A stretch of DNA of 64,000 nucleotides, from the NCBI GenBank assembly GCA_022447225.1, contig JAKVAZ010000008.1, forward strand, positions 322,643 to 386,642. The letters are read 5' to 3'. The stretch comes from Fuerstiella sp. GTDB taxonomy: Bacteria > Planctomycetota > Planctomycetia > Planctomycetales > Planctomycetaceae. Position numbers and translations under genes: made by a program. Shown here piece after piece: positions 1 to 64,000 of this stretch. The notes under the pieces were generated by a model. That model was not told the DNA's origin, made no database searches, and was given only the letters and a program-made list of their open reading frames with translations. Numbering within the stretch: position 1 is the stretch's first letter; the number at the start of each line of letters is the position of its first letter.

Positions 1-441
1 CTGGCGTTTCGGGCAGCAATGGTGTCGGCAGTGGTCTACGACACCGAAAGTGCGGGACTCTACCTGGGAACGACACCGCGCCGCTGCCATCCAATCGACA
101 ACGAGACCATTACAATCAGTGATGATGTGATCACCGGTGGACCGTTCGACTGGACCGGTGGACACCTGCAGCTGTCGGACTGTCCCGGACACGGACTGAC
201 GCTCGATCCCGAACGTCTGAAACGCTATCAGTACAGCGCGGAGGCGGTTTCGGAACACAGAGCCTATTCCGAAAAGATCTACGCAAACTACCTGCTGGAC
301 CGTCCGCGCCGCTTCAATCAGGCCGGCTGGCCAAAACATGAAAAACCTGAGCGTTTTGGTCGACACGCTTTCCCTTACGAGGTCGGCGGCATCCTGGGTG
401 TGGACCCGGCGCAGCAGGTGGATACGGAACTCAACAAATGA
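1..441 (+). CDS. Mandelate racemase/muconate lactonizing enzyme family protein, C-terminal part (5' end outside window)
   Basis: The frame is open from base 1, so this is the last 146 residues of a longer protein. The stretch reading PFDWTGGHLQLSDCPGHG followed by LTLDPERLKRY is the usual C-terminal ending of enolase-superfamily sugar-acid dehydratases. These are cytosolic Mg-dependent enzymes that remove a proton alpha to a carboxylate. The metal ligands and catalytic bases lie upstream of the window, so the substrate cannot be told. The stop codon overlaps the start of the next gene in an ATGA junction (438-441), which implies translational coupling with the short-chain dehydrogenase. A sugar-acid dehydratase next to a dehydrogenase would fit a sugar-acid catabolic route, but that is inference. 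Confidence 0.75.
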   Translation: MAFRAAMVSAVVYDTESAGLYLGTTPRRCHPIDNETITISDDVITGGPFDWTGGHLQLSDCPGHGLTLDPERLKRYQYSAEAVSEHRAYSEKIYANYLLDRPRRFNQAGWPKHEKPERFGRHAFPYEVGGILGVDPAQQVDTELNK

Positions 442-1235
442 ACCAAGAAAACTCGTCGAAGTCCGTTTTGATCACGGGAGGTGCCGGCGACATCGGCCTC
501 GCCGTTGCCCGTCAAATGGCGGCTCGTGAATTCGACATTGCTGTGCTGGATGTGATTTCCACACAAGTCGCCGAAGAACGGCTTGCTCCGCTGAGAGATC
601 AGGGAGTGAACGTCCTGTACCTGGAAGCGGATGTGCGGGATCGGCAAATGGTGGAAACGGCCCTGACAACGCTTTGGAATACGTTCGAACGACTGGACGT
701 GTGCGTGTGCAATGCGGGTGTGGCCAACGATCAGCCGTTCGCGGATGTTTCCGTTGAGGAATGGCAACGACATATCGACATCAATCTGAATGGATATTTT
801 CACGTCAGTCAGGCCGTCGCTCGTCGGTGGATTGCCGAAAAACATCAGGGGAAATTCATCTTCATGGGTTCCTGGGTTCAGGATGTCCCCTATCAGCTGA
901 TCACCCCTTATTGCGTCTCCAAGGCGGGCGTCTGGATGTTGGCACGCTGCATCGCGATCGAACTGGCGCCGCACGGGATCACCACCAATGTCGTCGCCCC
1001 CGGGATTCTGGATGCCGGGTTGTCGAAACAGGAGATGGAAGAACACCCCGAATTTCGCGAGAAATTCAGCAGGATCATCCCCCGCGGCCGGATGCAGACC
1101 CCCGACGACGTGGCTAACGTCGTCACGTTTCTGACCTCAGCCCAAGCGGACTACCTGACCGGGTCCTCCATCCTGTGCGACGGTGGTTGCCTGGTGGGGG
1201 CACCTTCCATGAACATGCACGAAGACGAATCATAG
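438..1235 (+). CDS. SDR family NAD(P)-dependent oxidoreductase
   Basis: Classical short-chain dehydrogenase of 265 residues, the usual family length. The cofactor motif TGGAGDIG is at residues 13-20, the NAG motif at 92-94, and the catalytic tetrad is complete: Asn116, Ser145, Tyr158 and Lys162 (YCVSK). The C-terminal part shows the usual ending with a SSILCDGG motif followed by a short acidic tail. Such enzymes reduce or oxidise a carbonyl/hydroxyl with NAD(H) or NADP(H) in the cytosol. Asp38 at the end of the second beta strand suggests a preference for NAD. The start overlaps the stop of the enolase-superfamily gene, so the two are probably made together, likely in the same sugar or sugar-acid pathway. 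The exact substrate is unknown. Confidence 0.92.
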   Translation: MNQENSSKSVLITGGAGDIGLAVARQMAAREFDIAVLDVISTQVAEERLAPLRDQGVNVLYLEADVRDRQMVETALTTLWNTFERLDVCVCNAGVANDQPFADVSVEEWQRHIDINLNGYFHVSQAVARRWIAEKHQGKFIFMGSWVQDVPYQLITPYCVSKAGVWMLARCIAIELAPHGITTNVVAPGILDAGLSKQEMEEHPEFREKFSRIIPRGRMQTPDDVANVVTFLTSAQADYLTGSSILCDGGCLVGAPSMNMHEDES

Positions 1236-1414
1236 TCGACAGTCGCCCTCAAGTTCAGAACGGCTGCAAAACGGGTGTTTCAGTGCGGGGCCTGAACCGT
1301 CCGCGCCGCAGCCTTACAGGTTTGTCGCGGTTTGAATCCACTTCTGTCACACTGGTCTCACATTCGCCGGGTCTGCCCGGCGTTGCCCGCTGCCCGTGCT
1401 CTGCGAGGTTCAAC

Positions 1415-3298
1415 ATGAAAGTGATCGCTGTCCTGACATCTGCTGTCGTTTGCGTTTTTGGAGTGTCTGCGTCGTCGGCAACCGCAGATGTAACGATCTC
1501 TGTAAATCACGGTCCGGTGAACGGAGTCCTGCTGGAAACAGGGGGGCACCGACTGGCCGTGTATGGCTGGACGCTCGGGGCTGCGTCCGGCATCGATCAC
1601 CTGCTGCTGGCACACGGGCGCCGGGATGTTGTCTGGAAAGCCATGCCACTGATCAAATCGGGCGCGAAGGTGATTGCCCCCAACCGCGAACGCTTCGGAC
1701 TGGAAAAACCGGAAGATTTCTGGAATGAATTCACAACAGGTCGATTTCACGATTACGGTCAGCAGTCCACCAAAATTCTTCCGGCCAGGATTCCTGTTGA
1801 TCGATGGGTGAATGACGGTGACACCATCGAATGGCAGGGCCTCGCTTTTCGTGCGATCGAAACGCCTGGGTACACTCGGGGATCCGTTTCCTGGCTGACA
1901 GAAGTCGACGACACAAAGATCGCATTTACGGGCGATCTGATTTATGGAGACGGGCAGATCCTGGATCTGTATAGTTTTCAGGATGCGATCCCGGATGCTC
2001 AAATTCGGGGCTACCACGGCTATGGATCGCGTCTGGCGGATCTGGTGACCAGTTTACAGCGAATTGCAGCCGAAAAGCCGGACCAGATCATTCCCGCTCG
2101 CGGACCCGTCATTCACGACCCTCAGAAAGCCATCGAACTTCTGATTCACAGAGTCCAGGAGTTATATCGCAATTATCTTTCCACCAACGCACTGCACTGG
2201 TACTTCAAGGAAGACCGTATGCGGTTGTGTGGTGAGCGTGTGTTGGGAAAAGACGCAGACGTTGAACTGATGCCGTATTCTCACCACGAGCAGACTCCGT
2301 CGTGGGTTTTCGAAAATGGGACCAGCCGACTTCTGATTTCTGACAGTGGCAACGCATTTCTGCTGGACTGCGGTTATCAGCGAATCATCGATGAGGTGAA
2401 ACAGCTGATCACTCAGGGAGTCATTAAAAAAGTGGAAGGTATTTTCGTAACGCACTTTCACGATGACCACGCCGACATGGTCCAGGTCGCCGCAGAAACC
2501 CTGCAGTGTCCGGTCTATGCCATGAGCGAATATGCGGACCTGCTGGCGAAACCGGAGGCGTATCATCTTCCGGCGATGACGGCTAATCCAATCAGGGATA
2601 TCAAAATCCTGCAGGACGGCCATCAGCTCAAATGGCACGAGTTCCAGTTCACCTTCCATTTCTACCCCGGCCAGACATGGTACCACGGTGCTCTGTTTGC
2701 CAGAAAAGCTGAACAGAAACCGATTTTTTTTATTGGAGATTCTTTCGCGCCTTCCGGGCTGGACGACTATTGCGTACTCAATCGCAACCTGGTGCATGAA
2801 GATTCGGGATATCTGCTATGTCTGAAGAAACTGCGCGCCATTGACGAACCGTTCTGGCTCGTCAACGAACATATTCCGTTCGTATTTTCATTCACGGATG
2901 ATGAGCTGGACTTCCTGGAAACTCGATATCGCGAGCGGATCGCGATCCTGCGGGAATTGTTTCCCTGGGATGATCCGAATTACGGAATCGACGAGCAGTG
3001 GGCCGTGCTTTACCCACACGGTGTCACAATTGCTGCGGGAGAGACACTGAACCTTGAAATGCGGATCACGAATCATTCTCCGGTTGAGCGGACATTTACC
3101 GTAACTCCCCACGTGCCCGAGGACTGGAAACTGACTCAACCCCAGGTCACGCTGCATCTGGGTCCACGACTGTCGGGAACGGTTAGTATTCCGGTGACGG
3201 CATCATCGGCAAGCGGACAGTTTTTGGTCACTGCTGACGTTGCCGGCGACGGGATGGAGTTTGTTGAGTGGGCAGAGGCTGTGATCATGGTGAAGTGA
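1415..3298 (+). CDS. Exported tandem metallo-beta-lactamase-fold hydrolase with inactive-looking first domain
   Basis: I start at ATG 1415, which has GAGG at 1405-1408 and opens a clear signal peptide (cleavage near ATA-D, residue 24); the same frame is open further upstream but that part looks non-coding. The 627-residue product has two MBL-fold domains and a C-terminal beta-sandwich from about residue 535. The second domain has a full HFHDDH metal motif (His347, His349, Asp351, His352) and GDS (Asp442). The first has lost ligands: His67-Gly-Arg69-Arg-Asp71-Val, Tyr153 in place of the PGHT histidine, and ARG at 229-230 in place of SHG, while GDL (Asp173) remains. A paralogue with a better first site lies at 32156-34018. 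The substrate is unknown. The next gene overlaps its stop (ATGA). Confidence 0.85.
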   Translation: MKVIAVLTSAVVCVFGVSASSATADVTISVNHGPVNGVLLETGGHRLAVYGWTLGAASGIDHLLLAHGRRDVVWKAMPLIKSGAKVIAPNRERFGLEKPEDFWNEFTTGRFHDYGQQSTKILPARIPVDRWVNDGDTIEWQGLAFRAIETPGYTRGSVSWLTEVDDTKIAFTGDLIYGDGQILDLYSFQDAIPDAQIRGYHGYGSRLADLVTSLQRIAAEKPDQIIPARGPVIHDPQKAIELLIHRVQELYRNYLSTNALHWYFKEDRMRLCGERVLGKDADVELMPYSHHEQTPSWVFENGTSRLLISDSGNAFLLDCGYQRIIDEVKQLITQGVIKKVEGIFVTHFHDDHADMVQVAAETLQCPVYAMSEYADLLAKPEAYHLPAMTANPIRDIKILQDGHQLKWHEFQFTFHFYPGQTWYHGALFARKAEQKPIFFIGDSFAPSGLDDYCVLNRNLVHEDSGYLLCLKKLRAIDEPFWLVNEHIPFVFSFTDDELDFLETRYRERIAILRELFPWDDPNYGIDEQWAVLYPHGVTIAAGETLNLEMRITNHSPVERTFTVTPHVPEDWKLTQPQVTLHLGPRLSGTVSIPVTASSASGQFLVTADVAGDGMEFVEWAEAVIMVK

Positions 3299-5232
3299 TG
3301 AATCTGCGAGATCACAGGCAACCGCCGTTGTCCGCAACACGGGAGTTCCGGCACCAGCGAATAGTCACGATTCTAAGCTGCGTTGTGTTGACCGTTCTTA
3401 TCTCAGGCTGTCCGTCATCCGCCTTCGCAGTCCATCCGGTGTCAGTTACTCGAACACTGGTTTACGTGGCTCGTGACCGGGTTGATGTGACGATCGAAAT
3501 ATTTCTGGAAGACCTGTATCTGTTTCATAATCTGCAGCCCGACGAAACCGATTATCTGAACGCTGCAACTATTCGACGAGGAATAGAACAGCATCGCGAA
3601 TTTGTGAGCACACGATTCCTGATTCAGGACGCAGAAGGATTGATACGCTCGCCGGAAACACCTCCCAAAGTCACGGCCGACATTCCGGACAAGGGGGTCT
3701 CATTGGCGGAACTGATGGCCCACAAACTCATATTTGAAATGCAGTACCGCTTCGATGCGCCTCCGGAATTCCTGACGTTTGAGCAAAGATTCACCGATGC
3801 AGACGGCGTGTTGCCTTCTGAAATGCAGTTGCAGGTCCGGCCCGAACATGCAGACCGGACAATCAGCAAAGCCCTGGTCCCCCACGCACCCGAAACAATT
3901 CGCTTCAACTGGACCAGTCCACCTCTGTCAAAGGATGCATCTGACCAGGAACGTCGGCAGTGGTCAAAACAGCAACAGCAGGCGACACTGGGAATTACCA
4001 GTTACAGTTCGGTGTATTCGTTTCTGTACATCGAAGACCATGAGGTCCGTCATGAGATCCTGATTCCGCTGCTGACACTGGAAAAAATCCTGCCGCTGAA
4101 ACGCGAACAAACGGACTTCCTGACCGTCTCCGAACAGGATGCACTTCGACCGCTGATTGAAAAGTTCTTCGCGTCCGGTAATCCCGTGGAAATCAACGAA
4201 GAGCATCGAACACCGGTCGTCGACCGCTGCGATTTCTATGGTGTCAGCTTCCGCGATTTCGCTCAATTGACGAAGCGAAAACCGGTGGCAATGTCCAGCG
4301 CCCGTGTGGGAATCATCTTAACCTATCCACTCGACACCGCTCCCCGGAAACTCAGGCTGACATGGGATCGTTTTCACAAATCGCTGTGGGCCGTCAACAT
4401 GGTCGTGTTTTCGAGGGACAGCTCTTTTCGCAGGACGTTGTCCCGAATCGGATCCAACAATGTCTTCAAGTGGAGTTCACCAAACGATTCTCCCCTGACA
4501 CAGAAACGAGCTCCGGCAGCGGTCGTGGCAGAACTTTCCGAACTCCCCACGATTCGTTTGCCTGTCTTATCGCTGGTTCTGCTGGCGACTGTTCTGGCCT
4601 CAGTAATGCAAATATTTCGTCGTAAACTCAGTCGCACTGCAATCGGCACAACCATCGGTCTGATGTGTGTCGCGGCAGTGACATACAGCTTTGACGCCGG
4701 CTCTTTAAAAATGCGCTGGGGATCCCCCCAGGAAATTTCAGATAATGAGGCACGACACGTAATTACGCAGCTCCTGTCCGGTGTCTACGATGCCTTTCAC
4801 TTTCGAGATGAAGACGAAGTCTACGAGGCTTTGGCCGTCAGCACGTCCGGTGATTTACTTCAGGATCTGTATCTGCAGATTCAGCAGAGTCTGCGGATGG
4901 CAGAACAGGGTGGCGCGGTTGCACGAGTCAAACAGATCGACATCATCGACACGCACAGACAAACGATGACACCAAATCCTGACTCACCGTCATCAGACTA
5001 TGCTTTCAGGTGCCTTTGTCGCTGGAACGTATCCGGAACGGTTCAGCACTGGGGACACATCCATGAACGCATCAACCAGTTCCATGCCGATTTTCTGGCA
5101 GAACCTGTTCCCGTACTGCGAAAGGATGCAACTTCAGAAACACACCACTGGAAGTTCACCAGCATCGACGTTCTCAACAGTCAACGTGTGCACTTTGAAA
5201 CACGTCTGCGAAACCTGACCTCGTCGCAGTGA
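3298..5232 (+). CDS. Conserved membrane protein of unknown function
   Basis: The start at 3298 overlaps the stop of the preceding MBL gene (ATGA), so the two are probably one operon; the product is 644 residues. A hydrophobic N-terminal segment (about residues 22-45) ends with ISGC, a possible lipobox, and also with an AFA-V site a little later, so either signal peptidase could act. A second hydrophobic region lies in the middle-to-late part (two segments, about residues 425-470). The last 160 residues form a soluble domain with an HWGHIHER motif. The pattern is an exported N-terminal domain, membrane anchor and a C-terminal domain on the other side. I do not recognise a characterised family. 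Coupling to the MBL protein is the only hint at its role. Confidence 0.75.
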   Translation: MNLRDHRQPPLSATREFRHQRIVTILSCVVLTVLISGCPSSAFAVHPVSVTRTLVYVARDRVDVTIEIFLEDLYLFHNLQPDETDYLNAATIRRGIEQHREFVSTRFLIQDAEGLIRSPETPPKVTADIPDKGVSLAELMAHKLIFEMQYRFDAPPEFLTFEQRFTDADGVLPSEMQLQVRPEHADRTISKALVPHAPETIRFNWTSPPLSKDASDQERRQWSKQQQQATLGITSYSSVYSFLYIEDHEVRHEILIPLLTLEKILPLKREQTDFLTVSEQDALRPLIEKFFASGNPVEINEEHRTPVVDRCDFYGVSFRDFAQLTKRKPVAMSSARVGIILTYPLDTAPRKLRLTWDRFHKSLWAVNMVVFSRDSSFRRTLSRIGSNNVFKWSSPNDSPLTQKRAPAAVVAELSELPTIRLPVLSLVLLATVLASVMQIFRRKLSRTAIGTTIGLMCVAAVTYSFDAGSLKMRWGSPQEISDNEARHVITQLLSGVYDAFHFRDEDEVYEALAVSTSGDLLQDLYLQIQQSLRMAEQGGAVARVKQIDIIDTHRQTMTPNPDSPSSDYAFRCLCRWNVSGTVQHWGHIHERINQFHADFLAEPVPVLRKDATSETHHWKFTSIDVLNSQRVHFETRLRNLTSSQ

Positions 5233-5908
5233 CTCCACGGTACTGAAGTCCACCTCCAGTTGATTACCCCCCTCTTCTCTGATGTCAAAATCGCAACGGT
5301 GCCTGTGGAAGTACCGGCGATCAATTGAGAATCAGACTTCGTGGCAGCTTGATGAGGGGGTGTCAGGGAGGCAATATGTTTCCTGGGGGCACTGCCCGGG
5401 CAGACTGGTCAGGGCAAAGATCCATCCCATTTTTGCAGGGAGTCCGGTTTCGCGGCGGACACGCGTTTTTTGCGGTATCCCTGGTGGATGTATTTACCGG
5501 CCGCAGAGTGTGCTGCAGGACGTAACCGACGATTTCCTGTCTGTTACTCGGTGACGCCGCCTGAGCCTTATACCCAAGGATGTGCGTGCGCAACCGATCG
5601 TCTGCGCACGGCAACGATCAACAACAGAAAGTCCCCGGAAATTTTGTTATGATCCGATACAGGCAGCGGTTACCTCGTCTGTGGCACACATGCTGTTCAA
5701 TCGAATCGACCGAACTTAAAAAACCCACAGGTTTTCGCCTTAATCCGGAACACGTTTTGACATTGATCGTGATGACGGTTCGCAAACCGCAACCTGACAA
5801 AAAAAACACCGCCCTCCGATGCTTCTTCGGCGGATCCGTTGGGTTGATTATCTGAACACGGTCTTGGCAAATGACGCGGTTAAGGCCGGCCTGCACGATT
5901 GAAAACTG
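5233..5908. other. Gene-free stretch with one hairpin
   Basis: No coding sequence could be supported here: the short open frames on both strands are of low complexity in composition and lack ribosome binding sites or family motifs. The only structured element seen is a hairpin next to a run of eight A residues at 5799-5833, listed separately. Confidence 0.5.
5799..5833 (-). terminator. Possible intrinsic terminator on the minus strand without an obvious gene
   Basis: Read on the minus strand, a CCGCC...GGCGG hairpin (arms near 5829-5833 and 5809-5813, with extra pairing inside) is followed by eight T residues (complement of the A run 5799-5806). This is the form of an intrinsic terminator. 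No minus-strand gene that I can support ends there, so it may close a small RNA or be chance. Confidence 0.35.
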
Positions 5909-6529
5909 ATGTATTTCTTCAGCAAACCGGACAGAGAACGGATCAGCAGCTTTCTCAAGTCACAATCCCGACTCAACTTCACCTATCGCGCTGTTGGTTC
6001 AACCCGAAATGGAGACCATCCGTCGGGATTCATTACGGACCACAACCGTATTCATTTGGGAACCGGTCGAGCCACTTTCGAAGCAGCCAAACGAGCCTTG
6101 CAGGAATGGCATCATTATCGGTTTGACTGGATTGAGCTGTATCGGCCCGATACGGCTCCTGAACCTCAGCAGTCGGTGGGAATCCTGGCCCGTGCTTCGG
6201 GGCTCTGGGTTTTGAATGCATGCCGAATCGTCTACGTGATTGAAGAAGAAGACGAACGACTCTGCAGATTCGCATTTGGTTATGGCACGCTGCCGAAACA
6301 CGCCGCATCCGGTGAAGAACGGTTTCAGGTGGAACTGAACCGTGAAGATGAATCAGTCTGGTACGACATCTTCGCCTTCTCGCGGCCTAACCAGCTTTTG
6401 TCAAAATTGGCGTACCCGTATGTACGTCGAAAGCAGAAGCAGTTCGCCCGTGATTCCAAACAGTCGATGAAGACGGCCGTTGCCCTTCAGGTTTCAGAAT
6501 CCCGTCAAAGTACTGCCAAAATTTCTTAA
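5909..6529 (+). CDS. DUF1990 family protein
   Basis: The 206-residue product matches the DUF1990 pattern: an N-terminal half with a W-rich beta region (HHYRFDWIELY), then GYGTLPKH and an E-x-F-x-V-x-L stretch, and near the C-terminus the AFSRP motif followed by a basic helix (VRRKQKQFARDSKQSM). DUF1990 proteins are small soluble proteins of unknown role, related in fold to START/SRPBCC-like ligand-binding proteins. There is no signal peptide. No good Shine-Dalgarno sequence precedes ATG 5909, but no better start exists. The gene ends just before a symmetric hairpin that separates it from the convergent epimerase gene. Confidence 0.82.
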   Translation: MYFFSKPDRERISSFLKSQSRLNFTYRAVGSTRNGDHPSGFITDHNRIHLGTGRATFEAAKRALQEWHHYRFDWIELYRPDTAPEPQQSVGILARASGLWVLNACRIVYVIEEEDERLCRFAFGYGTLPKHAASGEERFQVELNREDESVWYDIFAFSRPNQLLSKLAYPYVRRKQKQFARDSKQSMKTAVALQVSESRQSTAKIS

Positions 6530-6541
6530 ACGTAAACGGTT

Positions 6542-6559
6542 CGGGTTTCGTTAAACCCG
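6542..6559. terminator. Bidirectional intrinsic terminator between convergent genes
   Basis: A perfect 7-bp stem, CGGGTTT (6542-6548) and AAACCCG (6553-6559), closes a 4-nt loop. It lies between the ends of the DUF1990 gene (+) and the epimerase gene (-). A short T-containing stretch follows on the plus strand (CATCTTTTAC) and AACCGTTT on the minus strand. Position and symmetry suit a shared terminator. Confidence 0.55.
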
Positions 6560-6566
6560 TCATCTT

Positions 6567-7559
6567 TTACTTCTGATGCGTACCGGCTTCGGCAATCGTT
6601 TCCCGACCGCCTGTATGCGGAGAATATCCGGAACCACGAATGAATCGTAAAGTCAGTCCGAACAGCGATGGAATCGATCCCTGAACTTCGGCAACGGTCG
6701 CTGCCTCAAACATCTGAGTTTCCACACCAAGCTGGCTTTTCACCGCTTCCGGATTTCCAGCCAGGCCGTCAATCAGCATCTGCAGTTGAGCCGGCGTGGA
6801 CAACGGGTTCCGGAACAACACGTTCATCCCCCACACAGACACTCGCTGAAACCAGACCGGGGTCGGAAGGATCCACACATTCAAACCTGTTCCTCCGGCA
6901 ACGGTGCGCACGACATCTCTCAACATCATGGGTTGAGGACCAACGACATCGTAGGATTTTCGGATGGAAACATCACGTTCCAGTGCTGCCGCCACCACCC
7001 TCGCCACTTCCTCCCCTGAGACAGGCTGAAGAACCGAATCTCCTCTGCCAACCACGGGAAACAACGGAGTCAAGCGAATCATTTTGACCAGATGAGTGAT
7101 CATATCATCGCCGCGTCCGTAGATGACACCGGGTCTGAGGATCGTGAAATCCAGACCGCTGCCACGCAACAACTCCTCGGCCCGCCACTTGGTGTCATGA
7201 TAGGCATGACGATCATCCGGACGGGCAGCCACCACGCTGATATGAACAAAACGCCGCAGGCCCAGCTGTCGAGCTGCCTCGATCAGATATTTTACACCAT
7301 CGACGTGAACCTGCTCAAAAGTTTGAGTACCCGACGAACGTTTAATCCCCATCAGGTTCACAATCACATCACAGTTCCGCAATCGTTCCAGCGGGAGCTT
7401 GCCGGACGCAACGTCACACGCGATGTACTCAACATCATCGGTGTCCGGAACTTCCGGAGTCCTGCGAGACAACACGATGACGTGATGTCCCCGGGCAATC
7501 AGCTCCGAAACAACATACCGCCCCAGGAACCCGCTGCCTCCGGTGACGATCACGTTCAT
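6567..7559 (-). CDS. NDUFA9-like NAD(P)-dependent epimerase/dehydratase (atypical extended SDR)
   Basis: I start at ATG 7559 rather than an in-frame start 51 bases upstream, because the cofactor motif TGGSGFLG (residues 6-13) should sit at the very N-terminus and GAGGAACGGGA precedes this ATG. The product is 330 residues. After the Rossmann domain, the active-site-like Tyr120 and Lys124 (YHDTK) are present, followed by an ILRPGVIYG motif typical of the NDUFA9/complex I-associated and UDP-sugar epimerase-like group. Such proteins bind NADP(H); in bacteria their function is often unknown (quinone-biosynthesis or cofactor-binding roles have been proposed for the family). The gene stands alone and converges with the DUF1990 gene. 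Confidence 0.88.
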   Translation of the reverse strand: MNVIVTGGSGFLGRYVVSELIARGHHVIVLSRRTPEVPDTDDVEYIACDVASGKLPLERLRNCDVIVNLMGIKRSSGTQTFEQVHVDGVKYLIEAARQLGLRRFVHISVVAARPDDRHAYHDTKWRAEELLRGSGLDFTILRPGVIYGRGDDMITHLVKMIRLTPLFPVVGRGDSVLQPVSGEEVARVVAAALERDVSIRKSYDVVGPQPMMLRDVVRTVAGGTGLNVWILPTPVWFQRVSVWGMNVLFRNPLSTPAQLQMLIDGLAGNPEAVKSQLGVETQMFEAATVAEVQGSIPSLFGLTLRFIRGSGYSPHTGGRETIAEAGTHQK

Positions 7560-8188
7560 TTTTCCCGTTCCTCTTAAAAAGAAAACGACCTGCTGTGTCA
7601 GATTCTTCACCGCAAAACGAAAATGCAGTTAACTCATAACGAAACCTCAAACGCAAAAGAAACGTCCGATACAGAACACTCCGTCACTTATGCCCGATGC
7701 GTCCCCGAATTTCCCGACCTTTTCAGACTGCGGAATCGATAGGATTACCTCCCATACCGAAAGATCATTCGTTCGATCTCCTTGCCATTCATCGCCTGCC
7801 GGAGTCTTCGCTCTTACCGACCGCTCAAACAGAGCGGCGGTTTTCCGGTTGTACCGAACGTCATCACCCACGGTTCCGCTTCGCACCGCCCGGTTCACCG
7901 CAGCCCCAGGCCTGAACGACACGTGACTCATGTTCTCCTGTCCGTCATTGGTTTTACAGTGGTAACTCAGACAACGTACGCAGTGCACAAAGACCGACAG
8001 CTTCCCCGGCATCCCATTGAATTATGTTTCCGACTGTGGTTCCATTTGTTTCTCAAAAATCTGGCTGTTTGCATACCGTGTTTGAACCAGTCCGTGAATG
8101 ATCCAGGATGAGGACACACAGCATGACGCCTCTTTCAGGCTTATTTTCCATGTTGAGATAGCTTGATCATTACAGTGAGAACAATTCA
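7560..8188. other. Gene-free stretch
   Basis: This 629-base region lies between two divergent genes and should hold both their promoters. A minus-strand frame of 121 codons (7647-8012) exists but has no family resemblance and was not accepted. I see no tRNA, terminator or repeat here. Confidence 0.45.
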
Positions 8189-10003
8189 ATGCGTCCATTC
8201 TTCTGTATACCGGCGTTGGTCATCCCAGGCCTCATCCTGACGGCCACTCCCGGTCTGAGTGGTCCCCGTGTGACAATTCATCAGTCAATGTCACCTCCCG
8301 AATGGGCACTTCTGGAGCGTGAGTTGCTGCGGGCCAATACTCAGGCATGTCAGAAATTTTTCGACCGATATTTCGACGAACGTGGATTCCTGCTTTGCGT
8401 TGAACGCTGGGGGGGCGATGACGGACCTGACGACGCGATTGAAAATATGATTTACTGGCCCGTTCTGCACGCTCTGGGTGCGTCTGATTCCATTCTGCAG
8501 ATGTACAAAAAAGCCTGGGAAGGACACCTCCGACAGTACACGGCAGCCAAAACGGTTGAAGTTCCGTTTGCGCGTGACGGAATGTATTACAAAGAATTCC
8601 CTGTCATGTTCGACTGGCTGCACCACGCAGAAGGATTGAGTGTCTTTTGCCTGCAGGGGCTTTCCGACCCATACGATCACCGCTTTCAAAAGCGAACACG
8701 ACGTTTCGCCGGGTTTTATATGGACGAAGATCCGCAGGCCCGGAATTATGATCCGAAACACAAACTCATTCGCAGTCTGATCAACGGTAGTCGCGGTCCG
8801 ATGCTGCGCAAAGCCACAGCACTGGACTGGGCCGGTGATCCGATTGAAGTTGAAAACCGGTTTGTTCTCGGTCACGGTGAACAAAGCTATGAAGAAGTCC
8901 TCGCACACTTCAGAGATTACAACGATGTGGCCGGTGATCATCCCTCAAACCTGCTGTCCACCGCGCTTGCCCTCAATGCCTACATGATTGGTCACCAGCC
9001 CAAATACAAAGAGTGGGTTCTGGAGTACGTGGAGGCCTGGCGGAATCGAATGATTGAAAACGGTAACGTGATTCCCAGTAACATCGGTCTGGACGGAAAA
9101 ATCGGAGGAGCCGCCGGTGGGAAATGGTACGGTGGAGTCTACGGCTGGGGATTCACGGTGGAAGGTGTGGGAGAATCGTCCGGTCCCTCTCATCGCCAGA
9201 CGTTTGATCGTGGATTTCAAGGGTTCCTGAACGCAGTTCTGTTGACCGGCGATCTCAGTCTGCTCGACCCCTGGCGGAAACAAATGGACACCGTTAATGG
9301 TAACAAACGCATTGAGAACGGCAGGACGCTGTATCCCCACAAATACGGCGATGAGGGCTGGTACAACTTTCAGCCGCAGCCTTACCGTGCCGGAGCCACG
9401 GGAATCTATTACGCCAGCATGCAGGAGGAGGATTTTCGACGAATCCCTGCGAATCCATGGTTCGATTATCTGAATGGCAGGAATCCTCAGTATCCCAAAC
9501 ACGCACTCAGAGACGACTTCGAACACATTCGGGCGAGAGTAGCCGGGATGCGCTCCGACACGACAACTCCCGACACGCGACTTTCTGACGATCCTTTAAA
9601 ATACACTCCGACCGCCGTTCGATCGCTGACCGAACTGATGCTGGGTGGTATGTATCCTGCCCGCACGGGAATGGTGTTACATTGCCGGCTGCGCTACTTC
9701 GATCCGGATCGACGGAGGGCCGGTGTTCCGGAGCACGTTGCTGCACTGGTTGAAAAAATGACGAGCGATGAAGTCGTGGTGACTCTGGTGAATACCAGTC
9801 CGCTTGATTCCTGCAAAATCGTGGTGCAGGCCGGTGGCTATGCGGAGCACCAATTCATGTCTGTGGAAATCGGCGGACGGAAACAAAGCATCGACGACTC
9901 ATACTTTTCAGTCGATCTGGCTCCCGGTGCAGGCGACCGAATGACAATGAAGATGCAGCGTTACGTCAACCAGCCCACCCTGCGGTTTCCGTGGGATCGC
10001 TGA
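8189..10003 (+). CDS. Exported protein of unknown function, probable alpha/alpha toroid with C-terminal beta domain
   Basis: The 604-residue product begins with a signal peptide (hydrophobic residues 3-21, cleavage near LSG). The body is rich in aromatic residues and in helical segments with conserved-looking WGGDDGPDDAIENMIYW, GWGFTVEGVGESSGP and DEGWYNF patches, which suits an (alpha/alpha) barrel of the kind found in polysaccharide lyases and GH families. The last 130 residues look like a beta-sandwich (VVVTLVNTSPLDSC). I cannot name a family, and no catalytic residues can be assigned. The gene is monocistronic by spacing and faces the large minus-strand fusion gene downstream. A role in periplasmic polysaccharide handling is only a guess from fold appearance. 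Confidence 0.72.
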   Translation: MRPFFCIPALVIPGLILTATPGLSGPRVTIHQSMSPPEWALLERELLRANTQACQKFFDRYFDERGFLLCVERWGGDDGPDDAIENMIYWPVLHALGASDSILQMYKKAWEGHLRQYTAAKTVEVPFARDGMYYKEFPVMFDWLHHAEGLSVFCLQGLSDPYDHRFQKRTRRFAGFYMDEDPQARNYDPKHKLIRSLINGSRGPMLRKATALDWAGDPIEVENRFVLGHGEQSYEEVLAHFRDYNDVAGDHPSNLLSTALALNAYMIGHQPKYKEWVLEYVEAWRNRMIENGNVIPSNIGLDGKIGGAAGGKWYGGVYGWGFTVEGVGESSGPSHRQTFDRGFQGFLNAVLLTGDLSLLDPWRKQMDTVNGNKRIENGRTLYPHKYGDEGWYNFQPQPYRAGATGIYYASMQEEDFRRIPANPWFDYLNGRNPQYPKHALRDDFEHIRARVAGMRSDTTTPDTRLSDDPLKYTPTAVRSLTELMLGGMYPARTGMVLHCRLRYFDPDRRRAGVPEHVAALVEKMTSDEVVVTLVNTSPLDSCKIVVQAGGYAEHQFMSVEIGGRKQSIDDSYFSVDLAPGAGDRMTMKMQRYVNQPTLRFPWDR

Positions 10004-10094
10004 CAGCCATTCGACAGTCCCGATTGTCAGGTCGAAATGTTCAGAGTAACAGCGAGACCCTCAGCCTCTGGACATTACTCCCCACATCAAACGT

Positions 10095-13000
10095 TCAAAG
10101 ACTTGTCACCGGCACCAGTTGCAACGACTTCAAGTCGATCATCACACCCTTAATCCCGTCCCGCGGGCGTACGGCCAGCCGCTGAGCTCCCTCAGAAAGG
10201 TCCAGAGTTCCAAATTTTTCCCGCTGATAGGTGTCCCCACTGCCGGTCGCGGCAACTTCGTGTGTCAGGCTGCTGCTGCTGCATTCGATCACCATGGAAT
10301 TTCCCGCGTTCACTCGGTCACATGCCCATGTGGCCCACACTTCGTAACGTCCGCCACGAGCGACGTAAATCGGCCAGACAGCTCGATCGTTCATGGTTTG
10401 CCAGTGTCCGAGACTGTCGTGCGTCCTGTCCACTGTCAGCGTGTCCCCATAAACTTCACATTCGGTTGCCAGCAGCAAAAATGAATTGTCCTGTCCGGGA
10501 CGGACACGCCGTACAAACCAGCCGCGCTGATTGGGCTCAACTTTTCGTGCAGCGGCCTGCCGCACATACGCGATCACGTCAGCCAGATCCTGCGTGTTGA
10601 GATCCTTCTCAAGTCCTTCGGGCATCGTTGATTTCGCTGTACTCCTGAGCAGCTCCAGTTCATTTCGCAGCAGCGAAACGCGTTCACCTTTGGGTGCCAG
10701 CAGTGTGATGCCGGCCCCGGTTTCCTCCGCAAGGATGCCGCTGTGAGTTTTTCCGGCATCGGTGACCGCAACGTAATTGATATACTTTGATTCAACATTA
10801 CGGTTGGGATCCAGCACCGCGATCAACAGAGACTCAGACGACTTATCTTTTAACGACGCCAGATCAGGACCAACCTGGTGGCCAAAACCGTCAAGCTTGT
10901 GACAGGTCGAGCAGACTTTGCGGTAAACTTGTTTCCCGCGTTCCGCGTCTGGCGGCAGGGTAAGTGCGGACCGGAAGTCTGCCACAACCTGGTGACGACC
11001 TGCATCAACCACAGTGGAAAACATGTGAGTCGCACGCTGTCGAATGGATTCCTCAGGATGATTGATCAACTGCCCGCGCCGAGTCGCATTGATTTCGCCA
11101 ACGGCAAATTGTTCCTGTTCCATCGCATCCAGAATCGCTGCTGACCAGAGCGTACGGCTGAACAGCACGTCGAGAACCTGTGAACGCAACTCGGGCCCCA
11201 TTGATTTCCATTCGGATAACAGCAGCGCCGGGATCTGCTCGTCTTGCAGTTCGCCCAAACGCTGCACGGCCGCCAACTGGATTTCTCCCGTATGACGAGG
11301 CTCAAGCAAACCCGCAAGAATCTGTAGATCCGACTGATGTCGCTGTTCTTCACGGGCCATCAGTCGGATGGCGGCAACGCGTTCGGTCTCATCGGCATTC
11401 TCGTCGACAGCAATTTGCGACGCTGTTCCGAACAGACCGGACAGACGCGAGAACGCCTCCTGACGCAAAACATCGATTTCCGGAATTAAAGATTCCGTCT
11501 GACTTTGGCCGCGATGGTGAAGTGCCTCCAAAATCTCCGCCACGGCGTGCATTCTCCAGCTGTCGTCTTTTCCGGACGGCGACTCCGCAATTCTGTCAAA
11601 GATCCTGTTCAAAACCTTGTGATTGCCCAGCAACGATCCCTGACGCAACAAACGAACGACCAGTTCCTGATGTGACACGGAAGCTGTCGGAGAAGCCAGT
11701 ACAGCATTAAGCACCTCACCGATGTTTTCAGAGTTCAGGGAACTAATGATAGCGGTGGACAGGTATTGATCGTCAGCGCAGGTCTGTGCCAGCCTGCCCA
11801 GAGCCGCCCCCGCCTGGCTGTCGTTCGGCTGGCCCAGCGAATAGGCAAGCTGTAACCGTACATGGGGATCCGTATCGGCCGTTCGTGCCCGCATGGCAAC
11901 AGCGAGTTCGTCCGACTGATCCGCAAATTCTTCGCCAAGACGCACCGCATGCCGCCGCACGCCAGGATGGGAATCGGCAAGAGCCACCAGGACTGTGCCG
12001 GCTTTCAGTGCCTTCAGGCCGTCCAGCGTACATAAAGCGTGGAGTCTCGCCTCAGGATGCTTTCCGGACACAACCATGGTTTCCAGCAGCGCAACAGCCG
12101 CGGCGTCCTCCCGATGAATCAGCAGTCGTTGAACGGTGTCGCGCTGCCAGCCACCGGGACTTTCCAGCATCTGCACCAGCTCGGCCGTGTTCATTCTGTC
12201 GAAGCGAGGCACACGGCGCAAAGTTTTTTCGGCAGGATAGACACGATAGATGCGCCCTCGATCCTCCCCGGCGCGGACCGCCAGATCTTTCTGTAACTCC
12301 CTGGGAATATACTGCGTATGTTCTATCACCTCACGGTACATGTCAGCGATATACAGGGCCCCGTCGGGCCCCACTTTAATCGTGGTCGGGCGAAACCAGT
12401 TGTCCCGCGAGGCGAGGAATTCAGATTGCTGTTCATCATCAGCACGGCGACTGTTAAACACGACGCCTTCGGCGGACATCACCTCTCGATGTATTAGGTT
12501 GTGCACCGGTTCGCTGACGAATGAGTTGCCGACAAACGCTTCACCAAAAAGCTGATCACGGTACACAATCGAGCTGCAGGCAGATGTAAAATGGTCTGCT
12601 CCGTCCAGAAAGTTAAACCGTGGCAGCGTACGACTCACGGGATAACAGGGAGACGCTCCCGGCTTGACCGATACCTGCCGACGACCTTCCGGCGGAATGA
12701 CATACGGGTTGCGGCGGAGATATCGGTCTGAAAACATGTACTGCCACATCGGATGGCTGTTGTTGCTGCCAAACCAATTGCCCCAGTCGTCCCGGCTGCG
12801 TCCGAATTGCGTGCTGCCCATTTCTTTTTCGATCTCACCCACGTCGGGAAGAATACGAATGTCGTGTCTCAGCAGATTGATCGACTTCCCGGTCCTGACC
12901 GATTTCACCCGTCCACCACTGTCGCCATTGGCACAGTAGACCCAGTTGTCCAGTCCCCAGGTGAATCCGTTGAGCCGATGCTGCTGGTTTCCCTGTCCAA

Positions 13001-15347
13001 ACCCGGTGAACAGGATTTCGCGGTGATCCGCTCGTCCGTCACCGGTGGTGTCTTCGGCATAGAAGATGTCCGGAGCAGCGGTCACCAGTACACCGTTTCG
13101 CCACGGCATCACTCCGCTGGGAAAACCGATCCGGTCCAGGAAGACGGTTGACTTGTCGTAAGTTCCATCAGCATCACGGTCTTCTAAAACACGCACGCGT
13201 CCCCCCGGCTTTCCCTGGCCGTCAAGGCCCAGAGGATAGTCGGCCATCTCCACAACCCACAAACGTCCGTCGGGACCCCAGTCAAAGGCGACCGGGTCCA
13301 GCACCATTGGTTCGGCGGCCACCAGTTCAACTTTGAAACCAGGCCGCGGCACCATGGATTTGAGCGATGCCTGAGGTGTTCGGGGACCGGGGGCAACGTC
13401 CTGAAGGAGGTCATCGAAGGAACGCCGATCGACCAGATTATCCAAGGTGGCAGTATCTTCGTTCTGCCACCACAGATGACGGGAATGGACCCAAAAGCCG
13501 TTGTTGGTTCCGTCCCCGCGGACGATCATTGGTAACTCTTTCAAAGAATCCCTGTCGCCGCGTGTGCCGGAAAGAATTTGCCGGCTCCAGCCGGTCTGCA
13601 TCGAATCAAACAGATGAATCGAATAGCGCTGAGCATTGGAAAACACGATGTCGTCAAATCCGTCCTCGTTGATGTCGACAAAGCGGAGACCGGCGTCGGT
13701 TCCAAACCCGCGAAACTTCCACAATCCGTCTTTGGTATACGGTGTGCCCAAAGTCGTACCTTCGGGCAGCTTAAACGGAAGTTGCTTCCAGCGACTGTCG
13801 GCCATCGACCACTGCAGAATGACATTTGTGTCATGATCCCTGGCAGAAACAATGACTTCATTGATTCCGTCCCCATCCAGGTCACGGAAGCTTGTTTTGA
13901 TTCCTGTCGGAGTCTCTGCAGTAAGCTCAGCAACAGCATCAACGTCCGGCAGTGAGGAAAGACGAGGTTCCGCAACCCACTTGGTGCCGTTGAAACACCA
14001 TGCTCCACCGGCAGCGGTTGATTTCCCCGCTGACAGGTCACCCGTATCAACAGACACCGGTGTTTGCCAAACAGTCGGCCGCGCGGTGTTGCGCAGGACG
14101 GAAAAATGCACTTCAAAAAATCGACTGTGCTTCGATTCCTGTTGTACAAGCAGGGCAGGAAAACCGGATGAAGACCAACTCTGTTTTTCCGGTGACCAAA
14201 TGCGGGTCTTCTTTGAACGACGATTGCCGACGACAACATCCAGGAACCCGTCATGGTTAACATCCAGCAGTCGTACGCCGTTGTCACGTCCTGTTTCGTC
14301 GCGAAGAGGCTGTCCATCCAGCAGGTTGTCATTCAGCCGGTTCAGTGCCTCGCCGAACGTAAGAAACTTCACCTTCCTGCCGTGTTTTTCCACGGTATGA
14401 TCAATCAGTTCGATGATCTGGTCGTTACGAATCCAGCCGTGTGGATGGAAGACCAGATTCAGTACTCCCTGTTTGATCACCGTAATATCGATAGCTGCCT
14501 TCAGATCGCGGACCGTTTTCGGTGAGCATTTTTCCTTGTGGTAATGCTGAGCGGACCAGTCGCTGGGCGTCACACAGGGAAACTCCCAGCAAAGGCGGTT
14601 GATCACGTACGGATACGGATAATTCTCGATTGAGTTGACGAACGATCGGTCATAGGGAACGTACTTCCCAAATTTCTCTTTGCCGTCGGCATCAAAAATC
14701 AGTTCGCGGGGAATTTGGGGATCATGCGACGTGAAGATGTTAAACACCGACGAATCGATGTGTAAAAAGCGACCTTTTTCACTGGTGTCGTTGAAAATCT
14801 CCGAGAAAAACCGCGGACTCACCGTGTTCAGAGAATCACAGCAGGGCATACGGTAGGCAACCGGGTTGTTGTTGGGGATGGCCCCCAGCATGTCGATGCA
14901 GCGGTCATAGGTTGATTTGGCTTTGGCAAAATCACTTTTCTGCAGCAGCGGGCAGGGATGGTCGATCGTGTGCACATCGATGGTCAGCCCTTCGTCCAGC
15001 CAGGGCGGCAGCAGGTCGTCGTCGGGGACAACGCGGTTGGTCATAATGCTGACCGGCGCCCGGCCGTCGATCTGCTTGAGCCGCTGCAGAATGGGTCGCA
15101 GGTAATTCTCGTACGTGGCCGACATCGCCTTGCCCGAATCACGCATGTCGTCGATGGCCAGGACAACCACGGCTTCCACAGCGTCATCACCCACCCATTG
15201 CGGCGTAATCAGCTTTGGAAATTCGTGTGAGACATAGTACGGACTGTCACTGCCAAGATACGTCAGCCGATTTCCGTCGCCCGCCACGGCCGGAACCGTC
15301 ATATGCAGCAGACAGGTGACCAGAATTCCGCAGCGTGCAAACCACAT
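10095..15347 (-). CDS. Giant exported fusion: deacetylase-like domain, FG-GAP repeats, PVC dehydrogenase propeller, HEAT repeats, cytochrome c, CBM-like domain
   Basis: I prefer ATG 15347 (GGAG eight bases upstream; opens a typical signal peptide) over the ATG seven codons earlier; the product is 1750 residues. In order: a polysaccharide-deacetylase-like domain (about 30-340) with Asp66/Asp67 and an HTIDH motif (His126, His130) as in NodB metal sites; FG-GAP/VCBS repeats with DVNHDGFLD, DLDGDGINE and DINEDGFDD (about 360-570); a TIGR02604-type membrane-bound dehydrogenase propeller (about 670-1040); HEAT repeats (about 1045-1440); a TIGR02603-type cytochrome c with CSTCH at about 1479; and a C-terminal carbohydrate-binding-like beta domain. 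It is presumably periplasmic. A redox step on a bound glycan is plausible but unproven. No haem-axial Met was assigned. Confidence 0.85.
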   Translation of the reverse strand: MWFARCGILVTCLLHMTVPAVAGDGNRLTYLGSDSPYYVSHEFPKLITPQWVGDDAVEAVVVLAIDDMRDSGKAMSATYENYLRPILQRLKQIDGRAPVSIMTNRVVPDDDLLPPWLDEGLTIDVHTIDHPCPLLQKSDFAKAKSTYDRCIDMLGAIPNNNPVAYRMPCCDSLNTVSPRFFSEIFNDTSEKGRFLHIDSSVFNIFTSHDPQIPRELIFDADGKEKFGKYVPYDRSFVNSIENYPYPYVINRLCWEFPCVTPSDWSAQHYHKEKCSPKTVRDLKAAIDITVIKQGVLNLVFHPHGWIRNDQIIELIDHTVEKHGRKVKFLTFGEALNRLNDNLLDGQPLRDETGRDNGVRLLDVNHDGFLDVVVGNRRSKKTRIWSPEKQSWSSSGFPALLVQQESKHSRFFEVHFSVLRNTARPTVWQTPVSVDTGDLSAGKSTAAGGAWCFNGTKWVAEPRLSSLPDVDAVAELTAETPTGIKTSFRDLDGDGINEVIVSARDHDTNVILQWSMADSRWKQLPFKLPEGTTLGTPYTKDGLWKFRGFGTDAGLRFVDINEDGFDDIVFSNAQRYSIHLFDSMQTGWSRQILSGTRGDRDSLKELPMIVRGDGTNNGFWVHSRHLWWQNEDTATLDNLVDRRSFDDLLQDVAPGPRTPQASLKSMVPRPGFKVELVAAEPMVLDPVAFDWGPDGRLWVVEMADYPLGLDGQGKPGGRVRVLEDRDADGTYDKSTVFLDRIGFPSGVMPWRNGVLVTAAPDIFYAEDTTGDGRADHREILFTGFGQGNQQHRLNGFTWGLDNWVYCANGDSGGRVKSVRTGKSINLLRHDIRILPDVGEIEKEMGSTQFGRSRDDWGNWFGSNNSHPMWQYMFSDRYLRRNPYVIPPEGRRQVSVKPGASPCYPVSRTLPRFNFLDGADHFTSACSSIVYRDQLFGEAFVGNSFVSEPVHNLIHREVMSAEGVVFNSRRADDEQQSEFLASRDNWFRPTTIKVGPDGALYIADMYREVIEHTQYIPRELQKDLAVRAGEDRGRIYRVYPAEKTLRRVPRFDRMNTAELVQMLESPGGWQRDTVQRLLIHREDAAAVALLETMVVSGKHPEARLHALCTLDGLKALKAGTVLVALADSHPGVRRHAVRLGEEFADQSDELAVAMRARTADTDPHVRLQLAYSLGQPNDSQAGAALGRLAQTCADDQYLSTAIISSLNSENIGEVLNAVLASPTASVSHQELVVRLLRQGSLLGNHKVLNRIFDRIAESPSGKDDSWRMHAVAEILEALHHRGQSQTESLIPEIDVLRQEAFSRLSGLFGTASQIAVDENADETERVAAIRLMAREEQRHQSDLQILAGLLEPRHTGEIQLAAVQRLGELQDEQIPALLLSEWKSMGPELRSQVLDVLFSRTLWSAAILDAMEQEQFAVGEINATRRGQLINHPEESIRQRATHMFSTVVDAGRHQVVADFRSALTLPPDAERGKQVYRKVCSTCHKLDGFGHQVGPDLASLKDKSSESLLIAVLDPNRNVESKYINYVAVTDAGKTHSGILAEETGAGITLLAPKGERVSLLRNELELLRSTAKSTMPEGLEKDLNTQDLADVIAYVRQAAARKVEPNQRGWFVRRVRPGQDNSFLLLATECEVYGDTLTVDRTHDSLGHWQTMNDRAVWPIYVARGGRYEVWATWACDRVNAGNSMVIECSSSSLTHEVAATGSGDTYQREKFGTLDLSEGAQRLAVRPRDGIKGVMIDLKSLQLVPVTSL

Positions 15348-15957
15348 CTGTCCAACTCCAGGATTCATAATGAACGATTACTGAAACCTTCAGATTACCC
15401 GAAACCTCGGCCTGATGCTCGCTCGAAACACACCTGCAGTCGCCACTCGTCCAGGGAAATTGTGTTGACCAGTGCTGTTCGCTCTCACAACGATTCCGGA
15501 CTTTCGATCAGGAGTTGTCGGCGGGGCGGGAAGGCAGGTCACGTCCGCAGCATTCGTGTTCGGTGACTCGAATCAACGCGGTGCGAACGTCGCTGAGATC
15601 AGGCGTCCCGGTTGGCAGAACGCGATCCGGACAGCAATCAATGGCGTTTACTTCGTGAAGCCAATGTCAATCCTGCCTACCCTGAGACTTGACTGTCTGC
15701 AGCAACGTGATGCCGGTGTCATGATACCGCTGTATCGTTTGAGTCTGAATTTGTCCTGTATGTGTATGTGTGTAAACAGCAGCAACCAGAACAAGTGCGA
15801 CAAAACTACGTCATTCGCAGGGAAATCCTCCGGGCGCCAGAAAAAGCATCCGACAGCTCGACGACAGTAAACTCCAAGTTAGCTATAAAGTCGGTGGCCG
15901 AATGGAAACAGGATTAAACGATGCGTCAGTTCGCACACACCTAAAAACACGTTGGAT
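15348..15957. other. Gene-free stretch
   Basis: About 600 bases between divergent genes. Short frames on the plus strand have no recognisable product. A short TGTATGTGTATGTGTGT microsatellite-like run lies near 15757-15775. Promoters for both flanking genes are expected but none could be assigned. Confidence 0.4.
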
Positions 15958-16194
15958 ATGAAGAAACCAGGTCCGGTACTCATGGCAGCCACCCGTTGTC
16001 TCAGTGGCTGCGTGTTTGGTGCACTGTGCGGATGGGGATTCGCGTTTGAGTTTCTGAAATCCCCCAGGGACGAACTGCTTGCCGTCTTGATCCTCGCAGG
16101 GGGATTCGGGCTGATCGCCCTGGTATCTACGGAATCCTCATGGCGTAACCTTAAAGAATGGCTGGAAGACCTCCTCTGTTGGCGCCCCTGGTAG
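15958..16194 (+). CDS. Small membrane protein
   Basis: I start at ATG 15958 (an in-frame TTG is two codons earlier). The 78-residue product has two hydrophobic segments (about residues 8-25 and 41-55) joined by a short polar loop and ends in a soluble, Trp-rich amphipathic tail. No Shine-Dalgarno sequence is obvious and no family is recognised. The hydrophobic pattern and codon use suggest a real small inner-membrane protein, but a chance frame is possible. Confidence 0.42.
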   Translation: MKKPGPVLMAATRCLSGCVFGALCGWGFAFEFLKSPRDELLAVLILAGGFGLIALVSTESSWRNLKEWLEDLLCWRPW

Positions 16195-16619
16195 AATGTT
16201 GAAAAAACGACAGAACAATCTGCTTCACGGTAGCCCAAAGCCGAATGTTATGTTTACCACTCCAACGTGATCTCACTGTCACCATCATGCAACTCGACAG
16301 GCCGGATATTGAACCTAACCGCCTGGAGTGGATCAGATTTTTTGAAGCGCCGTGCGATTGCCGGCATGCGAGGCGGGAGTGAGTTCGGAACAACGGCTGG
16401 TAGGGTTTTAGAGGCCGGCCTGATTGCAGACGCTGTGCGGATCATGCGTGCGTTGACTGTCGCAGGCGCTCTGACACCGTTGCCGGTCCATCGTCTGCCG
16501 GGACGAATTCCTGACACACATCGCCAAAGAATTTGCGGTGTTTTGGCGGGGTCATGCATTCTGAGTGAAACACACATCGCGTGTGTCTGTTTCCACGGTT
16601 CACTCAGGGATGTACTCAG
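16195..16619. other. Stretch without a supported gene
   Basis: A minus-strand frame (16254-16685) ends with a plausible protein-like stretch (VRFNIRPVELHDGDSEITLEW) but its upstream part is not convincing and overlaps the integrase remnant on the other strand. It could be the 3' end of a lost minus-strand gene. Nothing else was seen. Confidence 0.3.
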
Positions 16620-16793
16620 ATGACACCATGGCAAAAACGCGTTACCGCACTGACTCGTCGTATGGCCGACGATATAAAACGGCATAACTACTTACAGAAG
16701 ACGATTGACAGCGACACGTATCACGTGGGCCGATTCGCTCAGTTTCCGGGCATGTCACCCGAACAGGAGCAAGGTTGCACCGGAGTTGTTTGA
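16620..16793 (+). pseudogene. Remnant of a tyrosine recombinase/integrase, N-terminal SAM-like domain only
   Basis: ATG 16620 opens 57 codons. Residues from about 15 on (MADDIKRHNYLQKTIDSDTY, then HVGRFAQFPGMSPEQ) follow the N-terminal core-binding (SAM-like) domain of planctomycete and IS91-associated tyrosine recombinases, whose usual form is M-x-x-D-hydrophobic-x-x-R-N-x-x-x-x-T-hydrophobic-x-x-Y-x-x-x-hydrophobic-x-x-F-A-x-x-x-x-x-S-P. The match ends abruptly and the frame closes after 57 residues, so the rest of that domain and the whole catalytic domain with its Arg-His-Arg-Tyr residues are missing. It is read as a decayed end of an integrase gene. The family call rests on pattern memory only. 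Confidence 0.5.
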
Positions 16794-16961
16794 ACGAAAG
16801 CACACCCTGTTCTGATGTGCTTCAAACGAGTACCGACATTCATGTAAAATCCATCCGCACTTTGCACCCACTGTTCAATATATTTTTTACACATCGCTCG
16901 TCGCCTACAAGACACAAGAAACTTCGGGATTCACTGGTGACCTCACAAGACCGACGATAAG

Positions 16962-17624
16962 ATGTTAGGCATGGTCCGACTTCCCAAATCACCTCGACCA
17001 GGACTGACACTTCGCAGCGTGTGCAGCGTGCTTACACTCCTTGTGTATACCACGGTGGCAACTGGTGTGCCGATGGGAGGTCACCGGAACAGTCAGAACA
17101 CTGCGTGCAGGTGCAGTCAGGACGTCCGAAAATCAACAGCGTGCTGCTGCAGAACGGTTTCCGTCGTACCCGACAGCAACGACACGGATCGGGTCGTCCG
17201 CACCGGCCGATCCAGTTTTAAGCAAAACGCGGCGAGGTCTCATACCAGCAAGCAGCGAGCGGTAAAAAACACGTGTTGTTCGTCGAAGATTGCAAAATCC
17301 CGGCCCGCGAACAACAGATCGTGTTGTCAGTCCGGCGGCCGGCGGGATGATACGTCGGCGGGCAGGCAGGTCATAGATTCTGACGGCGACTGTCGCCAAC
17401 CACATGCAGGCCAGTTCGGCGTTCCCGCCGTTGTTAATGCGTGCAACTGCGGAAATGACGCTGCAGTTGGATTTTACTGCAATACCGATCCACGACTGCC
17501 GGTAGAATCTGTGAACATTCTTCCCGGCGTGAATTGGCAGACCAAATTTAAAATCACCTGCCAAATCCTTCCCCATCATATCACTACTCCTGAAACTCCT
17601 CCTCCGGAAGTGTCAGTCGCCTGA
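16962..17624 (+). CDS. Cysteine-rich exported protein of unknown function
   Basis: The 220-residue frame opens with a basic N-terminus and a hydrophobic stretch (about residues 15-37, [20 protein letters not shown]) that reads as a signal peptide or anchor. It then carries clustered cysteines: CRCS, a CCC triplet, CCSS, CCQSG and CNCG. The remainder is polar and basic. Paired and tripled cysteines suggest metal binding or disulfide cross-linking in an exported protein. It sits 92 bases ahead of the DUF1559 gene on the same strand. No family is recognised, no good Shine-Dalgarno sequence is seen, and the low-complexity composition leaves some doubt that it is translated. Confidence 0.5.
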
Positions 17625-17716
17625 TTCGACTGAATGTACCGAACGGACAGGACAACGCCCTGCTCAGTATCGGTCTTTTGCACTTTCTGAGTCCCTCAGA
17701 TGAGGATTTTCGACAG

Positions 17717-18706
17717 ATGCGTTTCCTGCCAAATTTCCGCGCCCGAAGTGCGCATGGCTTCACGTTAATCGAACTGCTTGTGGTCATCGCGATTATCGCA
17801 ATCCTGATTTCTCTGCTGTTACCGGCTGTTCAGCAGGCTCGCGCTGCAGCGCGCCGGATCCAGTGCCGCAACAATCTCAAACAAATCGGGTTGGCACTGC
17901 ACAACTACCAGTCCGCCATGAACGTTTTTCCACCAGGGAGGCTCGATTTTCCCTATGTCTATTCGCCTCAGGCCTACCTGCTTCCGCACCTGGAACAGGC
18001 CAACCTCGAGGATCTGATTGACTATGATGTCAATTTCTTTGGCGCCGACGCACCAACATGGGGCAATGCAGTACCGGCGAGAATATCGGTTTCGATTTAC
18101 ACGTGCCCTAGTGACCAAAATGGTGTACCGGGTTCTGAGTTTGGAGCCACAAGCTACGTGGGTAACGTTGGTACCGGACTGATAGACAATGGTCGTCTGA
18201 CAACGTTCGGAGTCTCAGGCCCACTTCCGGACGGAGTTTTCTTTGAAGGCTCGAAGACAAAATTCCGGGACATCAGGGATGGAAGTTCAAATACCGTTGC
18301 GTTCAGCGAGATACTGCTGGGAAGTGGTGTTGCTTCGCCGTCGGGTAGCCCTCCGAACGACGCACAACGGGAACTGCTGCTGCTTCCGGGCGGTCCGCCC
18401 ACAACGGAGGCAGCCTGCACACCCGGCGGTGGTGGAACCTGGTGGGCTAATCGCGGCGTCCGCTGGATGCAGGGATCCTACGGATACGCTCTCTACAACC
18501 ATTTCTACGGTCCCAACTCTTCGACATATGACTGCAACAATCAATTTCGGACACATGCACTGACATCGGCGCGGAGTGCCCACTCCGGCGGAGTCACCGT
18601 GCTGTTGTGTGACGGCAGTGTTCGCTTTATCGGCGAGAACATCGACCTCGACACCTGGCGAGGCCTGGCAACTCGCAGTGGCGGGGAGATCCTCGGCGAA
18701 TACTGA
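17717..18706 (+). CDS. DUF1559 protein with type IV prepilin-like leader (H-X9-DG family)
   Basis: I start at ATG 17717 because the leader then has the usual short basic N-terminus; an in-frame TTG upstream gives 13 more residues. The 329-residue product has the prepilin signature [17 protein letters not shown] at about residues 14-30, which a prepilin peptidase would cut before Phe, followed by [14 protein letters not shown]. The C-terminal region ends with [18 protein letters not shown], the planctomycete H-X9-DG motif. These proteins are pseudopilin-like surface proteins, present in many copies in planctomycetes, of unsettled role. A hairpin (TGACGG at 18704-18709 with CCGTCA at 18715-18720) overlaps the stop codon but has no strong T tract. 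Confidence 0.93.
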
Positions 18707-18840
18707 CGGAAATCCCGTCACAGTTTGCATGTTTTCATCCGCGTTCCGGTTTGGCGACATACCGGTTTCGCGGGATGAAACAGGCGTTTCATTGCTGCAA
18801 ATCGTGGTGACGTGCTGTAAACACCAAAAGGGAAAATCCA

Positions 18841-19632
18841 ATGATTCGGAACTGTTTGATACTTCTGCTGGTGTCTGCTTCATCAGTGCTGGCTCATGAT
18901 ACATGGGTTGAAACCAACACGAATCTGATCCGTACCGGCGATGCCGTCTACGTCGACCTGAAGCTCGGTAACCATGGCAACGACCATCGTGATTTCAAAC
19001 TGGCCAGCAAAGTCGGCTTACAGGGCTGCACACTCAATGTACTAAGCCCGGATGGAAAAAGTTACGATCTCAAGACTGAACTCTTCGATACGGGTTACGC
19101 TCCCAAAGAAGGATACTGGACGGCAAAGTTCGTTCCGGCACACCCAGGCTTGTACATGGTCGCTCATCAGCTGGATCGTGTTGTCAGTTACGCGCCCATC
19201 CGATCGATCAAGAGCGCAAAAACATTTTTCGTCGTGAGTCCGTCTCTGGACAGAGTCCCAATAGACAATCCAGGCTTCGATCAGGTACTGGGTCATTCAC
19301 TGGAGATTGTCCCGGTGGCCAGCCCGGTGACGCCGATGGGCCCCGGTCAACCAATCACCGTTCAATTGTTTTACAACGGAAAGCCGATGGCCAATGCCCG
19401 CGTTTCTTTTATCCCAAACGGACACCAGCTGAAGAAAGATTTTGATCCCGATTACGAACGAAAAACGGACATTGAGGGCCTGGCAACTTTTACTCCCAGA
19501 GCCGGAAACGCCTATCTTGTCGTAGCACACCACAAGGAGCCGGATGAAGCGGGCGAGAACTACGAAAGTACAAAGTATTCTGCCACGCTGACTGTTCTTG
19601 TGCCGGAGATCTGCCCCTGTTGTGGCGAGTAG
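18841..19632 (+). CDS. DUF4198 domain-containing exported protein
   Basis: The 263-residue product has a signal peptide (cleavage near VLA-HDTWVE) and begins its mature part with HDTWVET, the hallmark start of DUF4198 proteins, in which the N-terminal His can bind a metal. Two beta-sandwich halves follow; the second has an Ig-like GQPITVQLFYNGKPMANARVSF stretch (written here as two overlapping short motifs GQPITVQLFYNG and KPMANARVSF). The C-terminus ends in CPCCGE, a compact cysteine cluster. DUF4198 proteins are often linked to nickel/cobalt or other metal uptake. AAAGGGA precedes the ATG. It lies 134 bases after the DUF1559 gene on the same strand, a pairing seen often in planctomycetes. 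Confidence 0.85.
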   Translation: MIRNCLILLLVSASSVLAHDTWVETNTNLIRTGDAVYVDLKLGNHGNDHRDFKLASKVGLQGCTLNVLSPDGKSYDLKTELFDTGYAPKEGYWTAKFVPAHPGLYMVAHQLDRVVSYAPIRSIKSAKTFFVVSPSLDRVPIDNPGFDQVLGHSLEIVPVASPVTPMGPGQPITVQLFYNGKPMANARVSFIPNGHQLKKDFDPDYERKTDIEGLATFTPRAGNAYLVVAHHKEPDEAGENYESTKYSATLTVLVPEICPCCGE

Positions 19633-20186
19633 CATAATCATCCGGCGAGAATTACGGGTTGCTGAAAATCGCAGGTCATTATCACGTCTGCCCCCCCCCG
19701 TGGACAGGCACCTGCAACACGCAACTCAGCCGAATTCTCGTGTTGTGCCGATCAACTCCGGGACCAGTCTGCGAGCTTTTTCGGTACACCAAACGTTAAA
19801 CATCAGGGGTGTTGATACTCGAGTTCGCTTGGCGATTCATTGTCAGTTTGCAAATCCCTGGCAGGTAGACTCTCCACGTTCAGCTACCCTTCCGCAGTTA
19901 CCCTGATCTCGTACTTGATCGATCGAAATAACAATTGGTATTGTACCGTGCTGAGAACTTCGTTCTGGTACAGGGGACTTTGAGCCCACAACTCACACGC
20001 CGTCCCCGGCGTATCCAAACGGATGCACCGCGGGTCGCGCGGGGTCTAAAATCAACGTCATTCGCCGCGGCCCGGTGTACGACAGCTTTATCGATGCGCG
20101 AAACCTGCCTGCAGCAGGTGCAATCCACAGTTTAGACGCTTCGACGACAATCATCGGAGCAGAACTTTTCTGCAACAGGTGTTTTT
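19633..20186. other. Intergenic stretch containing one copy of a diverged repeat
   Basis: No gene is supported. A run of nine C residues occurs at 19691-19699. The copy of the repeat shared with 26515-26598 is at 19893-19976. Confidence 0.5.
19893..19976. repeat. Diverged dispersed repeat, copy A
   Basis: Aligned without gaps to 26515-26598, 64 of 84 positions agree (counted by eye). The best-kept blocks are CTTCGTTCT followed by GTACAGGG, and TCGATCG. Similarity appears to extend some 25 bases upstream with small gaps. Both copies lie in long intergenic regions 150-210 bases upstream of a plus-strand gene. Neither translates well, so it is not a protein domain. Confidence 0.6.
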
Positions 20187-20756
20187 ATGGCCGGAAAACA
20201 AAACGACATCTCTCACCAGACCGCCCTTGACCTTTTGCAGGACGGCAACGCCAGATACATGGCGGACCGGACAAGTCGCCCCAACGCCACACCCAGACGG
20301 CGTTTGGAGACGGGAAGCGGACAATGGCCTTTTGCCATTGTGCTGACCTGTGCCGATTCGCGAGTCACACCCGAATTGGTTTTTGATCAGGGAATCGGTG
20401 ATATCTTCGTCGCGCGTGTGGCCGGAAACGTAGCCACGAGTGAAGTCATCGGCAGTATTCAGTACGCAGTGCAGTACATTCATACTGAATTAGTCGTCGT
20501 GCTGGGGCATGAAAGCTGTGGGGCGGTGGATGCGGCCATCAGTCCACCAGACGACGCTCCCCAGGAACTGGGCCATCTGGTTGGGCAGATACAGAATGCC
20601 ATCGGTCAGGAACAAACGCTTCAGAAGGCTGTAGAAAAAAATGCGAAGACTCAGGCCACGGAACTAAGCAAAGCACTGACCGGAACTTCGATGTCACACG
20701 CAAAGGTCTGCGCGGCAACATACGGTTTGAGTAGCGGGGAAGTGACTTGGCTTTGA
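20187..20756 (+). CDS. Beta-class carbonic anhydrase
   Basis: The 189-residue product has all zinc and catalytic residues of beta carbonic anhydrases: Cys55, Asp57 and Arg59 in CADSR, and His108 and Cys111 in GHESCGAV. It reversibly hydrates CO2 to bicarbonate in the cytosol. AGGTG lies five bases before the ATG. The protein is somewhat shorter than the usual 200-230 residues. The end ATYGLSSGEVTWL is normal for the family, but the helix-strand stretch just before it (about residues 155-178) looks shortened or altered, which may be a small deletion or local frame change. There is no signal peptide. The gene seems monocistronic. Confidence 0.92.
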   Translation: MAGKQNDISHQTALDLLQDGNARYMADRTSRPNATPRRRLETGSGQWPFAIVLTCADSRVTPELVFDQGIGDIFVARVAGNVATSEVIGSIQYAVQYIHTELVVVLGHESCGAVDAAISPPDDAPQELGHLVGQIQNAIGQEQTLQKAVEKNAKTQATELSKALTGTSMSHAKVCAATYGLSSGEVTWL

Positions 20757-20906
20757 GTCGGTCAGCGCCAACCGCCCTCCCCACACAGGTTGATGTCCAG
20801 TATGACGATCCGGAACCATGAAATTCGCAGCAGTCTGTGCGGGTTTATCCGCGATGGTTTCGTGCTAAATCAAAGTTATGCGGACATCAACAACGCGTGA
20901 GAATCA

Positions 20907-21290
20907 ATGCCAATGGATGATACAGGCACACCTTCCGGGCCGATATTGATCCGCCATGAGGGCCACACTCCGCGCGAGCGCAGCACTTGCGGCTGGCGTG
21001 ACCGACTGATCAGCCACGAAGACGTTGCGACATCACCAGTGGCCTGGGCACATGCTGTGGATATCGACGGAGCCAAACTCCACTTTCACAAGCGTTCCAC
21101 AGAACTCTATTACGTTCTCGACGGCAGTGGCAGCGTCATCCTTGATGGCGTCGAGCAACTCGTTTCCAGGGGGTCTCTCGTTCACATTCCTCCAAATGTT
21201 GTTCACGGTGCCCGTGGACGGATGCGTGTACTCGTCGTTGGTGTTCCGGACATTGCGGATGACGACTACTTCGAGGTGGCGCAACAATGA
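20907..21290 (+). CDS. Cupin domain protein
   Basis: A 127-residue single-domain cupin. Motif 1 is HFHKRSTELYYVLDGSG with His59, His61 and Glu66; motif 2 is IPPNVVHGARG with His100. These four residues are the standard divalent-metal site, so the protein is likely a metal-binding small cupin with an enzymatic or sensing role. No helix-turn-helix or other domain is attached and there is no signal peptide. It lies between the carbonic anhydrase and DUF2238 genes on the same strand with gaps of 150 and 204 bases, so co-transcription is possible. The substrate is unknown. Confidence 0.88.
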   Translation: MPMDDTGTPSGPILIRHEGHTPRERSTCGWRDRLISHEDVATSPVAWAHAVDIDGAKLHFHKRSTELYYVLDGSGSVILDGVEQLVSRGSLVHIPPNVVHGARGRMRVLVVGVPDIADDDYFEVAQQ

Positions 21291-21494
21291 GGACACACAG
21301 CTCAACGCCCGAGCCAGGCACTTTTATTATCCGCCCCGAGTGTTGTCAGATGTTCTGCATCTAGTGTGAATTCAGAAGGACGCCTAACAATACAATCCAC
21401 CGGAGTTGCCGTCCGGTCCAAGTTGGAAATCAACGCCGCTGGTGGCAACCCGATCTTTGTGGTCGTTATGTTGCAAGGCCGGTTGAGGTGCAAC

Positions 21495-22103
21495 GTGAAA
21501 CAGTCGCTCACCCTTACCACGCTTCTGTTGCTCGGAATTTCACTGATTCGACCGATCTATTTGCGCGAGCAGTCTCTGCAGCATGCGCCGACCATGATCG
21601 CGATCATTGCCCTCTGGGCTGACTCACGTAACAACTGGATATCGGGCCGATCGTTCATCTGTTTCGTAATGTTCCTGTGGCTCCACATAATCGGTGCAAG
21701 ATACATTTACTCGTTCGTACCGTACGACAAATGGGCGGCCATACTCACCGGATCCACCGTGTCAGATTGGTTTGGCTGGAATCGGAACCATTTCGATCGA
21801 CTCGTCCATTTCCTGTTTGGTGTTCTATTCGTTATCCCGGCCACGGAACTTGCCGAACGCTACGGAAATCTCTCATGGAAATGGTCACTTGGCTTCTCAG
21901 TGCTTGTGGTTCTGTCGCTCAGCGCACTGTATGAAGTCATTGAATGGCTGTTAACGATCGTTATGACTCCTCGTTACGCGGAAGCGTACAATGGCCAGCA
22001 AGGTGACATATGGGACGCACAAAAAGACATGGCCCTCGCATTGGCTGGTTCAGCTGCCATGATGACTGTCCTGCTGATATTCCGCACACGAAAAGCAACA
22101 TAA
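21495..22103 (+). CDS. DUF2238 (YjdF-like) inner-membrane protein
   Basis: I start at GTG 21495, which has GAGGTG five bases upstream and gives 202 residues, the usual family length; a longer in-frame start at 21366 would add an unlikely hydrophilic leader. The product has about six hydrophobic segments. The family motifs are visible: HIIGARYIYSFVPYD in the middle, FDRLVHFLFG after it, and a late ALYEVIEWL plus NGQQGDIWDAQKDM before the last helix. DUF2238 proteins are integral inner-membrane proteins of unknown function. An intrinsic terminator follows 60 bases after the stop. Confidence 0.9.
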   Translation: MKQSLTLTTLLLLGISLIRPIYLREQSLQHAPTMIAIIALWADSRNNWISGRSFICFVMFLWLHIIGARYIYSFVPYDKWAAILTGSTVSDWFGWNRNHFDRLVHFLFGVLFVIPATELAERYGNLSWKWSLGFSVLVVLSLSALYEVIEWLLTIVMTPRYAEAYNGQQGDIWDAQKDMALALAGSAAMMTVLLIFRTRKAT

Positions 22104-22163
22104 CACCAGTGGATCAGAAACTTGTGAAGCGCAGCCGAAACGAGTTCTCCTCTTTTGTTCATT

Positions 22164-22192
22164 AAGCCCGGCAAAGATCTGAGGGCTTTTTT
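22164..22192 (+). terminator. Intrinsic terminator after the DUF2238 gene
   Basis: AAGCCC (22164-22169) pairs with GGGCTT (22183-22188) across a 13-base loop, followed by T residues to 22192. It is 60 bases after the DUF2238 stop. Confidence 0.7.
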
Positions 22193-22290
22193 GTGCGCCG
22201 AACGTCGAACAGCGGCCGGAACTGAGCCGATGCTGGTGGTTGTGAACGCGTCATCAGTCGGAATGGTTGAATTCCGAGCTTGATGTTGCT

Positions 22291-22380
22291 GTTAAGAAGG
22301 CTGTTTTCAGATAGAGATCGTATGAAGTCAGGGAGTGTCGGTCCCGCGTTTCAATCTGAAGCGAACTCTCCGAATTTGGC
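22291..22380 (-). pseudogene. Decayed copy of the 3' end of the exported propeller gene
   Basis: On the minus strand this stretch closely follows the last codons of the gene at 23886-26057. One frame reads RVRFRLKRGTDTP-stop-LHTIS, against RVRFELTRGLDTPRLHAIY in the intact gene, with a second stop soon after. The match fades upstream near 22380. It is therefore a remnant of a second copy of that gene, lying on the far side of the sialidase gene in the same orientation. Confidence 0.65.
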
Positions 22381-22489
22381 GATTCGTCAATCGAATCAGA
22401 CAGCCCCAAATCCGCCGACGCGCCCGTAAGTTCCTCCTCAATATTTGATCAAAACACTGACCTGGAACTTACTGAATCAGGCTTAGAAA

Positions 22490-23722
22490 CTACCTCCCGC
22501 CTTCTTTGACCCATTCTTCGTTGAACCACACGTGTTTGATGGTCTCGTTGGGTTTAGGCGTGTAGGTGTAGGTGACGTGGATCATACCGTCGCGGGTCTG
22601 GATAACGGTGGGGTACGAGGCATGGGGATTGTCATCGGGGGGCGTGTGATTGTCTTCGATGTTGCGGTGCCATTTCCACGTGGCTCCCTCATTGTCGGAG
22701 ATGTAAGCGGTTAACCGGGAGCGTCCATGGCGTCCGTCCCGTCCGTCGAGATCGTTGCACACAAGAATCCAGTGACCGTTGTGGAGCTTAGTGACCGACA
22801 CACTCGACTCAGGATTGCGAATTTTCAGGTCGTGGAAGTTGCCCCAGGTCTGACCGCCGTCCGTGGATTCCGCAGCACGGATGTAACGAAGCGGGCCTTT
22901 ATCGCGGCCGTAGGCCACGATCGTACCGTCCTTTTTCCGGATGAATGCGGGCTGGATCAGTCCGTAGTCAGCCATGGGCTCGCCATATTCCCACGTCTTG
23001 CCACCGTCTTCAGTGAAGCACGACAAAGAAGTGCAGTACACGTCCGAGTAAAGCCCGATCATCATGCGGTTGTCCGAGAGCATGATGGGCTGGCACCGGG
23101 GCATCCAGGTGAGCATGCCGGTGAGGCGTCCCCAGACACGATCCTGCCAGTCGGCCATATAGGTTTCGTCAATCCGCGCCATACGTACTCCGTGTTCCAG
23201 GCGTTTGCGGTACTTCTCTTCGAAATCGAACATCGTATCGAACTTCTCATCCACTCCTGCGGAGATCCTGTCCATCACGGTCACAAGATTCTTCGGCTGG
23301 CACATGATCGTGTCGTTCCATTCCCATGTGGGTGGTCCGTCGGCCTCGTAGGCGGTCGCGGTTCGGTATTGCAGCAGGTAGGTTTCCCGGGTGTTGGCCA
23401 GGGAGGAAATCCACCAGAGGTAGAGCCTGCCGGCGGGGTCGATGTAGAGAACGGGGTTCTGGTCCGGAAGATTCTGATTGTCTGCCATGACGAACGGCTT
23501 GCTCCACTTGGCTGCGCCTTTGCGCTTCCGCGCACCGCTGATGACGAGAGTGTCGTCCGTTTTCTCTCCCCGACCGTGGAACCAGGTGATGAGCAGATCG
23601 CCTTTAGGAGTTTCCACAAGACTCGAACTGTGGTTGTGCATCGGCTCCGGCGGAAACACGACTTCGTCGAAGAAGACAGGGTCAGCAGACGCGATGAGTG
23701 TCAAAAACAGCACTGGATTCAT
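22490..23722 (-). CDS. Exported sialidase-fold (BNR repeat) glycosidase
   Basis: I start at ATG 23722 (GGAG nearby), which gives a short signal peptide (MNPVLFLTLIASA) and 410 residues. The six-bladed sialidase-type propeller is shown by Asp-box repeats: TEDGGKTW, STDGGQTW and SDNEGATW. An early arginine-containing strand and the HNHSSSLVETPKGDLL stretch match the exo-alpha-sialidase-like BNR_2 group. Members cleave sialic acids or other sugar acids or act as lyases on glycans; the exact substrate is not evident. It lies 163 bases after the propeller gene on the same strand and may form a glycan-degrading pair with it. A long frame on the opposite strand is a shadow. Confidence 0.85.
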   Translation of the reverse strand: MNPVLFLTLIASADPVFFDEVVFPPEPMHNHSSSLVETPKGDLLITWFHGRGEKTDDTLVISGARKRKGAAKWSKPFVMADNQNLPDQNPVLYIDPAGRLYLWWISSLANTRETYLLQYRTATAYEADGPPTWEWNDTIMCQPKNLVTVMDRISAGVDEKFDTMFDFEEKYRKRLEHGVRMARIDETYMADWQDRVWGRLTGMLTWMPRCQPIMLSDNRMMIGLYSDVYCTSLSCFTEDGGKTWEYGEPMADYGLIQPAFIRKKDGTIVAYGRDKGPLRYIRAAESTDGGQTWGNFHDLKIRNPESSVSVTKLHNGHWILVCNDLDGRDGRHGRSRLTAYISDNEGATWKWHRNIEDNHTPPDDNPHASYPTVIQTRDGMIHVTYTYTPKPNETIKHVWFNEEWVKEGGR

Positions 23723-23885
23723 TCGAAGGACTCCCGTGTGCACACCGTCATACAGAGGAATTCAAACCCGCGACAAATACGTATGACCGTACTTTACGTT
23801 TCTGAATACGAGGGAGTCCAGGTACGGACCATGGGGACCGTTGCCGGAATTGTCCCGTACGTGTTGTGGAATGCTTCGCCGCTGT

Positions 23886-26057
23886 TTAAGAAGCGTGTTT
23901 CCGCAGGTAGATCGCATGGAGTCGGGGGGTGTCCAGTCCGCGTGTCAATTCGAAGCGAACTCGAAGCGGACTCTCCAGATCCGGCAGGTGCGTTCGGTGA
24001 GTGGTCCACTCCAAAGGAATATCATAACCGTCCTTCTCAATCGGCACTGCCTCTGCCGTCGTGAACCCCTCGATCGGTTGATTATCCGATGCAGACACCA
24101 ACTGAGCGGTCAGGCGTCCGCCTTTGGAAAGTCCGCTGACATTCACCACAAGCTGATATGGTCGCCATCCTTCCCTGGGTGGGTCTAACCCAATCGAGGT
24201 TACCTCGCCCGTTTGTGTTTCCGGATTGAGCTGAACACCGTACATTCGGTGACGTCCGACTTTGGCGAGTCCGACGCCGCCTTCACAGTCGTAGTAGATC
24301 CACCATTCGTTTCCCACTTCCAGAAAGCTGCCAATGTTGACACTCTCACGATCCCAGGATTGAGGGTTGGGAGCCAGATGAGTCCGCCGGGAGTTCCACA
24401 ATCCAAAGCTGATATTTTCTTTCTCCTCAGGCTCAACCACCCACCCGGTAAAACGCATACGATATCCCCTGTCCTCTGCTTCATGGTGGCCGACGAAAGC
24501 CCACCAATAATCCGACTCATGGAGGACCACGGCGGCACCGTGCAGGGTACTGTTGCGTGGCGTCGTATCGAAAGCATAGTGCCGGGCGTTATGAGGCGCC
24601 CGAACGAAGCGTAAGCCGTCCGGCGAAGTGGCCACATCCACGATGAAACCGTGCGGGCCCTGCGTGTGCAAAAATAACACATAGCGACGATCGGAAGGGG
24701 CAGCTTCGTCGCGGACAATGTTCAGAGGTAACTGGTATTCGTTACAGTTGGGTCCCGGCTGAAGTGAGAAGCAGATATTACCTGGCCTGCCTGCGAACTG
24801 AGCCACGCCGAGGTCAGGTTTTTTCCAGTGAATTCCATCAGGTGATTCGGCATAGCCTGCCCTGCCCTGCTGCAGCCGGAATGCATATCCGCCATACCAC
24901 ATTCGGAATCGCCCGTGTTCCTTGCGCACCGCCATCTGGCCAAGACAGCCTGCGTCCCAGCTTCCTGGCTCGCCTGGTTCGAGCACGGGTGTTTTGGGAT
25001 CCACCTTCCAGTCCGTTCCGTTTCGGGAAAAGGCGCGATAAATCCCAAACGTGGTTCTGCCGATGTCCTGACTGAATTCGTTGACCCCCATAAAGTACAT
25101 GTGGAAGCCCTGCTCATCACGGACCACACTGACGGCTGATGCTCCGGAATGCCGGTCTGAAGGATCCGGAACGTCGGCCTCATTCAACACAGGCTGGTCT
25201 TCGAAACGAGTCAGGGTGTATTCGACCTTTTGAGTACCGTTCAATTCCCAGTCCAGGTCCAGAAGAACCGGTAATGATCTGCGCCGGGTGGCCATTGGTT
25301 CCTGTGAGATTTTAAAGTGGTCGATGTCAATGATCTGCCCCGGATGGCGACTCTCGATGAATACGTAATCTTTCTGTCCTGGAGTCTCCGGAACCAGTTG
25401 CTGAATGGATCCGTGTCGGTTGTTTTGGTTCGCTGCATTTTTTTTGCGTTGAGCGGCAGTGATCGGCTGCTGCAAATCCAGCACATGTTGACCGTCACAG
25501 TAAACCTGAGCCGGGCCTTCCGCGTTGGAAATTTTCAGAACAAATGTATGCCAGTCACGGTGATCCAGACCTGCGATCGGAACTCGCTCTTCCCAGGGGG
25601 CGGCTGCATTGACGAGGAGATTCCACCCGGTGATTCCAAACGAGATCCCTTGTGTCGGACAGGCTCCCAGACTAAAGGCCCAGGTCCCCAGATTTTCACT
25701 CTTTATCCCCAGTGTGAACAACGTGCGGCCCGCTTCTCCGGAACACAGAATTTTAACCTGCAGAAAAACGGGACGGTCGTCCAGAGTTGAGACGGGTTGC
25801 TGACAACGCGAATAGAGGGCGTCGAGACTCGTTGTCAGCCGATGAAACGCAGGGAACTCCTGGTGTTCAAACGGATTGGTTTGCCAGTCACTCCAGATGT
25901 TTGTGAAGGAACTTCGGTCGTTCGCCGTTCCATACGGCTGCAGTCCACGGGTTGTTGTCACAGCCAGCTTCTTCGGATTAGCTGACTGTGACGTTCCGGA
26001 CAGTGCAGGCAATGCTGCCGCTGCTTTTACAAATTCTCTGCGACTGAAGGAGGCCAT
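23886..26057 (-). CDS. Tat-exported beta-propeller protein, GH32/GH43-like
   Basis: I start at ATG 26057, which opens a twin-arginine leader (SRREFVK at residues 5-11, then a hydrophobic stretch ending TSQSA); GAAGGAGG-like sequence is absent but the leader decides the start. The product has 723 residues. After an N-terminal LamG/concanavalin-like region (about 30-270) comes a five-bladed propeller with repeated SPDGIHW, SRNGTDW and TSPDGLRF motifs and an acidic WDAGCLGQMAV strand, as in GH32/GH43/GH130-like enzymes. A C-terminal beta domain closes the protein. It is presumably periplasmic and acts on or binds sugars. A fragment of a second copy lies at 22291-22380. Confidence 0.8.
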   Translation of the reverse strand: MASFSRREFVKAAAALPALSGTSQSANPKKLAVTTTRGLQPYGTANDRSSFTNIWSDWQTNPFEHQEFPAFHRLTTSLDALYSRCQQPVSTLDDRPVFLQVKILCSGEAGRTLFTLGIKSENLGTWAFSLGACPTQGISFGITGWNLLVNAAAPWEERVPIAGLDHRDWHTFVLKISNAEGPAQVYCDGQHVLDLQQPITAAQRKKNAANQNNRHGSIQQLVPETPGQKDYVFIESRHPGQIIDIDHFKISQEPMATRRRSLPVLLDLDWELNGTQKVEYTLTRFEDQPVLNEADVPDPSDRHSGASAVSVVRDEQGFHMYFMGVNEFSQDIGRTTFGIYRAFSRNGTDWKVDPKTPVLEPGEPGSWDAGCLGQMAVRKEHGRFRMWYGGYAFRLQQGRAGYAESPDGIHWKKPDLGVAQFAGRPGNICFSLQPGPNCNEYQLPLNIVRDEAAPSDRRYVLFLHTQGPHGFIVDVATSPDGLRFVRAPHNARHYAFDTTPRNSTLHGAAVVLHESDYWWAFVGHHEAEDRGYRMRFTGWVVEPEEKENISFGLWNSRRTHLAPNPQSWDRESVNIGSFLEVGNEWWIYYDCEGGVGLAKVGRHRMYGVQLNPETQTGEVTSIGLDPPREGWRPYQLVVNVSGLSKGGRLTAQLVSASDNQPIEGFTTAEAVPIEKDGYDIPLEWTTHRTHLPDLESPLRVRFELTRGLDTPRLHAIYLRKHAS

Positions 26058-26743
26058 ATCAGAATCCTTAACCTGTTCAACTCGTTGGTTGAAGTAATAA
26101 CACATGCCGGAGGAGATTATAGTATTTCGGCTTCCCATAGTGACAAAACGCAGATCGAATTCACGCGTCTAACGTTCCATGAAATTCCAAGCAGCCAGGA
26201 ACGCTTTATCCACGATAGCTTTGTGATAAATCAATGGCGCTGGTGGTATTGCTGTTTCTTCACCGGCATATTTCATGTTGCCTCAACGATACCTGACAAG
26301 AAGAAGCAGCTTCATTCGTTTTTTTGATCAGCGATGAATCCGGATAGCTGTTAACCGGTGCTCGGAGCCGTTCCGGGGATTAACGGCTTCTGGATGCCTG
26401 GCTCAGCGTCATCGGTCGGTTGACGTTCGCTGTGGGCGGGTTCGACCAACTCACGGTGGTGATCGGCGCATTCTGCACCTTCCCCGGCTGCTTTCCCACT
26501 GTCGATTACCCGCCTGCAGTTGCCGTGGTCGGGTCCTTGTTCGATCGTAATTACAGTTGTTATTCTGACTTGCTTAGATCTTCGTTCTCGTACAGGGAAC
26601 CTGTACTCCACCAACTTAAGCCCTGCAGACACTCCGCAGCCGTGACACCCCGGCGGCAGTCAACCCGGTCTCTGGTGCCGGTAAATCGTTCGTCACCCTG
26701 CAATGAAGCTCGATGACTGACTCAAAGGGATGAAGAGGAAATC
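26058..26743. other. Intergenic stretch containing the second copy of the repeat
   Basis: This region lies between divergent genes and holds copy B of the diverged repeat at 26515-26598, with a palindrome at its end. No protein gene is supported. Confidence 0.5.
26515..26606. repeat. Diverged dispersed repeat, copy B, ending in a 7-bp hairpin
   Basis: Positions 26515-26598 match copy A (19893-19976) at 64 of 84 bases. The end forms a perfect hairpin, GTACAGG (26590-26596), loop GAA, CCTGTAC (26600-26606); in copy A the second arm is lost. It lies about 140 bases upstream of the FG-GAP gene. It could be a remnant of a mobile element, a small RNA or a repeated regulatory element. Confidence 0.6.
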
Positions 26744-27973
26744 ATGAAATTCATCACGTCATTCGCATTGCTGTGTGCCGTTTCGTGTCTTACGTATGCG
26801 TCCGATGCGTGGAAGGAGTATGCGGGTGAACCCGGAGCGAGCAGATGGCGTTGCCATGTTGTTCAACCCGACCCGGAAGATCACGGTCCTGACGGAATCA
26901 ACATTCACGACTGGGACGGCGATGGTGATCTGGATCTGTTTGTAAACTACGAAGAAGGCAGCTACAGCCGCCTCTACTTCAATCCCGGAGGTGACACGGT
27001 ACGTGACATCTGGTCGGAGTATACGGAATTGAAACACGGCCAGTGTGAAGATTCAGGTATGGGCGATCTCGATAACGATGGTGATATCGACTACGTCGCC
27101 AACGGCGGCTGGGTCTATTTCAATCCAGGCAGATCCGAGGTACATGATCCGTCGAAATGGACAAAAATGACCCTATTCGATTATGAACGACGAGTTCCCA
27201 CCGTGGCGGATCTTGACCAGGACGGTCTCAATGACCTGATTGTTGGTGCCCAGGAGTGGTACAAACAGCCGGAAAAGGACAAACACCATGCAGAGAACTG
27301 GGTCAGGTACACGATCGGCAGTAATCGATGGCCCATGAACTGCATCATGACAGACGTCAATGCAGACGGTTACACCGATATGGTTGTGCCGGACCGCGGA
27401 GTGGAAATCTGCTGGTACGTGAATCCCGGTATCGAAAAAGTCACGCAGACATGGGAACGCCGGACCCTTCACAGGCATCACGAACCCATGTTCATGCTGG
27501 TCACTGATGTCAATGACGACGAACTTCACGATTTCGTGATCACCGGCGGCAGCAAAGGCGCACTGGCCAAGAAGCTCATTGTGCTGCTGCGCAGCAACAA
27601 ACAAGGCACTCCTACCTTCAGGGAGATACTGATCGATCAGCCGTCCGGGAGCTTTCCCAAAGGCGTGGCGGTGATGGATCTGAATGACGATCCAAACAGG
27701 AACGAAATTCTGGTCATTCCGAAGCAGGGCGATATCTGGACAGCCACCTCTACCGGTGACCCCGCACAGGGAGGGAACTGGAACACCACTGTTCTCGATA
27801 TGCCAGGATCGGAGACCCGCAGGAAGATGGACAATGCCTGGCTCGGCGATCTCGACGGGGATGGCGACCTGGATGTGATCACAACCGAGGAAAACGGTGG
27901 CTGGGGAGTCATTTGGTTTGAGAACCCCTCAACAAACAAAGCCCAAAACCAAAGTGCACCCGACAGGAATTAG
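26744..27973 (+). CDS. Exported FG-GAP/VCBS repeat protein
   Basis: GAGGAAATC precedes the ATG, a strong ribosome binding site. The 409-residue product has a signal peptide (cleavage near YAS-DAW) and a seven-bladed propeller made of FG-GAP/VCBS repeats with calcium loops of the form DxDxDGxxD: DWDGDGDLD (residues 56-64), DLDNDGDID, DLDQDGLND, DVNADGYTD, the weaker DVNDDELHD, and DLDGDGDLD near the end. Such proteins are secreted, bind calcium and often serve adhesion or glycan binding. It is divergent from the propeller gene and may share its regulation. Confidence 0.9.
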   Translation: MKFITSFALLCAVSCLTYASDAWKEYAGEPGASRWRCHVVQPDPEDHGPDGINIHDWDGDGDLDLFVNYEEGSYSRLYFNPGGDTVRDIWSEYTELKHGQCEDSGMGDLDNDGDIDYVANGGWVYFNPGRSEVHDPSKWTKMTLFDYERRVPTVADLDQDGLNDLIVGAQEWYKQPEKDKHHAENWVRYTIGSNRWPMNCIMTDVNADGYTDMVVPDRGVEICWYVNPGIEKVTQTWERRTLHRHHEPMFMLVTDVNDDELHDFVITGGSKGALAKKLIVLLRSNKQGTPTFREILIDQPSGSFPKGVAVMDLNDDPNRNEILVIPKQGDIWTATSTGDPAQGGNWNTTVLDMPGSETRRKMDNAWLGDLDGDGDLDVITTEENGGWGVIWFENPSTNKAQNQSAPDRN

Positions 27974-28112
27974 TCGAGCCTGTTTCCTTTCGGGGATTCA
28001 CGACCATCCGGGGTTCATTTGATCCTGGTGAATACCGGAGCTCACTCGACGTCAAGGCTTCGGAAAATCTTCTGCTATTCATTCCACTCGACGAACACAA
28101 CGGTCTTCATAT

Positions 28113-29486
28113 TCAGAGCAGTTCGGCGATTGGTCGTGCGTCGTTTGCAACATAAAGCAGGGGACGACGGTCGGGCCCGACATATGCTGCCTGATGTGAA
28201 ATGCCCAGCAACTGATAAAGGGTTGCCGCAATTTCGGGTGGCGAAATGGGTCGCGTCAGTACCTCACCTCCGATTTGGTCGGAAGCTCCGATGACCTGCC
28301 CGCTTCGAACACCACCACCTGCCAGGGCGACACTGAAGACCTGTGGCCAGTGATCTCGACCGACGGCGGGATTAATTTGTGGTGTACGGCCGAATTCGGT
28401 CATCCAGAGCACCAGAGTTTCGTCGAGCAGACCACGTTGCTCAAGATCATCGAGCAGGGCGCAGAATGCACTTTCTGTTTTTGGCAGACGACTGGTGAGT
28501 GCCGGGAAAATATTTCCATGGTGGTCCCAGCCTGACTGACCGATGGTGACGACGCGAACGCCGGCTTCGATCAACCGACGGGCAATAAGAAAACAGGCCG
28601 AAGCTTTGTCTTTTGCGTTGTACCGGTCGCGCACACTTTGCGGCTCCTTGTCGATGTCAAACGCATCAGCGGCTACGTTCGAACGAATCAGATCGACAGC
28701 CTCGTCTGTATAGCGATCATACAGCCTGAACTCATCAAGTTGTGTGAGACGCCCACTGGTGGACGAGAGGCCGTTAAACCGCGTTCGTAGAGACGTACGC
28801 TGCTCCAGGCGTTTCGACGGCACCTGATTCGGCATCAAAGAATCCCAGTCATAGCTGTAATATGGCCCGTCACCTTGCGGGAGAAAACCGGTCGCATACA
28901 GTCCTTCCCGACTCGTAAAGGTCCCGCGATATTCAAGCACAACGTAGGGAGGAATTTTCGCACGTGGTCCGAGTTCGTGAACCACGACAGAGGCAAGGTC
29001 GGGATGATCTGTCGGCTTGCGAACCGGAGAGACAGGCTGGCGAAACGTCAGCATCTGACGCGTACCGCGTTCGTGTGCGTTTTCTCGATGAGTCACTGAT
29101 CGCAGAACCGCCAGACGGTCCATCCGCTGCGCGATACCAGGCAGGAGTGAGCAAACATGAGTGCCGGGCAGAGTGGTCGAAATCGGTTGAAACGGTCCGC
29201 GAATTTCTACCGGTGCATTCGGTTTCATATCAAATGTGTCGTGGTGTGACACACCGCCCTGCAGCCAGACCATGATGACCGATTTTGCTCTGGGTGCCGG
29301 AGAACCGGTGGTGGCTGATGCCGGACGACTCAGCAGATTCGCGAGACTGGTCCCCAGACCAGGAAGTACGCCGGACTGCAGGAAGCCGCGACGCGACGGT
29401 ATAACGGATGTTTCTGCTGAGCTGGAAGATCGGAATCGATGACAAAGACTGCTCATGACAACACCACACATCAGATGACGGATCAT
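28113..29486 (-). CDS. DUF1501 protein, Tat-exported
   Basis: The 457-residue product belongs to DUF1501, sulfatase/alkaline-phosphatase-fold proteins abundant in planctomycetes. A twin-arginine motif (SRRGFLQSG at about residues 31-39) opens the leader. The family motifs GGVSHHDTFDMKP, an inner HENAHERG stretch, LWMTEFGRTP and GRDHWP near the C-terminus are all present. Start 29486 is uncertain; ATG 29456 is an equal choice. It lies 50 bases after the next DUF1501 gene on the same strand and is probably co-transcribed with it. The function is unknown; many family members sit beside DUF1549/DUF1553 cytochrome genes, which are missing here. Confidence 0.9.
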   Translation of the reverse strand: MIRHLMCGVVMSSLCHRFRSSSSAETSVIPSRRGFLQSGVLPGLGTSLANLLSRPASATTGSPAPRAKSVIMVWLQGGVSHHDTFDMKPNAPVEIRGPFQPISTTLPGTHVCSLLPGIAQRMDRLAVLRSVTHRENAHERGTRQMLTFRQPVSPVRKPTDHPDLASVVVHELGPRAKIPPYVVLEYRGTFTSREGLYATGFLPQGDGPYYSYDWDSLMPNQVPSKRLEQRTSLRTRFNGLSSTSGRLTQLDEFRLYDRYTDEAVDLIRSNVAADAFDIDKEPQSVRDRYNAKDKASACFLIARRLIEAGVRVVTIGQSGWDHHGNIFPALTSRLPKTESAFCALLDDLEQRGLLDETLVLWMTEFGRTPQINPAVGRDHWPQVFSVALAGGGVRSGQVIGASDQIGGEVLTRPISPPEIAATLYQLLGISHQAAYVGPDRRPLLYVANDARPIAELL

Positions 29487-29536
29487 GAACCGGAATTTGA
29501 TTCTGAACGAAACTCCGTCCGCCCCGAGGCCAACTG

Positions 29537-30883
29537 TTAGACAAGCTCCGAAATCGGTTGCGTATGGTTGTCCACCAGATACTGCGGACGTCCGGAAAGG
29601 TCCGTGACTGTCGTATTCATGGCGTTAATGCCGACGTTATGGTAGAGCGTCGAAAAGATTTCCTGGAATGTGACCGGACGACTGGCAGCCTCTCCTCCGA
29701 TGCGATCCGTGGTACCGATCGCCTGTCCGGTACGCATGCCGCCACCGGCCATCAGAGCGCAGGACACGTTCGGCCAGTGATCCCTGCCTCCACGATCATT
29801 GATCTTTGGTGTGCGTCCGAACTCACCCCACACGATCACGGAAACATCGTTCGCCATTCCGCGATCATGAAGGTCCTGAACGAGGGCTGTCACCGACTTG
29901 TCAAGTCGCGGCAGGAAATTCCGCAGGGTCTCGAAATTCGACACTCGATCAAAATCGTGGTCCGAGTGGGTATCCCAGCGACCGAAACTGAGTGTCACGC
30001 AGCGAACGCCGGCCTCGACGAGCCGCCGGGCGACCAGAAAATGTTCGTTGTACAGGGGCGGTCCATCCACGATGTTGTCGAGAGAACCGCGTCCGTAGCG
30101 TTCACGCACCTGCGGATCCTCTCGCTCAAAATCCAGAGCATCGACAAGCTTGCTGGATGTCAGAACACCGAACGCCTGCTGACGAAAAGAATCAAATCCT
30201 TCCAGCACCGGTCCGGCATCAACCTCTCTGCGAAACTGATCAAAATTCGACACCAGCTGACGCCGGTCCCGCAGTCGCTCCAGCGGCATGTTGAGAACCA
30301 TGTTCGATCGGGCGTTCCCTCGCAGTCGCATCGGACCGTGAGCCGGGCCGAGAAATCCGTACTGCCCCGCATCTGACCATGGTCCGTGTTTGGTGGTTCC
30401 CGCCAGACCGACAAAGGGCGGCACGCCCGGCTCCCGTATGCCCTGAATCTTCGACAGAGTGGATCCCATCGACGGCCAGTAATTCGAACTTGTGCGGCCC
30501 GTATGGCACTGATGGAGTACATGCGACGGCTGAGCGCCGACCACAGAACGAATGATGGCCAGCTTGTCCATCATTCCCGCCATCAGAGGCAGATGCTCAC
30601 AGATCTCGATGCCTGATACGCTGGTCGAAATCGGATTGAACTCACCACGAACCTCTTTCGGTGCCTCCGTCTTCAGATCAAACAGATCCTGGTGCGATGG
30701 TCCCCCCGACAACAGAACCATGATGATCGCTTTTTTCGATCGACTGCCTGATGCCGCCTCCGCCGCGAGAAGCTGAGGCATTGACAGTCCGCCAAACCCC
30801 AGACCGCCAATCGTCAGGAACTCGCGCCGACTGATACCGTCGCAGAGGCCGTGAGTTCGTTTACTGACGAGAGAAAGCATCAT
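29537..30883 (-). CDS. DUF1501 protein, Tat-exported
   Basis: A 448-residue DUF1501 protein. The twin-arginine leader is plain (SRREFLTIGGLGFGGL at residues 18-33). Conserved blocks are LLSGGPSHQDLFDLK, QCHTGRTS, VIVWGEFGRTP and GRDHWPN, the last two being the best markers of the family. AGGTAAGA precedes the double ATG start. It is the first gene of a two-gene unit with the DUF1501 gene at 28113-29486; the two proteins are clearly paralogous but well diverged. A third family member is at 49930-51399. The usual DUF1553 partner is not in the neighbourhood. Confidence 0.92.
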   Translation of the reverse strand: MMLSLVSKRTHGLCDGISRREFLTIGGLGFGGLSMPQLLAAEAASGSRSKKAIIMVLLSGGPSHQDLFDLKTEAPKEVRGEFNPISTSVSGIEICEHLPLMAGMMDKLAIIRSVVGAQPSHVLHQCHTGRTSSNYWPSMGSTLSKIQGIREPGVPPFVGLAGTTKHGPWSDAGQYGFLGPAHGPMRLRGNARSNMVLNMPLERLRDRRQLVSNFDQFRREVDAGPVLEGFDSFRQQAFGVLTSSKLVDALDFEREDPQVRERYGRGSLDNIVDGPPLYNEHFLVARRLVEAGVRCVTLSFGRWDTHSDHDFDRVSNFETLRNFLPRLDKSVTALVQDLHDRGMANDVSVIVWGEFGRTPKINDRGGRDHWPNVSCALMAGGGMRTGQAIGTTDRIGGEAASRPVTFQEIFSTLYHNVGINAMNTTVTDLSGRPQYLVDNHTQPISELV

Positions 30884-31084
30884 TCTTACCTGTGATCGGG
30901 CGCAGTTATGAGATTACCAGTATATTCGATCAGTGGTGGTTCGGCCACCTAAATCCGACCCTTCTCCGCAGGATCGAATTCACAATGACAGCGATCAGTG
31001 CATGTGGTGACGAATGTGACAGGTGAGACTGTGCTTACGGGAGTGGTTCCCGGCACAACTCTCCGGATTGTTGATCTAAGCGTT

Positions 31085-32098
31085 CTACGTTGCGATTCTT
31101 CTGATCTGTCGTGCACGGATCCGCGGCACGATCTGCTCACCATCAATCAAATTCGGATGTTTGTCCCGCCCGCGTTCAGCAGGAGATTCACCGACCCACT
31201 GACTGTCACATCCCTTCAGGTCGATTCTCCCGTTGACTGGATCGATTGTCAGTGTGGTGAACAGTGGTTCCCGATAAGGACAGGCAGACGCCAGTTTTGG
31301 ATAGGCAGCGTGAACTTCAGGACTGTAAGTCTGACGCCTGTATCTCCGTCCGACCCACACGTACGACGCTGAATTCAAGTGCAGGTACCCGATGTTTCCC
31401 TTACGGACGAGATGATCGATGTGAGAATGCCCGTTCACAGCCAGTAGAACGCGATCTGCCGCTGTGTTCAGGACATTCTGAATGTCATCGGCGTTATCGA
31501 CGGCCCATGGACCGGCCAAAGGCTGATGACTTAAAACGAGGATCGGACCATCATGACTTTGGAGTGTGGTTTGCAGCCATGTCATCTGCGTCAGTCCGAT
31601 GTGCGACGGATAGCCACTTATGTGATTTGGTGGTTTTTCGTTCCCGTCGAGTACGATCACACGCAGACCTCCAATGTCACGGTAGTAGTATCGTTCTTTC
31701 ATTCCCCACGCTTCGAGTGTCTGGTCGTATGAATATCCACCATCGGCATCGTGATTTCCGAGCACGTGCATTGCGACAGGATGAGCATGATTGAAGGAGT
31801 CTGTGAGCGTCTGATTTTCTTTGGAGGGAACCGCAAAGTCACCCAGCTGAATGATCGCATCCGGCGGCTCTTTCTTCATTTCTTTCAGAAATTTTCCAAG
31901 ACGTTCCGGACCATCGTGCATGGTGTCCTGATGCAGGTCGGTGATCATGCCAAGTCGAATTGGCGATGAAATATTCGACAGACGGGAACGAGCAGATTCG
32001 GAAACCAAAATTGATGTTGCGGCCCCCCCGACAGACTGCAAAAAACGACGACGAGTATTGAGGCCTGATAATGGATTTCTCAACAGGTGTTCAGTCAC
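31085..32098 (-). CDS. Tat-exported calcineurin-like metallophosphoesterase
   Basis: The start appears to be GTG 32098; no ATG precedes the leader. The 337-residue product has a twin-arginine leader (TRRRFLQSVGG, residues 15-25). All metal-site motifs are present: Asp54 and His56 in TDLHQD, Asp87 in GDF, Asn115-His116 in GNHD, His191 in SHQP and His224/His226 in GHSH. It should therefore be an active dinuclear-metal phosphodiesterase or phosphatase in the periplasm. It lies 57 bases before the tandem MBL gene on the same strand, and the order on the minus strand makes MBL the first and this the second gene of a likely operon. Confidence 0.9.
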   Translation of the reverse strand: MTEHLLRNPLSGLNTRRRFLQSVGGAATSILVSESARSRLSNISSPIRLGMITDLHQDTMHDGPERLGKFLKEMKKEPPDAIIQLGDFAVPSKENQTLTDSFNHAHPVAMHVLGNHDADGGYSYDQTLEAWGMKERYYYRDIGGLRVIVLDGNEKPPNHISGYPSHIGLTQMTWLQTTLQSHDGPILVLSHQPLAGPWAVDNADDIQNVLNTAADRVLLAVNGHSHIDHLVRKGNIGYLHLNSASYVWVGRRYRRQTYSPEVHAAYPKLASACPYREPLFTTLTIDPVNGRIDLKGCDSQWVGESPAERGRDKHPNLIDGEQIVPRIRARQIRRIAT

Positions 32099-32155
32099 AA
32101 CAATTGTCTTCAGGTACAGATGAACGGTTCTTTACGAGTAGAACGTCGGATTCTC

Positions 32156-34018
32156 TTAATCACTCACCACCAGCAGAGCCTCCGTAACGGGACCGTGCGA
32201 ACGATCACCAACCACAACATGAGCAGTCACCAGATGTCGACAGTGCATCTGAGAAGGAGCATTTGCCGGGATATGTGTTTTGAAGGTCAGTTCACCTGTG
32301 GCACCTGGCGCCAATCTAATCTGAGCCTGTTCCGGGTGAGTTACAATCGGGAGCGCGCTGCTGAGGTGTGCCGAAAACATCGCTTCTTTTTCGAATGAGT
32401 TACGCAACTCAAGAGTGTACTCGACCTCGCTGCCGGGACTCACACGAGACTGATACGGCAACAACCGTGCCCAGAAGAGATCCACGCCGAGTTCTTCCGG
32501 CGGCGGAAGGAGGTCTCTCCAGACAGCTTCCTTACGCTCCACGTATTCACGATGGGACTGGAACGCCTCTTCAGGAATTTCGTAGTACGGCCCGTGACCG
32601 GGACAAAGCAGATCCGGATGCAAACGCTCAAATTCATCGGCACACTTGCGATGCATGGCAAACGTCAGTGAGTTGCGGAGAACAGAATTAACCATCCACT
32701 CCTTCTGTTTCTCAGGCAGGTAACGTTTGAGAGGATACGTGCTGTCGCCGGAGAACAACACACGCCGACCGTCGATGTCCGCAGAGATCGCAGCGTGGAA
32801 TTCGGTCTGACCAGGATAAAAGACGATCTCGAATGGAATTCCCTCCCACTCAAAACGTTCGCCATCCTGGAACCGTCGATCGACACGTACCGCTGGCTGC
32901 ATGATACAGGGAGTGTTCCAGCGTTCCGGTGCCTCGATTACCTTGGCAACGTGCTCCAGAGTCCAGCATTTCGTGCCATGATGCTTCTGGAGATAGGGAA
33001 TGCCGCAAACGTGATCATCATGAATGTGAGTGGCAATCACCACGTCGAATTTACGAATGCCCCAGCGTTCGCAGAGTTCGTCCAGATGGTGCTCGGTGAA
33101 ACGCAGTTGAGCAAAGGGTTCGGGAGAATGCAGGCCGGTGAGAAAGATTCCGGCTGAGAAATACGGATAGTCGATGAACAGCGCTTTACCGCTGTCCGAT
33201 TTAATCACATAAAAATTGGAGCAGGTGTGCTCAGTCCCCCAAAGTAAGTGCGGACTAATCTGCTCAAGCTGAATCTCATGCGGGAACCGATTCCCAGGCG
33301 GAGCCCCCACGCGATCACGCATGAGATTAAGCAAAGCGTGAAGTCGCTGGTCAAGTCGGTCGATGCATTCGTTGGGAGATTCAATGATCGGTCCGTGTGA
33401 CGGAAGCGCCAGAGAGACATTTTTCTTTCTGAGTGCCGTGATCGATTGAGCGGTCAACGTGACACCGATGAGATCTCCATACTCGTATTCCATCGCGTGG
33501 AGCTGGTAAAGCTTCCCGTCGTCGTGCATCAGATCTCCGGTAAACGCGATCGTCTGTCGGTTCATCAGGGTCACAATCAGGCTGACACTGCCGTACGTGT
33601 GGCCTGGCGTGGGCAGGATGAACAACGAGTAGGGCCCCCATTCGAAGCGTTCGTAGTCTTCTAATGCTCTCGCGACGGGCAGATCTTCACCGATTGTGAA
33701 AAAAGTACTGCGGTCGTTGTAGTTGTCGAAGATTCGTTTTTGCTGCCAGTAATCGTGAGCACGATCGAAAAGATGGCGTTCGTACTGGGGGGCCGCCAAA
33801 CGCGCCCCCTGCTGCAGCAGTCGGTTTGCCCCGAAACACTGATCACGATGATGGTGCGTAAACAGCACCCAATCGATCTGTTCCACACCGATCTGCGGGA
33901 GTTGATCGACGACAGCGCCGCTGCCGCAATCGATCAGGATCGCGCGATCACCATCTTGAAGAACGTAGACATTGCAGGTGTCGTCGAAGACGTACAGATC
34001 AGGAGCGATTTCGTTCAA
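32156..34018 (-). CDS. Tandem metallo-beta-lactamase-fold hydrolase (two MBL domains plus C-terminal beta domain)
   Basis: The start is TTG 34018, as no ATG or GTG suits; this is uncertain. The 620-residue product has no signal peptide. Domain 1 (about 1-215) has THHHRDQ (His55, His57, Asp59, Gln60), PGHT (His140), GDL (Asp162) and SHG (His208), so most ligands are present but the last residue of HxHxDH is Gln. Domain 2 (about 255-490) has a complete HIHDDH (His331, His333, Asp335, His336), PGQT with His408, GDS (Asp425) and GHG (His475). The C-terminal beta-sandwich matches that of its paralogue at 1415-3298, which is exported and has a more damaged first domain. The substrate is unknown. 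Confidence 0.88.
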   Translation of the reverse strand: MNEIAPDLYVFDDTCNVYVLQDGDRAILIDCGSGAVVDQLPQIGVEQIDWVLFTHHHRDQCFGANRLLQQGARLAAPQYERHLFDRAHDYWQQKRIFDNYNDRSTFFTIGEDLPVARALEDYERFEWGPYSLFILPTPGHTYGSVSLIVTLMNRQTIAFTGDLMHDDGKLYQLHAMEYEYGDLIGVTLTAQSITALRKKNVSLALPSHGPIIESPNECIDRLDQRLHALLNLMRDRVGAPPGNRFPHEIQLEQISPHLLWGTEHTCSNFYVIKSDSGKALFIDYPYFSAGIFLTGLHSPEPFAQLRFTEHHLDELCERWGIRKFDVVIATHIHDDHVCGIPYLQKHHGTKCWTLEHVAKVIEAPERWNTPCIMQPAVRVDRRFQDGERFEWEGIPFEIVFYPGQTEFHAAISADIDGRRVLFSGDSTYPLKRYLPEKQKEWMVNSVLRNSLTFAMHRKCADEFERLHPDLLCPGHGPYYEIPEEAFQSHREYVERKEAVWRDLLPPPEELGVDLFWARLLPYQSRVSPGSEVEYTLELRNSFEKEAMFSAHLSSALPIVTHPEQAQIRLAPGATGELTFKTHIPANAPSQMHCRHLVTAHVVVGDRSHGPVTEALLVVSD

Positions 34019-34170
34019 GAGAGTGCTCTGTGCTAAGAGTGATAACGCTGCAACTGTCTTTGTTTACCCCACAGGGACCTGACTTCCGGGATGTCGGAAA
34101 CACACCAGGAAAATTACTGAATGTCTTGTTCGACCGTACAACGGACTCATCGGCGGAACGTAATTCTGGA

Positions 34171-35484
34171 TCAGTCGTCGATCGCCTGACCGACCAACAA
34201 ACGAAATTTCCAGCCGGTCTCGTCATCGCTTTGTTCCCGTGTCTGCTTCATAATCACACCGATCGTTCCCTCTTTGGGATCCGCAAAATACTGTGTGTTG
34301 AAATAGCCGCCCCAGTCAAATGCACCAGGACTTCCCAGACCACCGGTAACCTGTCCCTGCTCGGTGACAACGCCAAAGGCAAGTCCGTAATACTTGTCGT
34401 CACTGCCAAAGATCGCCCCCGTCTGATCTCTCATCATGGTTTCTATTGTTGTGCGGCTGAGAACACGGACTCCGTTGAACTTTCCACCATTAAGATACAT
34501 CTGCAGGAAGGTTGCGTAGTCCATGACCGTACTCGACAAACCGGCTCCACCCGAGAAAAACGTCCTGGCCCCTTTGATGGGGTAATCCGGATCGTAAAAG
34601 GTCACCGGATAGTGGCCCCACACCTGATTCTCCGGTTTTTGCAGACGGACCAGCCGGTGTGCTTTTTCGTCCGGCAAATAGAAGGCCGTGTCCTTCATGC
34701 CCAGTGGTTCAAACAAACGTTCTCTCAGGAACACATCGAAGGGCTGACCGGACACAATCTCGATGAAATAGCCTAAGACATCCAGTCCCTCGCTGTAGGT
34801 AAACCGCTCGCCTGGATGATGATGCAGAGGCAGGGTCGCCAGCTTCTTCACATTTTCGGCAATAGTCACAGGTTCTGTAGTGACCAGATCCGTGACACCG
34901 ACTCTGGCATACATCTTTCGAAACCGCTCATCCCCGTCGAGCACGCCATAGCCGATCCCCGAAGTGTGGGTGAGCAGATGGCGAATCGTGATCGGTGTTT
35001 TGACCGATTCCGTTGTCCAGGTGACATCCTCCTCATTAAAAGTCTTCAGCACACCCGTGTCTGCGAATTCGGGAATGTATTTGGCAATGGGATCGTCCAG
35101 TTGAAAGTGTGCCTCTTCCCATAACATCATCACTGCCGTGGCAGTGATGGCTTTGCTCTGCGACGCAATCCGGAAGATGTCGTCTTTCTTCAGTGCCCGT
35201 CCGGCTTCGTTGTCCGCCATGCCGAACGCCTTGTGGTAGACGATTTTTCCGTGTCGCGCGACTAAGGCCACCACTCCGGGGACGTCACCTTCCTGAACGG
35301 CGTCCTCACAGATCCGGTCAATGCGTTCCAGACGTTCCGCCGACATTCCCACGTCACTCGGCAAACCGCCGGTCAGTGGTGCTGTCGCCGGCACAATCTG
35401 CCCGTGAGCGGGAATCGTCTGAGCGAACGCAATCGCGAACAACAAGACTGATCGAGCAGGTAATCGGAGCAGGATTCGATTCAT
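34171..35484 (-). CDS. Exported serine beta-lactamase/penicillin-binding-like hydrolase (class C type fold)
   Basis: I start at ATG 35484, which opens a signal peptide (cleavage near AHG-Q); the frame runs 38 codons further up without coding character. The 437-residue product has the S-x-x-K nucleophile motif SQSK (Ser108, Lys111), a tyrosine motif YSE (Tyr230) where YxN/YSN is usual, and a GAFDWGG stretch near the C-terminus in the place of the KTG/HTG box. LLTHTSGIGYG is the normal family block before the Tyr motif. Proteins of this type are esterases, peptidases or carboxypeptidases more often than true lactamases. It is monocistronic. Confidence 0.9.
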   Translation of the reverse strand: MNRILLRLPARSVLLFAIAFAQTIPAHGQIVPATAPLTGGLPSDVGMSAERLERIDRICEDAVQEGDVPGVVALVARHGKIVYHKAFGMADNEAGRALKKDDIFRIASQSKAITATAVMMLWEEAHFQLDDPIAKYIPEFADTGVLKTFNEEDVTWTTESVKTPITIRHLLTHTSGIGYGVLDGDERFRKMYARVGVTDLVTTEPVTIAENVKKLATLPLHHHPGERFTYSEGLDVLGYFIEIVSGQPFDVFLRERLFEPLGMKDTAFYLPDEKAHRLVRLQKPENQVWGHYPVTFYDPDYPIKGARTFFSGGAGLSSTVMDYATFLQMYLNGGKFNGVRVLSRTTIETMMRDQTGAIFGSDDKYYGLAFGVVTEQGQVTGGLGSPGAFDWGGYFNTQYFADPKEGTIGVIMKQTREQSDDETGWKFRLLVGQAIDD

Positions 35485-36166
35485 AAGATCAGGCTTTCTC
35501 ACAGAACAACATTCTGCACCGGGTTGGCAGCCGGCAATCTGTTCATCTCTGCGCATTCGGCCGGCAGTGATTGCAGTTAAGGAAGACATCGTACTCACGT
35601 GTCTTAGCGTCGCAGCAACACTGATTGACCATCGGTGTGTCTCAGCAAGGCATATCCTACGGATGCATTGAAGGGAGTTTCAACCAACACAACAGGTCGT
35701 AACCGGCAATGCCGTGAGTCACGATCATCAGGGCATCATCCAGGACAACTCACACTCTGTGCACAGATCAGCACTGTCTTTGCGACCTGGTTAAGACAGC
35801 ACGGTGACATCTAATTTGGTGGTCCGTCATCGTGTCCTCAGGTCGACGACACCCAGCTGAACGTATGAACTGTACCTGAGGCAACCCGGCAGAATCCACA
35901 ATTCCGGCTCGGCATCACCGGTACGTGCAGTGTCAAGTGCGGGCAATGGACTTATAGTCAGGGAGGCGGTTCCGAAGATCCGCCTTCATTCAAAGACACT
36001 CCCGGTGTTCACTCAGAAATGCACACAGTCAACCAACACCGGCTGTTTATTGTGCAGCGGACCACGAGAACAGCAGTCAACAACTTCACTGGTGACAACG
36101 CGAACAGCCCGCTAACAGCGGTCACGCCATCAATTTTCACATTTCAGAAAGAAAGCAACGATCACC
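35485..36166. other. Gene-free stretch
   Basis: This 682-base region separates two divergent genes. Short frames have no family resemblance. I see no RNA gene or clear hairpin terminator. Confidence 0.45.
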
Positions 36167-37390
36167 ATGAGCAACGAACATTCATCAAAACGTCTGAGTC
36201 GTCGTGACCTGCTGGCAGGTCTGGGTGCGGCCGCCGCCGGTGTCGCGGTGCTGGAGGAGGCAGTTGGCCAGGACAGGAACCCCGCGGCACAGGTCGCCGA
36301 TCGCGCATCGGGTGTGAAGATTACAGGCATGCGCACACATCTTGTTCAGAATAAAGTCTACGTTGAAATTAAGACCAGCCGGGATGTCACCGGCTGGGGC
36401 GAAATAAGTGCCTTGGTTCCCTCCGCGGCCGAAGCCCTGGCCAGGCGAATGTTCGATCTGCTCGACGGAGAAAACCCGACTCGCATCGAATACCTGTGGC
36501 AAAAGTTATTTCGCGCCCATCGCGACATGCGCGGCGGGCCGTTTATGTGTCACACGATTGCCGGCATCGACATGGCTTTGTGGGACATCACCGGCAAACT
36601 GTGGGGCGTGCCCGTGCACCGTCTGCTGGGCGGACCATGCCGCGACAAGGTCAAAGTCTATCCCACGTCAAAATCACGCAAAGCTCCGCCGGCAGGCATT
36701 TACGATCACGCCGTCACGCCGCTGGAAATCGAGCGGATGATCAATCAGATCAGAATCGACCGCGAGCGTGTCGGCCCGGACGGCATCGTGATGTTCGATG
36801 CTCACTGCGCGATACCGCCCGCAGCCCTGATCCAGCTGGCGGCAGCAGTTAAAGCCTACGACGTACTGTTCATCGAAGAGGTGGCCGTGCCGGGAAATAT
36901 CGAAGTGTTCAAGCGATTGAAAGCGGCCATTGATATCCCGCTGGCCACCGGCGAGCGGGACCGGACGATCTGGGAGTTCATCCCGTATCTTGACCAGCGG
37001 TGTATCGACGTGCTCCAGCCGGATGTGGCCCACTGCGGCGGCATCACGCAGATGAAAAAGATTGCCGTCCTCGCGGAGACCTATCATGTGCCACTGGCGC
37101 CTCACTGCACAACGTCGCCGCTGGGTGCGACCGCAAGTCTAAGTGTGGGTGCGTCCATCCCGTTTTTGTTGATCCACGAAACGGCACCGGGACTCCTCCG
37201 ATGGGGCGAGCAGTTTATGAACCGGCCCTGGACCGTTGACGATGCAACCGCCTACGCCACATTACCCGAAGGTCCGGGCCTGGGTGTCACGATCGATCGC
37301 GACAGGATGGCCACCGCCGCCGCAGACCCCAACTACAAATGGCGCTGGCCAGGGGCGAAGCTCCCGGACGGCTCCGTGGCCGACTATTAA
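36167..37390 (+). CDS. Tat-exported enolase-superfamily enzyme (mandelate racemase/galactonate dehydratase-like)
   Basis: The 407-residue product starts with a twin-arginine leader (SRRDLLAGLGAAAAG, residues 11-25), followed by a full mandelate racemase-like enzyme. The Mg ligands are Asp211 (MFDAH, with His213), Glu237 (IEE) and Glu263 (TGE); the His313 of APH is at the position of the general base. The DMALWDITGK motif near residue 135 and the C-terminal EGPGLGVTID closing are normal. Family members dehydrate sugar acids such as galactonate. Export of such an enzyme is unusual, as most work in the cytosol. The gene looks monocistronic. Confidence 0.92.
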   Translation: MSNEHSSKRLSRRDLLAGLGAAAAGVAVLEEAVGQDRNPAAQVADRASGVKITGMRTHLVQNKVYVEIKTSRDVTGWGEISALVPSAAEALARRMFDLLDGENPTRIEYLWQKLFRAHRDMRGGPFMCHTIAGIDMALWDITGKLWGVPVHRLLGGPCRDKVKVYPTSKSRKAPPAGIYDHAVTPLEIERMINQIRIDRERVGPDGIVMFDAHCAIPPAALIQLAAAVKAYDVLFIEEVAVPGNIEVFKRLKAAIDIPLATGERDRTIWEFIPYLDQRCIDVLQPDVAHCGGITQMKKIAVLAETYHVPLAPHCTTSPLGATASLSVGASIPFLLIHETAPGLLRWGEQFMNRPWTVDDATAYATLPEGPGLGVTIDRDRMATAAADPNYKWRWPGAKLPDGSVADY

Positions 37391-37569
37391 AAAAGATTGT
37401 CTGCGTTCAGTGATTCAGGTGAAGCATCGGCGACAGTCAGCCTGCATACAGAAACGGTGCCATTCACTGTATGATGCGGGAATGGGGTATGGGAGTTTGT
37501 CTCAATTCGTCTTTGTGTTGTGGGCAGGATCCTTTTACCCAGTATCAAAACAAATAGCCCCAGGTGAAT

Positions 37570-39315
37570 ATGATGACAGCGACCAGACTGACCGGAATGA
37601 TTCTGATGTGTCAGATGATGCTGAGTTCGACGGCGATCAGCATCGAGGAGGCGAATCAGGTATCGGGTTCGCAAACGATCCTGGTTTCGGGAGATGAGGA
37701 ACTCCATCAATTGTCGCAGAAAAAAGGAAGCGGCGTGACAGGAGGCCCCGGCACGAGCGTGGACGACGCCTATGTAATCCAGGACAGGAATTTCACGGTC
37801 AAGGATAACGGTGATCCGATCACGATTAAGAATACCAGACGCCATCTCAAAATCGTACGTGTGCAAATAACAGGATCCCGCGACCGAGCTGCCCAACTGG
37901 GCGGCCTTGTCATTGAAAACTGTCACAACGTGCATGTTCAGGATTCGCAGGTCACAGGCACCAAAGGAGTCTTCGTCAATAAGTCGAAACAGTTCGACAT
38001 GACCGGGTGCCATTTTGAATCGAACATGCGGGTCTATGTGTATTACTCGAGTCATGGAACGTTTGTGCGGAATACGATCACCAGAAATCAGGAAAAAGGT
38101 TTGATACTGGCCAACAGCAGTCACATCGTGATCGAAGACAACGAGGTGCACAATAATGCTGCGGAGGGAATCGTGGCCTGGGGACACGGCGGTCTGAAAG
38201 AACCACTGCCGCCTTCTCCGACTCATCATATTACGATTCGCAACAATCGAGTCAGCGGAAACAACTGGCATGGAATTGGTACTGAGTTCGGACAGGATGC
38301 GGAAATCAGTGACAATGTGGTTCGGGATAACGGAGGCTACGGAATCAATGTGGGCAGCTGGTCACACCGCAATCATATTTTCGGGAATGTTGTTGAAGAC
38401 ACCGCCGGTCAGGGAATCATTGTTGAAACGTCCCAGGACAGCATTCTTGAAAACAATCAGGTTCGGCGCAGCGGAGATAACGGCATCTGGCTGATCAATT
38501 CCGCCGGGACCGTTATTCGTAACAACGAAATCTCCCATGCTTTTACCGGAATCAAAATCGAGTATTCAACGACCGGACGTCATGCTCTGAAAGTCCGTCA
38601 GAAACCCGACGGAACCCGCAACCGGTTCGAAAACAACAAGGTGGAACAATGTTTCACCGGCGCACAGATCTCTTCGTTAAAAAACATTTTCAGAGGGAAT
38701 ACATTCAGCAGGAATCGCGATGCCGTAGCCATTGGCGGCACCATGAACGTGTTTGAAGAAAACACGATTCGGAAAAGCGTAAACGGCCTGCTTAATTCCG
38801 GTAACAGTAACCGGATCGAGAACAACATATTCGACGGAGCAAGTAATGCCATCGTGATTAACAAAGGCAGCGGTAACCACATCCTGTCGAATCGGATCAG
38901 AGATGTTTGTTTTGACAACATTGAAGTCCGTACGAATGCCCGGCAGAACACGATTGCCGGCAACGACCTTCATGCAACAGCACCCGGTATTATGCTGAAG
39001 GGCAAAGACAACATTATCGAGAAGAATACGATTGTCAGTACCGGCTGGTTCTACAGCACGCCGGGAGCCATCGTGATCAACGGCGGAGTCAGCAATACGA
39101 TCCGGCAGAATACTTTTGCGAAAAGTATGATTGGTATCACCTGCCTCAAAGGCAGCGGCAATAACATCACCCACAACATCTTCACTGAAAACGAAACAGC
39201 GATCTGGCTCAAACCCGACGTCACAGAGGACAACCTGATTCAGGATAATATATTCACACAGAACGATAACAATCTTATCGATACGCAGTCGCCTCCTGCA
39301 TTTCGGACATGGTGA
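37570..39315 (+). CDS. Exported right-handed parallel beta-helix protein (NosD-like repeats)
   Basis: I start at ATG 37570 (AGGTGA just upstream; GTG 37564 and ATG 37573 are alternatives). The 581-residue product has a signal-peptide-like start and then about 17 coils of 20-25 residues in which N-x-hydrophobic-x-x-N-x-hydrophobic patterns recur, for example NTITRNQEKGLILANSSHI, NNRVSGNNWHGIG and NNIFDGASNAIVINKGSG. This is the Pfam beta_helix/NosD pattern found in periplasmic or secreted polysaccharide epimerases, lyases and adhesins. No catalytic residues can be singled out. No linked copper or nos genes are present. Confidence 0.88.
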   Translation: MMTATRLTGMILMCQMMLSSTAISIEEANQVSGSQTILVSGDEELHQLSQKKGSGVTGGPGTSVDDAYVIQDRNFTVKDNGDPITIKNTRRHLKIVRVQITGSRDRAAQLGGLVIENCHNVHVQDSQVTGTKGVFVNKSKQFDMTGCHFESNMRVYVYYSSHGTFVRNTITRNQEKGLILANSSHIVIEDNEVHNNAAEGIVAWGHGGLKEPLPPSPTHHITIRNNRVSGNNWHGIGTEFGQDAEISDNVVRDNGGYGINVGSWSHRNHIFGNVVEDTAGQGIIVETSQDSILENNQVRRSGDNGIWLINSAGTVIRNNEISHAFTGIKIEYSTTGRHALKVRQKPDGTRNRFENNKVEQCFTGAQISSLKNIFRGNTFSRNRDAVAIGGTMNVFEENTIRKSVNGLLNSGNSNRIENNIFDGASNAIVINKGSGNHILSNRIRDVCFDNIEVRTNARQNTIAGNDLHATAPGIMLKGKDNIIEKNTIVSTGWFYSTPGAIVINGGVSNTIRQNTFAKSMIGITCLKGSGNNITHNIFTENETAIWLKPDVTEDNLIQDNIFTQNDNNLIDTQSPPAFRTW

Positions 39316-39504
39316 TTCCGGCTGCACAATCGTTTCCCGGTCAGGATAGATGCCTGAACCGGCTTTTCTGTCAACTTTGCTGAATCATGTCAGGTATGAC
39401 CTGCTGCGAAGAATTTTTGTCAGGGATCCATACATTCGGCTTTCATGAACCGACGATTAAGACAGAACACCGAAGGTGAAGGTGGCTGTCCCGCCAACAA
39501 CAGA

Positions 39505-40446
39505 TCATCGGCCGGTATCTGTTGCCGGATACTGATTTGCAAATGTCAGTGACGCCGGGATCGAGGGAGTCGCACCGGATTCGGAACAGACGAAAGACGC
39601 GACCTGGCCGGCCCACTCGTGCAGTTGCGGAAGCGGGACCTGGTTCAACATTCCAATGGCCACCGCCGCGCCGAACGCATCGCCGGCTCCAACAGTATCC
39701 ACGACGGAAGCTGATTCGGCAGGGCGTTCACTAACCTGACCGGCGCTGTCGATGATGATGGAACCGGCCCTGCCCCGAGTCAGGACCGCCAGACGCAGTT
39801 TCCAGTGAGACATCAGTGTTCGTAACACCTCTGTCTCGTTTCCTGAACATTCCAACAGAGAACCGAGTACCGGTAGTTCTTCGTCATTGCATTTGAGCAC
39901 ACTGGCCAGTTCCAGTGACTGCAGAATCATTTGTTCGGACCAGTACGGGGGACGGAGATTGACGTCCAGAATTCGGATGCAGTCCTCGTGCGTCGATTTC
40001 AGAAAACGGGTGATCGTCTGTCGACTCAACTCGCTGCGCTGACACAACGTTCCAAAACTGACAGCCCGGGTCCGTCGGGCCAGCTCCGCGAGGGTCGGAT
40101 TCCAGAGGAGGGCATCCCACGCCGTGTTCGGAGCAAATGTATACGTCGCCACTGCCGACTCATCCAGAGACACGTCCACACGTCCGGTAGGATCTTCGGT
40201 CTGAACCACACCTTCAATGTTGACACCGCGTTCTGTTAACCTTTGCAGTGCCTGACGTCCGGGATCGTCTCGTCCCACCGCGCTGACCATCCCGGCCGTG
40301 ACACTGTTCGCTCCCAGCCTGGCAGCACAGCAGGCAAAATTGGCCGGAGCCCCGCCGAAACGCCGTCCGTCCGGAAAGACGTCCCACAGGATTTCTCCCA
40401 GGCCAATCACCAGCGGCGGAACAATGGAACTTAGAGATGAGCTCAT
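39505..40446 (-). CDS. PfkB-family carbohydrate kinase, probable fructokinase
   Basis: The 313-residue product has the PfkB signature 2, VDTVGAGDAFGAA (about residues 247-259), in which the Asp of GAGD is the catalytic base, and the N-terminal signature GGAPANFACCAARLG (about 31-45). It should phosphorylate the hydroxyl of a sugar with ATP in the cytosol. The neighbours (sucrose-phosphate synthase, amylosucrase, sucrose-phosphatase) make fructose the likely substrate, because amylosucrase releases fructose. The same four-gene set is known from methylotrophs that make sucrose (sps, spp, fruK, ams). A 377-base gap separates it from the phosphatase gene, so it may have its own promoter. Confidence 0.9.
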   Translation of the reverse strand: MSSSLSSIVPPLVIGLGEILWDVFPDGRRFGGAPANFACCAARLGANSVTAGMVSAVGRDDPGRQALQRLTERGVNIEGVVQTEDPTGRVDVSLDESAVATYTFAPNTAWDALLWNPTLAELARRTRAVSFGTLCQRSELSRQTITRFLKSTHEDCIRILDVNLRPPYWSEQMILQSLELASVLKCNDEELPVLGSLLECSGNETEVLRTLMSHWKLRLAVLTRGRAGSIIIDSAGQVSERPAESASVVDTVGAGDAFGAAVAIGMLNQVPLPQLHEWAGQVASFVCSESGATPSIPASLTFANQYPATDTGR

Positions 40447-40823
40447 CGATTTTCCGTCCGGAGCAGGAACAGCTCAAACAGCCTGCCCCGCAGCTAAAAG
40501 CCGATCAATGGTCGGTGCGGATGAATCAAACTGTCCTCCGGCCACCTCGCAGCTCGCAGAATGACCTGACAGATCCCAGGCAGTCTGCATTGTAGCTGAA
40601 ACCGAACGACTCGCTCAGTGCTGGCCCGGAGCTGCAGGCGTCAGTTTAACAGCGGGTGCCAGGTCCCGATCCTGACCACCTGGAGTTTCGGGACTTTTCG
40701 GGAATCGGCATTGAAACAACAGGAATCTGCACGGCCAGGCACAGAAAATTTCTGCTCTGTTGCCCACACAGAACAAGGGCGTCTGTTCGGGCCTCATAAT
40801 TTCTTCCACACGAGCACCACGAC
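40447..40823. other. Gap inside the sucrose cluster
   Basis: No gene is supported. On the minus strand this is the upstream region of the fructokinase. An inverted repeat, CCAGGT (40659-40664) and ACCTGG (40678-40683), is present; its role is unknown. Confidence 0.4.
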
Positions 40824-41645
40824 TCAGACCACATCAAACCAGCGGCACCCCTCGAGAACTCCGGATGTGGCCCGCTGTCTGGCAAGATACAGACGATCGT
40901 TCCAGCCATTCTGCCGATGTGTTTTTTTTACTGCGGACACCACGGAGGAAGCAGCATTGCCGACAACGATCGCACGGTAGCCTGCAGTGAGTGCCGCCAG
41001 ATCGTTTCCCGAATCGCCGGCGAAAACCACGTGTTGTGGATCCATGCGACGGTGACGGATCCACCAGTCCAGCGCATAAGCCTTGGAAACTGAGGCAGGC
41101 AGCAGATCAATCAATCCGTTCCCGTTGAACGGATCCACGCTGGAAATGATACGACACGAGGCGGAAAGCGATTTCAGTATGGCTTCAATCCGGACCTGCA
41201 GTGCCTGCAGCCGGTCGGCGTCAACGTACAGACTGAGCTTGAATTCCCCCTGTTTTTCGGGTTCCTGCAGCCGCACTCCGGCCACAGAAGTCAGCCTGGT
41301 TCCCAGTTCGGACAGCGGTATACCAGACTGAATTTCCTGCAGGTGACTGAAATAACCTGACACCGGTACGAATTCCGAAGCCGAAATTCGCCGGAACATC
41401 GATGTTCCCACGTCAGCGATTAGCCAGTCGGGTGGAGGCAGCCGATGCTGCCTGATCGCGTCGAGCGTAAGAGCAAGATGTCGCCCCGTGACATACACCA
41501 AAGTCAGTGACTGTTGTCGAATCCGTTCGGACAGATGCATCAGATCGAATTGGTTCTGCGGTTCATCGGGAAGCGGGATCAGTGTCCCGTCAAGGTCCGT
41601 GGCCAGAACGGTGGGCCTGCAGGAATGCTGTTTGGGATTCGTCAT
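40824..41645 (-). CDS. spp: Sucrose-phosphatase-like HAD hydrolase (S6PP family)
   Basis: A 273-residue HAD-superfamily phosphatase of the Cof/sucrose-6-phosphatase group. Motif I is DLDGTL with Asp17 and Asp19, motif III Lys188, and motif IV GDSGND (Asp211, Asp215). The long cap domain (about 85-170) and the closing GVLEGCRWFDVV are typical of sucrose-phosphatases. It should remove phosphate from sucrose-6F-phosphate to give sucrose in the cytosol. The start lies 12 bases after the amylosucrase stop, so the two are co-transcribed. A second HAD domain with intact motifs is fused to the upstream sucrose-phosphate synthase, so the phosphatase step may be carried out twice. Confidence 0.9.
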   Translation of the reverse strand: MTNPKQHSCRPTVLATDLDGTLIPLPDEPQNQFDLMHLSERIRQQSLTLVYVTGRHLALTLDAIRQHRLPPPDWLIADVGTSMFRRISASEFVPVSGYFSHLQEIQSGIPLSELGTRLTSVAGVRLQEPEKQGEFKLSLYVDADRLQALQVRIEAILKSLSASCRIISSVDPFNGNGLIDLLPASVSKAYALDWWIRHRRMDPQHVVFAGDSGNDLAALTAGYRAIVVGNAASSVVSAVKKTHRQNGWNDRLYLARQRATSGVLEGCRWFDVV

Positions 41646-41657
41646 GCCGCCCCCGCG

Positions 41658-43637
41658 TCAGCTCCGGTTCAGCCAAAGTATCTGATAGGGCTCCAGTTCA
41701 ACCGGTTCGGACATCACATACGTTTCATCAGAAATTACGTCTCGAAAGAAGCGCCCCAGCCCGATCGTTCGCAGTCGATTTCCGTCGATCGTTCGGGACT
41801 GATCAGAAAAGCTGGCCAGTACGAGCAACCGATGACCATTAAAGATTCTCACATAACCCAGTACATGGTCATTACCGGTGGAAAACAGTTCCATCTGCTG
41901 TCCGGAAAATGCCGGCTGACCTTTGCGCAGACTGATCAGTCGCTGGGTCATTGTGAAAATCCGACCCCGAATGGACCCATTGCCTGACGCAATATGATCA
42001 TCCAGTTCCTGCAGGTAACCCCACTGCATTTTCGGCCGATGAATCCAGCGTGTATCTCCGGATTTGGCAGGATCTTTCACAAATTCATAATCATTGAGCA
42101 TGCCCCATTCTTCACCCAGATACAGCAAAGGAATACCGCCGATACTTAAGATCACACCGTGCAGCAGCATCATCCGTCGCACTGCCATTTCCCTTTTTTC
42201 TTCATCGTCCTCTTCAATCGCCTGCTCCAGTCCGGCCAGCGAAGCCATCGTACCGGAAATCCTCATGTCACCGGTATCCGCGTTTTCCTGAAACGGCACG
42301 CCACGGGCAAACGATCCAGGAAACTGTCCGGTGTAGAAACTGTTCAGAAACTGCCGATGGTCATAGCCGTTGATTCCCACAGCAGACGCGTCACTGTCAT
42401 CAAAGGTCCAGCCAATGTCGTCGTGACAGCGCAGGTAATTGACCCACGAAGTATTTTCCGGCAGTCGGTGTCGATGGCTAAGCGTCTGCGACAGCAGTGT
42501 CGTTCGGCGAGTGGCCAGTGATTCCCACAGCAAAGCCATTAAAGTCGGGTTGTAAGATATCTGACACTCCTGTGAACTGACATAGCTCACCACATCGTCG
42601 GGATGCACAATCGCTTCTGACTTAAACAGTAGTCCGGGCGAAGCAATTTTGGCCAGTCGATTGAAGGCCTGAATCAGCAGATGAGCCTGCGGCAGATTTT
42701 CACAGGGAGTTCCCGTTTTTTTCCAGATGAATGCCAGTGCGTCCAGCCGCAGGATGTCGACACCCGTATTGGCAATGAAAAACATTTCTTCCAGCATCGC
42801 ACGGAACACAGCCGGATTACGATAATTCAGATCCCACTGAAAGCTGTTGAAGGTCGTCCATACCCAGCGCTGCATTCCGTCATGCCAGGTGAAATTACCG
42901 CGACGAACTGTAGGAAATACCTCGCGCAAATTCTGTTCGTACTGGTCCGGTTCGGTGCGATCCGCAAACAGATGATAGAACTCCTGATACTCGCGATGAC
43001 CTGCCTGCGCCGCCTGCGCCCATTCATGGTCGTCTGACGTATGATTAAACACGAAATCCAGAACCAGAGAGATACCGGCTTCCCTCAGATCCTCTGAAAG
43101 AGCTCTCAGGTCATCAATGGTCCCCAGCCGCGGGTCCACAGAACGATAATTGCTGATGGCATACCCGCCGTCGTTATCACCGGGACGTACTGCAAACAGC
43201 GGCATCAGATGCACATAAGTGAGTCCCAGCCGTCTGAAGTAATGGACGCAGTCCCGCAGCTTCTTCAGATTTTCGCTGAACAGATCCACATACAGCGCAC
43301 CACCAACCACCTTTTCTGACATGAACCAGTTGGGTTCACGGACACGGTGCTCGTCCAGCTGACGCAGAACAGCGGGACGTTCTATGCAGGCACGAACCGT
43401 CGTTTCGAGAACCTGCTCAACATGGTAAAAGAAATCGTACCGGGCGCCATATAGTCGGTACAGCAATGCAAACAGCGGTTTCCACTGTTCAGTAATCCGC
43501 CGATCAAAAACGGTCCTGGCGTCGGCGTCCGGCGAGGCCTCCCAGATCCGGTCAATCCGCGGCTGCAGCCGCTGCAGTGTCAGATCTGCCCTGAACTCGA
43601 TGTCATCATCGGGACTGTCATGACTCTGTCCGATCAT
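41658..43637 (-). CDS. ams: Amylosucrase (GH13_4)
   Basis: The 659-residue product matches amylosucrase in length and order. The nucleophile is Asp299 (RLDALAF), the acid/base Glu341 (FKSEAIVHP), and the transition-state Asp is in CHDDIGW (His405, Asp406, Asp407); the [14 protein letters not shown] block lies at 194-207. Spacing of these residues agrees with the Neisseria enzyme (Asp286, Glu328, Asp393). It uses sucrose to extend alpha-1,4-glucan and frees fructose, or hydrolyses sucrose, in the cytosol. Its start overlaps the last 20 bases of the sucrose-phosphate synthase gene, showing translational coupling. It would link sucrose to glycogen turnover. Confidence 0.93.
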
Positions 43638-45849
43638 TGGGAATGACTATCTGGTCCAGGAAATTATAGTAACTGATGCCCTCAAGAATGCCTGCAGCAT
43701 GATGGGCTGCGGCAAAGTAGACCCGGGGGCGATCGGCCAGTCGATCCAGTTCTGCGCTGTGGTTTCCAACCACAACGCCCAGCGTCCGCCCCAGCAGCAT
43801 CCCGGCGTCATTCCCGGAATCTCCTGCAACCAGGACATTTTCAGGCGTGAAACCCCACTTCCAGAGCACGTGACGCATGGACAAATCGGTACCGCCACGA
43901 ACCGGGATAATATCGAGGAACATCCCGTGTGACAGAACAACTTTGGCTCTCAGCCCGGATTCTCGCAGAGTCTGCTTTATGTCTGCCAGACCGGGCGCCC
44001 TTTCTGCATCGATTTCATAACTGATCTTGAATGCAGACTGGTGATGTTCAATCTGCGGAAACACACCTGGCAGCGGGTTCAGTACTGCCCGAATCTCATC
44101 CGGTTTCCATGCATAACTGATCGACTTCTGCCAGCTGCGATCTTCTGTGAGGTTCTCGCCGTAATGCAGCTGAGTGCCGACATCCGTATCAATCAGATCC
44201 GGCATGGGCAGTCCAAGTTCATCGATCAGTTCCCGGGCAGAATCCAGACGGCGACCCGTTGCAATTCCAAACCCGATGTGATCATTTTCACGAATGAGTG
44301 CAATGAATCGACTGAGCGAGTCACTGTCACCGGTGAGCGTGTTGTCAAGATCCGTGATGATCAGTCGGTCGAATTCCGGCAGTCGACGGGCCCGACGATT
44401 CACCGCCTCCGGGGGCCGGGAGTGCGACACGATATCGGTCACGTCACGCAGATAGCGACCGACGTGGTTCTCCCATGAGTAGTGCTGTCGAGTCCCCCGG
44501 ATTCCGTTGTGGGACCAGTCTACCCATTCATCCGGTTCTGTGAGTGCTCGTAACAGCGCGCACTCAATAGCTTTGTCATCGGTCACATCCACCAGCAGAC
44601 CGTTCTGACAGTTGGCAATGATATCACCAGGCCCGCCATTATTGGTCGCCACCACCGGCAGTCCAGTGGCCCCGGCCTCCAGCAGTGTCAACCCGAATGG
44701 TTCAGTCAGTGCCGGGTTGATAAAGACCCCCCTGTTGCCGGATGCCCAGCGGTAAAGTGCCGGAACGTCATCGGGAACATGGGTTTTGGGATAGGCCACC
44801 TTTCCGTACAGATCATAACGATCAATCAGGTACAGGATGTTTTCAATAACAGTTCTTTGTGCTTTGGGCAGTTGTCCAAGGTCGTCTCTGGTTCCCATAA
44901 CCAGAACCAGATTGGCCAGATTCTGAAGCTGATGACTCTCTCCGTAGACACGAACGAGTGCTTCCAGATTTTTTCTTTCGTCCGGTCGGGCAATCGTAAT
45001 GATTGCCTGCTTGTCAGGGCAGCTGAGAAAATTGGCCAGTTTGTCGGCAATCACAGGCGCTGCCAGGTTCTCACGAACCGGATAAAAACGCGACAGGTCA
45101 ACTCCGGGCGGAATGACTTCCATGCGGGACGGAACGTAATGGTCGTAGAGTTCATACTGTTCACACACTTCCTGACTAGTACTGGTAACAACCATCGAAG
45201 CCGTTTCCAGAGCCACTTCCTCGGCTTCAATTCTAGTCCTCAATCTGTACTTCTTTTCCAGGGATTCCGGACTGGACTTGCCCATCGACAGACGCTGCCG
45301 CTTCACCCGCCCGAGGGAATGTCCGGTGAACACAAACGGAACATGCAGCAGACGGGCCAGCTGAGCACCGGCGAGACCGGCATCCGCATAGTGACCGTGA
45401 ATAACGTCAGGAACCCCGAACCGTCGAAAGTGAATCAGTGTCTGATCAATAAACATTTCCAGGTACGGCCACAGAGATTCTTTCCGCAGGTAACGTTTGG
45501 GACCAAACGGAATCCTCACAATCCGCGCTTTGTCGGTAATTGTTTCCTCCAGCCGGGCATAATCATCATCAATGCGAGGATCGATGACCTGACGTGTCAG
45601 CAGCTCAACCTCAGCAACATTTGGCATTGTGGACAGTTGCCGGGCCAGTTCCAGCACATAGGCCACCTGTCCTCCGGTGTCAGCATCTTTACCAAGTTCC
45701 GGTTCGCGGGCCCGGATCAGACCGTGCAGACTGATCAGACAGATCTTTAACGGTCCTGGGTGGCTGCCGCCGGTCCTGATCGATTCGTCAGCGGCATCCT
45801 GTTGAAACGAAGAATCTGTCCCGAGAGCAATGGGGGCATCCAGATGCAT
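43618..45849 (-). CDS. sps: Sucrose-phosphate synthase with C-terminal sucrose-phosphatase-like HAD domain
   Basis: The 743-residue product has an N-terminal GT4 (GT-B) glycosyltransferase part (about 33-475) with the SLHGL start, [13 protein letters not shown], a [14 protein letters not shown] block and the nucleotide-sugar motif [20 protein letters not shown]. The C-terminal HAD domain (about 490-740) keeps DLDNTL (Asp500, Asp502) and GDSGND (Asp677), so it looks active. The enzyme makes sucrose-6F-phosphate from a nucleotide-glucose and fructose-6-phosphate in the cytosol. It is the first gene of the sucrose unit. Sucrose would serve as a compatible solute or reserve; salt control is likely but not visible. 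Confidence 0.92.
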
Positions 45850-46810
45850 TGCACTATCCGTTATGGTGCGTTTGGATTGATGTGCCCCCCGATTAACCAG
45901 GACCAGTTCTCAAGATCTCCAATCAGAATTTGGTCCACATGAGGAGGCATAATCTGCCACCAAAACGATATCAGGCAGATCAGATGATTCCGAGGCTTCC
46001 GGAAGCTAAATTTCAGCGGTTTATCGGGATAAGTGTATTTCGAACAACATGTCGGCCGACTGACATGACCGGTCGTAATCAGGGTAAGAAATCCTGTCAC
46101 TGGTGGAACAACTGTTCGATGAACTGCGGATGTTTATCAAAAGGTTCCTGAAGGGACCAGCGGGCCAGAACTCTTAACCGGAACACCTGTCGGCTGTCAC
46201 CAGACCGGTCACGAACATTCTTCGAGGAACCACGTTTTCAAACTTACAGACCCCGCAACTTGAGATCATGAATTGTGTTCGTGATAAACCGGAAACGAAC
46301 CTGCGACTCAGAATGTGCAGCCTGCCGAAGCCACAAACAAGGCAATTTAACCACGACAGGAGTCCTGCGGGCCTGAGTGAACCACAGCTAAACTTTTCTT
46401 GAAATGAAAGTACAACATTGACTGGCTCAGTCACGTTGCAGATCAATCAGAAAACAGTTGCATCGTTTCAGACACACTGTGACAAACTCACAAAACCCGC
46501 GACGGCCGGGGCACTTGTCTGCCGATAGCCCCGGACTGCAACGGCTCTTCGTATCGCGATTTGTGACTCGTATATCTTCGCTGCTCTCACCGGATCGGGA
46601 CGGTAGCAACGGATAATTTGGAAATTGACCGCTAAGCAGAAGGACGTTGTTACCGGGGCGTTTGCCTGATGTGCAAAATCATATGCTTACCAAACCTCAA
46701 CCTGTCGACAGGACTATGTTCACAGCGTGTGTTGTGAGTCACCGTTCAGGTCTGCTCCTGTTCTGAGAAGACCAGAGAACCTGCCTTGCCACAGAACGGG
46801 CGAAAACAAC
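45850..46810. other. Gene-free stretch
   Basis: This 961-base region holds no supported gene. A short plus-strand stretch near 46098-46178 reads SLVEQLFDELRMFIKRFLKG before a stop and may be a worn 3' end of a lost gene, but it is too short to call. The promoter of the sucrose unit should lie close to 45850. Confidence 0.4.
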
Positions 46811-46978
46811 ATGACCATGCTGAAAACAATCATAATTTTTCTGACGGTGGTGCTGTTTACTGTACCGCGCGTTTCATCCGGCGGTGAGGCGATTTTGACC
46901 AGCCGTCACTCTGACACAGTAAGCTGGACATTTGTCAACATTCCCGACTGTCTGAACGTTGACATCGAGTATCCTTAG
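46811..46978 (+). pseudogene. Possible N-terminal remnant of an exported protein
   Basis: ATG 46811 opens a good signal peptide (MTMLKTIIIFLTVVLFTV, cleavage near VSS-GGE) followed by about 30 residues with SWTFVNIPDCLNVDIEYP and a TAG stop. The same frame continues after the TAG for about 23 codons with protein-like sequence before another stop. The pattern resembles the start of exported calcineurin-like phosphoesterases of planctomycetes, but this is from memory. It is probably a truncated, inactive gene; a genuine 55-residue exported peptide is the alternative. Confidence 0.3.
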
Positions 46979-47306
46979 AAAGACCGGGAGGAGGTTGATC
47001 CGGGGTGGCGATGGTTTACCTCCCCGAATTTTCCGGTCAGACCGTGCTGAATATCACCCTGCACGGAAGAAGCCGAAATCGATCAGGTATGAATGGCTGT
47101 CACCTGTCTTATCCGGTTGACTGAGGCAGTTGATCATCTGCCGGCCCTGCCATGCACTCCCGGATTCCACCGTGCCACTGCGTTTTGTAGCATCGTGAAT
47201 TATCTAAAATTCGGACATTGCTCATATTTTAACAACCGGCCTGCGTCTTTTATCCGTCTACCGGAAAAACGTCGCGTCAATTCATTTCAGTCAGGAGTCA
47301 ACTTCT
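46979..47306. other. Gene-free stretch upstream of pdxJ
   Basis: Apart from the 23-codon extension of the preceding remnant, no gene or structure is seen. It should hold the pdxJ promoter. Confidence 0.4.
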
Positions 47307-48023
47307 ATGCCGCTGCTTGGTGTGAATATTGATCACATTGCCACCGTTCGACAGGCTCGGATGACAAACGAACCGGATCCCGTCCACGCTGCAGTGCTGG
47401 CAGAAATGGGTGGAGCCGACGGCATCACTGTACACCTGCGGGAAGACAGGCGACACATCCAGGACCGGGATCTGGAACTGCTGCGACAAACAATCAGGGT
47501 GGGCATGAATCTTGAAATGGCAGTCACGGAAGAAATGACTCACATCGCGCTAAAAACCGTTCCCGAGCAAGTGACCCTTGTACCTGAAAAGAGAGCAGAA
47601 CTTACCACTGAAGGCGGCCTGAATGTCATCGGTCAGCGGGACCGTGTGGCCAACTGTGTAAGTCGGTTACAGGCTGCCGGCATTCGTGTCAGTCTGTTCA
47701 TTGACCCGGACGAATCACAGATTGAAGCTTCCGCAGCGCTCGGTGTCGATGCCATTGAAATTCACACAGGAAATTATGCCGATGCCACGAAAGCCAAAGC
47801 CCGGTCCATCGAATTTGACAGGGTCGTCACATCCGGTCATCAGGCTGTGAAGCATGGTCTGCGACTGAACATGGGACACGGTCTTACCTACCGCAATGTT
47901 CGGGCGATTGCACAGATCCCTGAACTCCACGAACTGAACATCGGACACAGTATTGTGAGCCACGCATTACTGGTCGGATTCGAAAGAGCGGTTCGTGAAA
48001 TGAAAGACCTCATTACCATCTGA
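47307..48023 (+). CDS. pdxJ: Pyridoxine 5'-phosphate synthase
   Basis: The 238-residue product is a standard PdxJ TIM barrel. [14 protein letters not shown] opens the protein, [11 protein letters not shown] (His43, Arg45, His50) and NLEMA with Glu70 follow, and [22 protein letters not shown] and [12 protein letters not shown] mark later strands, including the His of GHGL. It condenses 1-deoxyxylulose 5-phosphate and 3-amino-2-oxopropyl phosphate to pyridoxine 5'-phosphate in the DXP-dependent vitamin B6 route, in the cytosol. AGGAG lies ten bases before the ATG. It stands alone and converges with the NHL gene; pdxA is not nearby. Confidence 0.97.
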
Positions 48024-48210
48024 TCGTCCCCTCCACCAAACCAACCCACAGACCGACGGCGTACTCGTTCCATTTGATGATTGCTTGCGGCGAAGCACGA
48101 GGAACCTGGAAACACTCCGCAATGCCAACCGCGAAACAGTCCGGAACGGATCTGTCAAGACGCCGATTCACAGCCGGTCCGCTGTTGCAGGTTCCGACTG
48201 AACGCACCCG

Positions 48211-49218
48211 TTATCTGGCTCGAACCAGCTTTATGATGCGGCCGGAAATATTCCAGTCCTGGACATAAAGATTGCCATCGTTGTCCCAGTAAGACCCGTG
48301 TGTTCCACTGAAGACACCTTCAATCCAGTCTTCCTGAGGTATCCGGTAGCTGCGTCCTTTATCGCGGTCAAGATTGTGGCCCAGTACGGCGACAATCGTG
48401 TTGGTCCCGTCCAGAATTACGACTCGCCCGTGCAGGTCCGGCACGGAAACGAATTCACCCTGAACGGCAACAGACGTCGGCATCCCCAGTCCTGTGATGA
48501 CTTCTTCGATGAAGTTGCCGTCGAGATCGTAATGCAGCAACCGACCTTTGGGCTGATGATTGCGGTCACAAATTAACAGACGCGGGGGATCATACCGTGT
48601 ATCAAGTGTCATTCCGTGAGCCGTGTTGAATTCTCTAAGTCCGTTGCCTTTTTTGCCAAAGTGCATCAGGTACCGACCATCGCTGTCAAACTTAAAAACA
48701 TGATTACTTGCGTAGCCGTCTGACAAAATGATGTCACCGTTGGGAGCAACCGTGATTGCGGTCGGACTAAATTTCTGCAGATCGAGTCCGGATTCTTTGG
48801 GAAACGGAAGCCTGAGAACAATGTCTCCGGTTTCAGAATCAAATTTGATTCCTTCGGCATTACTGTTTCGCGCTCCGTAAAGAAACTCGCGATCACCCTC
48901 TTTTCGAATTTCGATATCATGAATATTGGAATACTCGTCTCCGATAAACCGTCGAATGAGTTTGCCTTCCGGTGAGAAGACGAACACACCAATGTTGGCG
49001 CTGGTGTAAATACTGCCGGCACTGTCAACAACGACCCCGCCATGAGTAGGACCGATAATTGATTTGCCGTCTTCATCCAGTCCCCAGCCAGGGACGGTAT
49101 CAAAAGTCATGGCTCCGCTGCCCATCCGTACCGGAGCAATGTCGTCTGCAGCGGAGGCCTGGAACAAGATGCTCATCACCATTACGAGCACAAACGAGAA
49201 TTCTGTGTTCTTCATCAT
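48211..49218 (-). CDS. Exported NHL-repeat / six-bladed propeller protein
   Basis: I start at ATG 49218, one of two adjacent ATGs, because AGGA lies six to eight bases upstream and a signal peptide follows (cleavage near ASA-AD); the upstream open frame of 54 codons has no coding look. The 335-residue product has NHL-type strands such as GVVVDSAGSIYTS, PTAITVAPNGDIILSDGYAS, and HGSYWDNDGNLYVQDW. This resembles the propeller of peptidyl-alpha-hydroxyglycine amidating lyase-like proteins, frequent in planctomycetes. No catalytic assignment is made. The gene is divergent from a DUF1501 gene across a 711-base gap. Confidence 0.85.
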   Translation of the reverse strand: MMKNTEFSFVLVMVMSILFQASAADDIAPVRMGSGAMTFDTVPGWGLDEDGKSIIGPTHGGVVVDSAGSIYTSANIGVFVFSPEGKLIRRFIGDEYSNIHDIEIRKEGDREFLYGARNSNAEGIKFDSETGDIVLRLPFPKESGLDLQKFSPTAITVAPNGDIILSDGYASNHVFKFDSDGRYLMHFGKKGNGLREFNTAHGMTLDTRYDPPRLLICDRNHQPKGRLLHYDLDGNFIEEVITGLGMPTSVAVQGEFVSVPDLHGRVVILDGTNTIVAVLGHNLDRDKGRSYRIPQEDWIEGVFSGTHGSYWDNDGNLYVQDWNISGRIIKLVRAR

Positions 49219-49929
49219 CCACGGTCCTGATCGTATTTCGTTAGAAGGCTGAGTAGCTCGGGTGAATTGCCCCGATTTGTGACTGTGGCCAACGTGTACG
49301 ACACAGTGGTCACCTGATCCGGCGGCACAGAGTATGGCTGCGACAGCTCGCCAGACCGAAGCCTGCAGCCAGTTCGACATTGAGACGTCCTGTGTTTCGT
49401 CTCCTCGAAGTCTTTTGTTGTGACTGCAGTATCAGTTCGCCCGACGCTTGTTGCAACCAATTCGGTTGGAACTGTCGGTGCCGGTGAACAGATAAGATGA
49501 TATTTCATTTCCTTTTTATGTCAGTGCAGAGACGTTCCGGTTAGCCGAGGATTCGCCCGAAAACCCACAGTATGAATCTGGAGTTACAGATTTCGGAACG
49601 GATCCACAAAACAGTTTGCAACAGTCGTTTGCACAAAACACGGCAGGAGACGCCAACTGCAAAGCGGGATAACAGTTCGTCTGGTTGGGATCTTTGTCTT
49701 TCTGACTGAGGACATATATGGCGGTTCGGCACGTAAGATCGGTACGACTGCGGTCTACTAAGGTCAATTTCCCGGGATCACCGCCTTTTTTTCGTTTCCG
49801 GCGTTGTAATGCTGCCGAATAAAAAATTGAGTGTGAATTCCAGGGTTCTCTTTCCGTTTCGCCTGAATTCCAGGATACTATGTGTTCAGCTTTGGTCCTG
49901 CGATTTCCGGAGTCGGTAGCCGTTCTATC
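49219..49929. other. Gene-free stretch between divergent genes
   Basis: No gene could be supported. The region includes a run of seven T residues near 49787 and should contain the promoters of the NHL and DUF1501 genes. Confidence 0.45.
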
Positions 49930-51399
49930 ATGTTGACTATTCCTGGTTCAAAAACACGATACTGTGATGGAGTCGATCGCCGCAGCTTCCTGCAGATTGG
50001 CGGTCTGGCAATGGGAGGAGCCTCCCTGGCAGATATTCTGCGCGCCGAACAGCAGCAGGGACATTCTCAGTCGAACAAGTCGATCATCATGATCATTTTG
50101 CCAGGCGGCCCACCCCACCTGGATATGTTCGACATGAAACCAAACGCGCCGACGGAAATTCGCGGCGAGTTTGATCCGATTGATACCAGCGTCCCCGGCA
50201 TTCGAATCACAGAACTGATGCCTCGCACGGCGGCGTTGATGGACAAGCTCACGATCATTCGATCGCTTCACGGAGGAATCGATGACCACAACGTCCACAT
50301 TAATCTGACTGGGTGGGAAACACATCCGCAGCAGGGTGATTCGCCGCTGCGGCAGGGATATCCAACCGGTGGCTGGCCTTCGATTGGCTCTGTCATTTCG
50401 CATCTGAAAGGTCCGGCCGTTCCGGGAATGCCTCCGTTTGTGAGCCTCGCACCGCCGAATGCGGAATCAACAACCCGTGCCTCTCTCAATCAGCCGGGTT
50501 TTTTGGGTATCGGTCAGGCAGGGTTTGAACCGAACCGCAAAAAACGTGATGACATAACTTATAAATCGGGAGTAACAAGAGAACAGGTTGCGCGTGACGG
50601 CGAACAGGAAGCAGAGATTACTCTGCGGGACATGTCACTCGACCGATTTGGGGACCGTCGAGCGCTGCTGCATTCTTTTGACCGCCTGAGACGCGACATG
50701 GACGGCTCAGGTGTGATGTCAGGCCTGGACGACATTAATCGTCAGGCTTTCAGCATCCTGACGTCCGGCCGGCTTGGTGATGCACTCAATTTTAAACTCG
50801 AATCACATCAGCTCCGCAGGGAGTATGGAATCAGTGATGCAGAAGTTCCGGCACATGGCGGACCGGAGTTGCTGAAGCAGTTTTTAGTCGCCAGAAGGCT
50901 GGTACAGGCGGGGTGTCGCTGTGTGACCTTGGCATTCAGTGTCTGGCCGATGGATCGGGAAAGTCGGGGCGGATTTAACTGGGACTTTCATTCCGACAAC
51001 TTCAATAAATCACGTCTGTTCGTTCCTATGCTGGATACAGGGCTGTCAGCTTTGATCCGGGATCTGGATAATCACGATCTGCTCGAGGATACATCAGTGG
51101 TCGTGTGGGGAGAATTCGGTCGTACGCCTCGAATCAATAAACAGGCCGGACGCGATCACTGGCCCAATGCAGCTTCTGTCCTGCTTGCCGGTGGAGGCAT
51201 GAAAACCGGTCAGACAATAGGCTCAACAAATCGGTACGCCGAAGAACCGAAAGATCGACCGATTCATTACCGGGACGTGTTTGCTTCGCTTTATCGCAAT
51301 ATCGGCATCAATGCCGCACATACCCATGTGACTGACTTACGTGGTCGACCTCATCCTCTTGTCGACGGTCGCATGCCGATTCACGAACTGTATTCGTGA
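49930..51399 (+). CDS. DUF1501 protein, Tat-exported
   Basis: I start at ATG 49930 (489 residues), just ahead of the twin-arginine leader DRRSFLQIGGLAMGG; a GTG at 49882 is an alternative. The conserved blocks LPGGPPHLDMFDMKP, HNVHINLTGWE, VVVWGEFGRTP and GRDHWPNAAS identify DUF1501, a sulfatase/phosphatase-fold family. The family role is unknown; Tat export places it in the periplasm. It is monocistronic and converges with the TAXI gene, ending 24 bases before it. Two paralogues are at 28113-30883. Confidence 0.92.
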   Translation: MLTIPGSKTRYCDGVDRRSFLQIGGLAMGGASLADILRAEQQQGHSQSNKSIIMIILPGGPPHLDMFDMKPNAPTEIRGEFDPIDTSVPGIRITELMPRTAALMDKLTIIRSLHGGIDDHNVHINLTGWETHPQQGDSPLRQGYPTGGWPSIGSVISHLKGPAVPGMPPFVSLAPPNAESTTRASLNQPGFLGIGQAGFEPNRKKRDDITYKSGVTREQVARDGEQEAEITLRDMSLDRFGDRRALLHSFDRLRRDMDGSGVMSGLDDINRQAFSILTSGRLGDALNFKLESHQLRREYGISDAEVPAHGGPELLKQFLVARRLVQAGCRCVTLAFSVWPMDRESRGGFNWDFHSDNFNKSRLFVPMLDTGLSALIRDLDNHDLLEDTSVVVWGEFGRTPRINKQAGRDHWPNAASVLLAGGGMKTGQTIGSTNRYAEEPKDRPIHYRDVFASLYRNIGINAAHTHVTDLRGRPHPLVDGRMPIHELYS

Positions 51400-51423
51400 T
51401 CAAATCTGAAACGGACACTGTCC

Positions 51424-52803
51424 TCAGGCGGCTCGCTTCAAATGCTGTTCATTGATGCGGCGACTGACCAGTTTCAGGTGCATCCGCAGGTTGTAAAACT
51501 CTTCCATGTAGGAAAGTGGAACGTCAATCGCCTGCAGTTCTTTTTCAATTCGCTCCAGTTCAGTTCGATATATCATTACCGAACGTGAAGTGTTTTGGTC
51601 CGACAGTTGCTGATCAATTCTTCGCAGCACTTCATACCAGCGATAGATTCTGGAACGAATCCGCCAGCGGTAAATGGGTGGAGTCAGTCGGACCAGAGGT
51701 ATCAGCAGCGTGAGCATGGGCACCAAAAGAATTCTGGTTCGTGAAATCAATGAAGAGACCCAGAAGGGCAGATAGCGGTCGAACAGCGACGGACCGTGCT
51801 TGAAATATTCAGCTGCCGAGGCGTTCAAAGGGTGTTCAGACAGCCGCACGTTTGGAAAATCACCGGGACGCACAAACAGGCCTCCGCCGCTGTGGACTTC
51901 CTGGGCCGCCTTCAGGAAAAGCGGGATAAAGGCTTCGTGCAGATCGGTTGAAGCAACCAGGTTTGCAGCCGGAGCAATCATCTTTATATCCCGGGAAGGA
52001 AGGTCGGTCTGCAGATCCACGACACCCTGAGCCAGAGTTAAGGACAGCATCCACGGAAACAGTTGTGCATAGGCGGCCTGCCGTTTAAGACTCACTAGGT
52101 TCACAGCGGGTGACCGAATCAGTTCCTCGATGTAACCCGAATCAGCCGACGTCACAAAAAAAGCCGCGTCAAGTTCGCCTCGACGCAGCGCTACTGCCGC
52201 GTCAAACCCCGTGCGGGAATCAGGGTAAAACGACCGACTGGCTGCGGACAGTCCGCTGGCACGCAGGACCTGTTCGGACATACAACGGGTCCCGCTCCCC
52301 TGAGGACCGACAGCGACACGCAGTCCCCTGAGTTCACGAATGTCACTCAGAACGCTGTCCCCACGGCAAAAAATCCACAGGGGCTCCGGATAGAGACAGG
52401 CAACCGTCTCCAGTGTACTGTCGGATGTCAGAGAAGGAGCTGTTCCTCCCTGAACGATTGCGATATCGACATCGTCATCGGAGATCAGTAAATCGTAGTT
52501 TTCGACAGATCCGTTTGTCTCACGAATGTTTAACGTAATTCCATTTCGGGCCAGGCGGGTGGCATACTGCGTGCAAAAGCGGTAGTAAGCTCCGTCACGA
52601 TGTCCGGCGGCGATGGTGATCTCTTTAGGCGGAGCAGGGGCCATGTACATCCATGCGACGGCGAATCCGGTCAACGCGATGGCAACGGCCGGACCAAACG
52701 CTTTCCACAGTTCACTGCAATCGTCAGACGAACCATGCCGACCGGCAGCGGGATCCTGTTCGGAATCAATGCCGGTCTCCAGTCCGGATTTGCGGCGGAC
52801 CAT
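51424..52803 (-). CDS. TAXI-family TRAP solute receptor, membrane-anchored
   Basis: GGAGGAA lies seven bases before ATG 52803. The 459-residue product is not a free periplasmic protein: a hydrophobic N-terminal anchor (about 36-55) precedes the TAXI receptor domain (about 60-330; ITIAAGHRDGAYY, GPQGSGTRC), then a second hydrophobic segment (about 347-371) and an 88-residue charged, helical tail likely in the cytosol. TAXI receptors bind small organic acids for TRAP transporters. No TRAP permease gene is nearby. The two-anchor form suggests a sensor or a partner of a distant permease. Confidence 0.87.
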   Translation of the reverse strand: MVRRKSGLETGIDSEQDPAAGRHGSSDDCSELWKAFGPAVAIALTGFAVAWMYMAPAPPKEITIAAGHRDGAYYRFCTQYATRLARNGITLNIRETNGSVENYDLLISDDDVDIAIVQGGTAPSLTSDSTLETVACLYPEPLWIFCRGDSVLSDIRELRGLRVAVGPQGSGTRCMSEQVLRASGLSAASRSFYPDSRTGFDAAVALRRGELDAAFFVTSADSGYIEELIRSPAVNLVSLKRQAAYAQLFPWMLSLTLAQGVVDLQTDLPSRDIKMIAPAANLVASTDLHEAFIPLFLKAAQEVHSGGGLFVRPGDFPNVRLSEHPLNASAAEYFKHGPSLFDRYLPFWVSSLISRTRILLVPMLTLLIPLVRLTPPIYRWRIRSRIYRWYEVLRRIDQQLSDQNTSRSVMIYRTELERIEKELQAIDVPLSYMEEFYNLRMHLKLVSRRINEQHLKRAA

Positions 52804-53155
52804 TCATTTCCTCCACTTGACACAGAATCGCCGACTTTTCATCGGTAATTCATGCCGATTCAGACATTAACAGCCGGAATTTCATCCGCTGTGCGGACAG
52901 ACGAGGGTCACCTTCTGATGTAATTCGGCCTCCACATTCGTTAGGACGTATCCGGATTCTCCAAATACGAACAACGCACTCCCGAGTCGCATGCAGGTTC
53001 AGCCCGAATTACCTGGTTTCAACCTGGACCGTGACGTCCTGGGCAGGAATGGATTCGAAAACATTGAAAGCCGTTGATCGAGTCGCTAATAATTCGGCTC
53101 AATTCGTAAACATCATTCCGAACTTTTCGTCCAGGACAGCGCGGCAGAACCAGCT
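52804..53155. other. Gene-free stretch between divergent genes
   Basis: No gene or clear hairpin was found. It should contain the promoters of the TAXI gene and of the MoxR operon. Confidence 0.4.
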
Positions 53156-54145
53156 ATGCAAACCGAACTTCAGCAAGTTAAAGACCGAGTGGCGGAAAAG
53201 GCCGAACAGATACATCAGCTCAACGGCGAATTGCGAAAAATCGTCGTCGGGCAGGAACAAATGATGTCGCGACTGCTCACAGGGCTGCTTTCGGGCGGGC
53301 ATGTGCTGCTGGAAGGCGTGCCGGGACTGGCCAAAACCACTGCTGTCACAGCACTCGCTCAGGCGCTCTCGGTTGGATTCAAACGAATTCAGTTTACCCC
53401 GGATCTGCTGCCGGCTGACCTGCTGGGGACCATGATCTACATGCCTGCTCAGGGTACGTTTGCCACCCGCAAAGGACCGATTTTTTCCAATCTGATACTG
53501 GCCGACGAAATCAACCGCGCTCCGTCGAAAGTCCAGTCAGCCCTTCTGGAAGCCATGCAGGAGCGTCAGGTCACCATTGGTGACGAAACATTCGTGCTGG
53601 ACAAACCGTTCCTGGTTCTGGCCACCCAAAACCCGATTGAACAGGAGGGAACTTATCCTCTGCCGGAAGCTCAGGTTGACCGCTTCATGCTCAAGGTAAA
53701 AATCACCTACCCGGAGCCCGACGAAGAACGCCGGGTTCTGGATATGACACTCGAAGAAAATTCACCACCGATTCGTGCGGTGCTGACACCGCAGGACATT
53801 CTGGACATGCAGGAAGTGGTACGTATGATTTATATCGACGAACAGGTGCGAAACTACATCGTCTCGGTCGTCAGAGCGACACGGCACCCGGAGCAGTTTA
53901 AACTCAGCGACGTGGCTCCGCTCATTGAATTTGGAGCATCTCCGCGGGCATCGATATTCCTGGGAGTAGGCGCGCGGGCCAGCGCATTTCTGAACGGTCG
54001 CGCGTATGTGACTCCGCAGGATGTCAAAGACATCGCCATGGACGTGCTGCGACACCGAATCATACTGACGTATGAAGCAGAAGCGGAAGAAAAAACATCA
54101 GATGACGTCATCCGCGAATTGCTGACTGCTGTTCCTGTACCGTAA
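53156..54145 (+). CDS. MoxR-family AAA+ ATPase
   Basis: A 329-residue MoxR ATPase. Walker A is EGVPGLAKT (residues 53-61), Walker B LILADE with Asp117 and Glu118, sensor 1 is Asn159 in LATQNP, and the GTYPLPEAQVDRF block with the arginine finger follows. The C-terminal lid contains RASIFLGVGARASAFLNGR. MoxR ATPases act as chaperones that assemble or load metal centres onto VWA-domain partner complexes. It is the first gene of an operon with DUF58, BatD-like and BatA-like genes, the standard MoxR neighbourhood. No ribosome binding site is clear. Confidence 0.96.
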   Translation: MQTELQQVKDRVAEKAEQIHQLNGELRKIVVGQEQMMSRLLTGLLSGGHVLLEGVPGLAKTTAVTALAQALSVGFKRIQFTPDLLPADLLGTMIYMPAQGTFATRKGPIFSNLILADEINRAPSKVQSALLEAMQERQVTIGDETFVLDKPFLVLATQNPIEQEGTYPLPEAQVDRFMLKVKITYPEPDEERRVLDMTLEENSPPIRAVLTPQDILDMQEVVRMIYIDEQVRNYIVSVVRATRHPEQFKLSDVAPLIEFGASPRASIFLGVGARASAFLNGRAYVTPQDVKDIAMDVLRHRIILTYEAEAEEKTSDDVIRELLTAVPVP

Positions 54146-54222
54146 CCGACAGATTTCGATGTTCCTGATGCTGCACTGTTTCATGTCCCTGGTCGACATC
54201 GACGAATTGGTCCTTTACCGCT

Positions 54223-55104
54223 ATGCCTGAAGTTGCCGAAATTCTGCGCAAAGTACAGCGTATTCAGATTGTCGCCAATCGCTCTGTCGACGACCTGATG
54301 GCCGGCCAGTACCGAAGTGTATTTCGCGGTCGTGGTATGGAATTTGATGAAGTGCGGGAGTACCAGCCTGGCGATGACATCCGCACCATCGACTGGAACG
54401 TAACTGCTCGCGCCGGGGTACCGTTTATCAAACGATTTTGTGAAGAACGCGAATTGACAATCCTGTTTCTTGTGGATGTGTCGGCATCAGGTGTATTTGG
54501 ATCCGTCAATCAGTCCAAACTGGAGACGATGGTTGAAATTGCAGCTTTGTTAATGTTCTCGGCACTCAGAAACAACGACAAAGTTGGCCTGCATCTGTTC
54601 GCGGACGAAATTGTGGCCTGTTACCCGCCGCGTAAGAGCAAAGGGAATGTGCTGCGACTGCTGCGGGAGATGATCGCAGCCAAACCGGTCGCCGCTGAAA
54701 CCAATCTGGAAGGGGCTCTCGAATATCTGACCCGCGTTCAGAAACGTCGAGCTGTTGTATTCGTTATCAGTGATTTCCAGTCTGAGGTTTCCCGCAATGC
54801 ACTGTCCATGTCCAACGGACGCCATGACCTTGTCGCCATCACGATTTCCGATCCCCGCGAAGAGTCCTTTCCAAACGTAGGATTCATTCGGCTCCAGGAT
54901 GCAGAAACCGGACAAATTGTTGAAGTGGACACCGGAAATGAGCATATCCGGCAACTGTTTCAGCAGCAGGCCAGGCGAAACGCTGAAACCCTCTCGGCCA
55001 ATCTGCGTCGTGCCGGCGTCGACCAGTTGCCAGTGAGTACGCGAGAACCGTATACAACCAGTTTGCGAAAATTCTTCGCAGCCCGGGAAAAACGAAATCG
55101 GTAG
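54223..55104 (+). CDS. DUF58 protein (VWA-like)
   Basis: The 293-residue product has the DUF58 core: FRGRGMEFDEVREYQPGDD (residues 35-52) and DIRTIDWNVTAR (52-63), then a VWA-like domain with the metal-site DVSAS (Asp85, Ser87, Ser89). There is no membrane segment, so it is soluble. DUF58 proteins almost always accompany MoxR ATPases and are thought to be their partners. It follows the MoxR gene after 77 bases. No Shine-Dalgarno sequence precedes the ATG, which suggests a leaderless or coupled start. Confidence 0.93.
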   Translation: MPEVAEILRKVQRIQIVANRSVDDLMAGQYRSVFRGRGMEFDEVREYQPGDDIRTIDWNVTARAGVPFIKRFCEERELTILFLVDVSASGVFGSVNQSKLETMVEIAALLMFSALRNNDKVGLHLFADEIVACYPPRKSKGNVLRLLREMIAAKPVAAETNLEGALEYLTRVQKRRAVVFVISDFQSEVSRNALSMSNGRHDLVAITISDPREESFPNVGFIRLQDAETGQIVEVDTGNEHIRQLFQQQARRNAETLSANLRRAGVDQLPVSTREPYTTSLRKFFAAREKRNR

Positions 55105-55175
55105 GAATCTTGTTGTTCCTGTCCATAGCCCGGCCGTTCATGTGAATCCGGTATGTGATCTGACGATTCCCGAAA

Positions 55176-56177
55176 ATGAACTCCCGCTGCCTGTACATTC
55201 TGCTTTCACTGACGATCCTCTCCGGATGCGGGGTCGGAGAAGAAAACTTGTCGAATCAGGGCGAAGACGTTGCTGCTCCGATACGAACTGAAACGGTTCG
55301 CGGACCGGTGAGTTTAAGTCTCGAAGTCGTGCCGGCTGAGGTCCGGTTGTCCGATGAGCCGACTCTCACACTCACAATCAAATCCCGACCAGGTGTTCGG
55401 ATCACCAAACCGCCGTTTGGAGCGTCCGTCGGGGAATTCCTGATCCGGGATTACCATGAACCACCACCTGTCATCGAAGGAAAGGACGAAGTCACCCGAC
55501 TGATTTATCAGCTGGAACCTACGCGCGCCGGCACACTGACCATTGGCCCGATTGCCGTCCGATTTCAGGACAATCGCCTTAATGAGGATGGTGAAGAATC
55601 TGTGGTTGAATCTGAAGTGCTGCAGGTTGAGGTCAACACGATCATCGGAGAAGCCGCACCTTCGCTGGAAGACATGAAACCATCTCGGGGGCCTGTTGAA
55701 TTGCCATCAGCCGGGCCACCTGTCTGGGTCTGGTTCATGACGGTGATCGTGTCAGGAATAATGGCCGCTGTGGTATGGTGGATCAGGCGACGTCGGCAAC
55801 AGGCACAGCTTGAACCGCCGCTGACGGCCCGTCAGCTGGCTCAAATGGAACTCGATCGCATTATTCGTCAGCGTCTGAATGAAGCCGATGTCAAAGAATT
55901 CTACGTCGAAATCACAGGCGTGGTTCGGCGTTATATTGAGCGATCAACCGGAATCCGTGCCCCAGAGCAGACTACAGAAGAGTTTCTGCATGAAATTCTT
56001 TCGGAAACTTTATTCTCAGATGATGAGCAGCGACGTCTGCAGCAGTTTCTTGAATCAGCCGATCTGGTCAAATTTGCAGGCCACCAGCCGGACAGAAATG
56101 ATATGGATTCCAGTATCGAACGCGCCCGTGAATTCACTCAGCGGGATTCGGACCGGACCGGGGAGGCGGCCGAGTGA
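55176..56177 (+). CDS. BatD-like lipoprotein with DUF4381-like C-terminal part
   Basis: The 333-residue product starts with a lipoprotein signal (LTILSGC, Cys18), then a BatD-like beta domain (about 40-150), a transmembrane segment (about 183-203, VWVWFMTVIVSGIMAAVVWWI) and a basic, helical C-terminal region of about 120 residues that resembles DUF4381/cytoplasmic helices in MoxR operons. It overlaps the next gene by four bases (GTGA). It probably forms a membrane complex with the BatA-like protein and is a substrate or partner of MoxR. Confidence 0.78.
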   Translation: MNSRCLYILLSLTILSGCGVGEENLSNQGEDVAAPIRTETVRGPVSLSLEVVPAEVRLSDEPTLTLTIKSRPGVRITKPPFGASVGEFLIRDYHEPPPVIEGKDEVTRLIYQLEPTRAGTLTIGPIAVRFQDNRLNEDGEESVVESEVLQVEVNTIIGEAAPSLEDMKPSRGPVELPSAGPPVWVWFMTVIVSGIMAAVVWWIRRRRQQAQLEPPLTARQLAQMELDRIIRQRLNEADVKEFYVEITGVVRRYIERSTGIRAPEQTTEEFLHEILSETLFSDDEQRRLQQFLESADLVKFAGHQPDRNDMDSSIERAREFTQRDSDRTGEAAE

Positions 56178-57244
56178 ACTCGTTTCGCTTCCATGAACCT
56201 CTTTTTCTTCTGCTGCTGATCCCGGTCCTGGTTTCGGGCCTGTGGTCACTCCGGCGTGATCAGAGACTGGCGGTCACTTTTTCCAGTGTGGCACTGCTCC
56301 AGCAGCTCCCCGTCACCATGGCACAGCGGATTCGACTTCTGCTGCCGTGGCTGCGCACCACAGGAATGCTGCTGGTCGTGATTGCTGTGGCGCGTCCGCA
56401 GTTCGGCCGTGAGGAGTTTCGGATTCGTACAGAAGGTATCGCCATACAAATGTGTATCGACCGTTCCGGATCAATGCAGGCGCTGGACTTTCCGGTCGAC
56501 GGGGAACGTGTCAGCCGTTTGGATGCGGTTAAACACGTCTTCCGACAGTTCGTGGCCGGCGAGGGTGAATTTGACGGCCGACCGGACGATGTTATCGGAC
56601 TTGTGGCATTCGGAGGATTCGCAGACGCAAAATGTCCGCCAACACTGGATCACGGTACGTTGCTGGAAATGCTGGACACGGTGAAGATTCCCGAACCCAT
56701 TTATGACCGAAACGGTCAAATGGTTAATGAGCGTCTGCTCCAGGAAGAACAGGCAACCGCGATAGGAGATGCGATCGCCGTGGCCGTGGACCGACTCAGG
56801 GACCTGAAAACGAAAAGTAAAGTGATTTTACTGCTGTCAGATGGTGAAAACACGGCCGGAGTGAACACACCGCAGGATGCTGCAGACGCCGCAAAGGCAT
56901 TCAATATTCGTATCTATTCGATCGGGGTCGGATCAAATGGAACCGCACCATTTCCCTCTGTGGACATATTCGGACGTCAGGTACTGAGACCTCAGCAGGT
57001 CCGCCTCGATGAAGCAACATTGAAGGAACTGGCCCAAAAGACAGGTGGCCGGTACTTCAATGCAAAAGACACAGAGGCCCTCTCAGCTGTCTACGAGGAA
57101 ATTGACCAGCTTGAAAAAACTGAAACCGAAGGACAGGTCTATACCGACTACCACGAGTACTTCCAGACTCTGCTGCTGCCCGGAATTGCATGTGTTCTGC
57201 TGGAGCTGTTGCTGAGTGCAACTCGATTCCGAAGTCTCCCGTAG
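56174..57244 (+). CDS. VWA-domain membrane protein, BatA-like
   Basis: The GTG start overlaps the previous stop (GTGA). The 356-residue product has two N-terminal hydrophobic segments (about 8-25 and 58-75), a VWA domain with a complete metal-site DRSGSM (Asp96, Ser98, Ser100) and a downstream LLLSDGENTAG strand, and a C-terminal transmembrane segment (about 333-350). This is the BatA layout. Only one VWA gene is present, whereas many MoxR clusters have BatA and BatB. It is the last gene of the operon. Confidence 0.93.
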   Translation: MNSFRFHEPLFLLLLIPVLVSGLWSLRRDQRLAVTFSSVALLQQLPVTMAQRIRLLLPWLRTTGMLLVVIAVARPQFGREEFRIRTEGIAIQMCIDRSGSMQALDFPVDGERVSRLDAVKHVFRQFVAGEGEFDGRPDDVIGLVAFGGFADAKCPPTLDHGTLLEMLDTVKIPEPIYDRNGQMVNERLLQEEQATAIGDAIAVAVDRLRDLKTKSKVILLLSDGENTAGVNTPQDAADAAKAFNIRIYSIGVGSNGTAPFPSVDIFGRQVLRPQQVRLDEATLKELAQKTGGRYFNAKDTEALSAVYEEIDQLEKTETEGQVYTDYHEYFQTLLLPGIACVLLELLLSATRFRSLP

Positions 57245-57535
57245 ACAATACGTGAACAAACTCGCGAGTTTTACCATTGTCGAACAATGGTTCCGGTACC
57301 GCTGCTGCATCTGCTCTACAATTTCCCCGCAGGTCCTCACCGGGAACCGCACAAATTCCCGAAAACCCCGTTCGGTCAAGCTGATGGTGACGCCGACGCA
57401 TTTCGGCTGTGTTTCCCTTATACTCACGGGGTGTCGCAGCCGGTGACTGAGACACCCCCAAGACACTGCGTAACTCCGATATTCACCGACCGGTATCCGT
57501 TTGATTAACGTCTCGTTGCCTGTTTGTGTCAATTC

Positions 57536-59128
57536 ATGTCCAGCCAGCCACCACTTTTCCCCGATTTCGCTTCCGATCCAACGGGAACATCGGCATTCCC
57601 ACTGGCTGTGATCGAGCTTGGAACGTCCGCGATTCGGATGGCAATTGGCATGACGGACGGTACCAACGGCGTTCAAAGTATTGAACAGCTGGTCCAGGGG
57701 ATCAGTCTCGGGAAGGACACGTTCACCGAAGGAGAAATTCGACGGGAGACTCAGCAGCAGTGTGTTGATGTCCTGATGACGTATCGTCGCAAGCTGGAAG
57801 AGTATCAGTGTACAAATCCGCAGCACATCCGTGTGGTTGCGACAAGTGCTGTTCGCGAAGCTCAAAATCGAATGGCCTTCCTGGATCGGATCTACACAGC
57901 CACCAGATTCAATGTGGAGCCGATCGACGATGCTGAAATTGCCCGTGTCACATACCTGTCCATGAGACCCATCCTGCAGTCCCATCCCGATCTGCGGGAT
58001 GCAACAACCATGTTGATGGAAGTCGGAGGCGGAAATACAGACGTACTGCTCCTTCAGGGGAATAACATTCTCCATTCCCAGTCCTGGCGTCTGGGTGCTC
58101 TCCGTCTGCAGGAGATGCTAAAAACGTACAAGACCTCTCAGACGCAGTCCATCGCCATCATGACAGGACAGATCGAACGAGTTCTGGAACAGATGAATGA
58201 AATCGTACCCAAAGATCGTCCGGTCGAACTGATGGCGTTGGGAGGGGATGTGCGATTTGCCGCTCGCGAACTGCAGCGAGATCTGAATGAGTCACCGATC
58301 TTGCGTCTGCCACTCAGGGAACTTGCCCGTCTGACCCGCGAAATGCGCAACCTGACTATCGACCAGATCGTCTTGAAGTATCACGTTGAATTGTCACAGG
58401 CTGAGACCCTGGTGCCTGCCCTGATGACCAATGTTCTGGCAGCACAAATGCTGGGAGTCAAAGATATTCTGGTAACTCAGTTCAACCTGCGTGACGCGTT
58501 GCTCAACAGTCTGCTAAGTTCTTCCGAATGGACTGAAGAATTCTGTGAACAGGTGATTCATTCTGCACGTGAATTTGCCCGTCGGTTTCATGTGGACCTG
58601 ACGCACTCAGAACATGTGGCACAGCTCTCGCGGCAGCTCTTTCGGGGACTTCAGGGAATTCACCAGCTGGATTTGCGCTGTGAAACAATCCTGTATACTG
58701 CAGCCCTGCTGCATGAAACCGGACTTTATGTCAGTCAAAATGCGTATCACAAACATTCATATTATCTGATCAGTCACGGGGAATTGTTCGGACTCAGCGA
58801 CCTGGATCAGCAACTGGTGGCACTGGTTTCTCGTTATCATCGTCGGGCCCTTCCCAAACCGTCACACGAAGCCTACGCCAGGCTGTCCCGGAACAGCCGA
58901 GTCACAATCTCCAGGCTGGCTGCGATGCTGAGACTGGCTGTGAGTCTTGATCACGGACGAGGTCAGAGAATCAACGATATCGAATGTCAGCCGGAACGGC
59001 AGCGTCTGGTGATCAGTGCTCAGGCGTCTTTCGGAGACCTGTCTCTCGAACAACAGGCACTGCGACAGGAAAGTGGCCTCTTTCGTGATGTGTTTGGTAT
59101 GAGCGTCCTGTTGCGACGAGCGACTTAA
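57536..59128 (+). CDS. Ppx/GppA phosphatase family protein with HD-type C-terminal domain
   Basis: I start at ATG 57536; a TTG four codons earlier is less likely. The 530-residue product has the ASKHA fold: phosphate-binding VIELGTSAIRMAIG near residue 25, VVATSAVREA, and EVGGGNTDVLL. The C-terminal domain (about 335-500) is HD-like, with HSEHVAQLSRQLF, AALLHETG in which HE replaces the usual HD, and YHKHSYYLI. It should hydrolyse polyphosphate or pppGpp in the cytosol. It lies immediately before the polyphosphate kinase gene (79 bases from stop to start), so the pair would make and break polyphosphate. Confidence 0.9.
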   Translation: MSSQPPLFPDFASDPTGTSAFPLAVIELGTSAIRMAIGMTDGTNGVQSIEQLVQGISLGKDTFTEGEIRRETQQQCVDVLMTYRRKLEEYQCTNPQHIRVVATSAVREAQNRMAFLDRIYTATRFNVEPIDDAEIARVTYLSMRPILQSHPDLRDATTMLMEVGGGNTDVLLLQGNNILHSQSWRLGALRLQEMLKTYKTSQTQSIAIMTGQIERVLEQMNEIVPKDRPVELMALGGDVRFAARELQRDLNESPILRLPLRELARLTREMRNLTIDQIVLKYHVELSQAETLVPALMTNVLAAQMLGVKDILVTQFNLRDALLNSLLSSSEWTEEFCEQVIHSAREFARRFHVDLTHSEHVAQLSRQLFRGLQGIHQLDLRCETILYTAALLHETGLYVSQNAYHKHSYYLISHGELFGLSDLDQQLVALVSRYHRRALPKPSHEAYARLSRNSRVTISRLAAMLRLAVSLDHGRGQRINDIECQPERQRLVISAQASFGDLSLEQQALRQESGLFRDVFGMSVLLRRAT

Positions 59129-59206
59129 GCATCCTGAACGGGCGACAGAACATTGAGTTTGTCTGCTGCGCAATCCGGCGTGGCATCGAAGAAAGAACTT
59201 TCGGTT

Positions 59207-61294
59207 ATGTCGAAAATGTTCGTAAATCGAGAACTCAGCTGGCTGGAATTCAACCAGCGTGTACTGGACGAAGGCCGCGATACCAAGGTGCCTTTACTGG
59301 AACGATTGAGATTCCTGGCGATCACGGCATCGAACCTCGATGAGTTCTTTATGGTCCGAATCGGAGGCCTGAAGACAGCAATCCGCCAAAATTCCGAATC
59401 GACCGGTCCGGAGGGAATGACACCTGCTGAACAACTGTCCGCTGCGACCGCTCGGGTCCATTCCATGATGGCAGACCTGTACGAATTTTTTCTGAACGAA
59501 CTCGATCCCCAGCTGACGAAAGTCGGCATCCGCCGACGACATTCTACGGAATTAACCGAAGATCAAACGGCATATGTTGAAGGTATCTTTGACGAACAAA
59601 TTTCATCAGTCCTGACTCCGATTGCGATCCATGATCCGTCTCGTTTTCCGCTGCTGCAGGGTCACACGGTCAATATCGCCGTTCAACTTGCGCCTGAAGA
59701 AGGACAGGATGACTTTCGATTTGCTGTCATCCCGTTCGGAAAATCGGACTTGAGATTCATCACGCTGCCTTCCGATGGAGGTTTCGAATTCATCCTTGCG
59801 GAAGATCTGATCGAGTTGTTCATCCAGCGATTCTTTCCAGGGGAAGACGTCATCTCCACGGTCGCGTTTCGAATCACCCGCAATGCTGATATGAGCGTCC
59901 GTGAAGATGATGGTTCAGATCTGCTGGCCGAAATGGAAGACATTCTGGATGAACGCAAGGAGAGTTTTTGCGTGCGTCTGGAACTTTCCGATCAGGTAAC
60001 AAGCCCGCTGCAGTCATTTCTGAAATCTTTGTTACGGATTTCTGACAGCGACGTCTATGTGGTACCGGGGCCAACCGGATTCAGTGACTTCATGCGACTG
60101 GCGGACCTGAACGGATTCAGTGACTACCGGTACCCTCGATGGACTCCTAAAGACTCGCCGCGGATGGAACCTGGAGCATCCATCTTCGACGTCATTCGGG
60201 CCGGGGATGTATTGCTGGTGCATCCGTATGAATCGTTTGATCCGGTGGTACGACTGGTCAATGAATCGGCAGACGATCCGGACGTGCTGGCGATCAAACA
60301 GACACTTTACCGTACCAGTCGCAACAGTCCCATTATCGAGGGACTGATGCGAGCCGCCGAAAGCGGCAAGAACGTAACAGCAATCGTCGAATTGAAAGCC
60401 CGTTTTGACGAAGCACGTAACATTGAATGGGCCAGGAGAATGGAATATGCCGGCATTCAGGTGATTTACGGTGTTCGGGGACTCAAGACCCATGCCAAGG
60501 CCTGCATCGTCGTACGGCGGGAACCTCAGGGCTTTGTTCGTTACGTTCATTTCGGCACTGGTAATTACAACGAAATCACGGCTCGCCTGTATACGGACCT
60601 GAGCTACATGACGTGTCAGGAAGACCTGGGCAGTGACGCTGTTTCCTGGTTCAACGCAGTGACTGGTTATTCGCAACTGCAGGAACTGCGGCGACTCGTG
60701 TCCGCTCCTGTCGGATTGCGAGAAAAAATTCTGGAGATGATTTCGCTGGAAACGGAACATGCCCGGAATGGAGGCGAGGCCCGAATCGTGGCGAAATGTA
60801 ACTCACTCGCCGACCCGGAAATCATTCAGGCGCTGTATGATGCTGCGCAGGCCGGCGTCAACATCCAGCTGAATGTTCGAGGCATCTGTTGTCTCATGCC
60901 ACAGGTCCCCGGACTCAGTGACCGCATTCATGTGACGAGTATCGTTGATCGTTTTCTGGAACATTCACGGATCTTTTACTTCTATCACGGTGGTGACCGA
61001 CTGGTCTTTATATCCAGCGCTGATCTGATGCCGCGCAATCTGGATCGTCGAGTCGAATTGTTGATTCCGATTCTGGATGAGGACTGCAAGCAGCGTGTCA
61101 TCGAACTGCTGGAACTGTGCCTTGATGACAATGTTAAGGTACGCCGAATTTTACCCAACGGCGGTTACGAAACAGTTTCGACAACGTTTCCGACAGTGCG
61201 AAGCCAGGAAGAATGTCAGCGACTGGCTACAAAAGCAGAGGAACAAGCTGTGAAACGAAAGCGCATGATGTTTACCCCACAGTCACCACAGTAA
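59207..61294 (+). CDS. ppk1: Polyphosphate kinase 1
   Basis: I start at ATG 59207, which gives 695 residues; a TTG at 59153 would add 18. The N domain opens with FVNRELSWLEFNQRVL. The two active-site histidines are His429 (GLKTHAKAC), the phosphorylated residue, and His586 (FLEHSRIFYF), 157 residues apart as in E. coli (435 and 592). FGTGNYNEITA and SSADLMPRNLDRR mark the phospholipase-D-like C domains. The enzyme makes polyphosphate from ATP at the membrane or in the cytosol. It follows the Ppx/GppA gene on the same strand; low phosphate control is likely but no Pho box was recognised. Confidence 0.96.
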   Translation: MSKMFVNRELSWLEFNQRVLDEGRDTKVPLLERLRFLAITASNLDEFFMVRIGGLKTAIRQNSESTGPEGMTPAEQLSAATARVHSMMADLYEFFLNELDPQLTKVGIRRRHSTELTEDQTAYVEGIFDEQISSVLTPIAIHDPSRFPLLQGHTVNIAVQLAPEEGQDDFRFAVIPFGKSDLRFITLPSDGGFEFILAEDLIELFIQRFFPGEDVISTVAFRITRNADMSVREDDGSDLLAEMEDILDERKESFCVRLELSDQVTSPLQSFLKSLLRISDSDVYVVPGPTGFSDFMRLADLNGFSDYRYPRWTPKDSPRMEPGASIFDVIRAGDVLLVHPYESFDPVVRLVNESADDPDVLAIKQTLYRTSRNSPIIEGLMRAAESGKNVTAIVELKARFDEARNIEWARRMEYAGIQVIYGVRGLKTHAKACIVVRREPQGFVRYVHFGTGNYNEITARLYTDLSYMTCQEDLGSDAVSWFNAVTGYSQLQELRRLVSAPVGLREKILEMISLETEHARNGGEARIVAKCNSLADPEIIQALYDAAQAGVNIQLNVRGICCLMPQVPGLSDRIHVTSIVDRFLEHSRIFYFYHGGDRLVFISSADLMPRNLDRRVELLIPILDEDCKQRVIELLELCLDDNVKVRRILPNGGYETVSTTFPTVRSQEECQRLATKAEEQAVKRKRMMFTPQSPQ

Positions 61295-61419
61295 TCCGCA
61301 GGGGTCGATACAGACCGATGGCGGACAGTCTGTCGCAAACCAGTGTCCGGAGTTCCGGCAACACCAGGTAACCCGACCACCGAACTGTCTGAGACGGTGG
61401 ACTGTGAAACCATACCGGC

Positions 61420-61805
61420 TTAAACAATCATGAAAGTGGCTGTGACGTCAGTGATCAGATCTCCACCGTTCTGAACTCGAACTTCACCGCTGGAGTCAAC
61501 GAAAAACATTCGTTAACTTTCGATTGATCTGAACAGTTTGTCCCACATACAGCGAACGATGGTAACGCAGTGCAGGTGGTCACGGCTTTCCTGTTCCGCA
61601 GATCCAGGACACTGGACATCACGGCGTCAAGTGCCGTGAAGACGATGCCTCCATGGATAACATTGTCGTAACCGAAAGATTCTGAGTGCCCGTGAATGCA
61701 GCCTGACGCCGGCATCCAGTGAAAACTGCAGTGCAGACCGGCGGGATTGTCCGGACCACATCCGAAACACATCGGTGCCTTTTCAGTCTGACTGTCGCCG
61801 ATCAC
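61420..61805 (-). pseudogene. Hotdog-fold (PaaI-like) thioesterase with two apparent frameshifts
   Basis: The frame from GTG 61805 starts normally for the family: CFGCGPDNPAGLH (about residues 13-25) and VIHGGIVFTALDAVMSSVLD with its catalytic-type Asp. Near 61566-61580 the family sequence moves one frame on, to RYHRSLYVGQTVQINRKLTN, and near 61493-61500, beside a run of five T, it moves one more, to DSSGEVRVQNGGDLITDVTA and a stop at 61420. Without the shifts the frame ends at 61455 with unrelated sequence. Two indels in one short gene mean decay or sequencing error. The intact product would hydrolyse an acyl-CoA thioester in the cytosol. Confidence 0.75.
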
Positions 61806-61889
61806 AGAATTGCGTCTGTTCGTATCGCATCAGCCGCTGCTGTAACGCTGCAACATGAATTGAGATCCGCCACAAAAAACGAATGTAGA

Positions 61890-63188
61890 CTATTCCCACC
61901 CATATGACCTGAAATACAGCGGCGGGATCTGTTCGGCGGGAGTCTTTCCTGCCAGCTTGAGAACAATTCCCATCGGCGCTGGGCCAAAATCCCGCTCATT
62001 CAAACGACCGTTGTAGGCGTTCCCGCCCCATCGCGACGACAGCGCCACCAGATCAAATGAAACAAACATCTCTGTCATCAGATCGAATACCGCCTGGCCC
62101 TCAAGCTCAGCATCGACCCCGCGTTTCTGAAGTTTCGGAATTCCCGGTCCCGGATGGTTCCATTTCCCTTCAATATGGACACCGTCGTGAACTTCGGACG
62201 TCCGCGTCCGGCCCCGGAAATGCAGCGACACCAGGTTTCCTTTCACATTGATCACCTCAGTCAGTAACTCCGCGTGTTCCACAGCTTTTTTGGGAAAGGA
62301 CTTCGTATGACCCCGGACCAGATCGACAAAATGGAAACAGGCCAGTCTTTCCACAATATCGCGGGGAACCTCGTGCTTTAACCCTTTAGTCGGATGCTTT
62401 GGCACAAAAGCCTGCGCTTCATCGTTGCGAAACCACACATAGTCCAGATTGTACGCGTCCCTGTCGGGCGACGTATCCGGTGCCACTTTGCGGGGCAGGT
62501 CTCGACAGATTGAACTCAACACCAGACCATCGTAAGGATACTGACTTTTCCCTTCAGCACTGTCTCGCTCAGCGATGGCTTCGACAAACTCGTCGCTGCT
62601 CAAAAACTTCTCGTCTGCCGAAAGTTTTTCCCATTTCTCCAGACCCTGGCGTATGTGTTCTTCAACTTTCCGAGGGTCATGAATCGCTTCATGCGAACCG
62701 GACAACAGCAACCCGTTGGGCGTCGCCACAAAGACACCCTGCATGGACACTGAATCGTTACTCTGCTTCTTGATTTTTTGCATGAGGCGGCTTTCGAAGC
62801 TGGTTCCAACCCCCAGATACTTTCCCGGGCGTTCGATCTGGTCGGCTGTGGGAATCAGCAACGTAGACAAATCCTGCAACGTGGAGTCGGTCCAGACTAA
62901 CTGCCTGGAACTAACACCATTGCCTCATGTGCAGCCAAGCGGATGACCGTTCATCAGGACGATCATCACAGGCTTATCATTGTTCTGAGCATCCACGATG
63001 CCCTGCAGAACGGATGTGCGCCATGCAATCCTGCAATAGGACTGCTCACTCGAATCGGAAATGACCTGCGTGCGGCATTGCGAGTGTTCGGCAGACAATA
63101 GCGGCAGCGGATTGCTGTCATCGCTACGACCGATGTTTGTCCCGTACAACAGGGTGATCGCGATGATTCCGGACACAAGGTTCTTCAT
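61890..63188 (-). CDS. Exported thioredoxin-like protein with in-frame TGA, candidate selenoprotein
   Basis: From ATG 63188 (GGAG six bases upstream) one frame runs to 61890, 432 codons, interrupted only by TGA at 62925-62927 (codon 88). A signal peptide (about 1-22) is followed by a thioredoxin-like strand KPVMIVLMNGHPLGCT; Cys86-Thr87-TGA88 then sits where thioredoxins carry their CxxC motif. After the TGA the sequence resumes as GNGVSSRQLVW and keeps good coding character for 344 more residues, with no further stop. A hairpin fit for a bacterial SECIS lies downstream of the TGA. Selenocysteine at 88 (CxU) is my favoured reading; a nonsense mutation or base error (for example TGC to TGA) is the alternative. 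The 5' part alone would end at residue 87. Confidence 0.6.
62891..62909 (-). promoter_or_regulatory. Hairpin after the in-frame TGA, SECIS candidate
   Basis: On the minus strand, TCCAG (62909-62905) pairs with CTGGA (62895-62891) around the 9-base loop GCAGTTAGT. The loop begins with G and starts 20 bases after the TGA. An irregular lower stem (GG/CC, G-C, U-A, G-C pairs with mismatches) can extend it. This meets the usual loose rules for bacterial SECIS elements (loop 16-37 bases after UGA, G among its first two bases). Confidence 0.4.
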
Positions 63189-63512
63189 AAATGTCTCCAT
63201 GCTGTTATTTGAACGGCAGTCTGCCTGATGAAGTCATTGTATTGTATCATTGCAATGACGCTTTCAGTAATCGGGATGGGGAATGATTCCGGTTGAACCA
63301 CGACTCCAGGTTGGATGTTGATACTGCAGTATTTTCGAATGGACTGTGTTTTCGAATGGACTGTGTTTTTTGACTCCACGGACCCGGTAAAAATCAAACC
63401 CGCCTTCGATCTTCTGTTTGCAGAGCGTGACACTGTTCCCCATACTTATTGTAGATTACGATGGGAGCAATACGGTTCGGCAGAAGACAGGAAAAAATCG
63501 GAGGCGCAGGTG
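63189..63512. other. Intergenic stretch with a short tandem repeat
   Basis: Region between the divergent thioredoxin-like and Gfo/Idh/MocA genes; it holds a 17-base perfect tandem duplication at 63332-63365 and no gene. Confidence 0.5.
63332..63365. repeat. 17-bp perfect tandem duplication
   Basis: TTTTCGAATGGACTGTG occurs twice in direct succession (63332-63348 and 63349-63365) and is followed by a T run. It contains the palindrome TTCGAA. It may be polymerase slippage or a paired binding site upstream of one of the flanking genes. Confidence 0.75.
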
Positions 63513-64000
63513 ATGAAAAGACGAAGTTTTCTAAAGACGAGTGCAGTGGGGGCTGCGGTTGCTGCTGGAGCAGCGAGTGACGGACGGGCTGAAGCGTCGG
63601 CCGCTAACAAAGTCACTTTGGCCGTCATGGGAGTCCGCGGCAGAGGCAGGAACCTGATCAACTACTTCGGACAGATGCCGGACGTCGATCTCGCTTACCT
63701 TTGCGACGTCGACCGGAATGTAGTCGAGCCGGCGATGAAAATCGCAGAGGAAGGACAAGGGAAACGACCCCGATTTGAAGAAGATATTCGACGTGTTCTG
63801 GACGATCCGGCTGTTGATGCCATCGTGGTCTCGACTCCGATTCACTGGCATGCCCCTGCGACCATTCTGGCCTGCGAGGCGGGAAAGGATGTGTATGTCG
63901 AAAAGCCCATCTCGCACAATGTGCGCGAGGGGCGACTGATGGTGAACGCGGCAAAAAAACATAATCGGATCGTCCAGGTGGGAACCCAGGCACGTAGCCG
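63513..64000 (+). CDS. Gfo/Idh/MocA-family oxidoreductase, Tat-exported, 3' end outside window
   Basis: ATG 63513 is preceded by GGAGG at 63500-63504. The open frame continues beyond base 64000, giving 162 residues here. It starts with a twin-arginine leader (KRRSFLK, then an Ala-rich stretch), then the Rossmann fold with LAVMGVRGRGRNL (about residues 36-48), AYLCDVD with the Asp that binds the adenosine ribose, STPIHWHAPA and the catalytic VEKPISHN (Glu130, Lys131, Pro132). Exported members of this family are frequent in planctomycetes, where they use NAD(P) for redox or hydrolysis of sugar derivatives. The C-terminal substrate domain is not seen. It is divergent from the thioredoxin-like gene. 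Confidence 0.92.
   Translation, partial: MKRRSFLKTSAVGAAVAAGAASDGRAEASAANKVTLAVMGVRGRGRNLINYFGQMPDVDLAYLCDVDRNVVEPAMKIAEEGQGKRPRFEEDIRRVLDDPAVDAIVVSTPIHWHAPATILACEAGKDVYVEKPISHNVREGRLMVNAAKKHNRIVQVGTQARS

What the first reader, a model, noticed from the sequence alone, without database searches (positions are those of the whole stretch)
61890..63188. Candidate selenoprotein: thioredoxin-like gene read through a TGA in a CxU motif, with a SECIS-like hairpin
A single frame on the minus strand runs from a good start (63188) to 61890 and is broken only by TGA at 62925-62927. The TGA follows Cys86-Thr87, at the place where a thioredoxin fold has its redox motif, and coding quality continues unchanged on both sides. 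A 5-bp hairpin with a 9-nt loop beginning with G starts 15 bases after the TGA (loop at 20 bases). These features together fit a bacterial selenocysteine gene. Against it: one base change would also explain it, and the adjacent thioesterase gene carries two indels. No Sec machinery is in the window.
Basis: partly seen in the sequence, partly recalled or inferred. Interest (0 to 1): 0.82.

Follow-up and report, generated by a model that had tools for sequence, protein, structure and literature searches.

The report
Sec-only thioredoxin-fold selenoprotein family
The in-frame TGA is very probably a genuine selenocysteine codon in a secreted thioredoxin-fold protein, one copy of a widespread and apparently unnamed bacterial family in which selenium, never cysteine, was found at this site.

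Summary
The frame 63188-61890 (-) is broken only by TGA at codon 88. The same genome carries tRNA-Sec (UCA anticodon), selA, selB and selD, and two more copies of the gene, both with TGA at that codon. In 15 of 15 homologues from relatives that reach the site it is TGA; in a capped genome-collection scan with TGN free at the site, 81 of 81. Eight other homologues have Ser, Asp or Pro; none seen has Cys. The hairpin after the TGA (7 bp, loop AGUUA, 22 nt) fits the bacterial SECIS model. Over 154 windows such hairpins exceed synonymous-codon shuffles at the TGA, but (one marginal exception) not at 13 control positions. dN/dS is 0.11-0.40 on both sides. The model shows a thioredoxin fold plus a beta domain without a convincing relative. 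No Pfam or NCBIfam model covers the family, and I cannot recognise it in the 2026 catalogue of 119 prokaryotic selenoprotein families. Selenium incorporation and activity remain untested. Best reading: an exported, selenocysteine-dependent oxidoreductase; a new selenoprotein family, unusual in lacking Cys homologues.

The parts
61890..63188 (-). selenoprotein gene, 432 residues read through TGA; stop TAG 61892-61890
62925..62927 (-). TGA, selenocysteine codon 88 (motif HPLGC-T-U-G-N-G-V)
   Evidence: TGA in 81 of 81 pattern matches and in 93 distinct rows of the homologue alignment (8 rows Ser/Asp/Pro)
62891..62909 (-). SECIS-type hairpin UCCAGGC-AGUUA-GUCUGGA; apical loop 62902-62898
63195..63198 (-). 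GGAG, likely ribosome binding site
   Evidence: read; inference
63123..63188 (-). hydrophobic N-terminal stretch, probable signal peptide (residues 1-22)
   Evidence: read; low confidence in the model; inference, no signal-peptide program run
62613..63053 (-). thioredoxin-fold domain (residues 46-192), Sec88 two residues before helix 90-98
61893..62543 (-). C-terminal beta domain (residues 216-432), no convincing structural relative

Best explanation
The gene encodes an exported selenoprotein. When a ribosome reaches UGA codon 88, the hairpin just downstream recruits SelB with Sec-tRNA (UCA anticodon), and selenocysteine is inserted instead of termination (inferred from sequence, machinery and conservation). 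The mature protein (about 410 residues) has an N-terminal thioredoxin fold whose one constant redox residue is Sec88. By the model and by spacing, Sec88 sits where the first cysteine of a CxxC lies, at the start of the helix (inferred). I propose that the selenolate attacks a disulfide or peroxide substrate outside the cytoplasm, and that Cys86 (CxU), where present, resolves the intermediate as a Se-S bond; members without a nearby Cys would need an outside thiol. The C-terminal beta domain would bind the substrate or a partner (guess). Sec decoding is near certain; oxidoreductase activity is likely; the substrate is unknown. The stated confidence is for Sec decoding; for the oxidoreductase part I would say 0.7.
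For: Machinery in the same genome: tRNA-Sec 70.8 bits, ARAGORN anticodon tca; selA 508.3, selB 314.5, selD 227.2 bits, each over the curated cut-off, in one cluster. Of 59 relatives, 28 have tRNA-Sec over 60 bits, and so do 9 of the 9 with the family (hypergeometric p 5.5e-4). Of 60 further TGA-carrying family genomes that I picked, 58 have it at 59.9 bits or more; of 21 named genomes with the gene, 17 labelled as other groups than Planctomycetota, 17 have it at 58.6 or more. SECIS-type hairpin: mean -6.64 against -3.25 kcal/mol for synonymous shuffles over 154 distinct windows (p 4e-22, not corrected for relatedness), differences of -0.85 to +0.21 at 13 other positions. dN/dS 0.15-0.40 before and 0.11-0.30 after the TGA in six pairs. 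TGA ends 15 of 31 long mechanical ORFs of the window, so it is not reassigned. Fold: Z 11.9 to 3f9u (DsbD-like), 11.8 to 1sen (TXNDC12); Foldseek E 4.8e-4 to 3f9u.
Against: No protein, selenium or activity data. The 57-nt fold is not unusual by dinucleotide shuffling. Only 63 of 154 windows reach -7.5 kcal/mol with an unbroken stem, and covariation in the hairpin class of this gene is modest (3 of 7 pairs with double changes, in a group chosen for having the hairpin). Family genomes without a tRNA-Sec of at least 58 bits: 2 of 60 (their best are 53.2 and 49.0) and 4 of 21. Two of the 81 scan matches have frames that stop within 110 codons after the TGA away from a contig end (L169, L179). Eight homologues have Ser, Asp or Pro at the site. 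A thioredoxin cis-Pro seems to be replaced by an invariant Gln150-Gly151. Cys86 is not conserved in divergent members. hhalign puts Sec88 on the second Cys of a related family, against helix position and spacing.
Confidence: 0.93

Rival explanations
1. Pseudogene or sequencing error: the TGA is a recent nonsense mutation or a miscalled base in an otherwise ordinary gene.
For: One base change would give Cys or Trp; the thioesterase-like gene next door looks broken.
Against: TGA at the same codon in two other copies in the genome and in 13 of 13 aligned sequences (the three own copies included), in 81 of 81 pattern matches including complete chromosomes; purifying selection on both sides.
Confidence: 0.01
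2. TGA is read as another residue (Trp or Gly) by a reassigned code or by plain stop-codon readthrough, not as selenocysteine.
For: Either would also conserve an open frame.
Against: TGA ends 15 of 31 long ORFs in the window; family presence goes with tRNA-Sec; SECIS-type hairpins are in excess at the TGA and not at control positions.
Confidence: 0.02
3. The UGA is a regulated terminator: mostly a short secreted 87-residue product is made, and the read-through selenoprotein is a minor or selenium-sensing form.
For: Bacterial Sec insertion is often incomplete (own knowledge); nothing here measures efficiency.
Against: The truncated product would end before the active-site helix and lack most of the fold; selection is about as strong after the TGA as before it.
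Confidence: 0.04
4. A selenoprotein, but not an oxidoreductase: Sec88 binds a metal or a selenium/arsenic species, or the protein is a carrier.
For: Cys86 is not conserved in divergent members (CU, HTU, ATU, VVU, YVU), the CxxC pattern is missing, and the review PMC13188914 reports predicted metal binding for part of the selenoprotein families (section 7 read).
Against: Thioredoxin fold with the Sec at the helix start; Asn90, Arg95 and Gln150 invariant in 46 members look like a catalytic site; inference.
Confidence: 0.2

Closest known systems
VPGUxxT family thioredoxin-like (seleno)protein, type 2 (NCBIfam NF041383; OS_HP5 in PMC13188914 table 1)
   Same: Thioredoxin-like domain with Sec before the helix; occurs in the same phylum (19 of 149 genomes at E 1e-10, 13 over the cut-off); homologous by profile comparison (hhalign probability 95.9, E 6e-9 over residues 51-184).
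   Different: Motif VPGUxTC, no HPLGCTU loop, 287 positions; has Cys forms (L237, L245). Members of the present family reach only E 0.0015 (4 of 46); the curated cut-off is 275 bits.
Trx7/PDZ domain-containing (seleno)protein (NCBIfam NF041199)
   Same: Thioredoxin_7-like selenoprotein common in the phylum (43 of 149 genomes over the cut-off).
   Different: Motif VPUxPC and a PDZ domain by its name; 1 of 13 members here matches, at E 0.11; no PDZ family in the Pfam scan at E up to 1.
Thioredoxin-like selenoprotein Sec.1 (PF13192, CxU; PMC13188914 table 1)
   Same: CxU motif and thioredoxin-like fold.
   Different: No PF13192 match at E up to 1 in 13 members.
DsbD C-terminal domain / TXNDC12 / AGR thioredoxin folds (PDB 3f9u, 1vrs, 1sen, 3ph9)
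   Same: Same fold for residues 46-192 (Z 8.4-11.9).
   Different: CxxC-type site in DsbD and TXNDC12 (recalled); here CxU with an extended loop and an extra C-terminal beta domain.
Glycine reductase selenoprotein A (GrdA)
   Same: A selenoprotein family stated in 2006 to have no known Cys homologues (PMC1794560, passages seen).
   Different: Another protein and process; no sequence comparison made.

Membership tests
Bacterial selenoprotein genes | in-frame TGA conserved at one place among homologues | tested here: met
   15 of 15 among relatives; 81 of 81 in the collection scan; 8 homologues with Ser/Asp/Pro
Bacterial selenoprotein genes | SECIS-type hairpin 16-37 nt after the TGA with G in the first two loop positions, at most -7.5 kcal/mol (model as in PMC13188914, section 5) | tested here: met
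   22 nt, AGUUA, 7 bp, -9.2 kcal/mol in the window gene; family-wide excess over synonymous shuffles. Only 63 of 154 windows reach -7.5
Bacterial selenoprotein genes | SelA, SelB, SelD and tRNA-Sec in the genome | tested here: met
Bacterial selenoprotein genes | selenocysteine in the protein | not testable with these tools
   needs mass spectrometry or 75Se
Thioredoxin-fold proteins | thioredoxin fold | tested here: met
   AlphaFold2 model pLDDT 87.3, Z 11.9 and 11.8; Foldseek E 4.8e-4
Thioredoxin-fold proteins | CxxC or Sec equivalent, and cis-Pro opposite (recalled) | tested here: inconclusive
   CxU instead of CxxC, CxxU in L004; Gln150-Gly151 invariant where I would expect the Pro; no residue-level superposition made
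NF041383 VPGUxxT type 2 | curated score of 275 bits | tested here: not met
   best E 0.0015, 4 of 46 members; 2 of 13 at best E 0.0023
NF041199 Trx7/PDZ | curated score of 300 bits | tested here: not met
   1 of 13 members, E 0.11; none of 46 at E 0.01
Thioredoxin-like selenoprotein Sec.1 (PF13192) | match to PF13192 | tested here: not met
   no match at E up to 1 in 13 members
Thioredoxin_7 (PF13899) / Thioredox_DsbH (PF03190) | Pfam gathering score | tested here: inconclusive
   3 of 13 members each, best E 0.021 and 0.0009; cut-offs not shown in that table; no match for the window protein itself

The most novel reading that the evidence does not exclude
An obligate selenocysteine enzyme family: its chemistry cannot be done by cysteine, so when selenocysteine is given up the site turns into Ser, Asp or Pro (loss of function or a new function), never Cys. 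This would be a large counter-example to the usual Sec/Cys exchange, and it would explain why searches built on Sec/Cys pairs did not report it.
Probability: 0.4. Interest if true: 0.82.

Novelty: new member of a known kind. Interest (0 to 1): 0.68.

Why it matters
Gene callers that treat TGA as a stop would cut such genes in two (own knowledge; I did not see the deposited annotation of these loci). The family is common (117 of 392 sampled genomes of the phylum have a match, some of them partial or weak), often in several copies, and I cannot recognise it in the catalogue of 119 prokaryotic selenoprotein families. The makers of deep-Sep write that their method may miss selenoproteins without Cys homologues (PMC12013277, passages seen); this would be such a case. 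A Sec-only thioredoxin-fold enzyme would allow a direct test of what selenium can do that sulfur cannot, and it is a candidate reason why these bacteria keep the Sec system.

Tried and rejected
Rejected: sequencing error or pseudogene (other TGA copies, complete chromosomes, dN/dS); reassigned genetic code (TGA ends 15 of 31 long ORFs); identity with hypothetical proteins GOS_A/B/C (these have 155, 125 and 312 Cys homologues in PMC2398784, passages seen).

Led nowhere: a look for conserved neighbours in 80 loci of up to 8 kb gave no operon partner; the two largest clusters appear to be antisense ORFs over the gene itself. The C-terminal domain has no convincing structural relative (Foldseek none at E 0.001; best Z 6.5, outer-membrane barrels). 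No match on plasmids at E 1e-5. Literature searches for this family; nothing in the titles or starts of abstracts shown described it, and searches returned no paper. The Porphyra planctomycete paper (PMC4807772; section 17 read, other passages seen) lists its selenoprotein candidates in a supplement I could not open, so it may hold members of this family. PMC5029168 and PMC9312934 were only searched for terms.

Left out of counts: the phylum search prints a capped list of matches; I checked the codon only in the loci returned by the tools plus 60 that I fetched (the printed stop-free matches that seemed to span the site, plus a choice of others), not in every match. One search examined 106 of 118 loci (12 machinery loci left out) and has 108 rows: 94 TGA (one place, L010/L029, twice), 4 without the site, 2 misaligned (L073, L074: TGA one or two codons away), 8 with Ser (6), Asp (1) or Pro (1). 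For alignment A2 I used 45 of the 69 sequences listed, plus the window protein; for A3 45 of those 46; for the covariation count 36 of the 38 sequences of that hairpin class (L016 and L069 dropped as divergent). For one search I chose 67 genomes and for 22 of the 80 named loci (21 genomes).

Full report
Observation. On the minus strand one frame runs from ATG 63188 to TAG 61890 and is interrupted once, by TGA at codon 88 directly after Cys86-Thr87. The 344 codons after the TGA would be open by chance with probability about 5e-7 for one given place. This fits the bacterial SECIS model as printed in the 2026 review PMC13188914 (section 5 read): loop of 3-9 nt, stem of 4-16 bp, G in the first two loop positions, spacing 16-37 nt, at most -7.5 kcal/mol.

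Machinery. The window lies in contig C8 of a 5.43-Mb genome of Planctomycetota (inferred: G428, told as the same phylum, has a contig of 4,954,743 bases, the length of CP036290.1, Planctomycetes bacterium Pla163). That genome has tRNA-Sec at C8:279294-279385, 70.8 bits against a gathering score of 47, and ARAGORN calls it tRNA-SeC with anticodon tca. selB, selA and selD score 314.5, 508.3 and 227.2 bits, each over the curated cut-off, and lie in one cluster: selB, selA and a 752-residue ORF whose second half is SelD (its first half looks like an NADH dehydrogenase, named from recall).

Family and codon 88. A search of 59 relatives with the read-through protein gave 16 places in 9 genomes, three of them in this genome. 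In 15 the frame reaches the site, and it is TGA in all 15 (in L015 and L016 the site lies upstream of the matched part); L013 does not reach it. In the alignment of 13 the motif (N/D)G(H/N)PLGCTU(G/N)NGV is nearly invariant; L004 has PLCNTU (CxxU). A profile search of 392 genomes of the phylum matched 117; its profile carried C at the site, so it did not disfavour Cys forms. I read the site in the loci that I held: 108 rows, of which 94 are TGA (93 distinct), 8 are Ser, Asp or Pro, 2 are misaligned with TGA one or two codons away, 4 do not reach the site; none is TGC or TGT. In 2 of the 81 (L169, L179) the frame stops 106 and 88 codons after the TGA without reaching a contig end. Record titles include Planctomycetota, Verrucomicrobiota groups, Fimbriimonadales, Chthonomonas, Chloroflexi, Actinomycetota and Marinimicrobia, nearly all metagenome bins, plus two complete chromosomes (CP036290, CP036526).

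Selenocysteine machinery across the family. tRNA-Sec over 60 bits is present in 28 of 59 relatives and in 9 of the 9 with the family (p 5.5e-4); 19 relatives have it without the family. I used about 59 bits and not the gathering score, because other tRNAs pass the latter (5 of 14 control genomes are over it). In 60 further family genomes with TGA, picked by me from the strong matches, it is at or above 59.9 bits in 58; the two others, G337 (53.2 bits) and G329 (49.0), are 81 and 87% complete. Of 21 named genomes, 17 have it at or above 58.6 bits. The four without are the genomes of L129, L179, L188 and L192; the last two are bins called Marinimicrobia and may hold misplaced contigs.

Forms without selenocysteine. 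Three genomes of one family (f17: G227, G153, G344; 86, 86 and 61% complete) have Ser, Ser and Pro at the site, and their best tRNA-Sec matches have E-values of 9.6e-7 to 2.0e-6, weaker than in the other 64 genomes of that call. G357 and G417 have Ser although they have tRNA-Sec. G166, G223 and G215 have both a TGA copy and a Ser or Asp copy. So each form without Sec that I saw has Ser, Asp or Pro; the direction of change was not tested with a tree. By contrast, the related VPGUxxT family has Cys forms in the same phylum (L237, L245).

SECIS test. For 154 distinct windows of 60 nt after the TGA (from 172 genes) I took the best hairpin of the SECIS type and compared it with synonymous-codon shuffles: mean -6.64 against -3.25 kcal/mol, p 4e-22; at 13 other in-frame offsets of the same genes the difference is between -0.85 and +0.21, and only one offset (+130) has p below 0.05, uncorrected. 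The p values ignore relatedness. Best loops start at 18 nt (66 windows, mostly CGUGN), 19 nt (26), 21-23 nt (44, the class of this gene) and elsewhere. Only 63 of 154 reach -7.5 kcal/mol with an unbroken stem. In 36 aligned windows of this class 83.3% of cells pair, 3 of 7 pairs show double changes, and the covariation score is reached by 1 of 500 shuffles, but the number of further pair types is not unusual (194 of 500); these windows were chosen for having the hairpin, so the pairing percentage is partly circular.

Selection. dN/dS is 0.15-0.40 before the TGA and 0.11-0.30 after it in six pairs among this gene, its paralogues and near homologues; in a seventh pair (L011/L012) it is 0.13 after the TGA and synonymous change is saturated before it.

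Structure and mechanism. The AlphaFold2 model (46 sequences, pLDDT 87.3, pTM 0.86) has a thioredoxin fold at residues 46-192: best Z 11.9 to 3f9u (DsbD-like) and 11.8 to 1sen (TXNDC12), Foldseek E 4.8e-4, the only match at or below 0.001. Sec88 lies two residues before the helix 90-98, as the first Cys of CxxC does in thioredoxin (recalled), and its spacing of 12 residues to the following Thr equals that of the Sec in a VPGU protein (counted). hhalign aligns it instead with the second Cys of VPGUxTC; this is unresolved. In 46 members Gly81, His82, Pro83, Cys86, Thr87, Sec88, Asn90, Gly91, Arg95, Gln150 and Gly151 are invariant, but 45 of these were fetched with a pattern that demands most of the motif. 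In the wider set Cys86 is replaced or moved (CU, HTU, ATU, VVU, YVU), so the Sec is the one constant redox residue. The N-terminus is hydrophobic like a signal peptide (by eye). From this I infer an exported Sec-dependent oxidoreductase, with Cys86 as an optional resolving thiol. The substrate is unknown.

What is known. No Pfam or NCBIfam family covers the protein. In table 1 of PMC13188914 (119 families; whole section 7 read) I find no entry that fits; the CxU entries are other proteins, and the term planctomyc does not occur in its main text. For entries without a model or motif I can judge only by name. GrdA is an older case of a selenoprotein without known Cys homologues (PMC1794560, passages). 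That the family is not in print rests on the searches listed under Tried and rejected, in an open-access library without bioRxiv, and no supplements could be opened.

Noticed in passing
window 61420-61805 (-): Thioesterase-like gene (named by eye) next to the selenoprotein gene, apparently broken by frame changes; its largest piece has no match in the 20 other genomes searched.
   Followed up: partly
L271 1671-7300 (+), own genome C1: Sec gene cluster selB, selA and a 752-residue ORF that fuses an NADH dehydrogenase-like part with SelD.
   Followed up: partly
L119 3-6741: In a Rhodopirellula bin the family gene lies convergent to and right beside ORFs that look like selB, selA and the SelD fusion (named by likeness to L271). 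Clusters with the selA- and selB-like ORFs hold 3 of 80 loci, that with the fusion 4.
   Followed up: partly
L060 and L076 (G166 C37); L059 and L081 (G215 C321): A Sec copy and a Ser or Asp copy of the family lie near each other on one contig.
   Followed up: partly
L015, L016, L069, L072, L075, L115, L116, L117: Divergent members with other Sec contexts (Cys directly before the Sec and others), which suggest a larger superfamily.
   Followed up: no
L236, L242, L248: Members of the VPGUxxT family with a second in-frame TGA (xMxUxW context), possibly a second selenocysteine.
   Followed up: no
L188, L192: Contigs with the family gene in Marinimicrobia bins without a clear tRNA-Sec; possibly misplaced contigs.
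   Followed up: no
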